Positions 1 to 64,000 of a stretch of 64,000 nucleotides of DNA are shown piece by piece. Each line of letters opens with the position of its first letter. Positions within the stretch are counted from its first letter, which is position 1. Location: assembly GCF_030690725.1 (NCBI RefSeq), contig NZ_JAUYGD010000036.1:1-64000 (forward strand), given 5' to 3'. Source of the stretch: Pseudomonas sp. GTDB taxonomy: Bacteria > Pseudomonadota > Gammaproteobacteria > Pseudomonadales > Pseudomonadaceae. Made by a program: the position numbers and the translations under genes. Under the pieces are notes generated by a model. That model was not told the origin of the DNA. It ran no database searches and was given only the letters and a program-made list of their open reading frames with translations.

Positions 1-2915
1 CTGACGCGGTCCATGCCTTCTTCCTGTTTCTCCTTGGCGAACTCGACGATCAGGATGGCGTTCTTGCAGGCCAGTCCCACCAGTACGATCAAGCCGATCT
101 GGGTAAAGATGTTGTTGTCGCCTCCCGCCAGGATTACCCCGGTAATGGCCGACAGCAGGGTCATCGGCACGATCAGGATCACCGCCAGCGGAAGGCTCCA
201 GCTTTCGTACTGGGCGGCCAGCACCAGGAAGGCCAGCAGCACGCAGAGCGGGAAGATAAAGATCGCGCTGTTACCGGCGAGGATCTGCTGGTAGGTCAGG
301 TCGGTCCACTCGAAGCTCATGCCGTTGGGCAGTTCTTCCTTGAGCAGTTTGGCGATCGCCGCTTCGGCCTGGCCAGAGCTGTAACCGGGGGCTGCCGCAC
401 CGTTGATTTCGGCGGTGAGGAAGCCGTTGTAATGCATCACCCGATCCGGGCCCGAGCTGGCGCTGACCTTGAGGAAGGCTGACAGCGGGACCATTTCGCC
501 ACGGTTGTTGCGCACCTTGAGCTGGCCGATCTGCTCCGGCTCCAGGCGGAACTGTTGCTCAGCCTGCACGTTGACCTGAGAGGTACGGCCAAAACGGGTG
601 AAGTCGTTGGCGTACAGCGAGCCCAGGTAGATCTGCATGGTGTCGAAGATGTCGCTGATCGCCACGCCGTGGGTCTTGGCCTTTTCGCGGTCGATAGCAG
701 CATCGATCTGCGGCACATTCACCTGGTAGCTGGTAAATACCGACATCGGGTCCAGTTCCGGCAGCGCGCGGGCCTTGGCGATGACGTTCTGGGTCTGTAC
801 ATACAGCTCGTCATAGCCGAGGTTGCCACGGTCCTGCACCTGCAGGCGGAAGCCGCCGATGGTGCCCAGGCCTTGTACCGGTGGTGGCGGGAAGATCGCG
901 ATATAGGCGTCCTGAATACCCGCGAACTGGGCGTTCAGCTCGGCCGCGATAGCCGTGGCGCTCATCGATGGGTCGCTGCGCTCATCGAACGGCTTGAGCG
1001 GGGTGAAGACGATGCCGCTGTTCGGGCTGTTGGTGAAGCCGTTGATCGACAGGCCTGGGAAGGCCACGGTGTTTTCCACACCGGGGTGCTTACCGGCGAT
1101 TTCCGACATCTTTTTGATCACGTCTTCGGTGCGATCCAGGGTGGCGGCGTCCGGCAGTTGGGCGAAGGCCACCAGGTACTGCTTGTCCTGCGGCGGCACG
1201 AAACCGCTCGGTGTCGTGGCAAAACCCAGGTAGGTCAGGCCCATCAGCCCGGCATAGACGAACAGGGCGATGCCGCTGCCGCGCAGCACGCGTTTTACGG
1301 TGCCGACATAGCCATGGCTGGCACGGTCGAATGCGCGGTTGAACGGTTTGAACAACCAGCCGCCGAACAGCCGGTCGAGCAGTTTGGAGAAGCGGTCTTT
1401 CGGCGCGTCATGGCTTTTCAGCAATATTGCGGCCAGGGCAGGGGACAGGGTCAGCGAGTTGATCGCCGAGATCACCGTGGAGATGGCAATGGTCAGGGCG
1501 AACTGTTGATAGAACTGCCCGCTCAGCCCGGAGATAAAGGCTGTAGGGATAAACACCGCACAGAGCACCAGGGCCGTGGCGACGATGGGCCCGGTCACTT
1601 CCTTCATCGCCTGCTTGGTGGCTTCCACCGGGGTCTTGCCCAGGCCGATATTACGCTCGACGTTTTCCACCACGACGATGGCGTCGTCCACCACGATACC
1701 GATGGCCAGCACCAGGCCGAACAGCGATAGCGCGTTGAGCGAGAAGCCGAACATGTGCATCACGGCGAAGGTGCCGATCAAGGACACCGGCACGGCGGCC
1801 AGCGGAATGATCGAGGCGCGCCAGGTTTGCAGGAACAGAATCACCACCAGCACCACCAGGATGATGGCTTCGAGCAGGGTGTGTACCACCGCCTCGATGG
1901 AGCCACGTACGAAGATGGTCGGGTCATAGACGATTTCGTAGTCCACCCCCTGCGGGAAGCTCTGCTTCAGCTCGGCCATGCGCTCACGCACCGCGTCGGA
2001 AATTTCGATGGCGTTGGAGCCGGGGCGCTGGAATACCGGGATGGCGACTGCGGGTTTGTTATTCAGCAAGGAACGCAGGGCGTATTGACTGGAGCCCAGT
2101 TCGATCCGTGCGATGTCTTTCAGGCGAGTGATTTCGCCGTTTTCACCGGCGCGGATGATGATGTTCTCGAACTCTTCCTCAGTGACCAGACGGCCCTGGG
2201 TGTTGATCGACAACTGAAAACTATTGCCAGCATCCGACGGCGGCGCACCGAGGGACCCGGCGGCGACCTGACGGTTCTGCTCGCGAATGGCGTTAACCAC
2301 GTCGGCGGCAGTCAGGTTGCGCGAGGCGACCTTGTTTGGGTCGAGCCACACGCGCAGCGAATAGTTGCCCAGACCGAACAGCTGCACATCACCGATGCCA
2401 TCCAGACGCGCCAGCTCATCCTTGATATTCAACGCGGCGTAGTTGGACAGATACAGCATGTCGTAACGGTCGTCCGGCGAGGTCAGGTGCACGACCATGG
2501 TCAGGTCGGGCGAGGCCTTGTCGACGGTCACACCGAGGCGCTGCACTTCAGTGGGCAGGGTCGGCATGGTGCGCGTGACGCGGTTCTGCACCTGCACCTG
2601 GGCTTTGTCCAGATCAGTGCCGAGGGCGAAGGTCAGGGTCAGGGTCATCTTGCCGTCGGCAGTACCCTGGGACGACATATAGAGCATGCCTTCCACACCG
2701 GTAATCGCCTGCTCCAGCGGCGAGGCGACGGTTTCGCCGATCACCTTGGGGTTGGCGCCGGGGAAGGTGGCGCGCACCACCACGGTGGGCGGCACCACTT
2801 CCGGGTATTCGCTGATCGGCAATTGGAACAGTGAGATGGCCCCGCTGATCAGGATCAGCAGCGAGAGCACGGCGGCGAAGATCGGCCGCTGAATAAAAAA
2901 TTGCGAGAAATTCAT
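1..2915 (-). CDS. mexF: RND multidrug efflux inner-membrane transporter MexF (partial, C-terminus cut by window edge)
   Basis: Proton-driven RND pump of the inner membrane, working with the adaptor MexE and an outer-membrane channel (OprN in P. aeruginosa). The minus-strand reading starts at ATG 2913-2915 with MNFSQFFIQRPIFAAVLSLL, the usual RND N-terminus, and stays open for 971 codons to the edge. The central stretch with the charged segment GIVVDDAIVVVENVERN is the transmembrane proton-relay region of the family. Family length is about 1060 residues, so roughly 90 residues are outside the window, where oprN would also be expected. It lies 14 bp after mexE on the same strand, so the two are cotranscribed. 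Named MexF rather than another RND pump because of the mexT-mexE context. Confidence 0.93.
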   Translation of the reverse strand, partial: MNFSQFFIQRPIFAAVLSLLILISGAISLFQLPISEYPEVVPPTVVVRATFPGANPKVIGETVASPLEQAITGVEGMLYMSSQGTADGKMTLTLTFALGTDLDKAQVQVQNRVTRTMPTLPTEVQRLGVTVDKASPDLTMVVHLTSPDDRYDMLYLSNYAALNIKDELARLDGIGDVQLFGLGNYSLRVWLDPNKVASRNLTAADVVNAIREQNRQVAAGSLGAPPSDAGNSFQLSINTQGRLVTEEEFENIIIRAGENGEITRLKDIARIELGSSQYALRSLLNNKPAVAIPVFQRPGSNAIEISDAVRERMAELKQSFPQGVDYEIVYDPTIFVRGSIEAVVHTLLEAIILVVLVVILFLQTWRASIIPLAAVPVSLIGTFAVMHMFGFSLNALSLFGLVLAIGIVVDDAIVVVENVERNIGLGKTPVEATKQAMKEVTGPIVATALVLCAVFIPTAFISGLSGQFYQQFALTIAISTVISAINSLTLSPALAAILLKSHDAPKDRFSKLLDRLFGGWLFKPFNRAFDRASHGYVGTVKRVLRGSGIALFVYAGLMGLTYLGFATTPSGFVPPQDKQYLVAFAQLPDAATLDRTEDVIKKMSEIAGKHPGVENTVAFPGLSINGFTNSPNSGIVFTPLKPFDERSDPSMSATAIAAELNAQFAGIQDAYIAIFPPPPVQGLGTIGGFRLQVQDRGNLGYDELYVQTQNVIAKARALPELDPMSVFTSYQVNVPQIDAAIDREKAKTHGVAISDIFDTMQIYLGSLYANDFTRFGRTSQVNVQAEQQFRLEPEQIGQLKVRNNRGEMVPLSAFLKVSASSGPDRVMHYNGFLTAEINGAAAPGYSSGQAEAAIAKLLKEELPNGMSFEWTDLTYQQILAGNSAIFIFPLCVLLAFLVLAAQYESWSLPLAVILIVPMTLLSAITGVILAGGDNNIFTQIGLIVLVGLACKNAILIVEFAKEKQEEGMDRV

Positions 2916-2929
2916 CGTCGTCTACCTAA

Positions 2930-4171
2930 TTAACCGCGTGGCGCAGTGTTGGCAGGGCTGTTTTTCGCAGCGACCCGGCGGCTGTTCTGGCGTTCGATGG
3001 CCTGACGTTGCTCGGTCAGCAGCGCCTGGGTCTTTTCATCGGCCATGGGCACGCTTTGCGGATCGACCGTGGACCCGGGGAAGGCGCGCTGCAGACCGTT
3101 GACCACGATCTTCTCGCCCTTGGCCAGGCCCTGGCGCACGATACGCAGGCCTTCCAGCTTCGGCCCCAGCTCGATGGCGCGGTACTGCACGGCGTTGTCC
3201 TTATCGAGCACCAGCACGTACTTCTTACCGAGGTCGGTGCCGACCGCTTCGTCCTTGATCAGCGCCGCGGCGTATTGGCCGCTGCCAACCAGCTTCAGGC
3301 GTGCGTAGAGGCCAGGGGTGAAGCGCCCATCGCGGTTGTCGAACACCGCACGGCCACGGATGGTGCCGGTCTGCGGGTTGACCTGGTTGTCGAGGAAATC
3401 CAGCGCGCCCAAGTGCGGGTGGCCATCTTCGCTGGACAGGCCCAGGTACACCGGGCTGGCATCGCGGGTCTGACCGCCGGCCTGACGCGCCAGCTCAACG
3501 TATTTGAGGAACACGCGCTCATCGGCATCGAAATAGGCGTAAACCTTGTCGGTGCTGACCAGGGTGGTCAGCAGGCTTTGTCCGGCATTGACCAGGTTGC
3601 CTTCAGTGATTTCCGCCCGGCTAACGCGGCCATCAATCGGCGCGGTAACCCGGGTAAAACTGAGGTTAAGGCGGGCGTTATCCAGCTCTGCCTGGATGCC
3701 GGCTACTGCTGCCTTGGCTTCCGCTGCGGCGCTGGCGCGGGCATCGGCCAGCTCGGCGGAGATGGCATTGCTCTGACGCAAGCGCTCGCCGCGATTGGCT
3801 TCACTCTGAGTCCGTGCCTGGCTGGCGCGGGCCTGTTGCAGCTGAGCTTCGAAGCGTTTGACTTCGGCCTGGAAGGGGCGCGGATCGATCTGGAACAGCA
3901 GGTCGCCTTTCTTCACCAGGCTGCCTTCATTGAAGGCTACGCGGTCGACGAAGCCGGATACCCGTGGGCGAATTTCCACCGACTCTGGCGCTTCCAGGCG
4001 GCCGGTAAATTCATCCCATTCATTGATTGGTTGTTCAATCACTTCGGCCACGCTGACTTTCGCCGCAGGCATCTGCTGGGCGCTTTCCGGTGCTTTGCCG
4101 CAGGCGCTCAGCACCAGTACAGCAGCCAGGGCGAGGGGGAAATGCCAGAGGTTTTTATTGGACTGTTCCAT
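2930..4171 (-). CDS. mexE: RND efflux periplasmic adaptor MexE
   Basis: Membrane-fusion (adaptor) subunit that bridges the MexF pump to the outer-membrane channel. The 413-residue protein begins with a lipoprotein signal peptide ending in the lipobox LSAC (Cys near residue 24), so it is probably anchored to the inner membrane by lipid. After that come the biotinyl/lipoyl-like half-motif (VEIRPRVSGFVDRVAFNEG), an Ala/Gln-rich coiled-coil hairpin (about residues 100-165), and the second lipoyl half (VTAPIDGRVSRAEITEGNLV). The C-terminal beta domain contains FTPGLYARLKL. First gene of the mexEF operon; mexT lies upstream in the same orientation with a 242-bp gap that holds a candidate MexT site. 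Confidence 0.93.
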   Translation of the reverse strand: MEQSNKNLWHFPLALAAVLVLSACGKAPESAQQMPAAKVSVAEVIEQPINEWDEFTGRLEAPESVEIRPRVSGFVDRVAFNEGSLVKKGDLLFQIDPRPFQAEVKRFEAQLQQARASQARTQSEANRGERLRQSNAISAELADARASAAAEAKAAVAGIQAELDNARLNLSFTRVTAPIDGRVSRAEITEGNLVNAGQSLLTTLVSTDKVYAYFDADERVFLKYVELARQAGGQTRDASPVYLGLSSEDGHPHLGALDFLDNQVNPQTGTIRGRAVFDNRDGRFTPGLYARLKLVGSGQYAAALIKDEAVGTDLGKKYVLVLDKDNAVQYRAIELGPKLEGLRIVRQGLAKGEKIVVNGLQRAFPGSTVDPQSVPMADEKTQALLTEQRQAIERQNSRRVAAKNSPANTAPRG

Positions 4172-4288
4172 GTGTGCTTCCGCCAGAGGGTGTTATGAAT
4201 GGGCGGAGTCTGCGGCGGCGGGTGCGATGGCGACGAATCGAACGGGGCGAAGATGAGTATCAGTCTTAGTGATGATTCGCTGGCTTGT

Positions 4289-4303
4289 ATCGATAGTGCC
4301 GAT
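4289..4303 (-). promoter_or_regulatory. candidate MexT (nod-box type) operator upstream of mexE
   Basis: The 15-bp sequence fits ATC-N9-GAT, the symmetric core of LysR nod-box sites. It lies about 120 bp upstream of the mexE start, in the mexT-mexE gap. MexT of P. aeruginosa activates mexEF-oprN through such a box in this gap. The flanking bases match the longer published MexT consensus only partly, so this is a position-supported candidate. Confidence 0.45.
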
Positions 4304-4333
4304 TGTGAACAAAGCGTCAGGAGGAGGGGGTAG

Positions 4334-4366
4334 GTTGGGTTGAGACGCGTAGCGCCGAAGCCCAAC
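4334..4366. repeat. short inverted repeat between mexT and mexE
   Basis: GTTGGG at 4334-4339 pairs with CCCAAC at 4361-4366 around a GC-rich loop. Similar 'GTTGGG..GCCGAAGCCCAAC' units are scattered in pseudomonad genomes (recalled, not searched). It lies downstream of mexT and could end its transcript, but no T-run is present. Confidence 0.35.
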
Positions 4367-4413
4367 GGGTTTATCCGAATAGGCTATTGGGCTAGCAGCA
4401 ACCGACGGACAGG

Positions 4414-5328
4414 CTAAAGGCTGTCGGGGTCGCCGCAGAACATCTGGATGCGCGAACGCAGCCAGCGTTCCGCCGGGTCGTTGTCCTGGGCGCCACGCCA
4501 GGCCATGTGCAGCTCGAAGGTTTGCGACGGAAGCGGCAGCTCTTCGGCGCGCACGCCGCCTGCAGAGGTCAGGGCAGCAGCGGTGTAATCCGGCACGGTG
4601 GCAATAATATCGGTGCCGGAAAGTAGGGTGCCGAGGCCGTTGAACTGGGGCAGGGCGAGGACCACCCGACGCTTGCGGCCAATTTTCTCCAGTTCGGTAT
4701 CGATAAAACCACCGAGGTCACCGGCAAAGGACACCAGCGCATGGGGCCGCGCGCAAAAGTCATCCAGGCTCAATGGCCCCGGCGCCGCATCGGCACGCAG
4801 CAGTTTCGGTTTGCTACGGCGTAGCACCTTGCGCTTGGCATTGGCCGGCAGTTCATCGGTGTAGGCGACGCCCACGGAAATCTCGCCAGAGGCCAGCAGC
4901 GACGGCATCAGTAGATAGTTGGTGCGGCGAATCACCAGCACCACGCCCGGCGCTTCAGCACGCAGGCGCTTGATCAGTGGCGGCAACAGGCCGAACTCGA
5001 CGTCATCCGACAGGCCGATGCGAAACACCGCAGTGCTGGTGGCTGGATGAAAGTCAGCGGCGCGGCTGACGGCAGTGGAGATCGAATCCAGCGCCGGCGA
5101 GAGCAGGGCGGCGATCTCCATGGCCCGCGCGGTAGGCTCCATGCTGCGGCCGGTGCGCACGAACAGCGGGTCGTCAAACAGGCTGCGCAAACGGGCGAGG
5201 GCGGCGCTGATGGCCGGCTGACCGAGAAACAGTTTTTCCGCCGCACGGGTCACGCTGCGCTCATGCATCAGCGTTTCGAAGACGATCAGCAGGTTGAGAT
5301 CGACGCGGCGAAGATCGTTACGGTTCAT
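4414..5328 (-). CDS. mexT: LysR-family transcriptional activator MexT
   Basis: Redox-responsive LysR-type activator of mexEF-oprN and mexS. The 304-residue protein has an N-terminal winged helix-turn-helix (about residues 8-65, with VTRAAEKLFLGQPAISAALARLR). A periplasmic-binding-protein-like effector domain follows (about 95-300), with the MexT-typical segments KRKVLRRSKPKLLRAD and FELHMAWRGAQDNDP. The length equals full-length MexT and the frame is uninterrupted, so the gene looks functional; in some P. aeruginosa strains this gene is inactivated by small indels. It is upstream of mexEF on the same strand and divergent from mexS across a 260-bp gap. Confidence 0.93.
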   Translation of the reverse strand: MNRNDLRRVDLNLLIVFETLMHERSVTRAAEKLFLGQPAISAALARLRSLFDDPLFVRTGRSMEPTARAMEIAALLSPALDSISTAVSRAADFHPATSTAVFRIGLSDDVEFGLLPPLIKRLRAEAPGVVLVIRRTNYLLMPSLLASGEISVGVAYTDELPANAKRKVLRRSKPKLLRADAAPGPLSLDDFCARPHALVSFAGDLGGFIDTELEKIGRKRRVVLALPQFNGLGTLLSGTDIIATVPDYTAAALTSAGGVRAEELPLPSQTFELHMAWRGAQDNDPAERWLRSRIQMFCGDPDSL

Positions 5329-5437
5329 CCGGTGTCCATTCTGGAGTGGCTGCGGTTTTGCGCGCGACTCAGGCTAATGCCGAATGCTGTCGCCAGGCAA
5401 TATGCACGGCTAAATGATGTGTTTGTGGCTCATCATC

Positions 5438-5454
5438 ATCGACAAGCATGGTGA
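5438..5454. promoter_or_regulatory. possible MexT half-site between mexT and mexS
   Basis: ATCGAC at 5438-5443, followed after five bases by TGGT, resembles the complement of the GTCGAT core of the MexT box. It lies in the mexT/mexS divergent gap, where MexT is known to activate mexS in P. aeruginosa. The outer half is a poor match. Confidence 0.25.
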
Positions 5455-5588
5455 ATATCAGCCCCGAGCGGTGGAATTGCTGGCAAAGCCCGGATAAAGT
5501 CCGTGGCCATAAGGGGTCGCCACAGCTGTATAGCGCAGAAATGCCAGACAGTGCCGCGACCTGAATGGGTCAACCGAAGAGGTTTGCG

Positions 5589-6611
5589 ATGTCCCGCATA
5601 GTGCGTTTCCATGAGTTTGGTGAGGCTGATGTCCTCAAGATCGAAGAGCGCCAAGCGCCTGCGCCGGCCGCAGGTGAAGTGCTGGTCGGTGTTGAAGCTG
5701 TGGGCGTCAGTTGGTACGACGTGCTCTGGCGGCAGAACCTGGCCAATACCCCGACGCAATTACCGGCAGGCCTGGGCCACGAACTGGCCGGCGTGGTACT
5801 GGCAGTCGGCGATGGCGTTACCGATCTGGCCGTGGGCGACAAAGTGGCCAGCTTCCCGGGGCACAGTGCCAATCGTTATCCCAGTTACGCCGAACAGGTG
5901 GTATTGCCGCGCAGTTCTCTGGCGCGTTACCCGGACAATCTGACCGCGCAACAGGCCGCCGTGCACTATCTGCCTTCGATGGTCGGCTGGTTCGGCTTTA
6001 GCGAGCTGGCCCGTTTGCAACCCGGCGAAACCGTGCTGGTAACCGCCGCAAGCCGCTGCTGGGGCCCGTATATCGTGCAGATGGGCAAAGCCCTGGGCGC
6101 CACAGTAATTGCCGCTACGGCCTTTGCCGAAGACAGCGACTTTCTCAAGCAGCTGGGCGCCGACTACATCATCCTTACCGAAGAGCAGGACTTGGTTAGC
6201 CGCGTCAGCAAGCTGACCGATGGCCGTGGCGTCAATGTGGTGATGGATGCACTCGGCGGTCCGCAGATGTGCCTGCTGGGCGACGCCATCGCGCCGCGCG
6301 GTCGATTGATCCTGTTCGACCTGCAAGGCGGCAATGAAACGCCATTCCCAGCCTGCGCGGCGTTCCAGAAGAACATCCAGTTCTTCGTGCATTGCATCGG
6401 TAATTTCACCGGCAAGGAAGAGCTGAACATTCCACAAGACCAGGCTGCAGTAGCCAAGGCCGTGCAAGCCATCAACCAACTGACGGCAGATGGTTTGCTC
6501 AAGCCGCTGATCGACAAGGTGTTCAGCTTCGACGATGTAGTTGAAGCGCATCGCTATATGGAAACCTGCCCAAGCCGTGGCCGCGTGCTGCTGGATCTCG
6601 GCGCGCGTTAA
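5589..6611 (+). CDS. mexS: MexS, zinc-less medium-chain dehydrogenase/quinone-oxidoreductase family protein
   Basis: NAD(P)H-dependent oxidoreductase of the MDR superfamily. In P. aeruginosa its loss switches on MexT and mexEF-oprN, so it is thought to remove an electrophilic or redox signal that activates MexT. The 340-residue protein opens MSRIVRFHEFGEADVLKIEE (GroES-like domain, about residues 1-125). A Rossmann domain follows, with the nucleotide-binding stretch ETVLVTAASRCWGPYIVQMG. Catalytic-zinc ligands are not apparent. An upstream in-frame ATG at 5565 exists, but ATG 5589 has GAAGAGG at 5576-5582 and matches the family start. The stop codon sits inside a dif-like sequence (6607-6634). 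Confidence 0.9.
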   Translation: MSRIVRFHEFGEADVLKIEERQAPAPAAGEVLVGVEAVGVSWYDVLWRQNLANTPTQLPAGLGHELAGVVLAVGDGVTDLAVGDKVASFPGHSANRYPSYAEQVVLPRSSLARYPDNLTAQQAAVHYLPSMVGWFGFSELARLQPGETVLVTAASRCWGPYIVQMGKALGATVIAATAFAEDSDFLKQLGADYIILTEEQDLVSRVSKLTDGRGVNVVMDALGGPQMCLLGDAIAPRGRLILFDLQGGNETPFPACAAFQKNIQFFVHCIGNFTGKEELNIPQDQAAVAKAVQAINQLTADGLLKPLIDKVFSFDDVVEAHRYMETCPSRGRVLLDLGAR

Positions 6612-6634
6612 ACATAACTCACATTATGCGAAGC
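6607..6634 (-). other. dif-like site, inverted relative to the main dif, overlapping the mexS stop codon
   Basis: Read on the minus strand, the 28 bp are XerC-type arm GCTTCGCATAA, centre TGTGAG and XerD-type arm TTATGTTTAAC. Against the site at 13416-13443 this is 11/11, 3/6 and 9/11, so 23 of 28 bases agree. It points the opposite way to that site. It may be an old phage end, a secondary Xer site or part of the fold-back attachment region just to its right. Confidence 0.6.
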
Positions 6635-6695
6635 CCGAATTAGGGCGAGAGCAGTGAATCCTGAGTGATCTGGGTTCACCGCTCGCAATATGGAA

Positions 6696-6787
6696 GTTCG
6701 TATAATTTACAGGCGTTACGTTCACATCGGCTCTGGATACTGGCAACGCCTCCAGGGCCGATTTAATGTAACGGCCATTATGCGAAC
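6696..6787. repeat. fold-back dif-like attachment region (CTXphi-style attP candidate)
   Basis: Two dif-like arms face each other. GTTCGTATAAT (6696-6706) pairs with ATTATGCGAAC (6777-6787) through one G-T wobble. GTTAC (6715-6719) pairs with GTAAC (6768-6772). An imperfect stem (6720-6737 with 6751-6767) closes on a 13-nt loop (6738-6750). The unpaired interior is 8 nt on one side and 4 nt on the other, where a dif centre would be. This is the plan of the attP hairpin that single-stranded CTXphi DNA forms to recombine with dif through XerC. It lies at the left end of the prophage; 6696-6720 would be attL. Confidence 0.6.
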
Positions 6788-7010
6788 GCCCCTCGACATC
6801 CCGCCTCACTTGATCAAACAAGCACAGCTCTACGCGCCCTCCAGGGATGCCCTGGACGCTGTTTGCCATGTGCTTTCTGACTACCCTCGACTTGTCGCTG
6901 ACGTTCGACAGATGCGTTCCAGGCTCGCCCAACTCGATGCCGAATCTTCGAGCATCGATGCTCTCGTTTCTGAGCTTCAGGGCGTCGCTCGCAAGATCTT
7001 GGATCTCTAG
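6780..7010 (+). CDS. small hypothetical phage protein with probable coiled-coil C-terminus
   Basis: Not recognised. From ATG 6780 it would be 76 residues: a short N-terminus (MRTPLDIPPHLIKQAQLYAP), a helix, then a heptad-like segment (VRQMRSRLAQLDAESSSIDA). The plan (small N-terminal unit, helix pair, coiled coil) resembles that of the next gene (7140-7394). No good ribosome-binding site precedes 6780, whose ATG lies inside the attP arm; an upstream ATG at 6690 is in frame but would cross the attachment region. The start is therefore uncertain and translation is not assured. Confidence 0.45.
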   Translation: MRTPLDIPPHLIKQAQLYAPSRDALDAVCHVLSDYPRLVADVRQMRSRLAQLDAESSSIDALVSELQGVARKILDL

Positions 7011-7011
7011 C

Positions 7012-7138
7012 GGTACCATATCGCTCAACCAGGTTGTTTTCCTGCAGGAGAAAATGGTACCAAAATGTCTTGACTGCCTCGGCCTTTTGGTACCATTATC
7101 AAGCCTGGGAACTTCACCAGGTGAACAGGAATGGTACC
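7012..7138. promoter_or_regulatory. four GGTACC palindromes around a sigma70-like promoter (operator array)
   Basis: GGTACC occurs at 7012-7017, 7056-7061, 7089-7094 and 7133-7138, with start-to-start spacings of 44, 33 and 44 bp, all multiples of 11. Between them is TTGACT (7070-7075), then 18 bp and CATTAT (7094-7099). One palindrome ends at this -10 and another lies over the ribosome-binding region of the following gene. The arrangement is what autorepression by a small DNA-binding protein would use; the binding itself is inferred. Confidence 0.55.
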
Positions 7139-7139
7139 T

Positions 7140-7394
7140 ATGCTTATCAAGTTTCAGGCTGACGACGAACTAGTTTCACGACTCAAGAAAGCTCTTGGTC
7201 AGAGCACTGGCAGCAAGGCCGTCGCCGAGGCTGCGACCACTTACCTTGACCAGCTGAATATGATCGCTCGGCTTGAGCGCGAGATAGGCACTCTTCGAGA
7301 GAGGTGCCGTGTTCAGCAGCAGGTCATAGACCGCGCTCGCGAATCTGCGTCTGCACTGCTTGACCATGTTGCCCAGGGCGACTTGCTTTCCTAG
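7140..7394 (+). CDS. small phage protein, probable ribbon-helix-helix DNA-binding regulator with coiled coil
   Basis: 84 residues from ATG 7140. The N-terminus MLIKFQADDELVSRLKKALG followed by TGSKAVAEAATTYLDQL looks like the strand-helix-turn-helix of ribbon-helix-helix proteins. The C-terminal half (IARLEREIGTLRERCRVQQQ) is strongly heptad-like. ATG 7131 is in frame but lies inside a GGTACC palindrome directly after AGGA; ATG 7140 keeps AGGA at 7127-7130 at a workable distance. The gene is flanked on both sides by GGTACC sites, suggesting it binds them. The fold is inferred from the pattern only. Confidence 0.6.
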   Translation: MLIKFQADDELVSRLKKALGQSTGSKAVAEAATTYLDQLNMIARLEREIGTLRERCRVQQQVIDRARESASALLDHVAQGDLLS

Positions 7395-7443
7395 GTACCG
7401 TTTCCGCCATCGATCGCGCTCCAGGGCGCGGCCTTTAGGTACC
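7394..7443. promoter_or_regulatory. second pair of GGTACC palindromes after the small regulator gene
   Basis: GGTACC at 7394-7399 (right after the preceding stop codon) and at 7438-7443, again exactly 44 bp apart. No convincing promoter lies between them. The repeat of the 44-bp spacing is the reason to regard them as sites for the same protein. Confidence 0.45.
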
Positions 7444-7759
7444 ATTTACCCCCTTCATTGATCAACCCGCTTTTCCGCATCGGCAGAGTCACGTCAGGTT
7501 CATTCGGTGGTGGGTCCCGGAGGTAAATCCCCTCAGGTACACACGCGACAGCAAATCGGCTCTTAGCGTGCCTCAGTGTTCGTCGTCATAGTCATTTGGG
7601 GTAGCGCTCTGCGCGAGGGGGAACCCCTGGCAAGCCGGCACGAATGTGCAGAGCGTTGCCGCAGTTGATTCCCTGGACGCGCAGCGGCCAGGGTCCACCA
7701 TCTCTAATGGTGGACTCTTGTCTCATGGTGAGACTTTTTGGCTTTCGTGGTGGGGCTTT
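7444..7759. other. phage non-coding region with clustered hairpins, probable origin/packaging region
   Basis: No convincing gene. Several stems follow one another. CGCTCTGC (7605-7612) pairs with GCAGAGCG (7648-7655) and encloses the stem AGGGG/CCCCT (7616-7628). CCCTGG/CCAGGG pair at 7671-7693, GTCCACCA/TGGTGGAC at 7693-7715, and GTCTCA/TGAGAC at 7720-7734 followed by TTTTT. Filamentous phages carry such stacked hairpins in the intergenic region that holds the plus and minus strand origins and the packaging signal. The nick site for the replication protein cannot be placed by eye. Confidence 0.55.
7720..7739 (+). terminator. rho-independent terminator in the phage non-coding region
   Basis: GTCTCA, loop TGG, TGAGAC, then TTTTT on the plus strand. 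It would stop rightward transcripts from the small regulator genes before the convergent gene at 7760-7969. Confidence 0.6.
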
Positions 7760-7969
7760 TCAAAGATCAAGCTTCAGCTCGCCTGACTCGCTTATTTCCA
7801 CGTAACCGACTGATTTCTCTAGTAAAAAATGCGCTAGCTCGCTGTCCCTGATGGGCTGGCGGCCTTGCTTTATCAGTAACTTATTGATTTCTATGCATTT
7901 TTTACGCAACAGCTCTTGCTCTGCGTTGGTCAATCTAAGCGTTGCTGGCATCGAGCCATCACCTTTCAT
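7760..7969 (-). CDS. small phage DNA-binding protein, probable repressor of the replication promoter
   Basis: 69 residues, starting at ATG 7969 with GGGAG upstream at a good distance. The sequence MPATLRLTNAEQELLRKKCI then RDSELAHFLLEKSVGYVEIS reads as an N-terminal strand followed by two helices, like a ribbon-helix-helix regulator. It is the only minus-strand gene of the prophage and diverges from the replication gene. The gap between them carries three GCATGCATG-type repeats over a strong promoter, so it is the likely immunity-type repressor. Role inferred from position and shape. Confidence 0.6.
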   Translation of the reverse strand: MKGDGSMPATLRLTNAEQELLRKKCIEINKLLIKQGRQPIRDSELAHFLLEKSVGYVEISESGELKLDL

Positions 7970-7993
7970 CGGTTATCTCCCAAAAAGTGTACG

Positions 7994-8074
7994 TGCATGC
8001 ATGTTACTTGTGTTGACGCATGCATGTGGACGCGTATACATTCCCGGCCAATGTTACTTGCATGCATGCATGCA
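7994..8074 (+). promoter_or_regulatory. phage replication promoter with GCATGCATG operator repeats
   Basis: TTGACG (8013-8018), 16 bp, TATACA (8035-8040) is a good sigma70 promoter for the replication gene. TGCATGCATG lies at 7994-8003 upstream, GCATGCATG at 8018-8026 in the spacer, and TGCATGCATGCATGCA at 8059-8074 in the leader. The 10-mer ATGTTACTTG is also repeated exactly 50 bp apart (8001-8010 and 8051-8060). A protein bound here would block both initiation and early elongation. Confidence 0.65.
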
Positions 8075-8094
8075 ATTGGTCAGGGAAGTCAAAA

Positions 8095-9372
8095 ATGCTC
8101 GACCGTCTTCACCTCTTCATTCCGTTCCGCGTGCCATGCGTTTCCCGCCTTGAGTCGGGTGATCCGCATTTCTACGTGGATTTGGAGAGCCTAGGCGTTC
8201 CGCTCCAGGGTCAGGTTAGTCGTGACGAAGACGGCCAATTGCAGGCTGATTACCTGCGTCACCCATGGGAATCGCTTTCTACTGGTTTTACGCCGATGGC
8301 GTTCAAGGTTTTCCATCAAACATTGGGTAAGCGCCTCGATCCTGGCGTTGAGCTGAAAGCCAGCCCTGCAAAGCTGCTCCAGGGTCATAACGTTTTTGGC
8401 CCTACCAGCATCCGTAGCGGGGCAGAGGTCATGCTCAAGTGGCTTGCCGGTAGCTATCCGAAGCTGTTCGCACTGCTCGATATCCGCGAAACAGTCGTTT
8501 ACGGCATGGACTGCACCTACAGCAGCCGTCTAGACGATGAGCGCACCGCCTACCAAGTCATTGACGCCCTGACCAACGTCAGCAACGGCCAGACCAAAAG
8601 CCGTGGCGACAACTACTCCAGCTCCGCCTATTTCGGTTCAAAACAGACCCGCCTCAAGCGCCTAAAGGCATACCTCAAGCATCTGGAATATCAGAACCAG
8701 CTTGAGGAATTGAAGCGGGCAGGGCGGGGCGACTTCGGTGCCCGTCGAGCGCTCAAAGTCATGTCTGATCCGCGGTTGATCGAGTGGACCAAGTACCTGC
8801 TCCGTATGGAAGCCACCGTGCTTCACCGCTGGATGAGTCGCCGGAATATCCCAACGAAATTGATTGACCTGTGTGCGTATCAGGAAGAGCTGGAAAGTCA
8901 GGGGCGCTGCCTCATTCAAGAGTGCTGGAAGGAAGTGACAAAGGACCTATTCGCGGCCTTTGGAGGTGTGGAAATGAAAGTGATTAATGACGACAAAGTG
9001 TACGAAGCGCTGCTCGAAAAATTCACCAAGCCCGGCAAGGGCCGCATGACTAAAGAGCGCATGGAAGCCGGTGTGCTCAAGCCCTCGATCTATGTCGAAG
9101 GCAAGCCTTCCACGTCTCATGCCAAGTCTATTTTCCGCACCTACCTGAGCATCAAAGACTACGGCTGGGAGTACACGAAAGAGCTAGGCAAGGCGACTTT
9201 CTACCGCCACGTCGCTGACCTCTGCGAAGTCGGCCTTTCGAAGGCTGCACTGCAAAAACTCAACGAACACGACCGCAAGTCGAACGTCGTACCGCTGCTT
9301 CGTTTTGTGAACGTCGATTTCGGCGCACAGCGCCCTGACTGGTACGTCGAACCGTGTGTGGAGGCCGCATGA
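8095..9372 (+). CDS. filamentous phage replication initiation protein (gpII / phage CRI-type)
   Basis: Rolling-circle replication protein that nicks the double-stranded phage DNA to start plus-strand synthesis. 425 residues from ATG 8095, with AGGGAA at 8082-8087 as ribosome-binding site; the reading frame is open further upstream, but that stretch is the operator and leader. Features typical of the family are the early segment DRLHLFIPF, SGDPHFYVDL, a central YGMDCTYSSRL region, and a C-terminal part (about residues 290-425) resembling the phage X/CRI replication module, with FRTYLSIKDYGW and AKATFYRHV-like text. Its stop overlaps the next start (ATGA). It is the first gene of the rightward phage transcript. 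Confidence 0.85.
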   Translation: MLDRLHLFIPFRVPCVSRLESGDPHFYVDLESLGVPLQGQVSRDEDGQLQADYLRHPWESLSTGFTPMAFKVFHQTLGKRLDPGVELKASPAKLLQGHNVFGPTSIRSGAEVMLKWLAGSYPKLFALLDIRETVVYGMDCTYSSRLDDERTAYQVIDALTNVSNGQTKSRGDNYSSSAYFGSKQTRLKRLKAYLKHLEYQNQLEELKRAGRGDFGARRALKVMSDPRLIEWTKYLLRMEATVLHRWMSRRNIPTKLIDLCAYQEELESQGRCLIQECWKEVTKDLFAAFGGVEMKVINDDKVYEALLEKFTKPGKGRMTKERMEAGVLKPSIYVEGKPSTSHAKSIFRTYLSIKDYGWEYTKELGKATFYRHVADLCEVGLSKAALQKLNEHDRKSNVVPLLRFVNVDFGAQRPDWYVEPCVEAA

Positions 9373-9509
9373 AACTTGAGTTCAAGAGCGGTCGCCCCAT
9401 GCCGCTTTCACACGTTTTCAAGTGGTCTCTTTCTCAGATTGGCATCCTGATTTTCTTCATCGGCCCTTTCTGTTTTATCGGCTACTTCCTTATCAAAAAC
9501 GCTTTTTAA
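9369..9509 (+). CDS. 46-residue phage membrane protein
   Basis: ATG 9369 overlaps the stop of the replication gene (ATGA). The peptide has a polar, basic N-terminus (MKLEFKSGRPMPLSHVFKWS) and one hydrophobic segment (about residues 21-42, IGILIFFIGPFCFIGYFLI), ending LIKNAF. Function unknown. Translational coupling to the replication gene and the uninterrupted frame support it as real; small membrane proteins are common at this position in filamentous phages. Confidence 0.65.
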   Translation: MKLEFKSGRPMPLSHVFKWSLSQIGILIFFIGPFCFIGYFLIKNAF

Positions 9510-9544
9510 CCGGGCATCAGCCCACCACCTAGAGGCAACTGAAA

Positions 9545-9901
9545 ATGGCAAATCCTGGAATCGTTCACGGCGTATTGGAAGGCATCAAAGAAACCCCTTA
9601 CGGTGGTGTTGAGCTTTCCCTGCAAGTGCAAGGTGCCGACCGTAAAGGTCGTCCAACTACCAGCTACGTCGATGCTCGTATTGACAAGTTTGAGGTCGAA
9701 AAAGGCCTCCACAACGCCTTCCGCCCTTACCTGGGCAAAGAGGTTTTTGTTCCCTGCCTTTTCGGCTTTTACCAGAAAGAAAAGGGCGCCACTGCCTACG
9801 ACCAAGTTGACGTTACCGGTGCTCCGCTTCGCCTCCAGGCTGCTGCGCCTGCACCCGCTGTTGCCTCTACTGGCCAGCCTTCTGTAGCCAAAACGGCTTA
9901 A
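9545..9901 (+). CDS. probable phage single-stranded DNA-binding protein (gpV-like)
   Basis: 118 residues. The first 95 look like a compact beta-rich domain (GGVELSLQVQGADRKGRP, YLGKEVFVPCLFGFYQKEKG), and the last 25 are Ala/Pro rich (LQAAAPAPAVAS), likely flexible. Its place directly after the replication gene is where filamentous phages encode the ssDNA-binding protein that coats new plus strands before packaging. Sequence similarity to Pf1 or Pf3 gpV is not evident by eye, so the assignment rests on position and composition. A good ribosome-binding site (AGAGG) precedes the ATG. Confidence 0.6.
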   Translation: MANPGIVHGVLEGIKETPYGGVELSLQVQGADRKGRPTTSYVDARIDKFEVEKGLHNAFRPYLGKEVFVPCLFGFYQKEKGATAYDQVDVTGAPLRLQAAAPAPAVASTGQPSVAKTA

Positions 9902-9916
9902 GGGGAGGGCGCTGCC

Positions 9917-10153
9917 ATGGTTACCGCCGAATTTCATCAAGAACGCCAGCGTCTGCTGTGCCTCATGAAGTCCGCCCCGGATCACTACGAGTTGGCATTT
10001 TCCAGCTCTGAACACGCTGGCTATCTGCGTGGCCTACGTGACTCCGGAGCCATCGGCGGCGCTGCCTACGAATTGCATCAAGCCGAAGCCGAGAAAGTTG
10101 CAGTCGTTGCTTTTGAACGCCTTGCCGCTCAACTCGATTCGGAGGCCGCTTAA
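9917..10153 (+). CDS. hypothetical phage protein, 78 residues
   Basis: Not recognised. Soluble, mainly helical and acidic (HQERQRLLCLMKSAPDHYEL, GYLRGLRDSGAIGGAAYEL, EAEKVAVVAFERLAAQLDSE). No membrane segment. Preceded by the strong ribosome-binding site GGGGAGGG (9902-9909), which is also a KOPS-type octamer. It lies between the probable ssDNA-binding protein and the small coat genes and ends at the start of the next ATG with no gap (TAAATG). Real gene likely; function unknown. Confidence 0.65.
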   Translation: MVTAEFHQERQRLLCLMKSAPDHYELAFSSSEHAGYLRGLRDSGAIGGAAYELHQAEAEKVAVVAFERLAAQLDSEAA

Positions 10154-10336
10154 ATGTTTGTTTGCTCTGAACTAGTCAATGGTGCCTGCACTACTTGGGT
10201 AGAGCAGAGCGTTTTAATTCCGCCTCTTAGTTTTTCTGAGGGGCTGAGTCTCGGCTGGAGTGTTTTGGCGTGTTACGCGACAGCCTGGGGTTGCAACTTA
10301 CTAATACGCTTTCTTTGGTCTCACATAGGTAATTGA
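10154..10336 (+). CDS. small phage membrane protein, 60 residues
   Basis: Starts directly after the preceding stop. It has one hydrophobic segment (about residues 31-53, LGWSVLACYATAWGCNLLI) and an N-terminal part with two Cys (MFVCSELVNGACTTWVEQSV). It is immediately upstream of the major coat gene, a position often held by a minor coat protein or assembly factor in filamentous phages. Specific role not assignable from the sequence. Confidence 0.6.
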   Translation: MFVCSELVNGACTTWVEQSVLIPPLSFSEGLSLGWSVLACYATAWGCNLLIRFLWSHIGN

Positions 10337-10338
10337 AA

Positions 10339-10467
10339 ATGGATACAACTGCAATCGAAGCCGGCATTACTGCACTCAAGGGCGACATCACCACTATTGG
10401 TGGCGCAATGTTCCTCGTTACCCTGGTGGTGGTTGCTTTTGCATACTTCCGCCGCTCGGCTCGTTAA
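10339..10467 (+). CDS. phage major coat protein (pVIII), Pf3-like, without leader peptide
   Basis: 42 residues. It has an acidic amphipathic N-terminus (MDTTAIEAGITALKGD), the motif GDITTIGGA, a hydrophobic segment (MFLVTLVVVAFAYF) and a basic tail (RRSAR). The acidic-hydrophobic-basic order is that of inovirus coat proteins. From memory, the Pf3 coat protein contains ADITTIGGA at the same point and is also made without a signal peptide. No signal sequence precedes the domain here, so direct insertion by YidC, as known for Pf3, is likely. A terminator follows directly, as expected for the most abundant phage transcript. Confidence 0.8.
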   Translation: MDTTAIEAGITALKGDITTIGGAMFLVTLVVVAFAYFRRSAR

Positions 10468-10483
10468 TTCGGCCTTGCAACAC

Positions 10484-10511
10484 AAGAGGGGGCTTATGCT
10501 CCCTCTTTTCT
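10484..10511 (+). terminator. terminator after the major coat gene
   Basis: AAGAGGGGGC, loop TTAT, GCTCCCTCTT (10484-10507, with G-T pairs), followed by a T-rich run. It separates the highly expressed coat gene from the adsorption and assembly genes, as in other filamentous phages. Confidence 0.8.
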
Positions 10512-10524
10512 TTTGGAGAGCATT

Positions 10525-10605
10525 ATGGGTATCGAGTGGGAGTATTCAGGATGGTTAATTTTCTTAGTTATTGTCTCTTCGGGCTTCTTTCTTTTTCGGT
10601 CTTAA
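10525..10605 (+). CDS. 26-residue membrane peptide overlapping the adsorption gene (pVII/pIX-like candidate)
   Basis: ATG 10525 follows GGAGAG (10515-10520) at an ideal spacing. The peptide starts MGIEWEYSGW, continues with one hydrophobic helix (LIFLVIVSSGFFLF) and ends RS. It overlaps the start of the adsorption protein in another frame (shared 10551-10605). Ff phages encode pVII and pIX, of similar size and shape, just before gene VIII and gene III. The good ribosome-binding site and phage context support translation; the role is inferred. Confidence 0.55.
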   Translation: MGIEWEYSGWLIFLVIVSSGFFLFRS

Positions 10606-11894
10606 CTGCTGAGGCCGCTAGGACAGTTATCGTTCAACCCGGCGAGCTACTCCCAACTTACGGCCCTGGTGTCGGCCCTGATGCTTTCATCGATTCGCGT
10701 GACTGGAATGCAACTATCAGCGATCAGAAGGGCACTCGCCATACCGTTCCTGTGGTTCGTGAAAAGAAATACTCATGGCCAAGTTTTCGCGGTGCTCTTA
10801 AAAACGCACTAAAGCTCAATCCAGGCCAGCTTCTTCTATCAGGCGCTGTAACCGGAGCAGTTGCCTCCGTTGGTTGGCTTATAGATGAAAACAGTCAAAT
10901 AACCCGAGTTGATAACAGCCCTGTTTCCTACACACCAACAGGCTCTAACATTCATTGGCTTCACGAGGGCGTGAAGTATCCCTCAGCTATAAGTGCTTGC
11001 CAGGGTCTTGCTAGCCGATTTGCTGCAAGTACTTGGGGTGCTTCCATCAACTCTGTATCTATCCACAGTCATCGGCCATATACCGATGTAAAGTGTGCCG
11101 TAAACTACAGCCAAGGCAGTTATCAAGAGACTTTTTATCCTACAATTTCAGCTTCCGGCACTACCTGCCCAACCGGTCTTTCGTTGGCTTCTAATACTCT
11201 CGCCTGTGTAAGTTCACAGGCTCTACCAATTACCGACTCTGATATCGACTCTTTTATTTCCGGTATCTCTGATCCTTCTTTTGCAGCTTCTTCCGCACCC
11301 TTTATCAATGATTCCGTCCCCGGTTCGTTTGACTATCCAGACTCAGAGACTTTCGGCGGCCCAAATTCTATAGATTTGCCGGGGTCTATAACGACAACCA
11401 CAAATCCAACTACCGGTGACACTACTGTCGTTGAGTCTTTGCCTTCAATTCAGCTTGAGTATGGTACTTCCCCGCTCTCTATTACTTCGACTCAAACCAC
11501 AGTAACCAATACATATCAGAATGGAACTCAGACAAGCACATCAGTTAGCACTGAAACCAACACATCCGTAGAAACGCCTGTTGCTGAAATTCCGACAGAT
11601 TGCGATTTTATGCCTACGGTCTGCTCTTTCATTGATTGGGTTAAGACTCCATTTAATGAGGAGGAGCCAGATTTATCAGAATTCATATCTGATGAAGATT
11701 TTGAGCGGGAAATAAACTTTTCTTCTAATGCCTCTTGCCCTGGGCCGTCCATGATCGCAACCAGTCGCGGCACTTATGAATTTTCATGGGAGCCCGCTTG
11801 CCAATGGGCTGGATTGGTTAAACCCCTGGTCATCATTGCTGCTCTTATTGCTGCGATTTTTATCAATCTTGGAATGGCCCGAGGTAATGAATAA
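10551..11894 (+). CDS. phage adsorption / minor coat protein (pIII-like)
   Basis: Tip protein for host-pilus binding, release and entry. From ATG 10551 it is 447 residues. It has a signal peptide (MVNFLSYCLFGLLSFSVLTA, cleavage about AEA-A), an extracellular N-terminal part, a Cys pair (TTCPTG..LAC), a long Ser/Thr-rich linker (about residues 290-350), and a further Cys-containing domain. One C-terminal membrane helix (LVKPLVIIAALIAAIFINLG) is followed by a short basic/polar tail. GGGAG at 10538-10542 supports this ATG; an in-frame GTG at 10536 is less likely. The coding region is noticeably richer in A/T than its chromosomal neighbours. Stop and next start overlap (TAATG). Confidence 0.8.
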   Translation: MVNFLSYCLFGLLSFSVLTAEAARTVIVQPGELLPTYGPGVGPDAFIDSRDWNATISDQKGTRHTVPVVREKKYSWPSFRGALKNALKLNPGQLLLSGAVTGAVASVGWLIDENSQITRVDNSPVSYTPTGSNIHWLHEGVKYPSAISACQGLASRFAASTWGASINSVSIHSHRPYTDVKCAVNYSQGSYQETFYPTISASGTTCPTGLSLASNTLACVSSQALPITDSDIDSFISGISDPSFAASSAPFINDSVPGSFDYPDSETFGGPNSIDLPGSITTTTNPTTGDTTVVESLPSIQLEYGTSPLSITSTQTTVTNTYQNGTQTSTSVSTETNTSVETPVAEIPTDCDFMPTVCSFIDWVKTPFNEEEPDLSEFISDEDFEREINFSSNASCPGPSMIATSRGTYEFSWEPACQWAGLVKPLVIIAALIAAIFINLGMARGNE

Positions 11895-12175
11895 TGCCAG
11901 CTATCCTTGTCACTATCGGCATCTACATAATTTCCAGTGTCATCGCTAAAGTATTCGTTGCCTTGGGCATAGGTCTTTTGAGTTATTACGGCCTTTATGA
12001 ACTTGTTCAGCAGTTGCTCGGTCAAGTTCAAGGGCTAATTTCGAGCCTGCCACCTCAGGTTTTCCAGATTATCAGCCTTGGTGGAATTCCTCAGGCTATG
12101 TCAATCATTGGCAGTGCCGTTTTAACTCGCGCTGCTATTAAATCCGTCGAAGTGTTTTTCGGTGTTCGCTCATGA
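11894..12175 (+). CDS. phage minor coat protein pVI-like (DUF2523-type)
   Basis: 93 residues and very hydrophobic. It has two or three membrane helices (ILVTIGIYIISSVIAKVF, ALGIGLLSYYGLYELV and ISLGGIPQAMSIIGSAVL) and ends in a short basic/polar tail. Proteins of this size and pattern lie between the adsorption protein and Zot in Pseudomonas, Vibrio and Xanthomonas filamentous phages and are regarded as the pVI analogue that caps the virion with pIII. Overlaps both neighbours by a few bases. Confidence 0.75.
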   Translation: MPAILVTIGIYIISSVIAKVFVALGIGLLSYYGLYELVQQLLGQVQGLISSLPPQVFQIISLGGIPQAMSIIGSAVLTRAAIKSVEVFFGVRS

Positions 12176-13200
12176 TTACGATAATTACCGCCGTCCCTGG
12201 TAGCGGCAAAACGCTTTATTGCATCGGCCTTATCGTCAAGGCGATTGAGCAGGGTAGGCCCGTTTATTCAAATATCGACGGCTTGCAAGTTCCCAAGTGT
12301 CATCCGGCTCCAGATGATTGGCGCGACACTCCAGAAGGCTCCCTGGTCATCTACGATGAAGCCCAGCAGCCTCATTTGTATCCATCGACCGCCCATCGTG
12401 GCGAAGTTAAAGATGATCGTTTGCGGCAGATGGAAGTCCATCGCCATACTGGTCACGACCTTATTTTTGTTAGCCAATCTCAAAGCTTTCTCCATCACCA
12501 CATAAGAAAGCTCGCCGGTGAGCACATCCATTTTTACCGGGCGTTCGGTTCCAAAACCGTCACCAAGTACACCTGGCAGCATTGCGTTGATTCTCCTAAT
12601 GATCGTGCTGAACAGGCGAGGGCAGATGCCTTTCCTTGGAAGTTTCCGAAGGAACATTACGGCCTGTATAAGTCCGCCACTATCCACACCCACAAGTTCA
12701 AATTGCCCAAGAAGCTCGCCGCCCTGGTTGCTTTTATTTTCGTCGTTGCTGGTCTTACGGCTTACAACGCCGCCACTAGCAAAGACAGCTATCTTTTTGC
12801 TTCTGGTGAGCAGGCATCAGATGAGCCGCCTGTCGAATCATCGCCGTTCAAAGCAGCCGCATCGGCGCTGGGTGGTGTCGGCTCCGCCGCCACCACCAGC
12901 CCGATCCGGCCAGCGTCCACGGCCATTTACGACTGGGCCGACACTGAGCCTGTAACGCCCATTGCTGGTTGCATCAGCTCTAAGACTAAGTGCCAGTGTT
13001 TTAACGAGGCAGGTGCAGCCCTCAAGCTCTCGCATGCCATGTGCCTTTCTGCAATCATCAACCCCTTGCCTAGGTCGATTATTGTCGGAACACGTGGAGG
13101 CTCGAAAAATGGGAATGCTGGACAGGGATTGGTACAAGGAACACCACCGGCAACAGCAGCAACAAACGCACAGCAACCGCAGCCGGCAAACGTTCTCTAG
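12172..13200 (+). CDS. zot: Zot / pI-like phage assembly ATPase
   Basis: Inner-membrane morphogenesis ATPase that extrudes the virion; 342 residues. Walker A is TAVPGSGKT at residues 7-15, and Walker B/E is SLVIYDEAQ near residue 60. The sensor-like segment HRHTGHDLIFVSQS follows, then a membrane helix at about 182-199 (KLAALVAFIFVVAGLTAY). The C-terminal periplasmic part has the GCISSKTKCQCFNEAG Cys pattern common in Pseudomonas Zot proteins. Start overlaps the preceding stop (ATGA). The name Zot reflects family membership with the Vibrio protein; toxin activity is not implied. Confidence 0.88.
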   Translation: MITIITAVPGSGKTLYCIGLIVKAIEQGRPVYSNIDGLQVPKCHPAPDDWRDTPEGSLVIYDEAQQPHLYPSTAHRGEVKDDRLRQMEVHRHTGHDLIFVSQSQSFLHHHIRKLAGEHIHFYRAFGSKTVTKYTWQHCVDSPNDRAEQARADAFPWKFPKEHYGLYKSATIHTHKFKLPKKLAALVAFIFVVAGLTAYNAATSKDSYLFASGEQASDEPPVESSPFKAAASALGGVGSAATTSPIRPASTAIYDWADTEPVTPIAGCISSKTKCQCFNEAGAALKLSHAMCLSAIINPLPRSIIVGTRGGSKNGNAGQGLVQGTPPATAATNAQQPQPANVL

Positions 13201-13345
13201 GCCTGCCGTGATCATTCGTTCGAGGTTTGCCCCTGGCTTCGCCCTGGGGCTGTTGGTTGGCGCGATAGTGATAACGACTTACTTCGTTTTAATGCCTGAT
13301 GCTTTCAGGGCGCTCTATATTCGATTTTGGGCGTTTTTCGGCTAA
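13109..13345 (+). CDS. small basic phage membrane protein after zot
   Basis: 78 residues from ATG 13109, with GGAGG at 13096-13100. It overlaps the end of zot in another frame by 92 bases. A Gln/His/Arg-rich N-terminus (MGMLDRDWYKEHHRQQQQQ) is followed by one membrane helix (APGFALGLLVGAIVITTYFV) and a short tail. It may supply the pXI-like function that Ff phages obtain by internal initiation in gene I. Last phage gene before the dif junction. Confidence 0.6.
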   Translation: MGMLDRDWYKEHHRQQQQQTHSNRSRQTFSRPAVIIRSRFAPGFALGLLVGAIVITTYFVLMPDAFRALYIRFWAFFG

Positions 13346-13415
13346 ACCCACTGCGTGATACCAGATCGCGCAGATCGCAAAGCACAGCGCCTTTCTGGCG
13401 CCTTCCTGACTAGAG

Positions 13416-13443
13416 GCTTCGCATAATGTATATTATGTTAAAT
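13416..13443 (+). other. dif: chromosome dimer resolution site dif (also prophage attR)
   Basis: 28 bp: XerC arm GCTTCGCATAA, centre TGTATA, XerD arm TTATGTTAAAT. The 23-bp core from GCATAA to the end is identical to the E. coli dif core as remembered, and very close to published pseudomonad dif. XerC and XerD cut here to resolve chromosome dimers, activated by FtsK. It marks the replication terminus. The filamentous prophage ends at its XerC side. The 164-bp gap 13346-13509 holds only this site. Confidence 0.92.
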
Positions 13444-13509
13444 CACCTATATGGAGCTGGCGGCTGACAACAGGATTCAATCCCCGCTGCAGCCTCCGCC
13501 CACTTCTGC

Positions 13510-14133
13510 TCAGTCACGATCCAGCAAATGAAAACTGGGCAACGCCACATGCCAGCGAATAGCGGCCAGACGAATCAGCAACACGGTGAGCATGGCCACG
13601 CCTGTATCCAGCCAATGTGGCGTGTCCAGCGCGCGCATGCCGATAAACACCACTGCGCCGGCTATGCAGGCGGTGGCGTAAATTTCCTTCTGGAAGATCA
13701 GCGGGATCTCGTTGCAGATCACATCGCGCATCACGCCGCCGGCAACTCCGGTCATCACGCCCATGATTACCGCCGTGCTGTGCGGCACGTTGTGTTGCAT
13801 GGCGACCTCGGTGCCGATCACGGTAAACACGGCTAGGCCGAAGGCATCCGCCAATAGCAGGCCTTTCTCATGAATTGGCTGGGTCAGCCGCACCCAGATC
13901 ACCGTGCCGACTGCCGCCAGCGAGGCCACGACGATATACAGATCGTTGCGAATCCAGCTGACCGGATGGTTGTCCAGAATCACGTCACGCAGCGTGCCGC
14001 CGCCCAATGCGGTGACGATGGCAATTACCAGCACGCCGAACAGGTCCATGGACTTGCGCCCGGCCATCAGCGCGCCCGTGATGGCGAATACCGCGACGCC
14101 GAACAGGTCGGCCAGATAGAACAGTTGCGCCAT
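13510..14133 (-). CDS. TRIC-family (YadS/UPF0126-type) membrane protein
   Basis: 207 residues with about seven membrane helices in two repeats. Each repeat carries the glycine-arginine motif of trimeric intracellular cation channels: GGGTLRDVILDNHP in the first and AGGVMRDVICNEIP in the second. Bacterial members form cation or amino-acid-related channels; the substrate here is unknown. The ATG at 14131-14133 has GAGG upstream. A longer in-frame start at 14211 would run into the end of gor and lacks hydrophobic family sequence, so the shorter form is chosen. It lies 7 bp downstream of gor on the same strand, probably cotranscribed. Confidence 0.85.
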   Translation of the reverse strand: MAQLFYLADLFGVAVFAITGALMAGRKSMDLFGVLVIAIVTALGGGTLRDVILDNHPVSWIRNDLYIVVASLAAVGTVIWVRLTQPIHEKGLLLADAFGLAVFTVIGTEVAMQHNVPHSTAVIMGVMTGVAGGVMRDVICNEIPLIFQKEIYATACIAGAVVFIGMRALDTPHWLDTGVAMLTVLLIRLAAIRWHVALPSFHLLDRD

Positions 14134-14140
14134 GCTGACC

Positions 14141-15499
14141 TCAGGACGACACAGGAGTACGCATGGTGACGAACTCTTCGGCGGCCGTTGGGTGCACACC
14201 GATGGTTTCATCGAATAGTTGCTTGGTCGCGCCGGCTTTAAGCGCCACGGCCAATCCCTGCACGATTTCTCCAGCGTCCGGGCCGACCATATGGCAACCC
14301 AGCACGCGGTCTGTGGCAGCGTCCACCACCAGTTTCATCAGGGTGCGTTCCTGGCTTTCGGTCATGGTCAGTTTCATCGGCCGGAAGCGGCTTTCGAATA
14401 TCTGAACGTTGTAGCCCTCCTCCTTCGCCTGCTCTTCACTGAGCCCGACCGTGCCGATATTCGGCAGGCTGAACACTGCCGTCGGGATCATCCGATAGTC
14501 GACTTTGCGGTATTGCTCTGGCTTGAACAGGCGCCTGGCCACGGCCATGCCTTCAGCCAGCGCAACGGGCGTCAGCTGCACGCGGCCGATCACATCACCA
14601 ATCGCTAGGATTGACGGCGTGCTGGTCTGATACTGCTCATCGACTTTGATAAAGCCACGCTCATCAAGCTGTACGTGGGTGTTTTCCAGGCCCAGGTTAT
14701 CCAACATCGGCCGGCGCCCGGTGGCGTAGAAGATACAGTCGGCCGCAAGCATGCGACCATCCTTGAGGGTAGCTAGCAGGCTGCCATCGGCCTGTTTGTC
14801 GATGCGGGCGATATCGCTGTTGAATTGCAAATCCACGCCGCGCTTGCTCAATTCTTCCCGCAGGTGTCGGCGCACCGCGCCATCAAAGCCGCGTAGGAAC
14901 AGCTCGCCGCGGTACAGCAGCGAGGTCTTTGCCCCCATACCGTTAAAGATTGAGGCGAATTCCACGGCGATATAACCGCCACCCACCACGAGCACCCGCT
15001 TGGGCAGCTGCTCAAGGAAGAAGACTTCGTTCGAGCCGATGGCATGTTCATGCCCGGGAATTTCAGGAATCTGCGGCCAGCCGCCAGTGGCGATCAGGAT
15101 GTGCTTGGCACTGTAGCGTTTACCGCCCAGCTCAACGCTGTGTTCGTCAACAATCCGCGCGTGGCCTTCCAGCAAGGTCACCCCGCTGCCCACCAGCAGG
15201 TTGCGGTAGATGCCGTTGAGTCGCTCGATTTCACGATTCTTGTTGCTGATCAGGGTCGACCAATCGAAGCTGGCCTCGCCCAGCGACCAGCCGAAGCCCT
15301 GCGCCTGCTCGAAGTCGTCGGCGAAGTGCGCGCCGTAGACCAGCAGCTTCTTCGGTACGCAACCCACGTTGACGCAGGTGCCGCCGAGGTAGCGGCTTTC
15401 GGCAACCGCCACACGGGCACCGTAACCAGCGGCAAAGCGCGCAGCCCGAACACCGCCGGAACCGGCGCCGATCACAAACAGGTCGAAGTCGTAGGTCAT
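14141..15499 (-). CDS. gor: glutathione reductase
   Basis: FAD enzyme that reduces oxidised glutathione with NADPH in the cytoplasm. 452 residues. FAD-binding [12 protein letters not shown] is at the N-terminus, and the redox disulfide C42-x4-C47 lies in [13 protein letters not shown]. The NADPH-binding [17 protein letters not shown] is in the middle, and the C-terminal catalytic HPTAAEE is present. Length and motifs are complete. It is followed on the same strand by the TRIC-family gene and divergent from the VOC protein gene. Confidence 0.95.
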
Positions 15500-15578
15500 T
15501 TCAGCCTCCAGAACAGGCCGCCAGCATACCCCAAGGCGCGCCAGTGCCTAAACTTGAAGCATGCGGAACAGGAGAACA

Positions 15579-16004
15579 ATGATGCGCCCTACCCTTACTC
15601 ATCTGGCCTTGCACGTACCTGACTTGGCTGCGTGTGTAGCCTTTTATGAGCAGTTCTGTGCGATGCGGGTGATTCACCAGCGCGCCGGCAAAGGTTCAAA
15701 GATTGTCTGGATGGCCGAGCCCGGCAAGGAACACAGCTTTATCTTCGTGATCATGCCCGGCGGGCAGGATCGTCAACTGGCTGCGGATGACTACAGCCAC
15801 TTTGGCTTTGCTCTGGAGAGTCGCGAGCAGGTCGATAGCCTTGCCGCGCGAGCAAGGATTGCCGGCTGCCTGGTCTGGGAGCCGCGTGATGAGCCCTACC
15901 CCGTTGGCTACTACTGCGGCCTGCGTGACCCGGCAGGCAACTATGTGGAGTTCAGCTACGGTCAGCCATTAGGACCTGGCGCCGAGCATATGCCGTTGCC
16001 CTGA
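15579..16004 (+). CDS. VOC-family (glyoxalase/dioxygenase fold) protein
   Basis: 141 residues with one vicinal-oxygen-chelate domain made of two beta-alpha-beta-beta-beta units (LTHLALHVPDLAACVAFYEQ, then YYCGLRDPAGNYVEFSYG). The family binds a metal through His/Glu; likely ligands here include the His of HLALHV and the Glu of YVEFSYG. Two ATG codons stand in tandem at 15579 and 15582 after AGGAGA. In P. aeruginosa a homologous gene sits in the same place between gor and galU. The substrate cannot be told from the sequence. Confidence 0.8.
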   Translation: MMRPTLTHLALHVPDLAACVAFYEQFCAMRVIHQRAGKGSKIVWMAEPGKEHSFIFVIMPGGQDRQLAADDYSHFGFALESREQVDSLAARARIAGCLVWEPRDEPYPVGYYCGLRDPAGNYVEFSYGQPLGPGAEHMPLP

Positions 16005-16007
16005 ATG

Positions 16008-16035
16008 CACACAGCCACCCGAAGGTGGCTGTGTG
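16008..16035. terminator. hairpin between convergent VOC gene and galU
   Basis: Perfect stem of CACACAGCCACC with GGTGGCTGTGTG around CGAA, between two convergent genes. It has no long T-run, so it is a likely but not canonical bidirectional terminator. Confidence 0.65.
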
Positions 16036-16055
16036 TTGCCGCGCTAGAAGCCGAA

Positions 16056-16895
16056 TCAATAGGCCTTGCCGGTTTTGTAGAGGTTCTCGAAGCAGAAGTT
16101 GGTGGCCTCGATATAGCCTTCAGCACCGCCGCAATCGAAGCGCTTGCCCTTGAACTTATAGGCCATCACGCAGCCGTTCTGTGCCTGCTTCATCAGTGCG
16201 TCGGTGATCTGGATTTCTCCGCCCTTGCCAGGTTCTGTCTGCTCGATCAGTTCGAAGATATCCGGGGTGAGGATATAGCGACCGATAATCGCCAGGTTCG
16301 ACGGCGCATCTTCCGGACGTGGCTTCTCGACCATGCTGTTGACCCGGTAGATGTCGTCACGAATCATCTCGCCGGAGATCACGCCATATTTGTGGGTCTC
16401 TTCTGGCGGCACTTCCTGGATGGCCACAATCGAGCAGCGGAACTGGTTGTACAGCTTGACCATCTGCGTCAGTACCGCATCGCCGTCCAGGTTCAGGCAC
16501 AGGTCATCGGCCAGCACTACGGCGAATGGCTCATCACCAATCAGCGGGCGGCCACAGAGAATGGCGTGGCCCAGGCCTTTCATCTCCACCTGACGGGTGT
16601 AGGAAAAGGTGCACTCGTCGATCAGACGGCGGATGCCAACCAGGTATTTTTCCTTGTCAGTGTCGCGGATCTGGTGCTCAAGCTCGTAGCTGATGTCGAA
16701 GTGATCTTCCAGCGCGCGTTTGCCGCGGCCAGTGATCATGGCAATTTCCGTCAACCCGGCTTCCAGCGCCTCTTCGACGCCGTATTGGATCAGCGGCTTG
16801 TTCACAATCGGCAGCATTTCCTTGGGCATAGCCTTGGTGGCTGGCAGAAAACGGGTGCCGTAACCGGCTGCTGGGAACAAGCATTTCTTGATCAT
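16056..16895 (-). CDS. galU: UTP-glucose-1-phosphate uridylyltransferase
   Basis: Makes UDP-glucose from UTP and glucose 1-phosphate for lipopolysaccharide and exopolysaccharide synthesis. 279 residues, with the nucleotidyltransferase signature FPAAGYGTRFLPATKAMPKE at residues 7-26, VLADDLCLN (metal-binding Asp), and the C-terminal FDCGGAEGYIEA. Complete length for GalU. It lies 45 bp downstream of ugd on the same strand, whose product uses UDP-glucose; the pair forms a pathway operon. Confidence 0.95.
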   Translation of the reverse strand: MIKKCLFPAAGYGTRFLPATKAMPKEMLPIVNKPLIQYGVEEALEAGLTEIAMITGRGKRALEDHFDISYELEHQIRDTDKEKYLVGIRRLIDECTFSYTRQVEMKGLGHAILCGRPLIGDEPFAVVLADDLCLNLDGDAVLTQMVKLYNQFRCSIVAIQEVPPEETHKYGVISGEMIRDDIYRVNSMVEKPRPEDAPSNLAIIGRYILTPDIFELIEQTEPGKGGEIQITDALMKQAQNGCVMAYKFKGKRFDCGGAEGYIEATNFCFENLYKTGKAY

Positions 16896-16940
16896 AGGAG
16901 ACCTTGGGAAGATAGGGGTGAAAATCGCGTGCGCAGTTTA

Positions 16941-18302
16941 TCAGGCTGCACTGGCCTTACAATGCCCCTGCGCGGGGCGACCAATGCCTCGGTAGAGAAA
17001 ACCCAGCTCAGCCAACTGCGCGGCATCGTAGATATTACGCCCGTCAAACAGCACAGGCATGCGCATCAAGCCACGAATGCGCGCGAAGTCGGGCTGGCGG
17101 AATTGCTTCCATTCAGTGACCAACACCAACGCATCCGCGCCTTCAACAACACTATACGGCGACGTGCTTAAGCGCAGCTGGCCGCTGCTGATCGCCTGGC
17201 CATAGCGCTCTGCCAGAGCCGTTGTGGCAACAGGGTCGCACGCCTGAACGCTGACGCCAGCTGCCAACAAGGCATCCAGTAGAACCAGGCTGGGCGCTTC
17301 ACGCAGGTCATCGGTGCCTGGTTTGAAAGCCAAGCCCCACAGCGCCACCACTCGCCCTTGCCAATAGCCGGAAAAATGCTCACGCAGCGCCTGGAACAAC
17401 AGGGTTTTCTGCAATGCGTTACGGGCTTCGACTGCGCGCAGGATGCCGGGTTCAATGCCCTCCTGCTCTGCGCAGCGAATCAGCGCCCGTACATCCTTGG
17501 GGAAGCATGAGCCGCCATAGCCGCAACCGGCGTAGATAAAGTGAGTGCCAATGCGCTTGTCGCTGCCGATGCCGCGGCGTACATCTTCGATATCAACATC
17601 CAGGCGCGCACATAGACTGGCCATTTCGTTGATAAAGGAAATCTTGGTGGCCAGAAAGGCGTTGGCGGCATATTTGCTGAACTCTGCCGCGCGCAGGCCC
17701 ATGCATAACAAGCGCTCGTGATTGCGCAGAAACGGCGCATACAGGCGGCGTAAAAGCTCATGGCCACGGGGTTCATCGCAACCGACAATCACCCGATCAG
17801 GGCGCATAAAGTCGTCAATCGCCGAACCTTCCTTGAGAAATTCCGGGTTGCTCGCCAGCGTCACCGCAAAGCGCTTGCCGCGTTTGCTCAAGCGACTGTT
17901 GATGAGCTGGGCAACACGCCCGGCTGTGCCCACCGGCACCGTGGATTTATTCACCACCACGCAGCTCTGCTCAAGCTGATCGCCCAGCTCGTCGGCCACA
18001 GCCAGGACATGCGACAAGTCCGCTGAGCCGTCCTCCCCGCTCGGCGTGCCGACGGCGATAAAAATGATCTCGGCCTGCTTGATGCCTTCATGCAGGTGCT
18101 GGCTGAAACTCAGCTGACCGCTGCTCAAATGCGTTTGCAGCATGGCCTCCAGCCCAGGCTCGTAAATCGGTGACTGGCCACGGGCAAGCCGTGCCACACG
18201 CTGCGCATCGCGCTCAATGCAGATCACCCGATTGCCCATCTCGGCAAAACAGGCCGCTGATACCAGCCCTACATAGCCTGCGCCAATCACACAAATCCGC
18301 AT
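16941..18302 (-). CDS. ugd: UDP-glucose 6-dehydrogenase
   Basis: Oxidises UDP-glucose twice with NAD to UDP-glucuronate, a precursor for surface polysaccharides and lipid A modification. 453 residues. It has an N-terminal Rossmann motif GAGYVGLVSAACFAEMGN, the catalytic Cys266 in GYGGSCFPKD, and ALWGLAFKPGTDDLREAPS in the C-terminal domain. A GTG nine bases upstream (18311) is in frame, but ATG 18302 has GAGGAG at the right distance. It precedes galU in the same orientation. Confidence 0.94.
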   Translation of the reverse strand: MRICVIGAGYVGLVSAACFAEMGNRVICIERDAQRVARLARGQSPIYEPGLEAMLQTHLSSGQLSFSQHLHEGIKQAEIIFIAVGTPSGEDGSADLSHVLAVADELGDQLEQSCVVVNKSTVPVGTAGRVAQLINSRLSKRGKRFAVTLASNPEFLKEGSAIDDFMRPDRVIVGCDEPRGHELLRRLYAPFLRNHERLLCMGLRAAEFSKYAANAFLATKISFINEMASLCARLDVDIEDVRRGIGSDKRIGTHFIYAGCGYGGSCFPKDVRALIRCAEQEGIEPGILRAVEARNALQKTLLFQALREHFSGYWQGRVVALWGLAFKPGTDDLREAPSLVLLDALLAAGVSVQACDPVATTALAERYGQAISSGQLRLSTSPYSVVEGADALVLVTEWKQFRQPDFARIRGLMRMPVLFDGRNIYDAAQLAELGFLYRGIGRPAQGHCKASAA

Positions 18303-18414
18303 CGCCTGCACTCCTCACTGAGTTACCGCGATTGCAGCTAAAGCAGATGGCAGGCGTATGACATGCGCAAGACGCTCGGATGACAGCGCTAGATGTACAA
18401 ATTCCGGGCACAAA

Positions 18415-18439
18415 AAAACCGGCTACGAAAGCCGGTTTT
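18415..18439 (-). terminator. terminator downstream of tRNA-Leu
   Basis: AAAACCGGCT, 5-nt loop, AGCCGGTTTT. On the minus strand it ends in a T-run and lies after tRNA-Leu, closing the pgsA-tRNA transcript before ugd. Confidence 0.8.
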
Positions 18440-18482
18440 AGTGGATTTCAGGTTCGCGGGCGAACATCTGAAATCATGTACA

Positions 18483-18569
18483 TGGTGCCCGAAGCCGGGG
18501 TCGAACCGGCACGAGGTTACCCTCGAGGGATTTTAAGTCCCTTGCGTCTACCGATTTCGCCATTCGGGC
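18483..18569 (-). tRNA. tRNA-Leu (anticodon TAA)
   Basis: 87 nt including an encoded CCA. Class II tRNA with a long variable arm (CTCGAGGGTAACCTCG). Acceptor GCCCGAA pairs with TTCGGGC. The anticodon stem-loop GGACTTAAAATCC gives TAA, and the T loop GGTTCGACCCC is intact. Confidence 0.95.
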
Positions 18570-18641
18570 GGTAGCGCTGCGTTGCGAGGCTTGGACTATA
18601 TACAGCCCTTGGATGCCTCGCAAGGTTTCAAGCTTAAATGA

Positions 18642-18676
18642 AAAAGCCTCGTAAATCAGTGATCTACGAGGCTTTT
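18642..18676 (-). terminator. terminator between tRNA-Cys and tRNA-Leu
   Basis: AAAAGCCTCGTA (18642-18653) pairs with TACGAGGCTTTT (18665-18676) with an 11-nt loop. It has a T-run on both strands, so it could partly end transcripts coming from pgsA and the first tRNAs. Confidence 0.75.
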
Positions 18677-18681
18677 CTAAT

Positions 18682-18755
18682 TGGAGGCTGAGGTCGGAAT
18701 CGAACCGGCGTTCACGGATTTGCAATCCGGTGCATAACCACTCTGCTACTCAGCC
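18682..18755 (-). tRNA. tRNA-Cys (anticodon GCA)
   Basis: 74 nt with CCA. Acceptor GGCTGAG pairs with CTCAGCC. The anticodon loop in GGATTGCAAATCC gives GCA, and the T arm CCGGTTCGATTCCGA is normal. Confidence 0.95.
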
Positions 18756-18794
18756 TTGAAACTAAACGGACCGTGTAAAACGGCCCGTTGAAAA

Positions 18795-18870
<76 letters not shown>

Positions 18871-18937
18871 GTGTCGTGCTGACGGCCGCCATTCTATAGC
18901 TTCAGAACGGCCCGTCAACCCCTTGATTCAAAAAAGC

Positions 18938-19504
18938 TTATTTCTTTTCCGAGGTGAGTCGCAGGTGTGGCCATGCGGCTAGCAGGTACTGCGCCATGGA
19001 CCACAGGGTGAGTACCGCCGCAATGATCAACAGCGCATAACCAAACACAACCCAAGCGGTAAAAATCGGCGGATTTGCCAGCAAAATCACCAGGGCGACC
19101 ATCTGCGCGGCGGTTTTCCACTTAGCCAATTTTGACACGGCAACATGCGCGCGGGCGCCCAGCTCTGCCATCCATTCACGCAGCGCCGACACCACGATTT
19201 CGCGACCGATGATGATCGCCGCAGACAGGGTCAGCCAGAGATTGGCGTGTTCAGCCACCAGCAATACCAGGGCAACCGCCACCATCAGCTTGTCGGCAAC
19301 CGGGTCGAGGAAAGCCCCGAAAGGCGTGCTTTGCTCCCAGCGGCGGGCCAGGTAACCATCCAGCCAGTCGGTGGCAGCTGCGACTGAAAACACCGCGCTA
19401 GCGGCCCAATAGCTCCAACTGAAGGGAAGGTAGAACAGCAGAATAAACACCGGAATCAGCAATACGCGGAGCACGGTCAGCAGGTTGGGGATATTCATCG
19501 ACAC
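18938..19504 (-). CDS. pgsA: CDP-diacylglycerol-glycerol-3-phosphate 3-phosphatidyltransferase
   Basis: Inner-membrane enzyme that makes phosphatidylglycerophosphate, the first committed step to phosphatidylglycerol and cardiolipin. 188 residues. The CDP-alcohol phosphotransferase motif D-x2-DG-x2-AR-x8-G-x3-D-x3-D is complete (from DWLDGYLAR to FLDPVAD). About five membrane helices. It follows uvrC by 27 bp on the same strand and precedes the Gly-Cys-Leu tRNAs, so gacA-uvrC-pgsA-tRNA may form one transcript. Confidence 0.94.
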
Positions 19505-19531
19505 AACTTGGCGGTAAAGAGAGTCGGCATT

Positions 19532-21373
19532 CTACTCACTGTGCAGGGCCGCATAAATCAACTCGGCGAGTTTTTTACTGATCCCGGGTGCTTTGGCGAT
19601 TTCTTCGATGCTCGCGCGGGACAGTTCTTGCAGCCCACCGAAGTGGTTGAGCAGCTCGCGCCGGCGCTTGGGCCCGACGCCGGCAACCTCCTCCAGGGTC
19701 GAGGTACGGCGGGTTTTGCCACGGCGGGCGCGGTGGCCGGTAATAGCAAAACGGTGCGACTCATCGCGGATCTGCTGAATCAGATGCAGGGCTGGTGAAT
19801 TACCCGGCAGGGTGAATTCATGAGCGGCGTCATTCAGGTACAGGGTTTCCAAGCCCGGCTTGCGGGTTGTGCCCTTAGCCACGCCAAGCAGAATCAGGTC
19901 AGGCACTGAAAGTTCTTCGAGCACTTCACGGGCCATGGCCAGCTGGCCTTTACCACCATCGACCAGAAGGATGTCCGGCAGCTTGCCTTCGCCATCCTTG
20001 ATCTTGCTGAAGCGTCGGGTCAGCGCCTGGTGCATGGCCGCGTAATCGTCGCCAGGCGTAACGCCTTCGATGTTGTAGCGGCGGTAATCAGACTTGAGCG
20101 GGCCTTCGGGGCCAAACACCACGCAGGAGGCGACCGTAGCCTCACCACTGGAGTGGCTGATGTCGAAGCACTCCAGGCGCTGCGGCACTTCATCCATATC
20201 CAGCGCCAGTGCCAAGGCATCAAAACGTGCGGCAACGTGCTGCCGGTTAGCCAGACGCGCAGCCAGGGCCTGCTCGGCATTGGTCACGGCCAGCTGTTGC
20301 CAGCGCGCCCGGGTGCCGCGCACGCGGTAGCTGATGCTCAGCTCACGGCCGCGCAGCTCATCAATGGCGGCGATCAGCGTGGGGAAGTCTTCGTGTTGCG
20401 CATTGACGATCAGCTCGCTCGGCAGGTCGCGCTCCTGACTACTCAGGTAATACTGCGCGAGGAAGGCCAGCAATACGCCGCTGCCCTCCTCCTCAATCGC
20501 CACCTGCGGGAAGAAGTTCTTGCTGCCGAGCACTCGACCGCCACGCACGCTGATCAAATGCACGCAGGCGCCGCCTGGGTTGACCATGGCGGCGACCACA
20601 TCCACATCACCGGTGCCGCCTTCCATGCTCTGCTGATCCTGTACCCGGCGCAGCAGCGATATCTGGTCGCGCAACCCGGCCGCCCGCTCGAAGTCGAGGG
20701 CCATTGCGGCAGCCTGCATACCGCTGGACAGCTCATCGGTCAGGGCATTGCTGCGCCCCTCAAGAAACATCACCGAGTGGCGTACGTCATCGGCATATTC
20801 GGCGGGCTCTACCAGGCCGACACAGGGGCCTTTGCAGCGTTTGATCTGGTACTGCAGGCAGGGGCGCGTGCGGTTTTTGTAGAAACTGTCCTCGCACTGG
20901 CGCACCAGAAAAGTCTTCTGCAGCAAGTTGAGGCTTTCGCGGATGGCACCGGCGCTGGGATACGGGCCGAAGTACCGGCCCTTCTGCTTTTTCGCCCCAC
21001 GGTGAATGCTCAGGCGCGGGAAGTCACCGTCGGAAAGAAACACGTAGGGATAGGACTTATCGTCGCGCAGCAGGATGTTGTACGGCGGCCGCCATTCCTT
21101 GATCAGCGTCTGTTCAAGCAGCAGGGCTTCGGTTTCGTTGGCGGTAATGGTGGTTTCGATCTGCGCAATGCGGCCCACCAGGGCGGCGGTCTTCGGCGCC
21201 AAGCCGCTCTGGCGAAAGTAACTGGCCAGGCGTTTTTTCAGGTTTTTGGCTTTGCCGACGTAGAGCAGTTTGGCGTCCACATCGAACATGCGGTACACGC
21301 CAGGGCGACCGCTGCAGGTGGAGAGAAACGCGCTGGAATCGAAGGCGGCGCGGCTGTCGTCAGCTGCTGGCAT
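19532..21373 (-). CDS. uvrC: excinuclease ABC subunit C
   Basis: Endonuclease that makes both incisions in nucleotide excision repair. 613 residues. It has an N-terminal GIY-YIG domain ([26 protein letters not shown]), a Cys-containing region [15 protein letters not shown], a UVR motif (about residues 200-240), an RNase H-like nuclease domain ([29 protein letters not shown]), and C-terminal helix-hairpin-helix repeats ([18 protein letters not shown]). The ATG is at 21371-21373, inside the end of gacA (the genes overlap by 14 bases), a classic coupling in gamma-proteobacteria. Confidence 0.95.
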
Positions 21374-22004
21374 CAATCATGCCGTGGCGCACGGCCAGCA
21401 GGGCCAGCTCGACATCGCTGGTGATCGACAGCTTTTCGAAGATGCGATAGCGGTAGGTGTTCACGGTTTTCGGCGACAGGCAGAGCTTATCGGATATGGC
21501 CTGAACCTTCTGGCAACCAGCAATCATCAGCGCGATCTGGATTTCACGCTCGGACAATAGGTCGAAAGGCGAATTGCTGCTCTGCGGCTGGAACGACTTG
21601 AGGGCCAGCTGCTGGGCGATCTGCGGGCTGATATAGCGCTGGCCGCTGAACACCATGCGAATCGCCTGAACCATCTCTTCCAACGCGGCACCCTTGGTCA
21701 GGTAGCCGGCGGCACCCGCCTGTAGCAAGCGCGTGGGGAACGGATCTTCTTCGCAAACGGTAACCGCGACGACTTTAAGGTCGGGATGGCTGCGAATCAG
21801 TTTGCGCGTGGCTTCGAGGCCGCCGATACCCGGCATCTTGATGTCCATCAGAACAACGTCGGGCTTCAGCTCGCGGGCTTTCTTCAGGGATTCTTCGCCG
21901 GACTCGGCTTGACCCACTACATGCAAGCCGTCGATATCAGCCAGCATACGGGTGATGCCGGTACGTACCAGGTCGTGGTCATCAACAACTAGCACCCTGA
22001 TCAA
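21360..22004 (-). CDS. gacA: response regulator GacA
   Basis: Cytoplasmic response regulator of the GacS/GacA system that switches on small RNAs of the Rsm pathway and thus secondary metabolism and biofilm genes. 214 residues. The receiver domain has acidic pocket VVDDHD and phospho-acceptor Asp54 in [10 protein letters not shown]. The C-terminal LuxR-type helix-turn-helix contains [19 protein letters not shown] and [17 protein letters not shown]. The start taken is TTG (22002-22004), the start described for gacA of other pseudomonads and aligned with the family N-terminus [10 protein letters not shown]. An in-frame ATG 18 bases upstream (22022) would add six residues. uvrC follows with overlap. 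Confidence 0.93.
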
Positions 22005-22143
22005 GCGACACCCCGTTTGCATCAGTCGCTAAAAGCGGCTGGTTGGGTTGGAAGGCTGGAGATTTGTAAACCCAGCTTGGCGCATAACCGTCAAAATGCA
22101 AGCGCCAATAAAACTGTGCGCTAGGGTGACGGCCAGAGGAATT

Positions 22144-22233
22144 TGGCGGAAGCGGTGAGATTCGAACTCACGGAAGAGTTTCCCCTTCGACGGTTTTCAA
22201 GACCGTTGCATTCAACCGCTCTGCCACGCTTCC
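22144..22233 (-). tRNA. tRNA-Ser (anticodon TGA)
   Basis: 90 nt with CCA. Class II tRNA with a long variable arm. Acceptor GGAAGCG pairs with CGCTTCC. The anticodon stem-loop GGTCTTGAAAACC gives TGA. Confidence 0.95.
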
Positions 22234-22365
22234 GGCGATTGCGGGCGGCAATCTTACCCGAACGCAACACGCTGTCAAACTCTGCGTATTGGCTCTTTAT
22301 CTGCCTCTGCTATGATCGGGCCTGACCTTGGTCACGGAACCATCAGCCATTTCAGGAGTGTCGCC

Positions 22366-23034
22366 ATGAACGAACACAATTATGCACTTGACCACACGCA
22401 GGTTGAGCAGCAAGAAGTCAGCCGCGTCCTGCGCAACACCTATGGCCTGCTGGCCATTACCCTGGCCTTCAGTGGCCTGGTGGCGTACATCGCGCAGCGC
22501 GCAAATGTGCCTTATCCAAATATCTTCGTGGTGCTGATCGGCTTTTACGGCCTGTTCTTCCTCACCGCCAAACTGCGTAACTCGGCCTGGGGCCTGGTTT
22601 CGACTCTCGCTCTGACCGGTTTTATGGGCTACACCCTCGGCCCAATTCTCAATCGTTATATGGGTATGGCCAACGGTGCTGAAGTTGTCAGTTCGGCTTT
22701 CGCCATGACAGCACTGGTGTTCTGCGGCCTGTCGGCTTACGTGCTGACCACCCGCAAGGACATGAGCTTCCTCAGTGGCTTTATCACTGCAGGTTTCTTT
22801 GTGCTGATCGGCGCGATGGTTGCAGGCTTCTTCTTCCAGATCAGCGGCCTGCAACTGGCGATCAGCGCAGGTTTCGTGCTGTTCTCCTCGGCCTGCATCC
22901 TGTTCCAGACCAGCGCGATCATCCATGGCGGCGAGCGCAACTACATCATGGCGACCATCAGCCTGTATGTATCGATCTACAACCTGTTTGTCAGCCTGCT
23001 GCAGATTTTCGGCATCATGGGCAGCGACGACTGA
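22366..23034 (+). CDS. yccA: Bax inhibitor-1 family inner-membrane protein (YccA-like)
   Basis: 222 residues with seven predicted membrane helices, the BI-1/TMBIM fold. In E. coli YccA is a substrate and modulator of the FtsH protease; ion-leak activity is known for other family members. ATG 22366 follows AGGAG; the frame extends upstream without family sequence. C-terminal helix region [20 protein letters not shown] is the conserved family end. A terminator follows, so it is probably monocistronic. In P. aeruginosa it likewise precedes the tus genes. Confidence 0.87.
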
Positions 23035-23050
23035 TTCAACTTGCTGTGCA

Positions 23051-23074
23051 AAGCCCGCTTCGGCGGGCTTTTTT
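23051..23074 (+). terminator. terminator after yccA
   Basis: AAGCCCGC, TTCG loop, GCGGGCTT and a T-run of six. Confidence 0.9.
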
Positions 23075-23153
23075 ATGCCTGCCGTCCATAGATGGCGCGC
23101 ATCTTGGCGGCTCAGGCTTTATCATTCCGGCAAATTGGCTTGCCAGGTTTGCT

Positions 23154-23546
23154 ATGAAGTTCGCCATCGCCCTGTTCTCACCTCCTCATGCGCCCTCCTC
23201 GCGCCGTGCGCTGCGTTTTGCCCAGGCGGCATTGGCCGGTGGGCATGAGATTGTGCGGCTGTTTTTCTATCAGGACGGCGTCCACAGCGCCTCGAGCAAT
23301 GTGGTCTGCGCGCAGGATGAAGTGGATCTACCGCGTGAATGGCGTGAGTTTGTGCGAGCGCAGCAACTGGATGGCGTGGTGTGTATCGCCGCCGCCTTGC
23401 GCCGTGGCGTATTGAATGACGACGAAGCGCAGCGTTACTCGCGCACTGCCGCCAACCTGGACACACCCTGGGAGCTTTCCGGCCTGGGCCAGTTGCACGA
23501 AGCGGCGCAGCTGGCGGATCGCCTAGTGTGCTTTGGAGGGCCTTGA
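23154..23546 (+). CDS. tusD: sulfur-relay protein TusD
   Basis: Part of the TusBCD complex that passes persulfide sulfur from TusA to TusE for 2-thiouridine formation at tRNA wobble bases. 130 residues of DsrE fold. The active Cys lies in VVCIAAALRRGV, the usual TusD signature. ATG 23154 begins MKFAIALFSPPHAPSS; upstream codons in the open frame are not conserved in character. The stop is one base before the start of tusC. mnmA, which uses this sulfur, is also in the window (44214-45332). Confidence 0.9.
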   Translation: MKFAIALFSPPHAPSSRRALRFAQAALAGGHEIVRLFFYQDGVHSASSNVVCAQDEVDLPREWREFVRAQQLDGVVCIAAALRRGVLNDDEAQRYSRTAANLDTPWELSGLGQLHEAAQLADRLVCFGGP

Positions 23547-23547
23547 A

Positions 23548-23907
23548 ATGAGCAAGTCGCTATTGATCATCAGCCGCCAAGCGCCCTGGTCCGGCCCCGG
23601 TGCGCGGGAAGTGCTGGATATCGCGCTGGCTGGCGGCGCCTTCGATTTGCCGATTGGTATGCTGTTTCTCGACGACGGGGTATTTCAGCTGAGCAGTGCA
23701 CAGCAGCCGGCCAGCCTGCAGCAGAAAGACCTCGGTGCCAATCTGCAGGCTCTGCCGATGTTTGGCGTCGAGGCGCTGTATGTTGCCCAGCGCAGCCTGG
23801 CCGAACGCGGTCTGCAGGATCAGCCCAGCAGTCTCGCTGTCGAGCGCCTCGATGACTCCTCGATAAGCGCCTTGATTGACCGTTATGACCAGGTGATTAC
23901 GCTCTGA
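23548..23907 (+). CDS. tusC: sulfur-relay protein TusC
   Basis: 119 residues, DsrF-like subunit of the TusBCD sulfurtransferase complex. MSKSLLIISRQAPWSGPGAR is the typical start, and FDLPIGMLFLDDGVFQL is a conserved core segment. ATG 23548 comes one base after the tusD stop and its own stop overlaps the tusB start (TGATG). TusC lacks the catalytic Cys of TusD, as is normal. Confidence 0.9.
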   Translation: MSKSLLIISRQAPWSGPGAREVLDIALAGGAFDLPIGMLFLDDGVFQLSSAQQPASLQQKDLGANLQALPMFGVEALYVAQRSLAERGLQDQPSSLAVERLDDSSISALIDRYDQVITL

Positions 23908-24206
23908 TGGCTACCTTGCACGTGCTTTCACATTCGCCCTTTACCGATAGCCGCCTGAGCAGTTGCCTGCGCCTGCTCGGCAGCCAGGATGCCCTGCTTC
24001 TCTGTGGTGATGCGGTGTATGCCTTGCAGGCCGGCAGCGCGCAGCGCCAGGCGCTGGAGCTGATGCCCGAAGCCATTGCGCTGTATGCCCTGGATGAAGA
24101 TGTCCAGGCCCGCGGCGTTGCGCACCCTAGCCGCCTCACACTGGTCGATTACCCCGCTTTCGTGGCCCTGAGCTGCCAATACGACAAGGTAAACACCTGG
24201 CTATGA
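23907..24206 (+). CDS. tusB: sulfur-relay protein TusB
   Basis: 99 residues, DsrH-like third subunit of TusBCD. MATLHVLSHSPFTDSRLSSC and the segment DALLLCGDAVYAL fit the family. The start overlaps the tusC stop and its stop overlaps the tusE start, which shows strict translational coupling of the four genes. Confidence 0.88.
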   Translation: MATLHVLSHSPFTDSRLSSCLRLLGSQDALLLCGDAVYALQAGSAQRQALELMPEAIALYALDEDVQARGVAHPSRLTLVDYPAFVALSCQYDKVNTWL

Positions 24207-24538
24207 CGGCATTGAATGTTGAAGGCCGCAGCCTGGCACTGGACAAAGACGGCTATCTGCTCGACCTCGCCGATTGGTCCGAGGCCGCTGCGCACGCCCT
24301 GGCGCAACGTGAGGGCATCAACCTGAGTGCTGATCACTGGGAAATCCTCTGGCTGGTGCGCAGCTTTTACGACGAGTTCCAGCTGTCGCCGGCCAATCGC
24401 CCGCTGATCAAATTTATTGCCAGCAAACTCGGCCCCGAGAAAGGCAATAGCCTGAACCTCAATCGCCTGTTCAATGGCGCTCCCGCCAAACTTGCCGCCA
24501 AGCTGGCGGGCCTGCCCAAGCCGACCAATTGCCTATGA
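24203..24538 (+). CDS. tusE: sulfur-relay protein TusE
   Basis: 111 residues, DsrC family. It accepts sulfur from TusBCD and hands it to MnmA. The catalytic Cys is the next-to-last residue (PTNCL), the expected position for TusE. Conserved helix text DHWEILWLVRSFYDEF and RPLIKFI. The stop overlaps the start of the next gene (ATGA). Confidence 0.92.
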   Translation: MTALNVEGRSLALDKDGYLLDLADWSEAAAHALAQREGINLSADHWEILWLVRSFYDEFQLSPANRPLIKFIASKLGPEKGNSLNLNRLFNGAPAKLAAKLAGLPKPTNCL

Positions 24539-25521
24539 ACCTTGTGACTCCGCCGGAACATCCCTTCGCGCAATTTGTACGCATTCTGGGCAAGGGCAAG
24601 CGTGGCGCGCGCAACCTCACTCGCGAGGAAGCTCGTGAGGCCATGGGCATGCTGCTCGACGGTCAGGCCGAAGAAAGCCAGTTGGGCGCATTCCTGATGC
24701 TGCTGCGGCACAAAGAAGAAAGCGCCGAGGAAATGGCCGGTTTTGCCGAAGCTGTGCGTGCACGCCTGCAGGCGCCGGCAATTCAGGTTGATCTGGATTG
24801 GCCCAGCTATGCCGGGAAGAAGCGCCACTTGCCTTGGTTCCTGCTGGCCGCCAAAGCCCTGGCGGGTAGCGGTATTCGCATCCTGCTGCATGGCGGCGGC
24901 CCGCACACGGCCGGGCGCATGTACAGCGAACAGTTACTCGAAGCTCTGCACATTCCACTGTGTCGCAACTGGGGCAGTGTCGAGCAGGCACTGGCGCAAC
25001 AGCAGCTGGCGTTTATCCCGCTGGGTGACTGGATGCCGCAACTGCAGCGGATGATCGACCTGCGCAATATCCTTGGCTTGCGCTCACCAATTCATTCCCT
25101 GGCACGCATTCTCAATCCGCTGGGCGCGCGTTGCGGCCTGCAAAGCATCTTTCATCCGGGTTATCAGGCGGTGCACCGCGAAGCCAGCCAGTTGCTCGGC
25201 GATAGCGCGGTGGTGATCAAGGGCGAAGGCGGCGAAATCGAGATCAACCCGGACGCCACCAGCCACCTGTATGGCACGGCCAACGGCGATAACTGGGATG
25301 AAGAATGGCCGGCGCTGTCGGCGTTGCGCCACGTCAAACCCGAATCACTGCAACCCGCTCATCTGGCAGCGTTCTGGCGTGGTGAAGTGGCCGATGATTA
25401 CGGTCAGCTTGCCGTTATCAGCACCATGGCCCTGGCCTTGCGCGCCCTGGGTGAGCCGCGCGAACAGGCCCTGGAGCGTGCCGCGCTGCTGTGGGCCGAG
25501 CGTAATCAGACGCTGGCCTGA
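24535..25521 (+). CDS. ybiB: TrpD2/YbiB-type glycosyltransferase-fold protein
   Basis: 328 residues related to anthranilate phosphoribosyltransferase. The N-terminal helical domain is [20 protein letters not shown], and the alpha/beta domain has the glycine loop [13 protein letters not shown] and [15 protein letters not shown]. YbiB (TrpD2) of E. coli binds nucleic acid and does not make tryptophan; the natural role is unclear. ATG 24535 is coupled to tusE. Its end overlaps the end of cysG on the opposite strand by 16 bases. Confidence 0.82.
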
Positions 25522-26900
25522 GCCCCTTCGAACCAGGCCAGTTTTTCCCGCAGCTGCACCACTTCGCCGACTATCACCAGGGTCGGCGCATGCACCTCAT
25601 GCTCCGCCACCAGCTCGGCCAGATTGGCCAGGGTGCCGGTAAACACCCGCTGGTTCTGCGTGGTGCCCTGCTGAATCAATGCCGCCGGGGTTGTTGCGGC
25701 GCGGCCATGGGCAATCAGCTGCTGACAGATGACCGGCAAGCCCACCAGGCCCATATAAAACACCAGGGTCTGACTGCTAGCCGTCAGCTCATTCCAGGGC
25801 AGATTGCTGCTGCCATCTTTCAGGTGACCGGTAACAAAGCGCACCGACTGCGCATGGTCACGGTGGGTCAGCGGAATCCCGGCATAAGCCGCGCAGCCTG
25901 AGGCGGCGGTGATGCCCGGCACCACCTGGAACGGAATGCCGTGGGCAGCCAGCTCTTCGATTTCTTCGCCGCCACGGCCGAAAATAAACGGATCGCCGCC
26001 CTTAAGGCGCAATACCCGCTTGCCTTGTTTGGCCAGGGTAACCAGGCGTCGATTGATTTGATCCTGCGGCAGCGCATGCTCGGCGCGCTGTTTGCCAACA
26101 TAGATGCGCTCGGCATCGCGGCGGCACAGCTCAATGATGGCCGGGGCCACCAGGCGGTCATACAGCACCACATCGGCTTGCTGCATCAGGCGCAGCGCGC
26201 GAAAGGTCAGCAAGTCAGGATCACCCGGTCCAGCGCCAACCAGATACACCTCACCCAAGGTGCGCGGCGCAATCCCGGCGATCTTCTCTTCCAGCAGACG
26301 CTGACCTTCCTGCAGTTTGCCGGCGAATACGCTTTCGGCGACCTGGCCCTGGAACACATCCTCCCAGAACACCCGGCGCTGTTGCACATCGGGAAACAGC
26401 GCTTTGACCTGAGCACGAAAACGCTTGGCCAAACTGGCTAGCTGACCATAGGTTGCAGGAATCCAGGTTTCGATCTTGGCGCGAATCAGCCGTGCCAGCA
26501 CCGGTGCATCACCGCCACTGGTGATCGCGACTATTAGCGGTGAGCGGTCGACAATAGCCGGGAAAATTACGCTGCACAGCTTCGGCGCATCCACCACATT
26601 GACCGGGATACCCAAGGCCTGGGCCTCGGCCGATATCTGTGCATTCAGCGGCTCGTCATCGGTGGCGGCAATGATCAGGGCCACGCCCTGCAGATCAACC
26701 GATTGATAATCACGCAGCAGCACTTCGCCATTGCGCGCGCTGGCCATCTCACGCAGCTCATCACGAATCTCCGGCGCTACCACCCGCAGCGTCGCACCGG
26801 CATCGCTGAGCAAGCGCGCCTTACGCACGGCAACTTCGCCGCCACCGACCACCAGTACCAGGCGATCCTGCAGTTTGTGGAACAGGGGCAGAAAATCCAT
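25506..26900 (-). CDS. cysG: siroheme synthase (multifunctional CysG)
   Basis: Converts uroporphyrinogen III to siroheme for sulfite and nitrite reductases. 464 residues. The N-terminal NAD-dependent precorrin-2 dehydrogenase/ferrochelatase is at about 1-200 ([20 protein letters not shown]). The C-terminal SAM-dependent uroporphyrinogen methyltransferase is at about 216-464 ([35 protein letters not shown]). ATG 26898-26900 gives the usual [13 protein letters not shown] start; the ORF is open nine codons further upstream. It is the downstream partner of serS, from which it is separated by a MITE-like insertion. Confidence 0.95.
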
Positions 26901-26976
26901 GACGCACGCTCTCGATCGGATAAACAAAACGGGGCGGCACTGGCCGCCCCGTCGCAGGTAACTGAAGCCGGCTTAG

Positions 26977-27143
26977 CAGGCCGTTGAAAAACGTAGCCGA
27001 GGCAGGCAAGGCAAGGCGCTACGTTAGTAACAGCCTCCGGCTGGTCAAAACGGCGAGGAAGCGGAGTTTACGGGTTGTAAATGAGCATTCCGAGCCTGTT
27101 TTTAACGCAGTATTGCCAACGCAGGTAGTTTTTCAACAGCCTG
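26977..27143. mobile_element. MITE-like inverted-repeat element, copy 1 (serS/cysG)
   Basis: 167 bp without a gene. Ends are imperfect inverted repeats: CAGGCCGTTGAAAAAC on the left and the complement of CAGGCTGTTGAAAAAC on the right. It is flanked by TTAG on both sides (26973-26976 and 27144-27147), a likely 4-bp target duplication. The same element occurs at 55860-56057. The right-hand TTAG supplies the stop codon of serS. Confidence 0.85.
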
Positions 27144-28433
<1,290 letters not shown>

Positions 28434-28538
28434 TCAACACATCACAAGGGTTTGCATGGCCTTGGCCATGACGCGCAATGCCGCGCAGTTTAAGGCTTTA
28501 ACAGGGTTGGGTGCCACACCGCGCGTTAGTCGGCGTGG

Positions 28539-28919
28539 CTACTGGTAGAGCCGCACCAGGGCAAAACCGGCCCAGACGGCGAGCACACCACCGACCACGC
28601 TGCACAGTAGGTAGGCAAAAGCCTCATTGTGGCGGCCACTTTCAAACAGCTTGAGCAGCTCAAGGCTGAATGAGGAAAAGGTGGTGAAACCGCCGAGCAG
28701 GCCGATGATCAGGCCGCTGCGCAATTCAATAGGCAGGTCGCTGCGCAGCAGAAACAGGCCGGACAACAGACCGATCAGCAGACAGCCGAGGATATTGACG
28801 GTGAAGGTGCCCAGGTAGAAATGCCGAGGCCACTGCGCCACTACCCAGCTGGCGGTAAGAAAGCGCAGCACAGAACCCACAGCACCACCGAGGGCAACGG
28901 CCATGGCGACGCGAATCAT
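28539..28919 (-). CDS. crcB: fluoride ion channel CrcB
   Basis: Inner-membrane Fluc-type fluoride exporter. 126 residues with four membrane helices. N-terminal [10 protein letters not shown] and central [11 protein letters not shown] carry the conserved pore residues (Phe box and the Na+-site region). It overlaps the end of rarA by four bases (ATGA) on the same strand, and serS follows after about 110 bp. No separate leader exists, so a fluoride riboswitch directly upstream is not possible here. Confidence 0.93.
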
Positions 28920-30241
28920 GGTTTTCTCCGCTGGCGAGGGCTGTTGCGATCCTGGTTTTTCAAGTGCTGCAGCTTGTCGCGAATCTTCAACTCCAGGCCA
29001 CGTGGCACCGGTTGGTAGTACTGACGCGGTTCGAAGGTGTCGGGGAAGTAATCTTCCCCTGCCGCATAGGCATCAGGCTCATCGTGGGCGTAGCGGTATT
29101 CGTCGCCATAGCCCAACTCTTTCATAAGCTTGGTCGGCGCATTGCGCAGGTGCAGCGGGACTTCCTGCGAGCCATGCTCGGCGGCATCACGCATGGCGGC
29201 GTTGAAGGCGTTGTAGACCGCATTGCTTTTTGGCGCGCAGGCCAGATAGACAATCGCTTGGGCCACCGCCAGCTCACCCTCCGGGCTACCCAGGCGCTCC
29301 TGCACATCCCAGGCGTTAAGGCAGAGGGTCAAGGCGCGCGGGTCGGCGTTGCCGATGTCTTCGCTGGCCATACGCACCACACGCCGGGCGATATAGAGTG
29401 GATCACAGCCGCCATCGAGCATGCGTGCAAACCAGTACAGCGCGCCGTCGGGGCTGGAGCCACGCACGGATTTGTGCAGCGCGGATATCTGGTCGTAGAA
29501 GGCTTCACCGCCCTTGTCGAAGCGCCGACGGGTATCGCCGAGTAGATTGAGCAACAACTCACTGCCGATCTCGCTGCCGTCCTCGGCCAGGTCGGCGGCG
29601 TTCTCGAGGAAGTTGAGCAAACGCCGGCCATCACCATCGGCGGCGGCCTGGAGAATCTTGAAGCTTTCCTCAGGCAGACTTAACTGGCGCTCGCCCAGGC
29701 CCTTCGAGTCACTCAGGGCGCGGTCGACCAATTTGCGCAGCGCGGTTTCGTCGAGGCTTTTCAGCACATACACGCGAGCCCGTGAGAGCAAGGCGTTGTT
29801 CAGCTCGAACGATGGATTTTCCGTAGTGGCGCCGATAAAGATCAGCGTGCCGTCTTCCACATAGGGCAAAAAAGCATCCTGCTGCGACTTATTGAAGCGG
29901 TGCACTTCATCAACAAACAGGATGGTCTGCCGGCCATATTGCGCGGCATGTTGCTGCGCCACTTCCACGGCCTGGCGAATCTCCTTAACCCCGGAGAGCA
30001 CGGCGGAGATCGTCTCGAAATGCGCATCGGACACCTGCGCCAGCAGCCGCGCCAGGGTGGTCTTGCCGACACCTGGCGGGCCCCAGAAGATCATCGAATG
30101 CAGCGCGCCCTGCTCCAGCGCTTCACGCAAGGGTTTGCCACGGGCCAGCAAATGCTCCTGGCCGACGTACTCATCCAGGCTGGCTGCGCGTAAACGGGCA
30201 GCCAGGGGTTGAGCGACGGGAGCCTTGCGAAACAGATCCAT
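28916..30241 (-). CDS. rarA: replication-associated recombination protein RarA (MgsA)
   Basis: AAA+ ATPase of the clamp-loader family acting at stalled replication forks. 441 residues. It has N-terminal [17 protein letters not shown] (SSB-tail-like contact region in the family), Walker [16 protein letters not shown], Walker [10 protein letters not shown] and sensor [14 protein letters not shown]. The C-terminal tetramerisation domain is present (about residues 260-420). Located between lolA and crcB as in P. aeruginosa. Confidence 0.95.
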
Positions 30242-30274
30242 GACTGCGGTTTAACGCCTCTTGCTTTGAGCTTA

Positions 30275-30901
30275 CTACTCTTGAATCACGTCCGCGCCGG
30301 CCGGGATATCGAAGGTGAACTGCGCATCGTCCTGCGGCTCATTCATTTTCACGTTGAGGAAAAGAATGTTGGTGCGCTGGCCAATGCTGTCGATCAGCTG
30401 CATATCGTTGAGCACATTGTTGCGGAACGACAGACGCAGACTGTCGAACAGGGTGTCCTTGGATTTTGGCTTGAGAATAAAGTCGACCACGTTGCCACCT
30501 TCGTTGTGGCTGATCTCGAAGTTCTCACGGATCTTCGACACATCGCCGGACAGCAGCAGCGCCGGGGTGTGGGTCAGACGCTGATCGAGGGTCTGAATGG
30601 TCACCTGTTGCAGATCCGGGTCATACAGCCAGACCTTCTCGCCATTGGAAACCAGCAGCTGCTCCATCGGCGCATCGGTGTGCCAGCGGAACAGGCCTGG
30701 ACGTTTTAGCGCGAGCTGGCCGGCGGTTTCCTGCAGCTGGGTACCACTGCCATCGAGGGTCAACTGGGAAAAACGCGCATTGATGGTCTGCGCTTGGTTG
30801 AGCAGCTCGGTCAGACGCTGCACAGCGACTTCATCGTCGGCCATTGCGGCAACGCTGGTAAAACTCAGTACGGTCAGCAACAACATGCGAATCAGGCGCA
30901 T
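30275..30901 (-). CDS. lolA: outer-membrane lipoprotein chaperone LolA
   Basis: Periplasmic carrier that takes lipoproteins from LolCDE to LolB. 208 residues with a cleavable signal peptide ([21 protein letters not shown], cut before DDEVAV) and the LolA core ([34 protein letters not shown]). It follows ftsK by 26 bp and precedes rarA on the same strand; ftsK-lolA-rarA is a widely conserved order. Confidence 0.94.
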
Positions 30902-30927
30902 GGGACTCCTTAAGATCGGGCTAGGCG

Positions 30928-33330
30928 TTAATCGCGAACAGGGCTTGGTGCTATGACCTCGCGAGAGCCATTGGTGTTCATTGAGGTGACGACGCCGGCC
31001 ATTTCCATGGCCTCGATCATCCGCGCGGCGCGGTTGTAGCCGATCTTCAGCTTGCGCTGCACGGCGGAAATAGAGGCGCGACGGCTTTCCAGGACGAAAT
31101 TCACTGCTTCGTCGTAAAGCGGGTCGGCCTCGCTGCCTTCACTGCCTTCGCCGCTGCCACCCTCGAACCCGCTACCGGACTCTTCGGCGCCAGCCAGGAT
31201 GTCATCGATATAGTCAGGCGTGCCGCGCTGTTTCCAGGCCTCGACCACACGGTGTACTTCTTCATCGGAAACGAAGGCGCCATGTACACGAATCGGCAAG
31301 CCGGTGCCCGGCGGCATATAGAGCATGTCACCGTGCCCCAACAGCTGTTCGGCGCCGCCTTGGTCAAGGATGGTGCGCGAGTCGATCTTGCTCGATACCT
31401 GGAACGCCATACGGGTCGGGATGTTGGCCTTGATCAGACCGGTTATCACATCCACCGAAGGGCGCTGGGTCGCGAGAATCAGGTGAATCCCCGCAGCACG
31501 GGCTTTCTGCGCAATACGTGCAATCAGCTCTTCGACCTTCTTGCCGACGATCATCATCATGTCGGCAAATTCGTCGACCACCACCACGATGGTCGGCAGG
31601 GTTTTCAGCAGCGGCGCTTCGTCATGCATGCTTTCGCGCTTGTACAGCGGATCGCTAAGCGGTTCGCCCGCCTCTTCGGCGTCCTTGACCTTGCGGTTAA
31701 AGCCGGCCAGGTTGCGCACACCCATCTTCGACATCAGCTTGTAGCGACGCTCCATTTCGGCCACCGACCAGCGCAGGGCGTTGGCGGCTTCCTTCATGTC
31801 GGTCACTACCGGGCAAAGCAGGTGCGGGATGCCTTCGTAGATCGACAGTTCGAGCATTTTCGGGTCGATCATGATCAAGCGCGCCTCTTCCGGCGTGGAC
31901 TTGAACAGAATCGACAGGATCATTGCGTTAACCCCGACCGACTTACCCGAGCCGGTAGTACCGGCCACCAGCAGGTGGGGCATCTTCGCCAGATCGGTGA
32001 TCACCGGTTTGCCGCCGATATCGTGACCCAGGGCAAGGGTAACCGGCGACTTAGCTTCATCGTACTCAGGCGACGATAGCACTTCGGAGAAGCGCACGAT
32101 TTGCCGGTCTTCGTTGGGGATTTCGATACCGACGGTGGTCTTGCCCGGAATTACTTCGACCACGCGCACGCTGATGATTGCCATCGAACGCGCCAGGTCT
32201 TTGGCCAGGCCAGAAATACGACTGACCTTGACCCCAGCTGCGGGCTGGATCTCAAAGCGAGTGATCACCGGGCCCGGATGGACCGACTCGACGATAACCT
32301 CGACGCCAAACTCCTTGAGTTTGATTTCAAGCAAACGCGACATGGCTTCCAGGTATTCAGGCGAGTATTTCTTCTGAACCTTTTCCGCCACATCAAGGAT
32401 GGAAATCGGAGGCAAGCTGCCGGCCAGAGCGCTGTCTTCAAACAGGTTGACCTGCTTCTCTTTCAGCACGCGCTTGCTCGGTTCAGGCGCTTTCGGCGCG
32501 GCCTGCGGCGTGATCACTGGAGCTGGACGGTTAACCCGCTCGCTCATATGTTTGTTCAGCGATTCTTCACGCTCAATCAGACGCTCTTTGACCTTGGCCT
32601 GTTCACGGCGATCCAGCACGATCGGCGCGGATACTTCACTGACGCGCTCATCTACCTCACGCAACTGCGCCACCAGCTGCTTGCGCTCAACTCGCGCACT
32701 CCACCAGCGGTTGGCCAGGCTCTGGATCAGCTCAATCAGATCAAGGGTGATCTTGCCGGTCAGGTCCATCACTTTGAACCAGGACAGGTCGGTAAACACC
32801 GTCAAGCCGAACAGGAACAATGCAATCAGCAGCAGCGTACTGCCCTGTACATTCAGCGCATTGATCGCCAATTGGCCGAGGCTTTCACCCAGCGCACCGC
32901 CGGCAGAGGCCGGCATGCTCGAGCTGGCGTCAAAATGGATATAGGCCAGCGCGGCACCGGACAACACCAGAAAGACCAGGCCAATCAGCCGCCAGGAGAA
33001 CAGCCAGCCGCTCCACTGCCACGGCTGATGGCGGGCGCGGAATACCTGCAGGGTTTTTACTGCCAACAGCAGCGGGAATAGATAGGCGAAATAACCCAGC
33101 GCCATAAACAGAATGTCGGCAAACCAAGCACCGGCGCGGCCGGCGGCGTTCTGCACCTGCTCAACATTGCTGGTGTGGGTCCAGCCCGGATCGGCCGCAT
33201 CGTAGGTCAGCAAGGCCATCCACAGATAAAGGCAAAGTGCGCCCAGGCCAATCAGCGCGCCTTCTTTGAGTCGATAAGGCAGCTGTTGGCGCCAGAGAGG
33301 GGCTTGTGCGGTTGGGCTAGATTTCTTCAA
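30928..33330 (-). CDS. ftsK: DNA translocase FtsK
   Basis: Septum-located motor that pumps the terminus region and activates XerCD at dif. 800 residues. Four N-terminal membrane helices lie at about 20-185, followed by a short linker (about 205-300). The alpha-beta RecA-like motor has Walker A GTTGSGKS at residues 457-464 and Walker [13 protein letters not shown]. The C-terminal winged-helix gamma domain ([20 protein letters not shown] to the end) reads KOPS sequences. The linker is much shorter than in E. coli, normal for pseudomonads. Its target, dif, lies about 17.5 kb away at 13416. Confidence 0.96.
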
Positions 33331-33551
33331 AACGCATCTGTTCCTGCGCCAGAGGCGCCGAATAATTGGTTAACGGCAAAATATGCTGCGATTGTACGGG
33401 TTTAACCGCACGATACCAGACCGAGCTGTATGCATAAACAGCTACGGCGGTTGACTCCCGCTCTTCGCCCGCTTCGGTGTAGCATATCCGCCAACATCTT
33501 CCGTGCGGCTCAATTGGAGCATGCATTCTCTTTTGTGACAAAGGCTTATGA

Positions 33552-34511
<960 letters not shown>

Positions 34512-34571
34512 TCCATCCAGGGCGGACGCACAGTCCGCCCTGCCCTCCTCTGTCCAATTCCGGCCCTGCAC

Positions 34572-35252
34572 ATGCTGACGTGGCTGCAACGCGACTCACT
34601 GGATTTCCCGCCCCTTAATAAAGCCCTGCGCGAGCCCAATGGCTTGCTGGCCGCTGGTGGCGACCTGCGCCCCGAACGCTTGATTCAAGCTTATCGGCAC
34701 GGCTGCTTCCCCTGGTTTCAGGATGGCCAGCCGATTCTCTGGTGGTCGCCAGACCCGCGCACCGTGCTGCTGCCTGACCAGCTGCACGTCTCGCGTAGCC
34801 TTGGCAAAGTGCTGCGCCAGGGCCGTTATCGGGTGACCTTTGATCAGGCTTTCGCTGACGTGATCCGCGCCTGCGCCGCGCCGCGCAGCTATGCAGCAGA
34901 AACCTGGATCACCAACCCCATGCAGGATGCTTACCTGGAGCTGCACAGGCGCGGTATCTCTCATTCGGTCGAAGTCTGGCGTGATGACAAATTGGTTGGT
35001 GGGCTCTATGGCCTGGCTATGGGTCAGCTGTTCTTTGGTGAGTCGATGTTTAGCCGCGCAGACAATGCATCCAAGGTGGGTTTTGTCACGCTGGTTGAAC
35101 ACTTGAAGAACTGGGGCTTTGTGCTGATCGACTGTCAGATGCCAACCGAACATCTGCTCAGCCTTGGTGCGCAGACGATTTCCCGGAGCGAGTTCGCCGG
35201 CTACCTGAGTGACCATCTTGATCAACCCAGTAAGGCCGACTGGGTCGCCTAG
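34572..35252 (+). CDS. aat: leucyl/phenylalanyl-tRNA-protein transferase
   Basis: Adds Leu or Phe to proteins with N-terminal Arg or Lys, marking them for ClpS/ClpAP. 226 residues. Family hallmarks are [35 protein letters not shown], and [20 protein letters not shown]. Close downstream of trxB and followed by bpt, clpA and clpS, so all parts of the N-degron route are in one chromosomal block. Confidence 0.95.
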
Positions 35253-35307
35253 GCGAGTTTGCCAGCCTGGCTTACACTTGATTTAAGCCCGACCCTGAGA
35301 GTCGATC

Positions 35308-36015
35308 ATGACTGAGCTGGCCCGCCTGAAGTTTTACGCCACTCAACCGCACCCTTGCAGCTATCTGCCCGACGAGCAGGCCACCACCCTGTTCCTCGAC
35401 CCCAGTCAGCCCATGGATGCGGATGTTTATGCTGAGCTTTCGGAAATGGGCTTTCGTCGCAGCGGCGACCACCTCTATCGCCCGCACTGCCAACGCTGCA
35501 CCGCTTGCGTCCCGGCGCGCATCCCTGCCGCGCAGTTCAGCCCGAATCGTCAGCAACGACGTATCTTCAAGCGTAATCAGGACATTCAGGTGCGCCTGGT
35601 GCGCCCAGCTTTTACCGAAGAATATTACGCGCTGTACGTGCGCTACATTGAGCAGCGGCACGCCGATGGCGATATGTACCCGCCCAACCGCGAACAATTT
35701 TCGACTTTTCTAGTGCGCGATCTAGCCTTCTCGCGCTTCTATGAGTTCCGCCAGGACAACCGTCTGCTGGCAATTGCCGTAACCGATGTGCTGCCCAATG
35801 GGCTATCAGCGGTTTACACCTTTTATGAGCCGAGCGAGGAACGGCGCAGCCTCGGACGCTTTGCCATCCTCTGGCAAATTGCCGAAGCGGCGCGTCTGGG
35901 GCTGCATGCGGTCTATCTGGGTTACTGGATCAAGAACTGCCGCAAGATGAATTATAAGACCCAGTACCGGCCAATCGAGCTGTTCGTCAATCAACGTTGG
36001 GTCAGTCTTAACTGA
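35308..36015 (+). CDS. bpt: aspartate/glutamate leucyltransferase
   Basis: Bacterial relative of eukaryotic arginyl transferase; attaches Leu to N-terminal Asp or Glu. 235 residues with the Cys-rich [26 protein letters not shown], and the C-terminal GNAT-like part [20 protein letters not shown] and [12 protein letters not shown]. Together with aat it feeds ClpS. Same strand as aat and infA. Confidence 0.93.
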
Positions 36016-36115
36016 AGCCCTTGGCGCAAACCCCAAATTTCGGGCACAATGCACGCCGCTTTTGCCTGGCGCCAGTTGCACCGGGCCATTCATTGGATAC
36101 CGAGGGCTTTACTGC

Positions 36116-36334
36116 ATGTCGAAAGAAGACAGCTTCGAAATGGAAGGCACTGTCGTCGACACCCTGCCCAACACCATGTTCCGTGTGGAGTTGGAAAATG
36201 GGCACGTCGTTACTGCGCACATCTCCGGAAAGATGCGCAAAAATTACATCCGCATTCTGACTGGCGACAAAGTTCGCGTTGAACTTACGCCTTATGACTT
36301 GAGCAAAGGCCGCATTACTTACCGCGCCCGTTAA
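36116..36334 (+). CDS. infA: translation initiation factor IF-1
   Basis: 72 residues, S1/OB fold that sits in the ribosomal A site during initiation. [20 protein letters not shown] through [10 protein letters not shown] is the full-length factor. ATG 36116 gives the normal N-terminus; the longer open frame from 36062 has no family sequence. A strong terminator follows at 36385-36413. Confidence 0.97.
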
Positions 36335-36384
36335 CAGGCCTGCGAAAACTCAGTTTTCCGGCATCTGTTACACCAAGCTCCAGT

Positions 36385-36413
36385 AAAAACGCCCGGCAAT
36401 GCCGGGCGTTTTT
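36385..36413. terminator. bidirectional terminator between infA and clpA
   Basis: AAAAACGCCCGGC, loop AAT, GCCGGGCGTTTTT, with T-runs on both strands between convergent genes. Confidence 0.93.
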
Positions 36414-36434
36414 GTGCGCGCAAGAAAACTACGC

Positions 36435-38705
36435 CTAGGCCATTTCCGCCGTGGTTTCGAAATCGAAGGTCAACTCTCCACCTTCAATGTCGATATGCAC
36501 CACACCACCGTGCTCAGCCAGCTCACCAAACAGGATCTCTTCCGCCAACGGACGCTTGATCTTGTCCTGAATCAGGCGCGCCATCGGTCGAGCCCCCATT
36601 TGCACGTCGTAACCGCTTTCTGCCAACCAGCTACGCGCCGCATCGCTGACTTCCAGCGTGACGCGCTTATCCTCCAGCTGCGCCTGCAGTTCGGTGAGGA
36701 ACTTGTCGACGATGCTTTTGATCACTTCGTGGCTGAGGCGGCCGAACTGGATAATGGTATCCAGACGGTTACGGAACTCTGGCGTGAAGCTCTTTTTGAT
36801 CACTTCCATGGCATCAGACGAGTGGTCCTGATGGGTGAATCCAATGGATGCCCGCGCCGCAGTTTCGGCACCGGCGTTAGTGGTCATGATCACGATCACG
36901 TTGCGGAAGTCCGCCTTACGGCCGTTGTTATCGGTCAAGGTGCCGTGGTCCATAACCTGCAACAGCAGGTTAAAGACTTCCGGGTGAGCCTTTTCGATTT
37001 CATCGAGCAGCAATACGCAGTGCGGCGTTTTGGTGATCGCCTCGGTTAGCAGACCGCCCTGATCAAAGCCGACATAGCCCGGCGGCGCACCGATCAGCCG
37101 CGAAACAGTGTGGCGCTCCATGTATTCGGACATGTCGAAACGAACCAGCTCAACACCCATGGCCTTGGCCAGCTGGCGAGCGGCTTCCGTTTTACCAACA
37201 CCCGTAGGGCCGGCAAACAGGAAGGAGCCTACAGGCTTGTCAGGCGCCTTAAGTCCTGCACGCGACAACTTGATCGCGGTCGACAGCGAGTCAATTGCAG
37301 CGTCCTGACCAAACACCGTGAGTTTCAGGTCGCGCTCCAGGTTGCGCAGCAGTTCTTTGTCCGAGCTGCTGACGTGTTTTGGCGGAATACGGGCAATCTT
37401 CGCCACGATGTCTTCGACCTGCGCCACGTCGATACGGGTCAGGCGTTTCTCCAGAGGCTGCAAGCGTTGATAGGCCCCTGCCTCATCGATTACATCAATG
37501 GCCTTGTCTGGCATATGCCGGTCATTGATATAGCGCGAAGCCAGCTCCGCCGCTGCGCGCAGGGCTTCATCACTGTATTCGATACTGTGATGCTGCTCGA
37601 AGCGACCTTTCAGGCCGCGCAGAATGCCGATGGTGTCCTCCACCGAGGGCTCGACTACATCGACTTTCTGGAAGCGCCGCGCCAAAGCACGGTCTTTCTC
37701 GAAAATGCCGCGGAACTCCTGGAAGGTCGTCGAACCGATGCAGCGAATCTCACCCGAGGAGAGCATGGGCTTGAGCAGGTTAGACGCATCCATGACTCCG
37801 CCAGAAGCGGCGCCAGCGCCAATGATGGTGTGGATTTCATCGATAAACAGAATGGCGTGCGGGCGCTTACGCAGCTCATTAAGCAGAGCTTTCAGGCGCT
37901 TCTCGAAATCACCGCGGTATTTGGTGCCAGCCAGCAGTGCACCGAGATCCAGCGAGTAGACCACGCTGTCGGCCAACAGATCAGGTACCTGGTTATCGAC
38001 AATGCGCTTGGCCAGGCCTTCGGCGATAGCGGTTTTACCGACACCCGCCTCACCTACCAATAGCGGATTGTTCTTACGCCGACGCGCGAGAATCTGCGCC
38101 ACACGCTCGACTTCCGATTCACGGCCGACCAGTGGATCGATGCGCCCCTGGCGGGCCAGTTCATTCAGGTTGCTGGCATAAGCGTCCAGTGGGTTGCTCG
38201 AACTGGAGGATTCGCCACCCTCGTCGTCCTGCATCTCCTGTTCGGTTTCCGAATGGCCACCATGGCCTGGCACCTTGGAGATACCGTGGGCAATAAAGTT
38301 GACCACATCGATACGCGCGACGCTCTGCTGCTTGAGCAAAAACACCGCTTGGCTTTCCTGCTCGCTGAAAATCGCAACCAGTACGTTGGCACCGGTCACT
38401 TCACGCTTGCCGGAGCTCTGTACGTGGAAAACCGCGCGCTGCAGAACGCGCTGAAAGCCCAGGGTAGGCTGAGTTTCGCGCTCTTCGTCGTGTTGGGGAA
38501 TCAGCGGCGTGGTGGAGTCGATAAACTCCTGCAGATCATGCCGCAGCTTGTCCAGATTGGCCCCGCATGCGCGCAATACGCTGGCGGCGGCCTCGTTATC
38601 CAGGAGGGCCAGCAACAAATGCTCAACCGTCATAAATTCATGACGCTTGGTACGAGCCTCCTTGAAAGCCAGATTGAGGGTGACTTCGAGCTCTCGATTT
38701 AACAT
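36435..38705 (-). CDS. clpA: ATP-dependent Clp protease ATP-binding subunit ClpA
   Basis: AAA+ unfoldase that feeds ClpP. 756 residues. It has an N-terminal Clp repeat domain (about 1-145), a first ATPase with Walker [16 protein letters not shown], and a second with Walker [16 protein letters not shown]. Just after the second sensor the ClpP-contact loop region reads [13 protein letters not shown], close to the IGF/IGL-type tripeptide. It follows clpS by 29 bp on the same strand. Confidence 0.96.
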
Positions 38706-38734
38706 AGCTTCACCTCATGCCCAAGTGGCCGGCG

Positions 38735-39097
38735 TTAACCGTCCTTCTCTATTTCACAGAGTAGCGGATGCTGGCTCTCTCTCGCATATTGATTCACCTG
38801 TGTTGCTTTGGTTTCAGCAATATCGCGGGTAAACACTCCACACACTGCCCGCCCCTCTGTATGGACGGTCAGCATGACTTTGGTCGCCAATTCTCGATTC
38901 AGGTTGAAAAACACCTCGAGAATCTCGACCACGAAATCCATGGGCGTGTAGTCGTCGTTAAACAAAATCACTTTATACATAGGAGGCGCCTGCAAAGCGG
39001 GCTTGGATTCCTGAACGGCTAAGCCGAAGGAATCGTCCTCATGCTCTGCGGGGCGATCCTGATTGAATGTTAGTCGAATCTGGCTACGTGCATGCAT
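38735..39097 (-). CDS. clpS: ClpS adaptor for N-degron substrates
   Basis: 120 residues. A flexible N-terminal arm (to about residue 38) is followed by the ClpS core [20 protein letters not shown] with the substrate-pocket Asn-Asp-Asp, and [16 protein letters not shown]. It presents proteins with bulky N-terminal residues to ClpA, the next gene. Divergent from cspD across 228 bp. Confidence 0.95.
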
Positions 39098-39325
39098 GCT
39101 GAATAGCTTCGTTGATGGGCGAATAGTCTGTGCTAGACAGAGTTTGAACGGCTTCTCAGCCAGTTACAGCATTGCCTTGACTATCGGCAAAACGGTGTTA
39201 CAAACAATGAATACCCAGCGTGGGTATTAAGGGGTTTCACAGCTTTGCCGACTCACGTCAAGCAGAGCGTGGAATTGAAGTGGATGATACTCCAGTGATG
39301 GAGTCCTTTGCAGAGGGATATCAGC

Positions 39326-39589
39326 ATGGTTAGCGGTAAGGTCAAGTGGTTCAACAACGCCAAAGGCTATGGGTTCATCCTGGCCGATGGTCGAGATGAG
39401 GACCTGTTCGCTCATTACTCGGCTATCCAGATGGACGGCTATAAAACGCTGAAGGCTGGCCAGCCGGTAAGCTTCGATATTATTCAAGGTCCAAAAGGAC
39501 TCCACGCCGTAAACATCAGTGCGGCTACTGCCGTCAGTGAAGCGCCCGCCGCAGTTAAGCAACACCAGGGCTCAACGGTTGAAGTCTGA
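39326..39589 (+). CDS. cspD: cold-shock domain protein CspD
   Basis: 87 residues. The cold-shock domain has RNP1-type KGYGFILADGR and RNP2-type DLFAHYSAI, followed by a 20-residue tail. CspD in E. coli is a stationary-phase replication inhibitor; the clpS/cspD divergent order is widely conserved. ATG 39326 follows GAGGGA. A strong terminator follows. Confidence 0.92.
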   Translation: MVSGKVKWFNNAKGYGFILADGRDEDLFAHYSAIQMDGYKTLKAGQPVSFDIIQGPKGLHAVNISAATAVSEAPAAVKQHQGSTVEV

Positions 39590-39622
39590 TTAGAGTTACC
39601 TGGGCAGTTAATCGCCCACAAA

Positions 39623-39648
39623 AAAGGCCGGTCATATGACCGGCCTTT
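39623..39648. terminator. terminator after cspD
   Basis: Perfect 26-bp palindrome AAAGGCCGGTCAT / ATGACCGGCCTTT with flanking A and T runs. Confidence 0.92.
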
Positions 39649-39705
39649 CTTTATATGGTCTGCCATCCATGGCGACCACCCTACGGGCCGTCGCCATGCG
39701 ACGTT

Positions 39706-39728
39706 AAAAATTGCTCCGAGCAATTTTT
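39706..39728 (-). terminator. terminator after icd
   Basis: AAAAATTGCT, CCG, AGCAATTTTT just downstream of the icd stop on the minus strand; T-run present in the icd direction. Confidence 0.8.
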
Positions 39729-39742
39729 TGCAGCTGATTTGC

Positions 39743-40999
39743 TTACATATGCGAAATCAGTGCATCACCGAATGCCGAGCAGGACAGCAGCTTGGCACCG
39801 TCCATCAGACGCTCGAAGTCATAGGTCACGGTCTTGGCCGAGATAGCACCGTTGGTGCCCTTGATGATCAGGTCGGCCGCTTCGATCCAGCCCATGTGGC
39901 GCAGCATCATTTCGGCGGAAAGGATCAGCGAGCCTGGGTTCACCTGGTCCTTGCCCGCGTACTTCGGCGCAGTACCGTGGGTGGCTTCGAACATGGCAAC
40001 GGTGTCGGACAGGTTGGCACCTGGAGCGATGCCGATACCACCTACTTCAGCCGCCAGGGCGTCGGACAGGTAGTCGCCGTTCAGGTTAAGGGTGGCGATT
40101 ACGTCGTACTCGGCCGGACGCAGCAGGATTTGCTGCAGCATGGCGTCGGCGATGGCGTCTTTAACAATGACGTTCTTGCCGGTTTTTGGGTTCTTGAACT
40201 GCATCCAAGGACCGCCATCGAGCAGGGTGGCGCCGAATTCTTCAGCGGCAATTTCGTAGGCCCACTCCTTGAAGGCACCTTCGGTGAACTTCATGATATT
40301 GCCTTTGTGCACGATGGTCAGCGAGTCGCGGTCGTTATCGACTACGTACTGCAGCGCTTTACGTGCCAGACGCTTGGTACCTTCTTTGGAAACCGGCTTA
40401 ACGCCGATACCGCAGTCCTGGTCGAAGCGAATCTTGGTAACACCCATTTCCTCTTTGAGGAACTTGATCACCTTGGTCGCTTCCGGCGAGCCAGCCTTCC
40501 ACTCGATACCCGCGTAGATGTCTTCAGAGTTCTCGCGGAAGATGGTCATGTCGACGTCGCCTGGCTTCTTCACCGGGCTAGGCACGCCTTCAAACCAGCG
40601 TACTGGACGCAGGCAGACGTACAGGTCGAGCTGCTGACGCAGGGCAACGTTCAGGGAGCGGATGCCGCCACCGACTGGAGTGGTCAGCGGGCCCTTGATG
40701 GAGACGACGTAGTCTTTGACTGCATCCAGGGTTTCCTGAGGCAGCCAGGTGTCCTGATCGTAAACCTGAGTGGCTTTCTCGCCAGCGTAAACTTCCATCC
40801 AGGAGATCTTGCGCTCGCCGCCGTAGGCTTTCTGTACGGCAGCATCAACGACTTTGATCATGACCGGGCTGATATCGACACCGATGCCATCACCTTCGAT
40901 AAAGGGGATGATTGGATTGTTCGGTACGTTCAGGGATGTGTCGGCATTAACGGTGATTTTGTCACCGGTGGCAGGCACCTGGATCTTTTGGTATCCCAT
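39743..40999 (-). CDS. icd: NADP-dependent isocitrate dehydrogenase, dimeric type
   Basis: TCA-cycle enzyme converting isocitrate to 2-oxoglutarate. 418 residues. The substrate loop [13 protein letters not shown] contains the Ser that AceK phosphorylates in E. coli. [12 protein letters not shown] and [20 protein letters not shown] are family signatures. It is divergent from the unrelated monomeric enzyme idh, as in P. aeruginosa. Confidence 0.96.
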
Positions 41000-41360
41000 G
41001 CTGGACTCCGTCTTGTGGTTAAACAGTCAGATCGCCCCAGAGTAACTCACTTGAATCGGGCGAAACCATATGTTCGTTGGTCTTATGCGCCAAGGCATTC
41101 TGCGACGCGTTAGCGCGGTGGTATACTTCACAAGTGACTAACAGGTCATAAGGCGCGGATCGTTCAAGCACGATGTCCGCATCTTGAAACCGTCGAACTG
41201 CTACAGCGATTCAACGGATCGAAACGCTCGACACTCTACTGGTGCATCCAACATCACCGCGGCAAGACCTCGACTTCTGGCTCGTTCGCATGGGCCTCAG
41301 CGCTTACCTGCGCATGTCGAGTGCCTGTGCACGCTCAGCAAAGAAGAGAGTTAACTCAGA
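41000..41360. other. icd-idh divergent intergenic region, 361 bp
   Basis: Must hold the promoters for both isocitrate dehydrogenase genes. TATACT at 41122-41127 is a fair -10 toward idh, but no matching -35 is clear. No small gene or strong hairpin was seen. Confidence 0.4.
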
Positions 41361-43586
<2,226 letters not shown>

Positions 43587-43624
43587 GGCGTAACGCCCTG
43601 CGCCCTCGGGCGCAGCAACACCGC

Positions 43625-43650
43625 AAACCCCGGCCTCCGCGCCGGGGTTT
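43625..43650 (+). terminator. terminator after idh
   Basis: AAACCCCGGC, CTCCGC, GCCGGGGTTT. Confidence 0.85.
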
Positions 43651-43712
43651 GTGCATTGAGGGCCGAGAGAATCAGGATAAGATCGCCTTTTCTCATAACA
43701 GGTAGCACGTTC

Positions 43713-44153
43713 ATGCAGTGGCAGCCGCACATCACCGTGGCCACGGTCATCGAAGACCAGGGCCGTTTTCTGTTAGTCGAAGAAATGGCCGAAGGCCGCG
43801 CCGTGTTCAACCAGCCGGCTGGGCACCTAGAAGCAAACGAAAGCCTGATACAGGCCGCGCTGCGCGAAACCCTCGAAGAAACTGGCTGGGATGTCGAGCT
43901 GACTGGCGTTACCGGCATTTACCTGTATACCGCACCAAGTAACGGCATCACCTACCAACGCGTGTGTTTTGCCGCCAAGCCGCTGCAACAGAGGCCCAAT
44001 CACCCGCTGGATGACGGCATCATCGGCCCACGCTGGCTGACCCGAGACGAGCTGGCAGCGCAACCCGAACGCTGGCGCAGTGAGCTAGTGCTGCGCTGTA
44101 TCGATGATTACCTGAGCGGCCAGTGCTTTTCACTCAGCCTGATTCGCGATTAA
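43713..44153 (+). CDS. Nudix hydrolase (NudJ/phosphatase-type)
   Basis: 146 residues. The Nudix box G-x5-E-x7-RE-x2-EE-x-G is complete in the segment running from GHLEANESL to EETGW. The fold starts HITVATVIEDQGRFLLVEE. Its place directly upstream of mnmA matches NudJ of E. coli, a thiamin-pyrophosphate/nucleotide phosphatase, but the substrate here is not proven. ATG 43713 is chosen because the family begins at this point; the frame is open from 43656. Confidence 0.85.
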   Translation: MQWQPHITVATVIEDQGRFLLVEEMAEGRAVFNQPAGHLEANESLIQAALRETLEETGWDVELTGVTGIYLYTAPSNGITYQRVCFAAKPLQQRPNHPLDDGIIGPRWLTRDELAAQPERWRSELVLRCIDDYLSGQCFSLSLIRD

Positions 44154-44213
44154 CGGCCCCGCGCCTCAGCCTGCTAGAATCGCCCTCTTTTTAGACCCGT
44201 GCCCAGTATTCCC

Positions 44214-45332
44214 ATGCCAGATCCAACTACTCAGCGCGTAATCGTCGGCATGTCCGGCGGCGTCGACTCCTCCGTTTCCGCTCTGCTGCTGCTTGAACAG
44301 GGCTATCAGGTCGAAGGCCTGTTTATGAAGAACTGGGACGAGGACGACGGCACCGAATACTGCACCGCCATGGATGACCTGGCCGATGCCCAGGCCGTGT
44401 GCGACAAGCTCGGCATCACACTGCACACCGCCAATTTCGCCGCGGAGTATTGGGACAACGTGTTCGAGCATTTCCTCGCCGAATACAAGGCCGGGCGCAC
44501 GCCCAACCCGGACATCCTGTGCAACCGCGAAATCAAGTTCAAGGCCTTCCTCGACTACGCCCTGGCGCTCGGCGCCGACCTGATCGCCACCGGCCACTAT
44601 GTGCGCCGGCGCGATCGCGACGGCCGCACCGAACTGCTCAAAGGCCTGGATCCGAACAAGGATCAAAGCTACTTCCTGCATGCCGTGGGTGGCGAGCAGA
44701 TCGCCAAGACCCTGTTTCCGGTGGGCGAACTGGAAAAGCCGGCGGTGCGCGCCATCGCCGAAAAACATGAGCTGGCCACGGCGAAGAAGAAAGACTCGAC
44801 CGGCATCTGCTTTATCGGCGAGCGGCGCTTCAGCGACTTTCTCAAGCAGTATCTGCCGGCCCAACCCGGCGATATCGAAACCACTGAAGGCGAGGTCATC
44901 GGTCGCCACCATGGCTTGATGTACCACACCATCGGCCAGCGCCAGGGCCTGGGCATCGGCGGCTTGAAAGACGCCAGCGAGGAGCCCTGGTACGTGCTGC
45001 AGAAAGACCTGCAACGCAATGTGCTGGTGGTCGGTCAGGGCAACGATCACCCCTGGCTGTTTGCCAGCGCCCTGCTCGCCTCGGAGATCTATTGGGTCAA
45101 CCCGATCGAGCTAAACCAGCCGCGCCAGCTGACGGCCAAGGTGCGCTATCGCCAAGGCGATCAAGCCTGCACCCTGGAAAAAACCGCCAGCGGTTATCGC
45201 GCCAGTTTTGCCATGCCGCAACGCGCGGTCACCCCCGGCCAGTCAGTGGTGTTCTATGACGGCGAAGTCTGCCTCGGCGGCGGCGTGATCGAAATAGCAG
45301 AACCCTGGAGCAGCAAGGATAAGCATCAATGA
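44214..45332 (+). CDS. mnmA: tRNA-specific 2-thiouridylase MnmA
   Basis: Adds sulfur to U34 of Lys, Glu and Gln tRNAs, taking it from TusE. 372 residues. It has the PP-loop motif [15 protein letters not shown], a first catalytic Cys in [12 protein letters not shown], and a second in [15 protein letters not shown] 44214 is preferred over an in-frame GTG at 44199; neither has a strong ribosome-binding site. The stop overlaps hflD (ATGA). Confidence 0.94.
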
Positions 45333-45949
45333 GTCCAACGCAGGAACAACTGGTTGCCCTGGGCGCGGTTTTCGAAGCAGCAGTGCTGGTCGATAAACTG
45401 GCCAAGACCGGACAGGTTGGCGAGCCAGGACTGGCCTGCATGCTCGGCAGCCTGCTGGAGCGCGATCCCAAGAGCACCCTGGACGTGTATGGCGGTGACG
45501 ACCTCAACCTGCGCGAGGGCTATCGCGCCCTGATCAGTGCCCTGGAGCGCGACCCGGCCAGCCTGCAGCGCGAACCGCTGCGCTACGCCCTGGCCCTGCT
45601 CGGACTGGAAAGGCAACTGGCCAAGCGCGACGACATGCTGCAGGTCATGGGCAGCCGCCTGGATCAGATCCAGAACCAGGTCGGTCATTTCGGCCTGGTG
45701 CATGACAACGTCATTGCCGCCTGCGGCAGTCTCTACGAGGACACCATCAGCACCTTCCGTCAGCGTATCCAGGTGCAGGGCGACATGCGCCACCTGCAGC
45801 AACCGAGCAACGCTTCGAAGATTCGCGCCCTGTTGCTCGCCGGCATCCGCTCGGCACGGCTGTGGCGTCAGCTCGGCGGCCACCGCTGGCAACTGGTGTT
45901 CAGCCGCAGCAAGCTGCTCAAGGAACTTTACCCGCTGTTGCGCGGTTAA
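45329..45949 (+). CDS. hflD: high-frequency-lysogenization protein HflD homologue
   Basis: 206 residues, all-helical, membrane-associated in E. coli, where it affects lambda CII stability. [20 protein letters not shown] and the C-terminal end [20 protein letters not shown] are family segments. Start overlaps the mnmA stop; mnmA-hflD-purB order is conserved in gamma-proteobacteria, here with one transporter gene inserted before purB. Cellular role is still poorly defined. Confidence 0.9.
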
Positions 45950-45951
45950 CC

Positions 45952-48268
<2,317 letters not shown>

Positions 48269-48286
48269 CCGCTCGAGTCCTTTGCA

Positions 48287-48310
48287 CGCCCGGCAGTGCC
48301 GGGCGTTTTT
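48287..48310 (+). terminator. terminator after purB
   Basis: CGCCCGGC, AGT, GCCGGGCG, then TTTTT. Confidence 0.92.
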
Positions 48311-48345
48311 ATTTTTGGGCTTTTATTTATTTCAAGGGCTTAGCA

Positions 48346-49512
48346 ATGAATCCTGATACTCCGCTGCAGCTGTTGGGCGGCCTGACGGCCCGTGAGTTCC
48401 TGCGCGACTACTGGCAGAAGAAACCCCTGCTGGTGCGTCAGGCCATGCCCGGCTTCGAGAGCTCGATCTCGCCGGACGAACTGGCCGGTCTGGCCCTGGA
48501 AGAGGAAATCGAGTCGCGCCTGGTCATCGAACACGGTGAGCGGCCCTGGGAGTTGCGCCGCGGCCCGTTCGCCGAAGACGCCTTCGCCCAACTGCCGGAA
48601 CGCGACTGGACCCTGCTGGTGCAAGCCGTCGACCAGTTCGTCCCGGAAGTGGCCGAACTGCTCGAGGAGTTCAAGTTTTTGCCCAAGTGGCGCATCGACG
48701 ACGTGATGATCAGCTTTGCCGCACCTGGCGGCGGCGTCGGCCCGCACTTCGACAACTACGATGTGTTCCTGCTGCAGGGCTACGGCAAGCGCCGCTGGCA
48801 GGTCGGCCAGATGTGCAACTCCGACAGCCCGCTGCTGCCACACGCGGATCTGAAGATCCTTGCCGAATTCGCTAAAACTGAAGAATGGGTACTGGAACCC
48901 GGCGACATGCTCTACCTGCCGCCGCTCCTGGCCCACTGTGGTACCGCTGAGGATGATTGTATGACCTATTCCGTAGGCTTCCGCGCGCCTAGCGCCGCCG
49001 AAGTACTGACCCATTTCACCGACTTTCTCGGCCAGTTCCTGCCGGATGAAGACCGCTACGGCGACGCCGATGCGCAGCCGACCAGCGATCCGCACCAGAT
49101 CCAGCGTGACGCCCTGGATCGCCTGAAAGCCCTGCTCAATGAACACATGAGCGATGAGCGCCTGCTGATGACCTGGTTCGGCCAGTTCATGACCGAACCG
49201 CGCTACCCCGAACTGATCGCCGGCATCGAGATCGACGAGCCGGCCTTCCTCGGCAGCCTGCAAGACGGTGCCGTGCTGATCCGCAACCCCAGCGCCCGCC
49301 TGGCCTGGTCCGAAGTGGGCGAAGACCTGGCGCTGTTCGCCAGTGGCCAGAGCCGCCTGTTGTCTGCCAGCCAGCGCGACCTGCTCAAGCTGATCTGCTC
49401 GGCCGACGCGCTGCATATCGACAACCTTGCACCATGGCTGGCCGATGACGAGGGGCGTAATCTGCTTCTGGAGCTGACCAAACAGGGTAGCCTGGAGTTT
49501 GCCGATGAATAG
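48346..49512 (+). CDS. roxA: ribosomal oxygenase RoxA (50S L16 arginine hydroxylase, JmjC type)
   Basis: Fe(II)/2-oxoglutarate dioxygenase that hydroxylates an Arg of ribosomal protein L16 in E. coli (YcfD). 388 residues. The JmjC cupin has metal-binding His-x-Asp in GVGPHFDNYDVFLLQGYGKR, and a distal His is likely in LPPLLAHCGTAED. The C-terminal winged-helix-like part ends QGSLEFADE. Overlaps the next gene start. Confidence 0.92.
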   Translation: MNPDTPLQLLGGLTAREFLRDYWQKKPLLVRQAMPGFESSISPDELAGLALEEEIESRLVIEHGERPWELRRGPFAEDAFAQLPERDWTLLVQAVDQFVPEVAELLEEFKFLPKWRIDDVMISFAAPGGGVGPHFDNYDVFLLQGYGKRRWQVGQMCNSDSPLLPHADLKILAEFAKTEEWVLEPGDMLYLPPLLAHCGTAEDDCMTYSVGFRAPSAAEVLTHFTDFLGQFLPDEDRYGDADAQPTSDPHQIQRDALDRLKALLNEHMSDERLLMTWFGQFMTEPRYPELIAGIEIDEPAFLGSLQDGAVLIRNPSARLAWSEVGEDLALFASGQSRLLSASQRDLLKLICSADALHIDNLAPWLADDEGRNLLLELTKQGSLEFADE

Positions 49513-49930
49513 CATTCACGTACGCCTGGCCGACTGGCAAAAGGACAATGCCGAGCTGCGGCGCATTCGCGAAACGGTGTTCATTGCCGAGCAAGCGGTG
49601 CCGCCGGAACTGGAGTGGGATGCCGAGGATGCCGAGGCCCTGCACTTTCTCGCCTGCGAGGGCGATTACCCGATCGGTACCGCGCGCCTGCTGCCAGACG
49701 GGCATATCGGCCGGGTTTCGGTGCTCAAGGACTGGCGTGGCCTGAACGTCGGCGATGCGTTGCTGCGCGCGGTGATCGCGGAAGCGGAAAAGCTTGGCCT
49801 GCAGCAACAAATGCTCAGCGCCCAGGTGCAGGCCACGCCTTTCTATGAAAGGCTTGGCTTTGCCATCGTCAGCGGCGAATACCTCGACGCAGGTATTCCC
49901 CATGTGGATATGGTGCGCCACAGCCAATAA
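49505..49930 (+). CDS. GNAT-family N-acetyltransferase
   Basis: 141 residues. The acetyl-CoA loop is RVSVLKDWRGLNVGDALLRA; the strand pair before it is PIGTARLLPDGHIG. Substrate unknown. ATG 49505 lies inside the end of roxA (ATGaaTAG), indicating coupling. Confidence 0.85.
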   Translation: MNSIHVRLADWQKDNAELRRIRETVFIAEQAVPPELEWDAEDAEALHFLACEGDYPIGTARLLPDGHIGRVSVLKDWRGLNVGDALLRAVIAEAEKLGLQQQMLSAQVQATPFYERLGFAIVSGEYLDAGIPHVDMVRHSQ

Positions 49931-49956
49931 CCGCGAGCAATAGCCGCGAGGTCAGG

Positions 49957-50595
49957 ATGAACCAGAACGCCCCGTCAGACGCAACCGAGAGCCACGAGCC
50001 AGCAGAGCTTCCCGCCATCGAGTTTCAGTCGCCGGGGCGTTTTGCCGTGCGCAATCCAGAACCGATCCCGAGCGAAACCCCACAGGCAGAACCGGCGCCG
50101 TTCATCCTCGGCGAGCACCTGGTGCTGGAGCGCTTCGAGCAGCCGGAGCTGGCCCGTGCCCACGCACTGGCCATGCTCCAGCAAGCCCAGCGCAGCTTGT
50201 GCATCTATAGCGCCGACCTCGACCCCTGGCTGTATCACCACAGCAGCATCCAGCAGGCCTGCACCCGTTTCCTCCTGGCCAGCACGAACAACCGCCTGCG
50301 CATCCTGGTCAAAGACATCAGCCGCGCGGTTAAACAGGGCCACCGCTTGCTTGGCTTGTCGCGCCGACTCTCGAGCAACCTGCATATTCGCCAGCTGCAC
50401 CCGGACTACCCCGGTGAGGAAGTGGCTTTTTTACTGGCCGATGACCGCGGCTTGCTGCTGCGCCCCGAACCCGAGCAATTCGCCGGTTATGCGCTGTACC
50501 AGGATCCCGCCCGGGTACGCTTGCGCCAGGCTCAATTCGATCAGGCCTGGCAGACCAGCATCACCTCCCCCGATCTAAGGAGTTTCCTGCTATGA
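49957..50595 (+). CDS. conserved hypothetical protein, PLD-like core
   Basis: 212 residues. An acidic, Pro-rich N-terminus (about 1-50) is followed by a compact domain with alternating strands and helices (SLCIYSADLDPWLYHHSSIQ, RLRILVKDISRAVKQGHRLL, EVAFLLADDRGLLLRPEPEQ). This resembles the non-catalytic half of phospholipase D-like folds, without HKD motifs. No confident family. Coupled to the preceding GNAT gene and to the following secreted protein (4-base overlap). Confidence 0.72.
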   Translation: MNQNAPSDATESHEPAELPAIEFQSPGRFAVRNPEPIPSETPQAEPAPFILGEHLVLERFEQPELARAHALAMLQQAQRSLCIYSADLDPWLYHHSSIQQACTRFLLASTNNRLRILVKDISRAVKQGHRLLGLSRRLSSNLHIRQLHPDYPGEEVAFLLADDRGLLLRPEPEQFAGYALYQDPARVRLRQAQFDQAWQTSITSPDLRSFLL

Positions 50596-51401
50596 GTGTG
50601 CGCACCCTGCTCGCGGCCCTGCTGCTTGGCATTGCCCTGCCCCTCAGTGCGGCCACCGAGGTCATCGCGCTGAATTACCGCAGCGCCGACGATGTGCTGC
50701 CGCTGGTGCAGTCGCTGCTGGGCAACGACGGCCGTGCCAACAGCTACGGCAACCAGCTGATCGTCAACGCCGCGCCGGCCAAGATCGCGGAAATTCGCCA
50801 ATTGCTCGAGCAACTGGACACCCGCCCACGGCGCTTGCTGATCAGCGTCGATAGTTCGGAATCCAGCTACCAGAGCGACCGCGGCTATCGCGCCGACGGC
50901 ACTATAAGCGCCGGCGATGCCCAGGTGCAGATTGGTCGGGGCGAAAGCAACGGTCGCGATCAGGTACGCATCATCAGCCGCACTACCGATAGCCGTGGCG
51001 GCGGCACCCAACACGTGCAGGCCACCGAGGGCTACCCGGCGCTGATCCAGGTCGGCCAGAGCGTGCCCCTGCGCTCGACCCAGCGCGACGCCTACGGCCA
51101 GGTGTACAACAGCAGCGAATACCGCGACGTCACCCGTGGTTTCTACGTGACCGCCAGCCTCACGGGCGAAATCGTACATATCGATATCAGCAGCAATCGC
51201 GACCGCCTGAGCCCATCGCAGCCCGGGGTAATCGACATCCAGAGCACTGATACCCGGGTCAGCGGCCGGCTTGGCGAATGGATCAGCATCGGCGGCGTCA
51301 ACCAGCAGAGCCAGGCCGAGCAAGGCGACGTCCTGCGCCAGCGCTCGACCCAGGGACGTGAGGACATGAGCTTGCGGGTCAAGGTCGAGGTCGTCGAGTA
51401 A
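50592..51401 (+). CDS. secreted protein with secretin N-terminal-type domain
   Basis: 269 residues. It has a signal peptide (MSVRTLLAALLLGIALPLSA, cut before ATEV) followed by a secretin N1-like unit: EVIALNYRSADDVLPLVQSL, then NQLIVNAAPAKIAEIRQLLE. The second half is Ser/Arg/Gly-rich beta sequence. It lacks the C-terminal pore domain of secretins, so it is not a channel on its own. Known as a conserved protein before aceA in pseudomonads; function unknown. Confidence 0.78.
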   Translation: MSVRTLLAALLLGIALPLSAATEVIALNYRSADDVLPLVQSLLGNDGRANSYGNQLIVNAAPAKIAEIRQLLEQLDTRPRRLLISVDSSESSYQSDRGYRADGTISAGDAQVQIGRGESNGRDQVRIISRTTDSRGGGTQHVQATEGYPALIQVGQSVPLRSTQRDAYGQVYNSSEYRDVTRGFYVTASLTGEIVHIDISSNRDRLSPSQPGVIDIQSTDTRVSGRLGEWISIGGVNQQSQAEQGDVLRQRSTQGREDMSLRVKVEVVE

Positions 51402-52074
51402 AGCCTGCGCAGCTGCGAAAAGCCGTAAAAATGCTCCCTGCATCGACCTCACAGGGGTTGCGCCAGGCGAGACATGCGGCATGTTTAGCGCACCAAATGA
51501 CCTGGTCTTTTTGCCTTGCGTGGCTGATCGCGAACCCACAGCGACAGCCTCGCAACGGAGGCTGAGACTTCCGCAATCACTGACCCGCCGGTCATCCTAA
51601 TACTTATGTAGTAGTCATAAAAAAGCACTACAAAACGTTTGACGAACACTATTAGCAGAGGCATCATGGCCTCGCTCCCGCTAATCAGGGGCCCTGGAAA
51701 GGGTCTCCGGGTCGTGTTCCAGCTTACCGCCAGAGCCGATTCGTGTTGTAAAGCCCACAAGGCAGTTCGACGAGATTGCGACTGGAACGAAGTTGTCCTG
51801 AGGGACGGGGAAGCGCTTCAACGTAGCAGCCAGCAGACAGTTACAGCCTACTGAGTCGTCCAACGGCATCTTTGATCCGGTAAACGCCAAATGACCCGAT
51901 CATTTGCAGCAGCTGTAGCCAGCGCACTGTTCGTTTCGTCCCCCCTCCTCGCGGCTGCAACTGCGCCCTGGTCACTCTCTCTCGTACTGTTGTGAGCCCC
52001 CGCAACCATGACCCTCACAGGTTTTGAGTGGGAAAGTCGGTGCTCAACCAAACACATACATTGAAGGATTGACC
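51402..52074. other. 673-bp region upstream of aceA
   Basis: No strong gene. It holds an inverted repeat TGTAGT-N14-ACTACA (51607-51632), a TTGACG at about 51640, and a short open frame at 51891-51995 encoding a 34-residue signal-peptide-like sequence without a good ribosome-binding site. It must contain the aceA promoter. Confidence 0.5.
51607..51632. promoter_or_regulatory. candidate operator of an RpiR-type regulator (RccR) upstream of aceA
   Basis: TGTAGT (51607-51612) and ACTACA (51627-51632) form a perfect inverted pair. RccR, an RpiR-family regulator of pseudomonads, controls aceA and binds TGTAGT/ACTACA-type sites (recalled). The distance to aceA (about 440 bp) is long. Confidence 0.4.
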
Positions 52075-53670
52075 ATGTCCGCTTATCAAAACGATATCAA
52101 GGCAGTAGCCGCTCTCAAAGAGACCAACGGCAACAGCTGGAGCGCTATCAACCCGGAGTCCGTGGCCCGCATGCGCACCCAGAACCGCTTCAAGACCGGT
52201 CTGGAAATCGCCCAATACACCGCCGACATCATGCGCAAGGACATGGCCGAGTACGACGCCGACTCTTCCGTCTACACCCAGTCCCTGGGCTGCTGGCATG
52301 GGTTCATCGGTCAGCAGAAGATGATCTCCATCAAGAAGCACCTGAAGACCACCGACAAGCGCTACCTCTACCTGTCCGGCTGGATGGTCGCGGCCCTGCG
52401 TTCCGAGTTCGGCCCGCTGCCGGACCAGTCGATGCACGAGAAGACCGCAGTCTCCGACCTGATCGAAGAGCTGTACACCTTCCTGCGCCAGGCCGACTCG
52501 CGCGAACTGGACCTGCTGTTCACCGCCCTGGACGCTGCCCGCGCCGCCGGCGACAGCGCCAAGGCTGCTGACATCCAGAACCAGATCGACACCTACGAAA
52601 CCCACATCGTACCGATCATCGCCGACATCGACGCCGGCTTCGGTAACCCGGAAGCCACCTACCTGCTGGCCAAGCGCATGATCGAAGCGGGCGCCTGCTG
52701 CATCCAGATCGAGAACCAGGTTTCCGACGAGAAGCAGTGCGGCCACCAGGACGGTAAGGTTACCGTTCCGCACGCCGATTTTCTCGCCAAGATCGCTGCC
52801 GTTCGTTACGCCTTCCTCGAGCTGGGAATCGACAACGGCGTGATCGTTGCCCGTACCGACTCCCTGGGTGCCGGCCTGACCAAGCAGATCGCCGTGACCA
52901 ACGAGCCAGGCGACCTGGGCGACCAGTACAACGCCTTCCTCGACTGCGACGAAGTCTCCACTGCCGACCTGAAGAACGGCGACGTGGTACTCAACCGCGA
53001 AGGCAAGCTGCTGCGTCCCAAGCGCCTGCCAAGCAACCTGTTCCAGTTCCGCAAGGGCACCGGCGAAGCGCGCTGCGTACTGGACAGCATCACCTCGCTG
53101 CAGAACGGTGCCGACCTGTTGTGGATCGAAACCGAGAAGCCGCACGTCGGTCAGATCGCCGAAATGGTTAACGAGATCCGCAAAGTGATCCCGAACGCCA
53201 AGCTGGTTTACAACAACAGCCCGTCCTTCAACTGGACCCTGAACTTCCGCCAGCAGATGTTCGACATCATGGCCGGCGAAGGCAAAGACGTTTCCGCCTA
53301 CGACCGCGCCAAGCTGATGAGCGTCGACTACGACGAAACCGAGCTGGCTCTGCGTGCCGACGAAATGATCCGCACCTTCCAGCGTGACGGTTCGGCTCAA
53401 GCCGGTATCTTCCATCACCTGATCACCCTGCCGACCTACCACACCGCCGCGCTGTCCACCGACAACCTGGCCAAGGGTTACTTTGCAGAAGAAGGCATGC
53501 TGGCCTACGTCAAAGGTGTTCAGCGTCAGGAACTGCGTCAGGGCATCGCCTGCGTCAAGCACCAGAACATGGCTGGCTCCGACATCGGCGACAACCATAA
53601 AGAGTACTTCGCTGGCGAAGCGGCTCTGAAAGCAAGCGGCAAAGACAACACCATGAACCAGTTCGGCTAA
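52075..53670 (+). CDS. aceA: isocitrate lyase
   Basis: First enzyme of the glyoxylate shunt; splits isocitrate into succinate and glyoxylate, competing with Icd and Idh. 531 residues, the long pseudomonad form. The catalytic Cys lies in KQCGH at residues 220-224, in place of the KKCGH of E. coli. SAINPESVARMRTQNRFKTG and FNWTLNFRQQMF are family regions. ATG 52075 is chosen; the frame is open to 52024 but that part is not family sequence. Strong terminator at 53725. Confidence 0.96.
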   Translation: MSAYQNDIKAVAALKETNGNSWSAINPESVARMRTQNRFKTGLEIAQYTADIMRKDMAEYDADSSVYTQSLGCWHGFIGQQKMISIKKHLKTTDKRYLYLSGWMVAALRSEFGPLPDQSMHEKTAVSDLIEELYTFLRQADSRELDLLFTALDAARAAGDSAKAADIQNQIDTYETHIVPIIADIDAGFGNPEATYLLAKRMIEAGACCIQIENQVSDEKQCGHQDGKVTVPHADFLAKIAAVRYAFLELGIDNGVIVARTDSLGAGLTKQIAVTNEPGDLGDQYNAFLDCDEVSTADLKNGDVVLNREGKLLRPKRLPSNLFQFRKGTGEARCVLDSITSLQNGADLLWIETEKPHVGQIAEMVNEIRKVIPNAKLVYNNSPSFNWTLNFRQQMFDIMAGEGKDVSAYDRAKLMSVDYDETELALRADEMIRTFQRDGSAQAGIFHHLITLPTYHTAALSTDNLAKGYFAEEGMLAYVKGVQRQELRQGIACVKHQNMAGSDIGDNHKEYFAGEAALKASGKDNTMNQFG

Positions 53671-53724
53671 GCGCCACTGCTTCACCCGGTCAGGACCTCG
53701 CGTCCCGACCGAACCCGCGACAAG

Positions 53725-53754
53725 AAAGCCCCGGCCTTAACAAGCCGGGGCTTT
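53725..53754 (+). terminator. terminator after aceA
   Basis: AAAGCCCCGGC, 8-nt loop, GCCGGGGCTTT then TT. Confidence 0.9.
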
Positions 53755-53797
53755 TTCATTGGTGCCGATTCAGCTATTACCTGGCCGCTGTGCTCTC

Positions 53798-53872
53798 GTA
53801 GCCCGAATAAGCGCCAGCGCAATCCGGGAGCGCCCCCGGATTGCACCGCGTCCCGCGGCTTATCCGGGCTAC
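53798..53872. repeat. nested palindromic repeat (REP-like)
   Basis: Outer arms GTAGCCCGAATAAGC and GCTTATCCGGGCTAC; inner hairpin CAATCCGGG / CCCGGATTG. Sequences of the GTAGCCCGGATAAG type are dispersed in several pseudomonads (recalled). No gene. Confidence 0.7.
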
Positions 53873-53951
53873 CCAATAGCGGATCGCCAGCAAGTGGCCC
53901 AACTTATCAAACAACCCGCTTCTCATTGATTTTATGGATTATCACGCGTCA

Positions 53952-54020
53952 TGTAGGAGCGAATTTATTCGCGAAGCTTTTGTTCATTCGAGAGTTTTCG
54001 CGGATAAATCCGCTCCTACA
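53952..54020. repeat. inverted pair of REP units
   Basis: TGTAGGAGCGAATTTATTCG (53952-53971) faces CGGATAAATCCGCTCCTACA (54001-54020). TGTAGGAGCGAATT-type REP units are common in P. putida and relatives. Two inverted units form a BIME-like structure. Confidence 0.75.
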
Positions 54021-54211
54021 GGGGTCCCTACAAGCCGATAGGCGCAATTGCCTTCAGCTTGCTGTGCGACAGCGCTCTGTCGAAGACGGCGAGAGAACTC
54101 CTACGAAAATTCGTGCACAGGGCCGCTCCCGAACGGCATTGCCCGCCATGCGCTATGCCGGCCGGCTGGCGCTATGCTGAAAGTGTCATCGCACGCTGCG
54201 GGAGAGCCATC

Positions 54212-54550
54212 ATGCACGGTTATCAGGTGACCTTCTTTACCCAACAGAATCGCCGCCATAAGGGCAAGATGCTCGCGGACTGGCTGGTCGCCCTGGCCAA
54301 GGAGATGCATCTGCGCGGCGCCACCCTGGTGTCCGGGATCGAGGGCTTCGGCCATACGGGCAAGCTTCATTCCTACCATTTCTTCGAACTTGCCGATCAG
54401 CCGATGGAAGTCTCCCTGGTGCTCAGTGAAGAGGAATGCAGCCAGCTATTCGAGCGCGTGCAGCAGGAAGATCTCGCCCTGTTCTACGTGAAGACAGCTG
54501 TCGAATTCGGCACCCTCGGCAAGCAGGCCGGGGCCGATACAGCCCGCTGA
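54212..54550 (+). CDS. DUF190-family protein
   Basis: 112 residues. MHGYQVTFFTQQNRRHKGKM, LRGATLVSGIEGFGHTGKLH and MEVSLVLSEEECSQLFERVQ match the ferredoxin-like PII-related DUF190 family. In other bacteria such genes often sit next to crcB (not here). ATG 54212 follows GGGAGAG; the longer open frame from 54059 covers a low-complexity upstream region. The gap 53671-54211 contains the aceA terminator and two repeat units. Confidence 0.82.
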   Translation: MHGYQVTFFTQQNRRHKGKMLADWLVALAKEMHLRGATLVSGIEGFGHTGKLHSYHFFELADQPMEVSLVLSEEECSQLFERVQQEDLALFYVKTAVEFGTLGKQAGADTAR

Positions 54551-54741
54551 AACCGCCAATCGGGCAAAGCCGGCGCGCGGCCCCGGGCACCAGCTTGGAA
54601 ACCGACCAAGGTCATGGATCGAGTTTTTTTCAGCAAAAAGCCACTGACTCGCCAAACCCCGCCTAGTATTGAGTAAACCGCTGTGACTGAGTCACAGGGA
54701 GTGATGCGTCAGCAACACCCATCCTTGTCGAGGAGTACGGC

Positions 54742-55158
54742 ATGTCTGATGTGGTAGCGAGCCTGGCCCATAACTGGGGGTTTGCGGTTTTTCTATTGGG
54801 CGTAGCCGGGTTGTGCGCCTTCATGCTTGGGGTTTCCAGTCTGCTCGGCAGCAAGGCCTGGGGGCATAGCAAGAACCAGCCATTCGAGTCCGGCATCGTT
54901 TCTACCGGCGGCGCGCGCCTGCGCTTTTCCGCCAAGTTCTATCTGGTTGCGATGCTGTTCGTGATCTTCGATGTAGAAGCCCTGTTTCTCTTTGCCTGGG
55001 CCATTTCGCTGCGCGAAAGCGGCTGGCCCGGATTTATCGAGGCCTTGGTGTTCATCGTGATCCTGCTGATCGGGCTGTTTTACCTGGTGCGCATCGGTGC
55101 GCTCGACTGGGCTCCGCAAGCGCGGCGTAAACGCCTCGCCAACCAGCACAAACCTTGA
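54742..55158 (+). CDS. nuoA: NADH-quinone oxidoreductase subunit A
   Basis: 138 residues, three membrane helices. The conserved loop [20 protein letters not shown] and [15 protein letters not shown] with the buried acidic residues are typical of ND3/NuoA. First gene of the nuo operon; 191 bp of promoter region precede it. Confidence 0.95.
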
Positions 55159-55167
55159 GGTACGGGG

Positions 55168-55842
55168 ATGCAGTACACACTCACACGAATCGATCCCGAC
55201 GCGGCCAATGCCCAGTACCCGATTGGCGAGCGGGAGACCGTCGCTGACCCGCTCGCCGGTCAGGTGCACCGCAACATCTATATGGGCAAGTTGCACGAGG
55301 TGCTCAACGACTCGGTCAACTGGGGCCGCAAGAACTCGCTGTGGCCCTACAACTTCGGCCTGTCCTGCTGCTACGTGGAGATGACCACGGCCTTCACCGC
55401 CCCGCATGACATCGCCCGCTTCGGCGCCGAAGTGATCCGCGCCTCGCCGCGCCAGGCGGACTTCATGGTCATTGCCGGCACCTGCTTCATCAAGATGGCG
55501 CCGATCATCCAGCGCCTCTACGAGCAGATGCTCGAGCCAAAATGGGTGATATCCATGGGCTCCTGCGCCAACTCCGGCGGCATGTACGACATCTATTCGG
55601 TGGTCCAGGGGGTCGACAAGTTTCTCCCGGTGGATGTCTATGTGCCCGGCTGCCCGCCACGGCCCGAGGCGTTTCTGCAAGGTCTGATGCTGTTGCAGGA
55701 GTCCATTGGCCAGGAGCGCCGGCCGCTATCCTGGGTGGTCGGCGACCAGGGCATCTACCGCGCCGACATGCCCTCGCAACGCGAGCAACGACGCGCCGAA
55801 CGCATTCAAGTGACCCACCTGCGCAGCCCTGACGAGGTCTGA
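55168..55842 (+). CDS. nuoB: NADH-quinone oxidoreductase subunit B
   Basis: 224 residues; carries the N2 4Fe-4S cluster next to the quinone site. Cluster ligands are visible in GLSCCYVEM, in MGSCANSGG, and in [10 protein letters not shown]. Nine bases after nuoA. A MITE-like element begins 17 bp after its stop. Confidence 0.95.
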
Positions 55843-55859
55843 ATCGAGTTTTACGCTAG

Positions 55860-56057
55860 CAGGCCGTTGAAAAACGTAGGCGAGGCAGGCAAGACAAGGC
55901 AAAAACGGCCGCAACGTAGCGCAGCGGAGTAACAGCCGAAGGCTGGCCCGCAGGGCGAGCGAAGCGAGTCAAAAGCGGAGTTTACATGCTGTAAATGAGC
56001 ATTTTGAGGCCGTTTTTAACGCGGTATTGCCAACGTAGGTAGTTTTTCAACAGCCTG
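55860..56057. mobile_element. MITE-like inverted-repeat element, copy 2 (inside nuo operon)
   Basis: 198 bp, no gene. Same end repeats as the copy at 26977-27143 (CAGGCCGTTGAAAAAC ... GTTTTTCAACAGCCTG-like right end). It also has an internal stretch absent from copy 1 (about 55930-55970, with GGGCGAGCGAAGCGAG). Flanks CTAG and CTAA may be a degraded 4-bp target duplication. It separates nuoB from nuoCD. Confidence 0.85.
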
Positions 56058-56078
56058 CTAACGGACAGCGAGCGAACC

Positions 56079-57860
56079 ATGACTGCATCAAGCGCCCAGC
56101 ACACAGCCTCGCAACCGCTTGCCACGCCTGACGTGGTCGTCGAGTTGCAGGCGCGTTTCGGCGCCGGCAACCTGACCGTGCAAGACACCCGCACCGGTAT
56201 GCCGGTGCTCTGGGTCGAGCGCGACCTGCTGCTGGAGGTGCTGAACTACCTGCGTCAGTTGCCCAAGCCCTACGTCATGCTCTACGACCTCAGCGCCATG
56301 GACGAGCGCCTGCGCACCCAGCGCCGCGGGCTGCCGACTGCGGACTTCAGCGTGTTCTATCACCTGCTGTCGATCGAGCGCAACAGCGACATCATGCTCA
56401 AGGTCGCCCTGCAGGAAAGCGACCTCAGCCTGCCTAGCGCCACGCGCATCTGGGCCAACGCCAACTGGTACGAGCGGGAAGTCTGGGACCTGTTCGGCAT
56501 CCGCTTCGACGGCCACCCGCACCTGACCCGGATCATGATGCCGCCAACCTGGGAGGGGCATCCCCTGCGCAAGGACTATCCGGCGCGCGCCACCGAGTTC
56601 GACCCCTACAGCCTGTCCGCCGCCAAGCAGGACCTGGAGCAGGAAGCCCTGCGCTTCAAGCCGGAAGACTGGGGCATGCAACGCCACAGCGAGTACGAGG
56701 ACTTCATGTTCCTCAACCTCGGCCCCAACCACCCCTCCGCCCACGGCGCCTTTCGCATCATCCTGCAACTGGACGGCGAGGAAATCGTCGATTGCGTGCC
56801 GGAGATCGGCTACCACCACCGCGGCGCCGAGAAGATGGCCGAGCGCCAGAGCTGGCACAGCTTCATTCCCTACACCGACCGAATCGACTACCTCGGCGGG
56901 GTGATGAACAACCTGCCCTATGTGCTGGCGGTGGAGAAGCTCGCTGGGATCAAGGTGCCGGACCGGGTCGACTTCATCCGCGTGATGCTCGCCGAGTTCT
57001 TCCGCATCAGCAGCCACCTGCTGTTCCTCGGCACCTATATCCAGGACGTCGGCGCCATGACCCCGGTGTTCTTCACCTTCACCGATCGCCAGCGCGCCTA
57101 CCGGGTGATCGAGGCCATCACCGGCTTTCGCATGCACCCGGCCTGGTACCGCATCGGCGGCGTCGCCCATGACCTACCGCGCGGCTGGGACACGCTGGTG
57201 CAGGAGTTCGTCACCTGGCTGCCCAAACGCCTCGACGAGTACGAAAAAGCCGCCCTGCAGAACAGTATCTTGCGCGGTCGCACCATCGGCGTGGCCGCCT
57301 ACAACAGCGCTCAGGCGCTGGAATGGGGCGTCACCGGTTCGGGCCTGCGCGCCACCGGGCTGGACTTCGATCTGCGCAAGGCGCGGCCCTACTCCGGCTA
57401 CCATCACTTCGAATTCGAAATCCCCCTGACGGTCAATGGCGATGCCTACGACCGCTGCACCATCCGCGTCGAGGAGATGCGCCAGAGCCTGCGGATCATC
57501 GAGCAGTGCCTGCGCAACATGCCGGCCGGGGCGTACAAGGCCGATCACCCGCTGACCACGCCGCCGCCGAAGGAGCGCACCCTGCAGCACATCGAAACCC
57601 TGATCACCCACTTTCTCCAGGTGTCCTGGGGCCCGGTAATGCCGGCCAATGAATCCCTGCAGATGATCGAGGCGACCAAGGGCATCAACAGCTACTACCT
57701 GACCAGCGACGGCGGCACCATGAGTTACCGCACGCGCATCCGCACCCCGAGCTTCCCGCACCTGCAGCAGATCCCCGTGGTGATCAAAGGCAGCATGGTC
57801 GCCGACCTGATCGCCTACCTGGGCAGTATCGATTTCGTCATGGCCGACGTGGACCGCTGA
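56079..57860 (+). CDS. nuoCD: NADH-quinone oxidoreductase fused subunits C and D
   Basis: 593 residues. The N-terminal NuoC (30-kDa) part is at about 1-190, with [20 protein letters not shown] and [10 protein letters not shown]. The C-terminal NuoD (49-kDa) part follows, with [20 protein letters not shown] and the quinone-site His/Tyr region [20 protein letters not shown]. The C-D fusion is normal in E. coli and Pseudomonas. Upstream lies the MITE-like element. Confidence 0.96.
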
Positions 57861-57861
57861 T

Positions 57862-58359
57862 ATGACCGACTCGCTGATCCAAACCGACCGTTTTGCCCTG
57901 AGCGCCAGCGAACGCCTGGCCATCGAGCACGAACTCGCGCATTACGAGGACCCGCGCGCGGCCTCCATCGAGGCGTTGAAGATCGTGCAGAAGGCCCGCG
58001 GCTGGGTGCCGGACGGCGCTATCCCGGCCATAGGCGAGCTGCTCGGCATCCCGGCCAGCGACGTGGAAGGCGTGGCCACCTTCTACAGTCTGATTTTCCG
58101 CCAGCCGGTGGGCCGCCACATCATCCTGCTGTGCGACAGCATGGTCTGCTATCTCCAGGGCCATGAGGCGATCCAGGTCGCGCTGCAGCAACGGCTTGGC
58201 ATCGGCCTGGGCGAAACCAGCAGCGACGGCCGCTTCACCCTGCTGCCGGTGTGCTGCCTGGGCAACTGCGACAAGGCGCCGACCCTGATGATCGACGACG
58301 ACACCTACAGCCACCTGGATGCCGCCAGCCTCGCCGAACTGCTGGAGCGCTACCCATGA
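57862..58359 (+). CDS. nuoE: NADH-quinone oxidoreductase subunit E
   Basis: 165 residues, thioredoxin-like, with the N1a 2Fe-2S cluster. Ligands are C-x4-C in [11 protein letters not shown] and C-x3-C in [10 protein letters not shown]. Begins one base after nuoCD; the stop overlaps nuoF (ATGA). Confidence 0.95.
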
Positions 58360-59717
58360 GTTGCGTCTCCTTGAGTACCGCCAACCACAGCCCGCGCAGC
58401 GCCGAAAGCCAGCCGCTGACCTGGCGCCTGCGCGACGACGGCGAACCGGTCTGGTTCGACGAATACGTTCGCCAGGACGGTTATGCCGCCGCGCGCAAGG
58501 CCCTCGCCCAGTTCAGCCCGGAGCAGATCACCCAGCAGGTCAAGGACAGCGGCCTCAAGGGCCGTGGCGGCGCCGGCTTCCCCACCGGGGTGAAGTGGGG
58601 GCTGATGCCCCAGGACGAAACCCAGAACAAACGCTACCTGCTGTGCAACGCCGACGAGATGGAGCCCAACACCTACAAGGACCGCCTGCTGATGGAGCAG
58701 CTGCCGCACCTGCTGATCGAGGGCATGCTGATCAGCGCCTACGCGCTCAAGGCCTATCGCGGCTATATCTTCCTGCGCGGCGAATACATCGACTGCGCGC
58801 GGCACCTCAAGCGAGCCATCGCCGAGGCCGAGGCGGCCGGCCTGCTCGGCCACAATATCCTCGGCAGCGGCTTCGACCTCGAGCTGCTGGTGCACAGCGG
58901 CGCCGGTCGCTACATCTGCGGCGAAGAAACCGCACTGATCAACTCGCTGGAGGGGCGCCGGGCCAACCCGCGGGCCAAGCCGCCCTTCCCCGCCGTCGTC
59001 GGCGTATGGGGCAAGCCGACCTGCGTCAACAACGTCGAGACCCTGTGCAACGTGCCGGCGATCATCGGCAACGGCGTCGACTGGTACAAGGCCCTGGCCC
59101 GCCCCGGCAGCGAAGACATGGGCAGCAAACTGCTGGGTTTCTCCGGCAAGGTCAAGCACCCCGGGCTGTGGGAGTTACCGTTCGGCATCCCGGCCCGCGA
59201 GCTGTTCGAGGACTACGCCGGCGGCATGCGCGACGGCTATCGGCTGAAAGCCTGGCAGCCGGGCGGCGCCGGCACCGGTTTCCTGCTGCCCGAGCACCTC
59301 GACGCCCCCCTGTGCAGCACCGGCATCGCCAAAGTCGGCACGCGCCTGGGCACCGGCCTGGCCATGGCAGTGGACGACGGCGTCGACATGGTCGGCCTGC
59401 TACGCAATATGGAGATGTTCTTCGCCCGCGAGTCCTGCGGTTTCTGCACCCCCTGCCGCGATGGCCTGCCCTGGAGCGTCAAGCTGCTCGACGCGCTGCA
59501 ACGTGGCCAGGGCCAACCCGGCGATATCGACATCCTCGAGCAACTGTGCAGCTTCCTCGGCCCGGGCAAGACCTTCTGTGCCCATGCCCCCGGCGCCGTC
59601 GAACCGCTGGCCAGCGCGCTCAAGTATTTCCGCAACGAATTCGAAGCGGGGATCACGGGAAAATCCGCCGCCCCGCCAACGCAGACGCCCCTGGTGAGTC
59701 AGGCCAGTGGGGCATGA
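58356..59717 (+). CDS. nuoF: NADH-quinone oxidoreductase subunit F
   Basis: 453 residues; binds NADH and FMN and the N3 4Fe-4S cluster. It has [17 protein letters not shown] (NADH/FMN), [19 protein letters not shown] (FMN), and cluster Cys in [12 protein letters not shown] plus a later Cys in [13 protein letters not shown] 58356 overlaps the nuoE stop. A second long open frame lies over this gene only because of high GC. Confidence 0.96.
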
Positions 59718-59766
59718 ATGATGACCTTAGCCCGCCCGCATCCATGGGCATACGAAGACTGAAGAC

Positions 59767-62496
59767 ATGGCCACTATTCACGTAGACGGCAAGGCGTTCG
59801 AAGTCGATGGCGCAGATAACCTGCTCAAGGCCTGCCTGTCGCTGGGCCTGGATATTCCCTACTTCTGCTGGCACCCGGCGCTCGGCAGCGTGGGCGCCTG
59901 CCGGCAATGCGCGGTCAAGCAGTTCAGCGACGAGAACGACACGCGTGGGCGCCTGGTGATGTCCTGCATGACCCCGGCCAGCAACAACAGCTGGATTTCC
60001 ATCGACGACGAGGAAGCCCGGCAGTTCCGCGCCAGCGTGGTCGAGTGGCTGATGACCAACCACCCGCATGACTGTCCGGTGTGCGAGGAAGGCGGCCACT
60101 GCCACCTGCAGGACATGACGGTAATGAGCGGGCACAACCGCCGGCGTTACCGCTTCAGCAAACGCACCCACCAGAACCAGGATCTGGGCCCCTTCATCGG
60201 CCACGAGATGAACCGCTGCATCGCCTGCTACCGCTGCGTGCGCTACTACCAGGACTACGCCGGCGGCAGCGACCTGGGCGTGTATGGCGCCCATGAAAAC
60301 CTGTACTTCGGCCGCGTACAGGACGGTGTGCTGGAAAGCGAATTCTCCGGCAACCTCACCGAGGTCTGCCCGACCGGGGTGTTCACCGACAAGACCCACT
60401 CGGCGCGCTACAACCGCAAGTGGGACATGCAGTTCGCCCCGAGCATCTGCCACGGCTGTTCGCTCGGCTGCAACATCAGCCCCGGCGAGCGCTACGGCGA
60501 GATCCGGCGCATCGAGAACCGCTTCAACGGCGCGGTGAACCAGTATTTCCTCTGCGATCGCGGGCGCTTCGGCTATGGCCACGTCAATCGCGCAGACCGC
60601 CCGCGCCAGCCGATGATGATGCTGAGCAAGATGAAGATGGGCCTCGACTCGGCCCTCGACCAGGCGGCGGCGTTACTCAGACCGCGCAAGGTGATCGGCA
60701 TCGGCTCGCCCCGCGCCAGTCTGGAGAGCAACTTCGCCCTGCGCGAGCTGGTCGGCGACGACAACTACTATTGCGGCATCGCCGCCGCAGAGCTGGAAAA
60801 CCTGGTACTGATCCGCGATCTGCTGCTGAACGGGCCGCTGCCGGTAGCGACCCTGCGCGAGGTGGAAAGCCACGATGCGCTGTTCATCCTCGGCGAAGAC
60901 CTGACCCAGACCGCCGCCCGCCTGGCGCTGGCCCTGCGCCAGGCGGTGAAAGGCAAGGCGACCGCCATGGCCGCCGCGCTGAACATCGCGCCATGGCACA
61001 ACGCCGCCGTGCACAACGTTGGCCAGCATGCGTTGAACCCACTGTTTATCGCCAGCGCCACAGCCACCCGCCTGGATGACATCGCCGCCGAGTGCGTGCA
61101 TGCCGCCCCGGTCGACCTGGCGCGCCTGGGCTGCGCCGTGGCCCACGCCATCGACCCGAACGCGCCAGCGGTGCACGGCATGCCAGGCGACGCCGCCGAA
61201 CTGGCGCAGCGCATCGCCGCGACCCTGCTCGAAGCCGAACGCCCGCTGCTGGTCTGCGGTACCTCCCTGAGCTGTACGGCGCTGATCGAGGCGGCCGCGA
61301 ATATCGCCAGCGCCTTGCACAACCGTGGGAAAAACGCCTCCATCAGCCCGGTAGTGGCGGAAGCCAACAGCATGGGCCTGGCACTGCTACTCGACGAACG
61401 GTTCGGCGAACAGTCGCTGGACGCCGCCTTGCAGGCCCTGAGCAGCGCTCAGGCCGATGCCGTGGTGGTGCTGGAAAACGACCTCTACCGCCGTGCCGAC
61501 AGCGCCACAGTCGATGCCGCGCTGCAGGCCGCCAAGCTGGTGATAGTCGTCGACCATCAACACACGACCACCAGCGCCAAAGCGCACCTGCTGCTGCCCG
61601 CGGCCAGCTTTACCGAAGCCGACGGCACCCTGGTCAGCCAGGAAGGCCGCGCCCAGCGCTTTTTCCAGGTCTTCGACCCTGCCTACTACGACGCCGACAA
61701 CCTGGTGCGCGAGAGCTGGCGCTGGCTGCATGCGCTGCACAGCACCCTGCTCGGCAAGCCGGTCGACTGGACCCAACTGGATGAAGTCACCGCCGCCTGC
61801 GCGGCCAGCAACCCTCTATTGGCTCGAATCGGCGAAGCCGCGCCGAATGCCGCGTTCCGCATCAAGGGCCTCAAGCTGGCGCGCGAACCCCTGCGCTACA
61901 GCGGCCGCACCGCCATGCGCGCCAATATCAGCGTGCATGAGCCACGCCAGCCGCAGGATCAGGACTCGGCCCTGGCCTTCTCTATGGAAGGTTATTCCGG
62001 CAGCCAGGAACGGCGCCAGCAGATTCCCTTCGCCTGGGCGCCGGGCTGGAACTCGCCGCAGGCGTGGAACAAGTTCCAGGATGAAGTCGGCGGCCATCTG
62101 CGCGCCGGCGATCCGGGTGTGCGCCTGATCGAAGCCAAAGGCACGGCCTTGCCCTGGTTCGGCGTGCCCGCCGCATTCGAGCCGGCGCCGGGCACCTGGC
62201 AGGCCGTGCCCATGCATCACCTGTTCGGCAGCGAAGAAACTTCCGCCCGCGCCGCGCCGCTGCAGCAGCGTATCCCGCCGCCCTATGTGGCGATGGGCGG
62301 AGTCGATGCCGAGCGCCTCGGGCTTGGCGAGGGTGCGCCAGTGGCGCTGACCATCGACGGTCAGGTGTTGCGTTTGCCGTTGCGCGTGTGTGACGAACTG
62401 GCCAGCGGCCTGATCGGCCTGCCGGTCGGCTTGCCCGGGATCCCGGCGGTTATCGCCGGCGCCATGGTCACCGTGCTGCAGAAGGTGGCGCCATGA
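59767..62496 (+). CDS. nuoG: NADH-quinone oxidoreductase subunit G
   Basis: 909 residues, the large peripheral-arm subunit with several Fe-S clusters. The N-terminal 2Fe-2S part has [15 protein letters not shown]; 4Fe-4S ligands lie in [40 protein letters not shown], and [15 protein letters not shown] molybdopterin-oxidoreductase-like domain without its own cofactor follows. Length matches the gamma-proteobacterial form. The stop overlaps nuoH. Confidence 0.96.
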
Positions 62497-63473
62497 GCTG
62501 GTTGACCCCCGACCTGCAGGCGATCCTGCTCGCGGTACTCAAGGCCGTGGTGATTCTGCTCAGCGTGGTGATTCTCGGCGCCCTGCTCAGCTGGGTCGAA
62601 CGCCGCCTGCTCGGTCTCTGGCAGGATCGCTACGGGCCCAACCGGGTTGGCCCCTTCGGCATGTTCCAGATCGCTGCCGACATGCTCAAGATGTTCTTCA
62701 AGGAAGACTGGACGCCCCCGTTCGCCGACCGCTTGATCTTCACCCTGGCGCCGGTTATGGCCATGAGCGCGCTGCTGATCGCCTTCGTGGTGGTGCCGAT
62801 CACCCCGACCTGGGGCGTGGCCGACCTCAATATCGGCCTGCTGTTCTTCTTCGCCATGGCCGGGCTGTCGGTGTATGCGGTGCTGTTCGCCGGTTGGGCC
62901 AGCAACAACAAGTTCGCCCTGCTCGGCAGCCTGCGCGCCTCGGCGCAGACGCTGTCCTACGAAGTGTTCATGGGTCTGGCCTTGATGGGCGTGGTGGCCC
63001 AGGCTGGTTCGTTCAACCTGCGCGACATCGTCGACTACCAGCACCAGCACCTGTGGTTCATCATTCCGCAATTTCTCGGTTTCTGTACCTTCTTCATCGC
63101 CGGTGTGGCGGTCACCCACCGCCACCCGTTCGACCAGCCGGAAGCCGAACAGGAACTGGCCGACGGCTACCACATCGAATACGCCGGGATGAAATGGGGC
63201 ATGTTCTTCGTCGGCGAATACATCGGCATCGTGCTGATCTCGGCGCTGCTGGTGACCCTGTTCTTCGGCGGCTGGCACGGCCCGCTACTGCCACCGTTCC
63301 TCTGGTTCGCCCTGAAAACCGGTTTCTTCATCATGGTCTTCATCCTGCTGCGCGCCTCCATCCCGCGGCCGCGCTACGACCAGGTGATGACTTTCAGCTG
63401 GGTCTTCTGCCTGCCGCTGACCCTGCTCAACCTGCTAGTGACCGGCGCCCTGGTGCTGGCCGCCGCCGACTAG
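62493..63473 (+). CDS. nuoH: NADH-quinone oxidoreductase subunit H
   Basis: 326 residues, eight membrane helices; forms the quinone chamber roof. It has [35 protein letters not shown], and the acidic loop [19 protein letters not shown]. Start overlaps the nuoG stop (ATGA). Confidence 0.95.
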
Positions 63474-63484
63474 GGAGAACCGGT

Positions 63485-64000
<516 letters not shown>

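Follow-up and report, generated by a model that had tools for sequence, protein, structure and literature searches.

In the CTXphi-type IMEX of Vibrio cholerae, and in CUS-1 and Ypf, an inovirus carries a pair of dif-like sites in inverted orientation, separated by about 90 nt (PMC3089051, PMC5357621). The two sites, attP1 and attP2, are left on one side of the integrated element with a complete dif on the other, and tandem arrays occur. In CTXphi El Tor the centres of the two sites are described as 12 and 7 nt long, and their XerD arms as TTATGTTGAGG and TTATGTTACGG (PMC3089051). The VGJphi- and TLCphi-type IMEX likewise use host XerCD at dif, but their dif-like sites are described as recombining without an attP1/attP2 fold (PMC5357621). 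The Pf phages of Pseudomonas are reported to use an integrase of their own (PMC7549136, PMC7307601, PMC4863604): Pf1 and Pf4 (Primolicivirus) are also Pseudomonas filamentous prophages, but encode tyrosine integrases for tRNA, tmRNA and direct-repeat sites (PMC7549136). Among the titles and beginnings of abstracts listed in searches of the open-licence literature, we found no description of a dif-integrated or hairpin-attP inovirus in Pseudomonas.

Here we compare with these systems a locus from a Pseudomonas sp. The window, meaning the whole stretch of DNA analysed, is 64,000 nucleotides long (assembly GCF_030690725.1, contig NZ_JAUYGD010000036.1). We conclude with considerable confidence that positions 6696-6787 are the left end of a filamentous prophage located at dif, and likely its folded single-stranded Xer attachment site, of the CTXphi type. 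Judged from sequence, this is a CTXphi-type attP in a genus whose well-studied filamentous phages carry their own integrase. The features of the locus are as follows, where L007 is a related phage contig from IMG/VR and attP1 is given in the 11-6-11 notation of PMC3089051.

5565-6611: left neighbour, an oxidoreductase gene
6607-6632 (- strand), 6761-6786 (- strand) and 13418-13443 (+ strand): dif-like sites in the host assembly, at most 3 mismatches
6695..6705, + strand: attP1 XerC arm (AGTTCGTATAA), one base off the right-end arm and off L007
6696..6787, + strand: predicted attP hairpin, comprising inverted attP1 and attP2, upper stem and apical loop (DNA fold z -5.68; conserved, covarying)
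6706..13426, + strand: inovirus prophage, 6721 bases between two predicted XerC cuts (arm positions, spacing, gene content)
6706-6715, + strand: attP1 centre, 10 nt (sequence)
6716-6726, + strand: attP1 XerD-like arm, TTACGTTCACA (sequence)
6761..6788, - strand: attP2, with XerC arm 6788-6778, 6-bp centre 6777-6772 and XerD arm 6771-6761 (pattern matches)
6780..7010, + strand: ORF1, 76 aa, phrog_13909, start codon within the attP2 XerC arm
7131..7394, + strand: small gene, phrog_8031 (PHROGs match)
7760..7969, - strand: small gene, phrog_5642 (PHROGs match)
8020..9372, + strand: gene II/X-type replication protein (PF05144, PF05155, TIGR01629)
10339..10467, + strand: 42-aa small membrane protein, likely the major coat protein (translation)
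10536..11894, + strand: likely adsorption (gene III-type) protein (weak TspB match, PF05616)
11894..12175, + strand: DUF2523 minor coat-type protein (Pfam, PHROGs)
12172..13200, + strand: Zot/gpI-type morphogenesis protein, an ATPase (PF05707, phrog_197)
13416..13443, + strand: chromosomal dif at the right end, with XerC arm as in L007, centre TGTATA and XerD arm TTATGTTAAAT (exact match)
13510-14211, - strand: right neighbour, a glycine-transporter-type gene (PF03458)

Folding with DNA parameters gave the + strand of 6690-6795 a ΔG of -26.2 kcal/mol, compared with a mean of -12.5 (sd 2.41) for 200 shuffles, none of which was as stable (z -5.68). The sequence at 6696-6787 is as the preliminary description gave it, and the fold pairs the oppositely oriented dif-like arms that it had recognised: the predicted outer stem joins 6696-6706 to 6777-6787 with a single T-G wobble at 6701/6782. 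A second predicted stem, with one bulged base, joins 6712-6722 to 6765-6776, and is followed by a small interior loop of 3 + 2 nt and an upper stem at 6726-6737/6751-6762. The unpaired centre of 8 + 4 nt proposed earlier does not appear in the optimal fold, where the centre has 5 unpaired nt on the 5′ strand and none on the 3′ strand. The proposed 13-nt loop (6738-6750) is present but contains a predicted 3-bp stem. Similarly, the 3′ arm is where it had been placed but is more than an arm: 6761-6788 has all the parts of a dif-like site on the minus strand, with 2 mismatches in the 10 positions of its XerD arm. The + strand is thus predicted to fold with the XerC and XerD arms paired around an unpaired centre.

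The arm pair spans 90 nt and represents two inverted dif-like sites. On the minus strand, attP2 reads CGTTCGCATAA / TGGCCG / TTACATTAAAT in the 11-6-11 notation, while the XerD arm of attP1 is poor, with 8 mismatches in 10 at a 6-bp spacing. The resemblance to the CTXphi attP that had been suggested extends to the longer centre of attP1 (10 versus 6 nt here, 12 versus 7 nt in CTXphi El Tor according to PMC3089051), and the XerD arms CTTATGTTGAG and CTATGTTACGC of some relatives are close to the two CTXphi arms given in that paper. The attP1 centre opens with TG, like dif, in 26 of 30 distinct hairpins; that of the window opens with TT (TTT, agreeing with the TGT of dif at two of three places). 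At the corresponding place in the attP2 centre, 12 of the 30 have G. Unlike CTXphi, the element has a Pseudomonas host, a gene II/X-type Rep, a conserved apical loop and an ORF1 start within the XerC arm; the P. aeruginosa branch has in addition an extra side arm, and no toxin genes were seen.

All the phage genes lie on the + strand except 7760-7969, and the hairpin is on the + strand too. Further small genes lie between the replication gene and that of the 42-aa protein. Inoviruses package the coding strand. The 42-aa protein is one that we take to be a Pf3-like major coat protein. The ATTATGCGA in the attP2 XerC arm provides the ATG of ORF1, which begins Met-Arg; the attachment site therefore doubles as a gene start, and a 76-78 aa protein starts from the XerC-arm ATG at 20 of 34 hairpin loci. 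A search of the phage genes against Pfam and PHROGs found no recombinase. The host genome has nine matches to PF00589 (Phage_integrase), none of them on the window contig, and its XerC (L117) and XerD (L116) score above the NCBIfam cut-offs. The Pf1/Pf4-type features, a tyrosine integrase and a tRNA, tmRNA or direct-repeat attB, were not found, and the closest tRNA prediction, at 18483, falls beyond the phage. We note that the host has an integron integrase as well, on a short contig (L118, G000:C63:1-1500); its TIGR02249 score is 498.6 bits, where the cut-off is 265.

The hairpin lies inside the inovirus at 6706-13426, which looks complete and has its other end at the host dif, so that the earlier placement of the hairpin at the left end of a filamentous prophage is borne out. 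The right end meets an exact dif, TTCGCATAAT GTATAT TATGTTAAAT, at 13418-13443. In the 4.67-Mb, 92-contig host assembly only three sites are within three mismatches of dif, all of them in the window, and a close variant of the dif pattern had no matches in window shuffles. On the right, dif has an intact centre and XerD arm, attP1 and attP2 are kept on the left, and the ends are at XerC arms. The left XerC arm of the window is TTCGTATAA, in comparison with TTCGCATAA in the right arm and in L007; the left arm is therefore most simply the host half of dif.

L007 provides a view of the junction in a phage record. Its sequence matches window 13344-13427 (85.7% over 84 nt) and runs via TTCGCATAAT directly into the hairpin, inside the contig. 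Its Rep is 98% identical to that of the window in the best segment, and its structural genes gave no blastn match to the window. At the seam between its end and start, 21 nt beyond align with the window, and a search for an open frame across the seam found none. In a phage that is circular or in tandem, the hairpin would be expected to adjoin the right end in this way; circularity is less sure, resting on the 21 aligned nt. The preliminary description had pointed to such a junction as a check, and had noted that a plain double-stranded dif-like site elsewhere would speak against the hairpin; the junctions fall at the XerC arm of attP1. Other phage records also have the arm pair internally, namely L006 and L016, with terminal repeats of 127 and 100 bases, and L024, which was deposited as circular.

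The third dif-like site, 6607-6632, is inverted and lies directly 3′ of the oxidoreductase stop codon, with a perfect XerC arm and two mismatches in the XerD arm. The sister species G014 has alignable but more degraded sequence at this position. We considered 6607-6632 as the native dif, and rejected this because the dif of G012 is oriented as 13418 and not as 6607. It was also rejected as the attP2 of an older phage, being without an upstream partner arm and inside an intact gene.

We then surveyed related elements. Among 22 relatives (L005-L026), 16 pass the threshold applied for an inverted arm pair, which spans 86-113 nt; of the others, L012, L013 and L018 start within the hairpin, L017 has a single arm at the threshold, and L014 and L019 have none. 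All of 18 related hairpins are predicted to be stable, in line with the result for the window, with z between -3.9 and -10.5 and no shuffle as good out of 100 for each. These 18 form alignment A1, which includes L017 (9 nt short) and L026 (an Acinetobacter phage), but not L012, L013 and L018. Alignment A2 consists of the 11 without an extra side arm, which is a feature of the P. aeruginosa-type branch (L009, L011, L017, L023, L025, L156, L157, L158), whose longer hairpin has it between the XerD stem and the upper stem. In A2, 93.8% of stem cells are paired, compared with 33-42% when the partner strand is slid, and in 12 of 31 pairs both partners have changed, a number that 1 of 500 shuffles attains (shuffle mean 8.0). 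The covariation score is 0.391 against 0.183 (0/500 shuffles), and RNAalifold recovers the same stems, with 13 double-changed pairs out of 33. The number of further pair types is not unusual, being reached by 102 of 500 shuffles (n = 11) and by 113 of 500. For the XerC and XerD stems alone, A1 (n = 18) has 87.1% pairing and eight double-changed pairs; sliding by -1 also gives eight, but with only 41.6% pairing. The stem covariation is comparative evidence that selection preserves the folded attP, where the CTXphi case rests on experiments.

In 17 of the 18 hairpins, or 17 of 20 when those of the P. aeruginosa prophages 36-2 and 17897 are added, the + strand is predicted to have the higher stability of the two strands; in L017 (9 nt short in the 18), 36-2 and 17897 the - strand is favoured by 0.1-0.4 kcal/mol. 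G-T outnumbers A-C by 35 to 3 in the + strand structure, an excess that is partly built in because the structure was predicted from that strand, and the two are equal (8 to 8) in the structure predicted from the - strand.

A covariance model, R1, was built from A2 and used to search 398 Pseudomonas species genomes at E ≤ 0.001. It matches 19 of them (about 5%), of which 16 are outside the model-building set; the window, G014 and G145 match by construction because R1 was built from A2. A strict pattern found only 1 of 298 genomes of the genus, and a search for Rep relatives in genome contigs gave none. All 19 hairpin genomes have exactly one dif by the pattern used. In each of the 17 with hairpin and dif on one contig (they are on separate contigs in G387 and G178), the hairpin is on the strand of dif and on its XerC side, at a distance of 1.5-19.5 kb, which in 10 of the 17 is 6.2-8.3 kb, that is, one phage length. 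The largest distance, 19.5 kb in G192 (C1:2822222-2841695), exceeds one phage length and suggests that other units or other dif-integrated elements lie between.

The window holds a single copy; tandem arrays occur in G014, G200, G221, G041 and G332, and also in L011, L015 and L020. In all five of the genome arrays an internal attP1 and the right dif are preceded by one and the same 100-nt sequence, while the left flank is unrelated (28-37%) in the four compared. Left flanks for the junction comparison came from 16 of the 19 genomes; that of G347 equals its right flank over 25 nt, and this match probably comes from an internal unit. In G200 the XerC arms at the left, internal and right positions are TACGCATAA, TGCGCATAA and TGCGCATAA, and in G041 they are TTCGCGTAA, TTCGCATAA and TTCGCATAA, which places the crossover after the XerC arm. 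The left arm is thus unlike the phage arm in three cases, the window, G200 and G041. The host left flank of G192 is contiguous with dif centre, XerD arm and right flank in eight genomes (G020, G004, G031, G019, G010, G036, G022 and G047; about 45-59 bases at 81-96% identity), none of which is among the 19. Taken together, the arrays, the differences between host and phage XerC arms and the phage-free dif indicate that the crossover is at the XerC cut.

No exact phage-free copy of the window locus was found: G014 is occupied and the left flank of G012 differs. G014 shares both window flanks at about 83% identity, and its array of one 3,883-base unit and two 7,020-base units ends at dif. The shortened unit (L069 1600-5483), which heads the array with a hairpin of its own, could be a copy that has undergone deletion, or else a satellite-like element. 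G012 gave no match to R1, and has dif in the same orientation about 1.1 kb downstream of a homologue (65% identity) of the same flanking gene.

Based on these observations, we propose that folding of the (+) single-stranded genome would bring attP1 and attP2 together as a paired XerCD substrate, and that a single strand would be exchanged between this folded attP and dif, at the position of the XerC cut. By analogy with CTXphi we infer catalysis by XerC alone on a single-stranded intermediate: XerC would make the cut, and host replication or repair would complete the junction. Again as in CTXphi, a lone integrated copy would not be removable by simple reversal, and tandem arrays would be the main source of new phage genomes. 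This would be a second way for filamentous phages to enter the Pseudomonas chromosome, at dif and without a recombinase of their own, and about 5% of the sampled species genomes (19/398) have the hairpin.

The strongest competitor to folding is that double-stranded circular phage DNA integrates by ordinary XerCD recombination at attP1 or attP2, as in VGJphi or TLCphi, with the hairpin incidental. Double-stranded IMEX of such type are described (PMC5357621), and attP2, taken as a duplex, fits the dif pattern well, with 2 mismatches over the 26 specified positions (N6 centre). Recombination at attP2 would, however, give the opposite of what is seen: the junctions examined are at attP1 and attP2 is retained inside, and we therefore reject double-stranded use of attP2. 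Unlike in VGJphi and TLCphi, the Pseudomonas junction belongs to the attP1 of a folded pair, and with a 10-nt centre and 8 of 10 mismatches in the XerD arm at 6-bp spacing attP1 is a poor duplex site. Moreover, compensatory change holds the pairing of attP1 with attP2, for which a duplex site has no need. We therefore regard this explanation as unlikely.

Even less probable, in our view, is that the hairpin serves in termination, replication, packaging or the control of ORF1 translation, and that its location at the junction is secondary. The upper stem and a GGANAAT-like apical motif do extend past the coverage expected of XerCD, and ORF1 begins within the XerC arm in those members that have it; but the XerC arm of dif is matched by both arms, which in the genomes examined fall precisely on the prophage junction, and any such role could be added to attachment but would not substitute for it. 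As for chance or an assembly artefact, the extra inverted dif-like site adjoining the prophage and the 92 contigs of the host assembly could be held in its favour. The fold is nevertheless reached by none of 200 shuffles, and the element recurs in the genomes of 18 other species as well as in phage and metagenome records of independent origin; this recurrence, with the covariation of the stems, effectively refutes it. The folded single-stranded attP is thus the reading that we prefer. It may tentatively be extended: the hairpin could be a selected single-stranded DNA device of many gammaproteobacterial inoviruses with two jobs, the lower half being the Xer site and the upper stem, apical loop and XerC-arm gene start serving a second function, for example as a complementary-strand start or in control of ORF1.

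A hairpin attP had been put forward as an integration mode distinct for Pseudomonas. This agrees with the Pf papers, but the same hairpin is present in integrase-less P. aeruginosa prophages that were already deposited, without a mechanism in the available text of PMC10675462. The prophages 97-1, 42-1, 36-2 and 17897 are reported there as integrase-less members of groups 4-7, with repeats of 11-12 bp in intergenic regions, and it was suggested that groups 4-6 may use host-encoded integrases (PMC10675462). Neither dif as the site nor a hairpin is named for these prophages in the available text. We find the hairpin in all four and in phage WX_Y (5/5 records), integrase being absent. The Rep proteins of 97-1 and 42-1 belong to the same family as that of the window, at about 67% identity, and the XerC arm of 36-2 and 17897 ends GTTAT. 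The terminal repeats (TTCGCATAATG and TTCGCATAATGT) are 11 bases long in 97-1 and 12 in 42-1, 36-2 and 17897, and in all four cases this length equals TTCGCATAAT plus the next bases common to the phage (GA.. or GT..) and dif (GTATAT). We infer, from sequence and not from observed junctions because the records are without a right flank, that the four inserted at dif. The dif hairpin route is therefore a possible mechanism for the integrase-less P. aeruginosa prophages described in 2023.

The hairpin layout is likely to be wider than the genus Pseudomonas. The exact arm-pair pattern was found in 36 stretches of GTDB contigs, many of them from Moraxellaceae, Pasteurellaceae, Enterobacterales and Methylococcales, with dif within the fetched stretch at only four of the 36 loci. 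Inside the arms, the fold beats all 100 shuffles in 30 of the 36, although some are in unlikely hosts and are possibly chance (L150, L155). Seven stretches likely to be chance by their host group (L121, L128, L130, L134, L135, L150 and L155) were left out of a strand comparison; L155, left out, folds strongly, whereas L133, kept, folds weakly inside. The assumed sense strand was favoured in 15 of the 26 from other orders, with three ties and eight against, a mixed outcome with no clear strand bias, orientation having been assigned by ORF content, which is unreliable.

Finally, we note a feature of the apical loop. A GGANAAT-like motif on its 5′ side (about 6735-6741 in the window) occurs in 27 of 30 distinct Pseudomonas-type hairpins, using a loose pattern with no shuffle background, and similar A-rich apical loops can be seen by eye in other bacterial orders.
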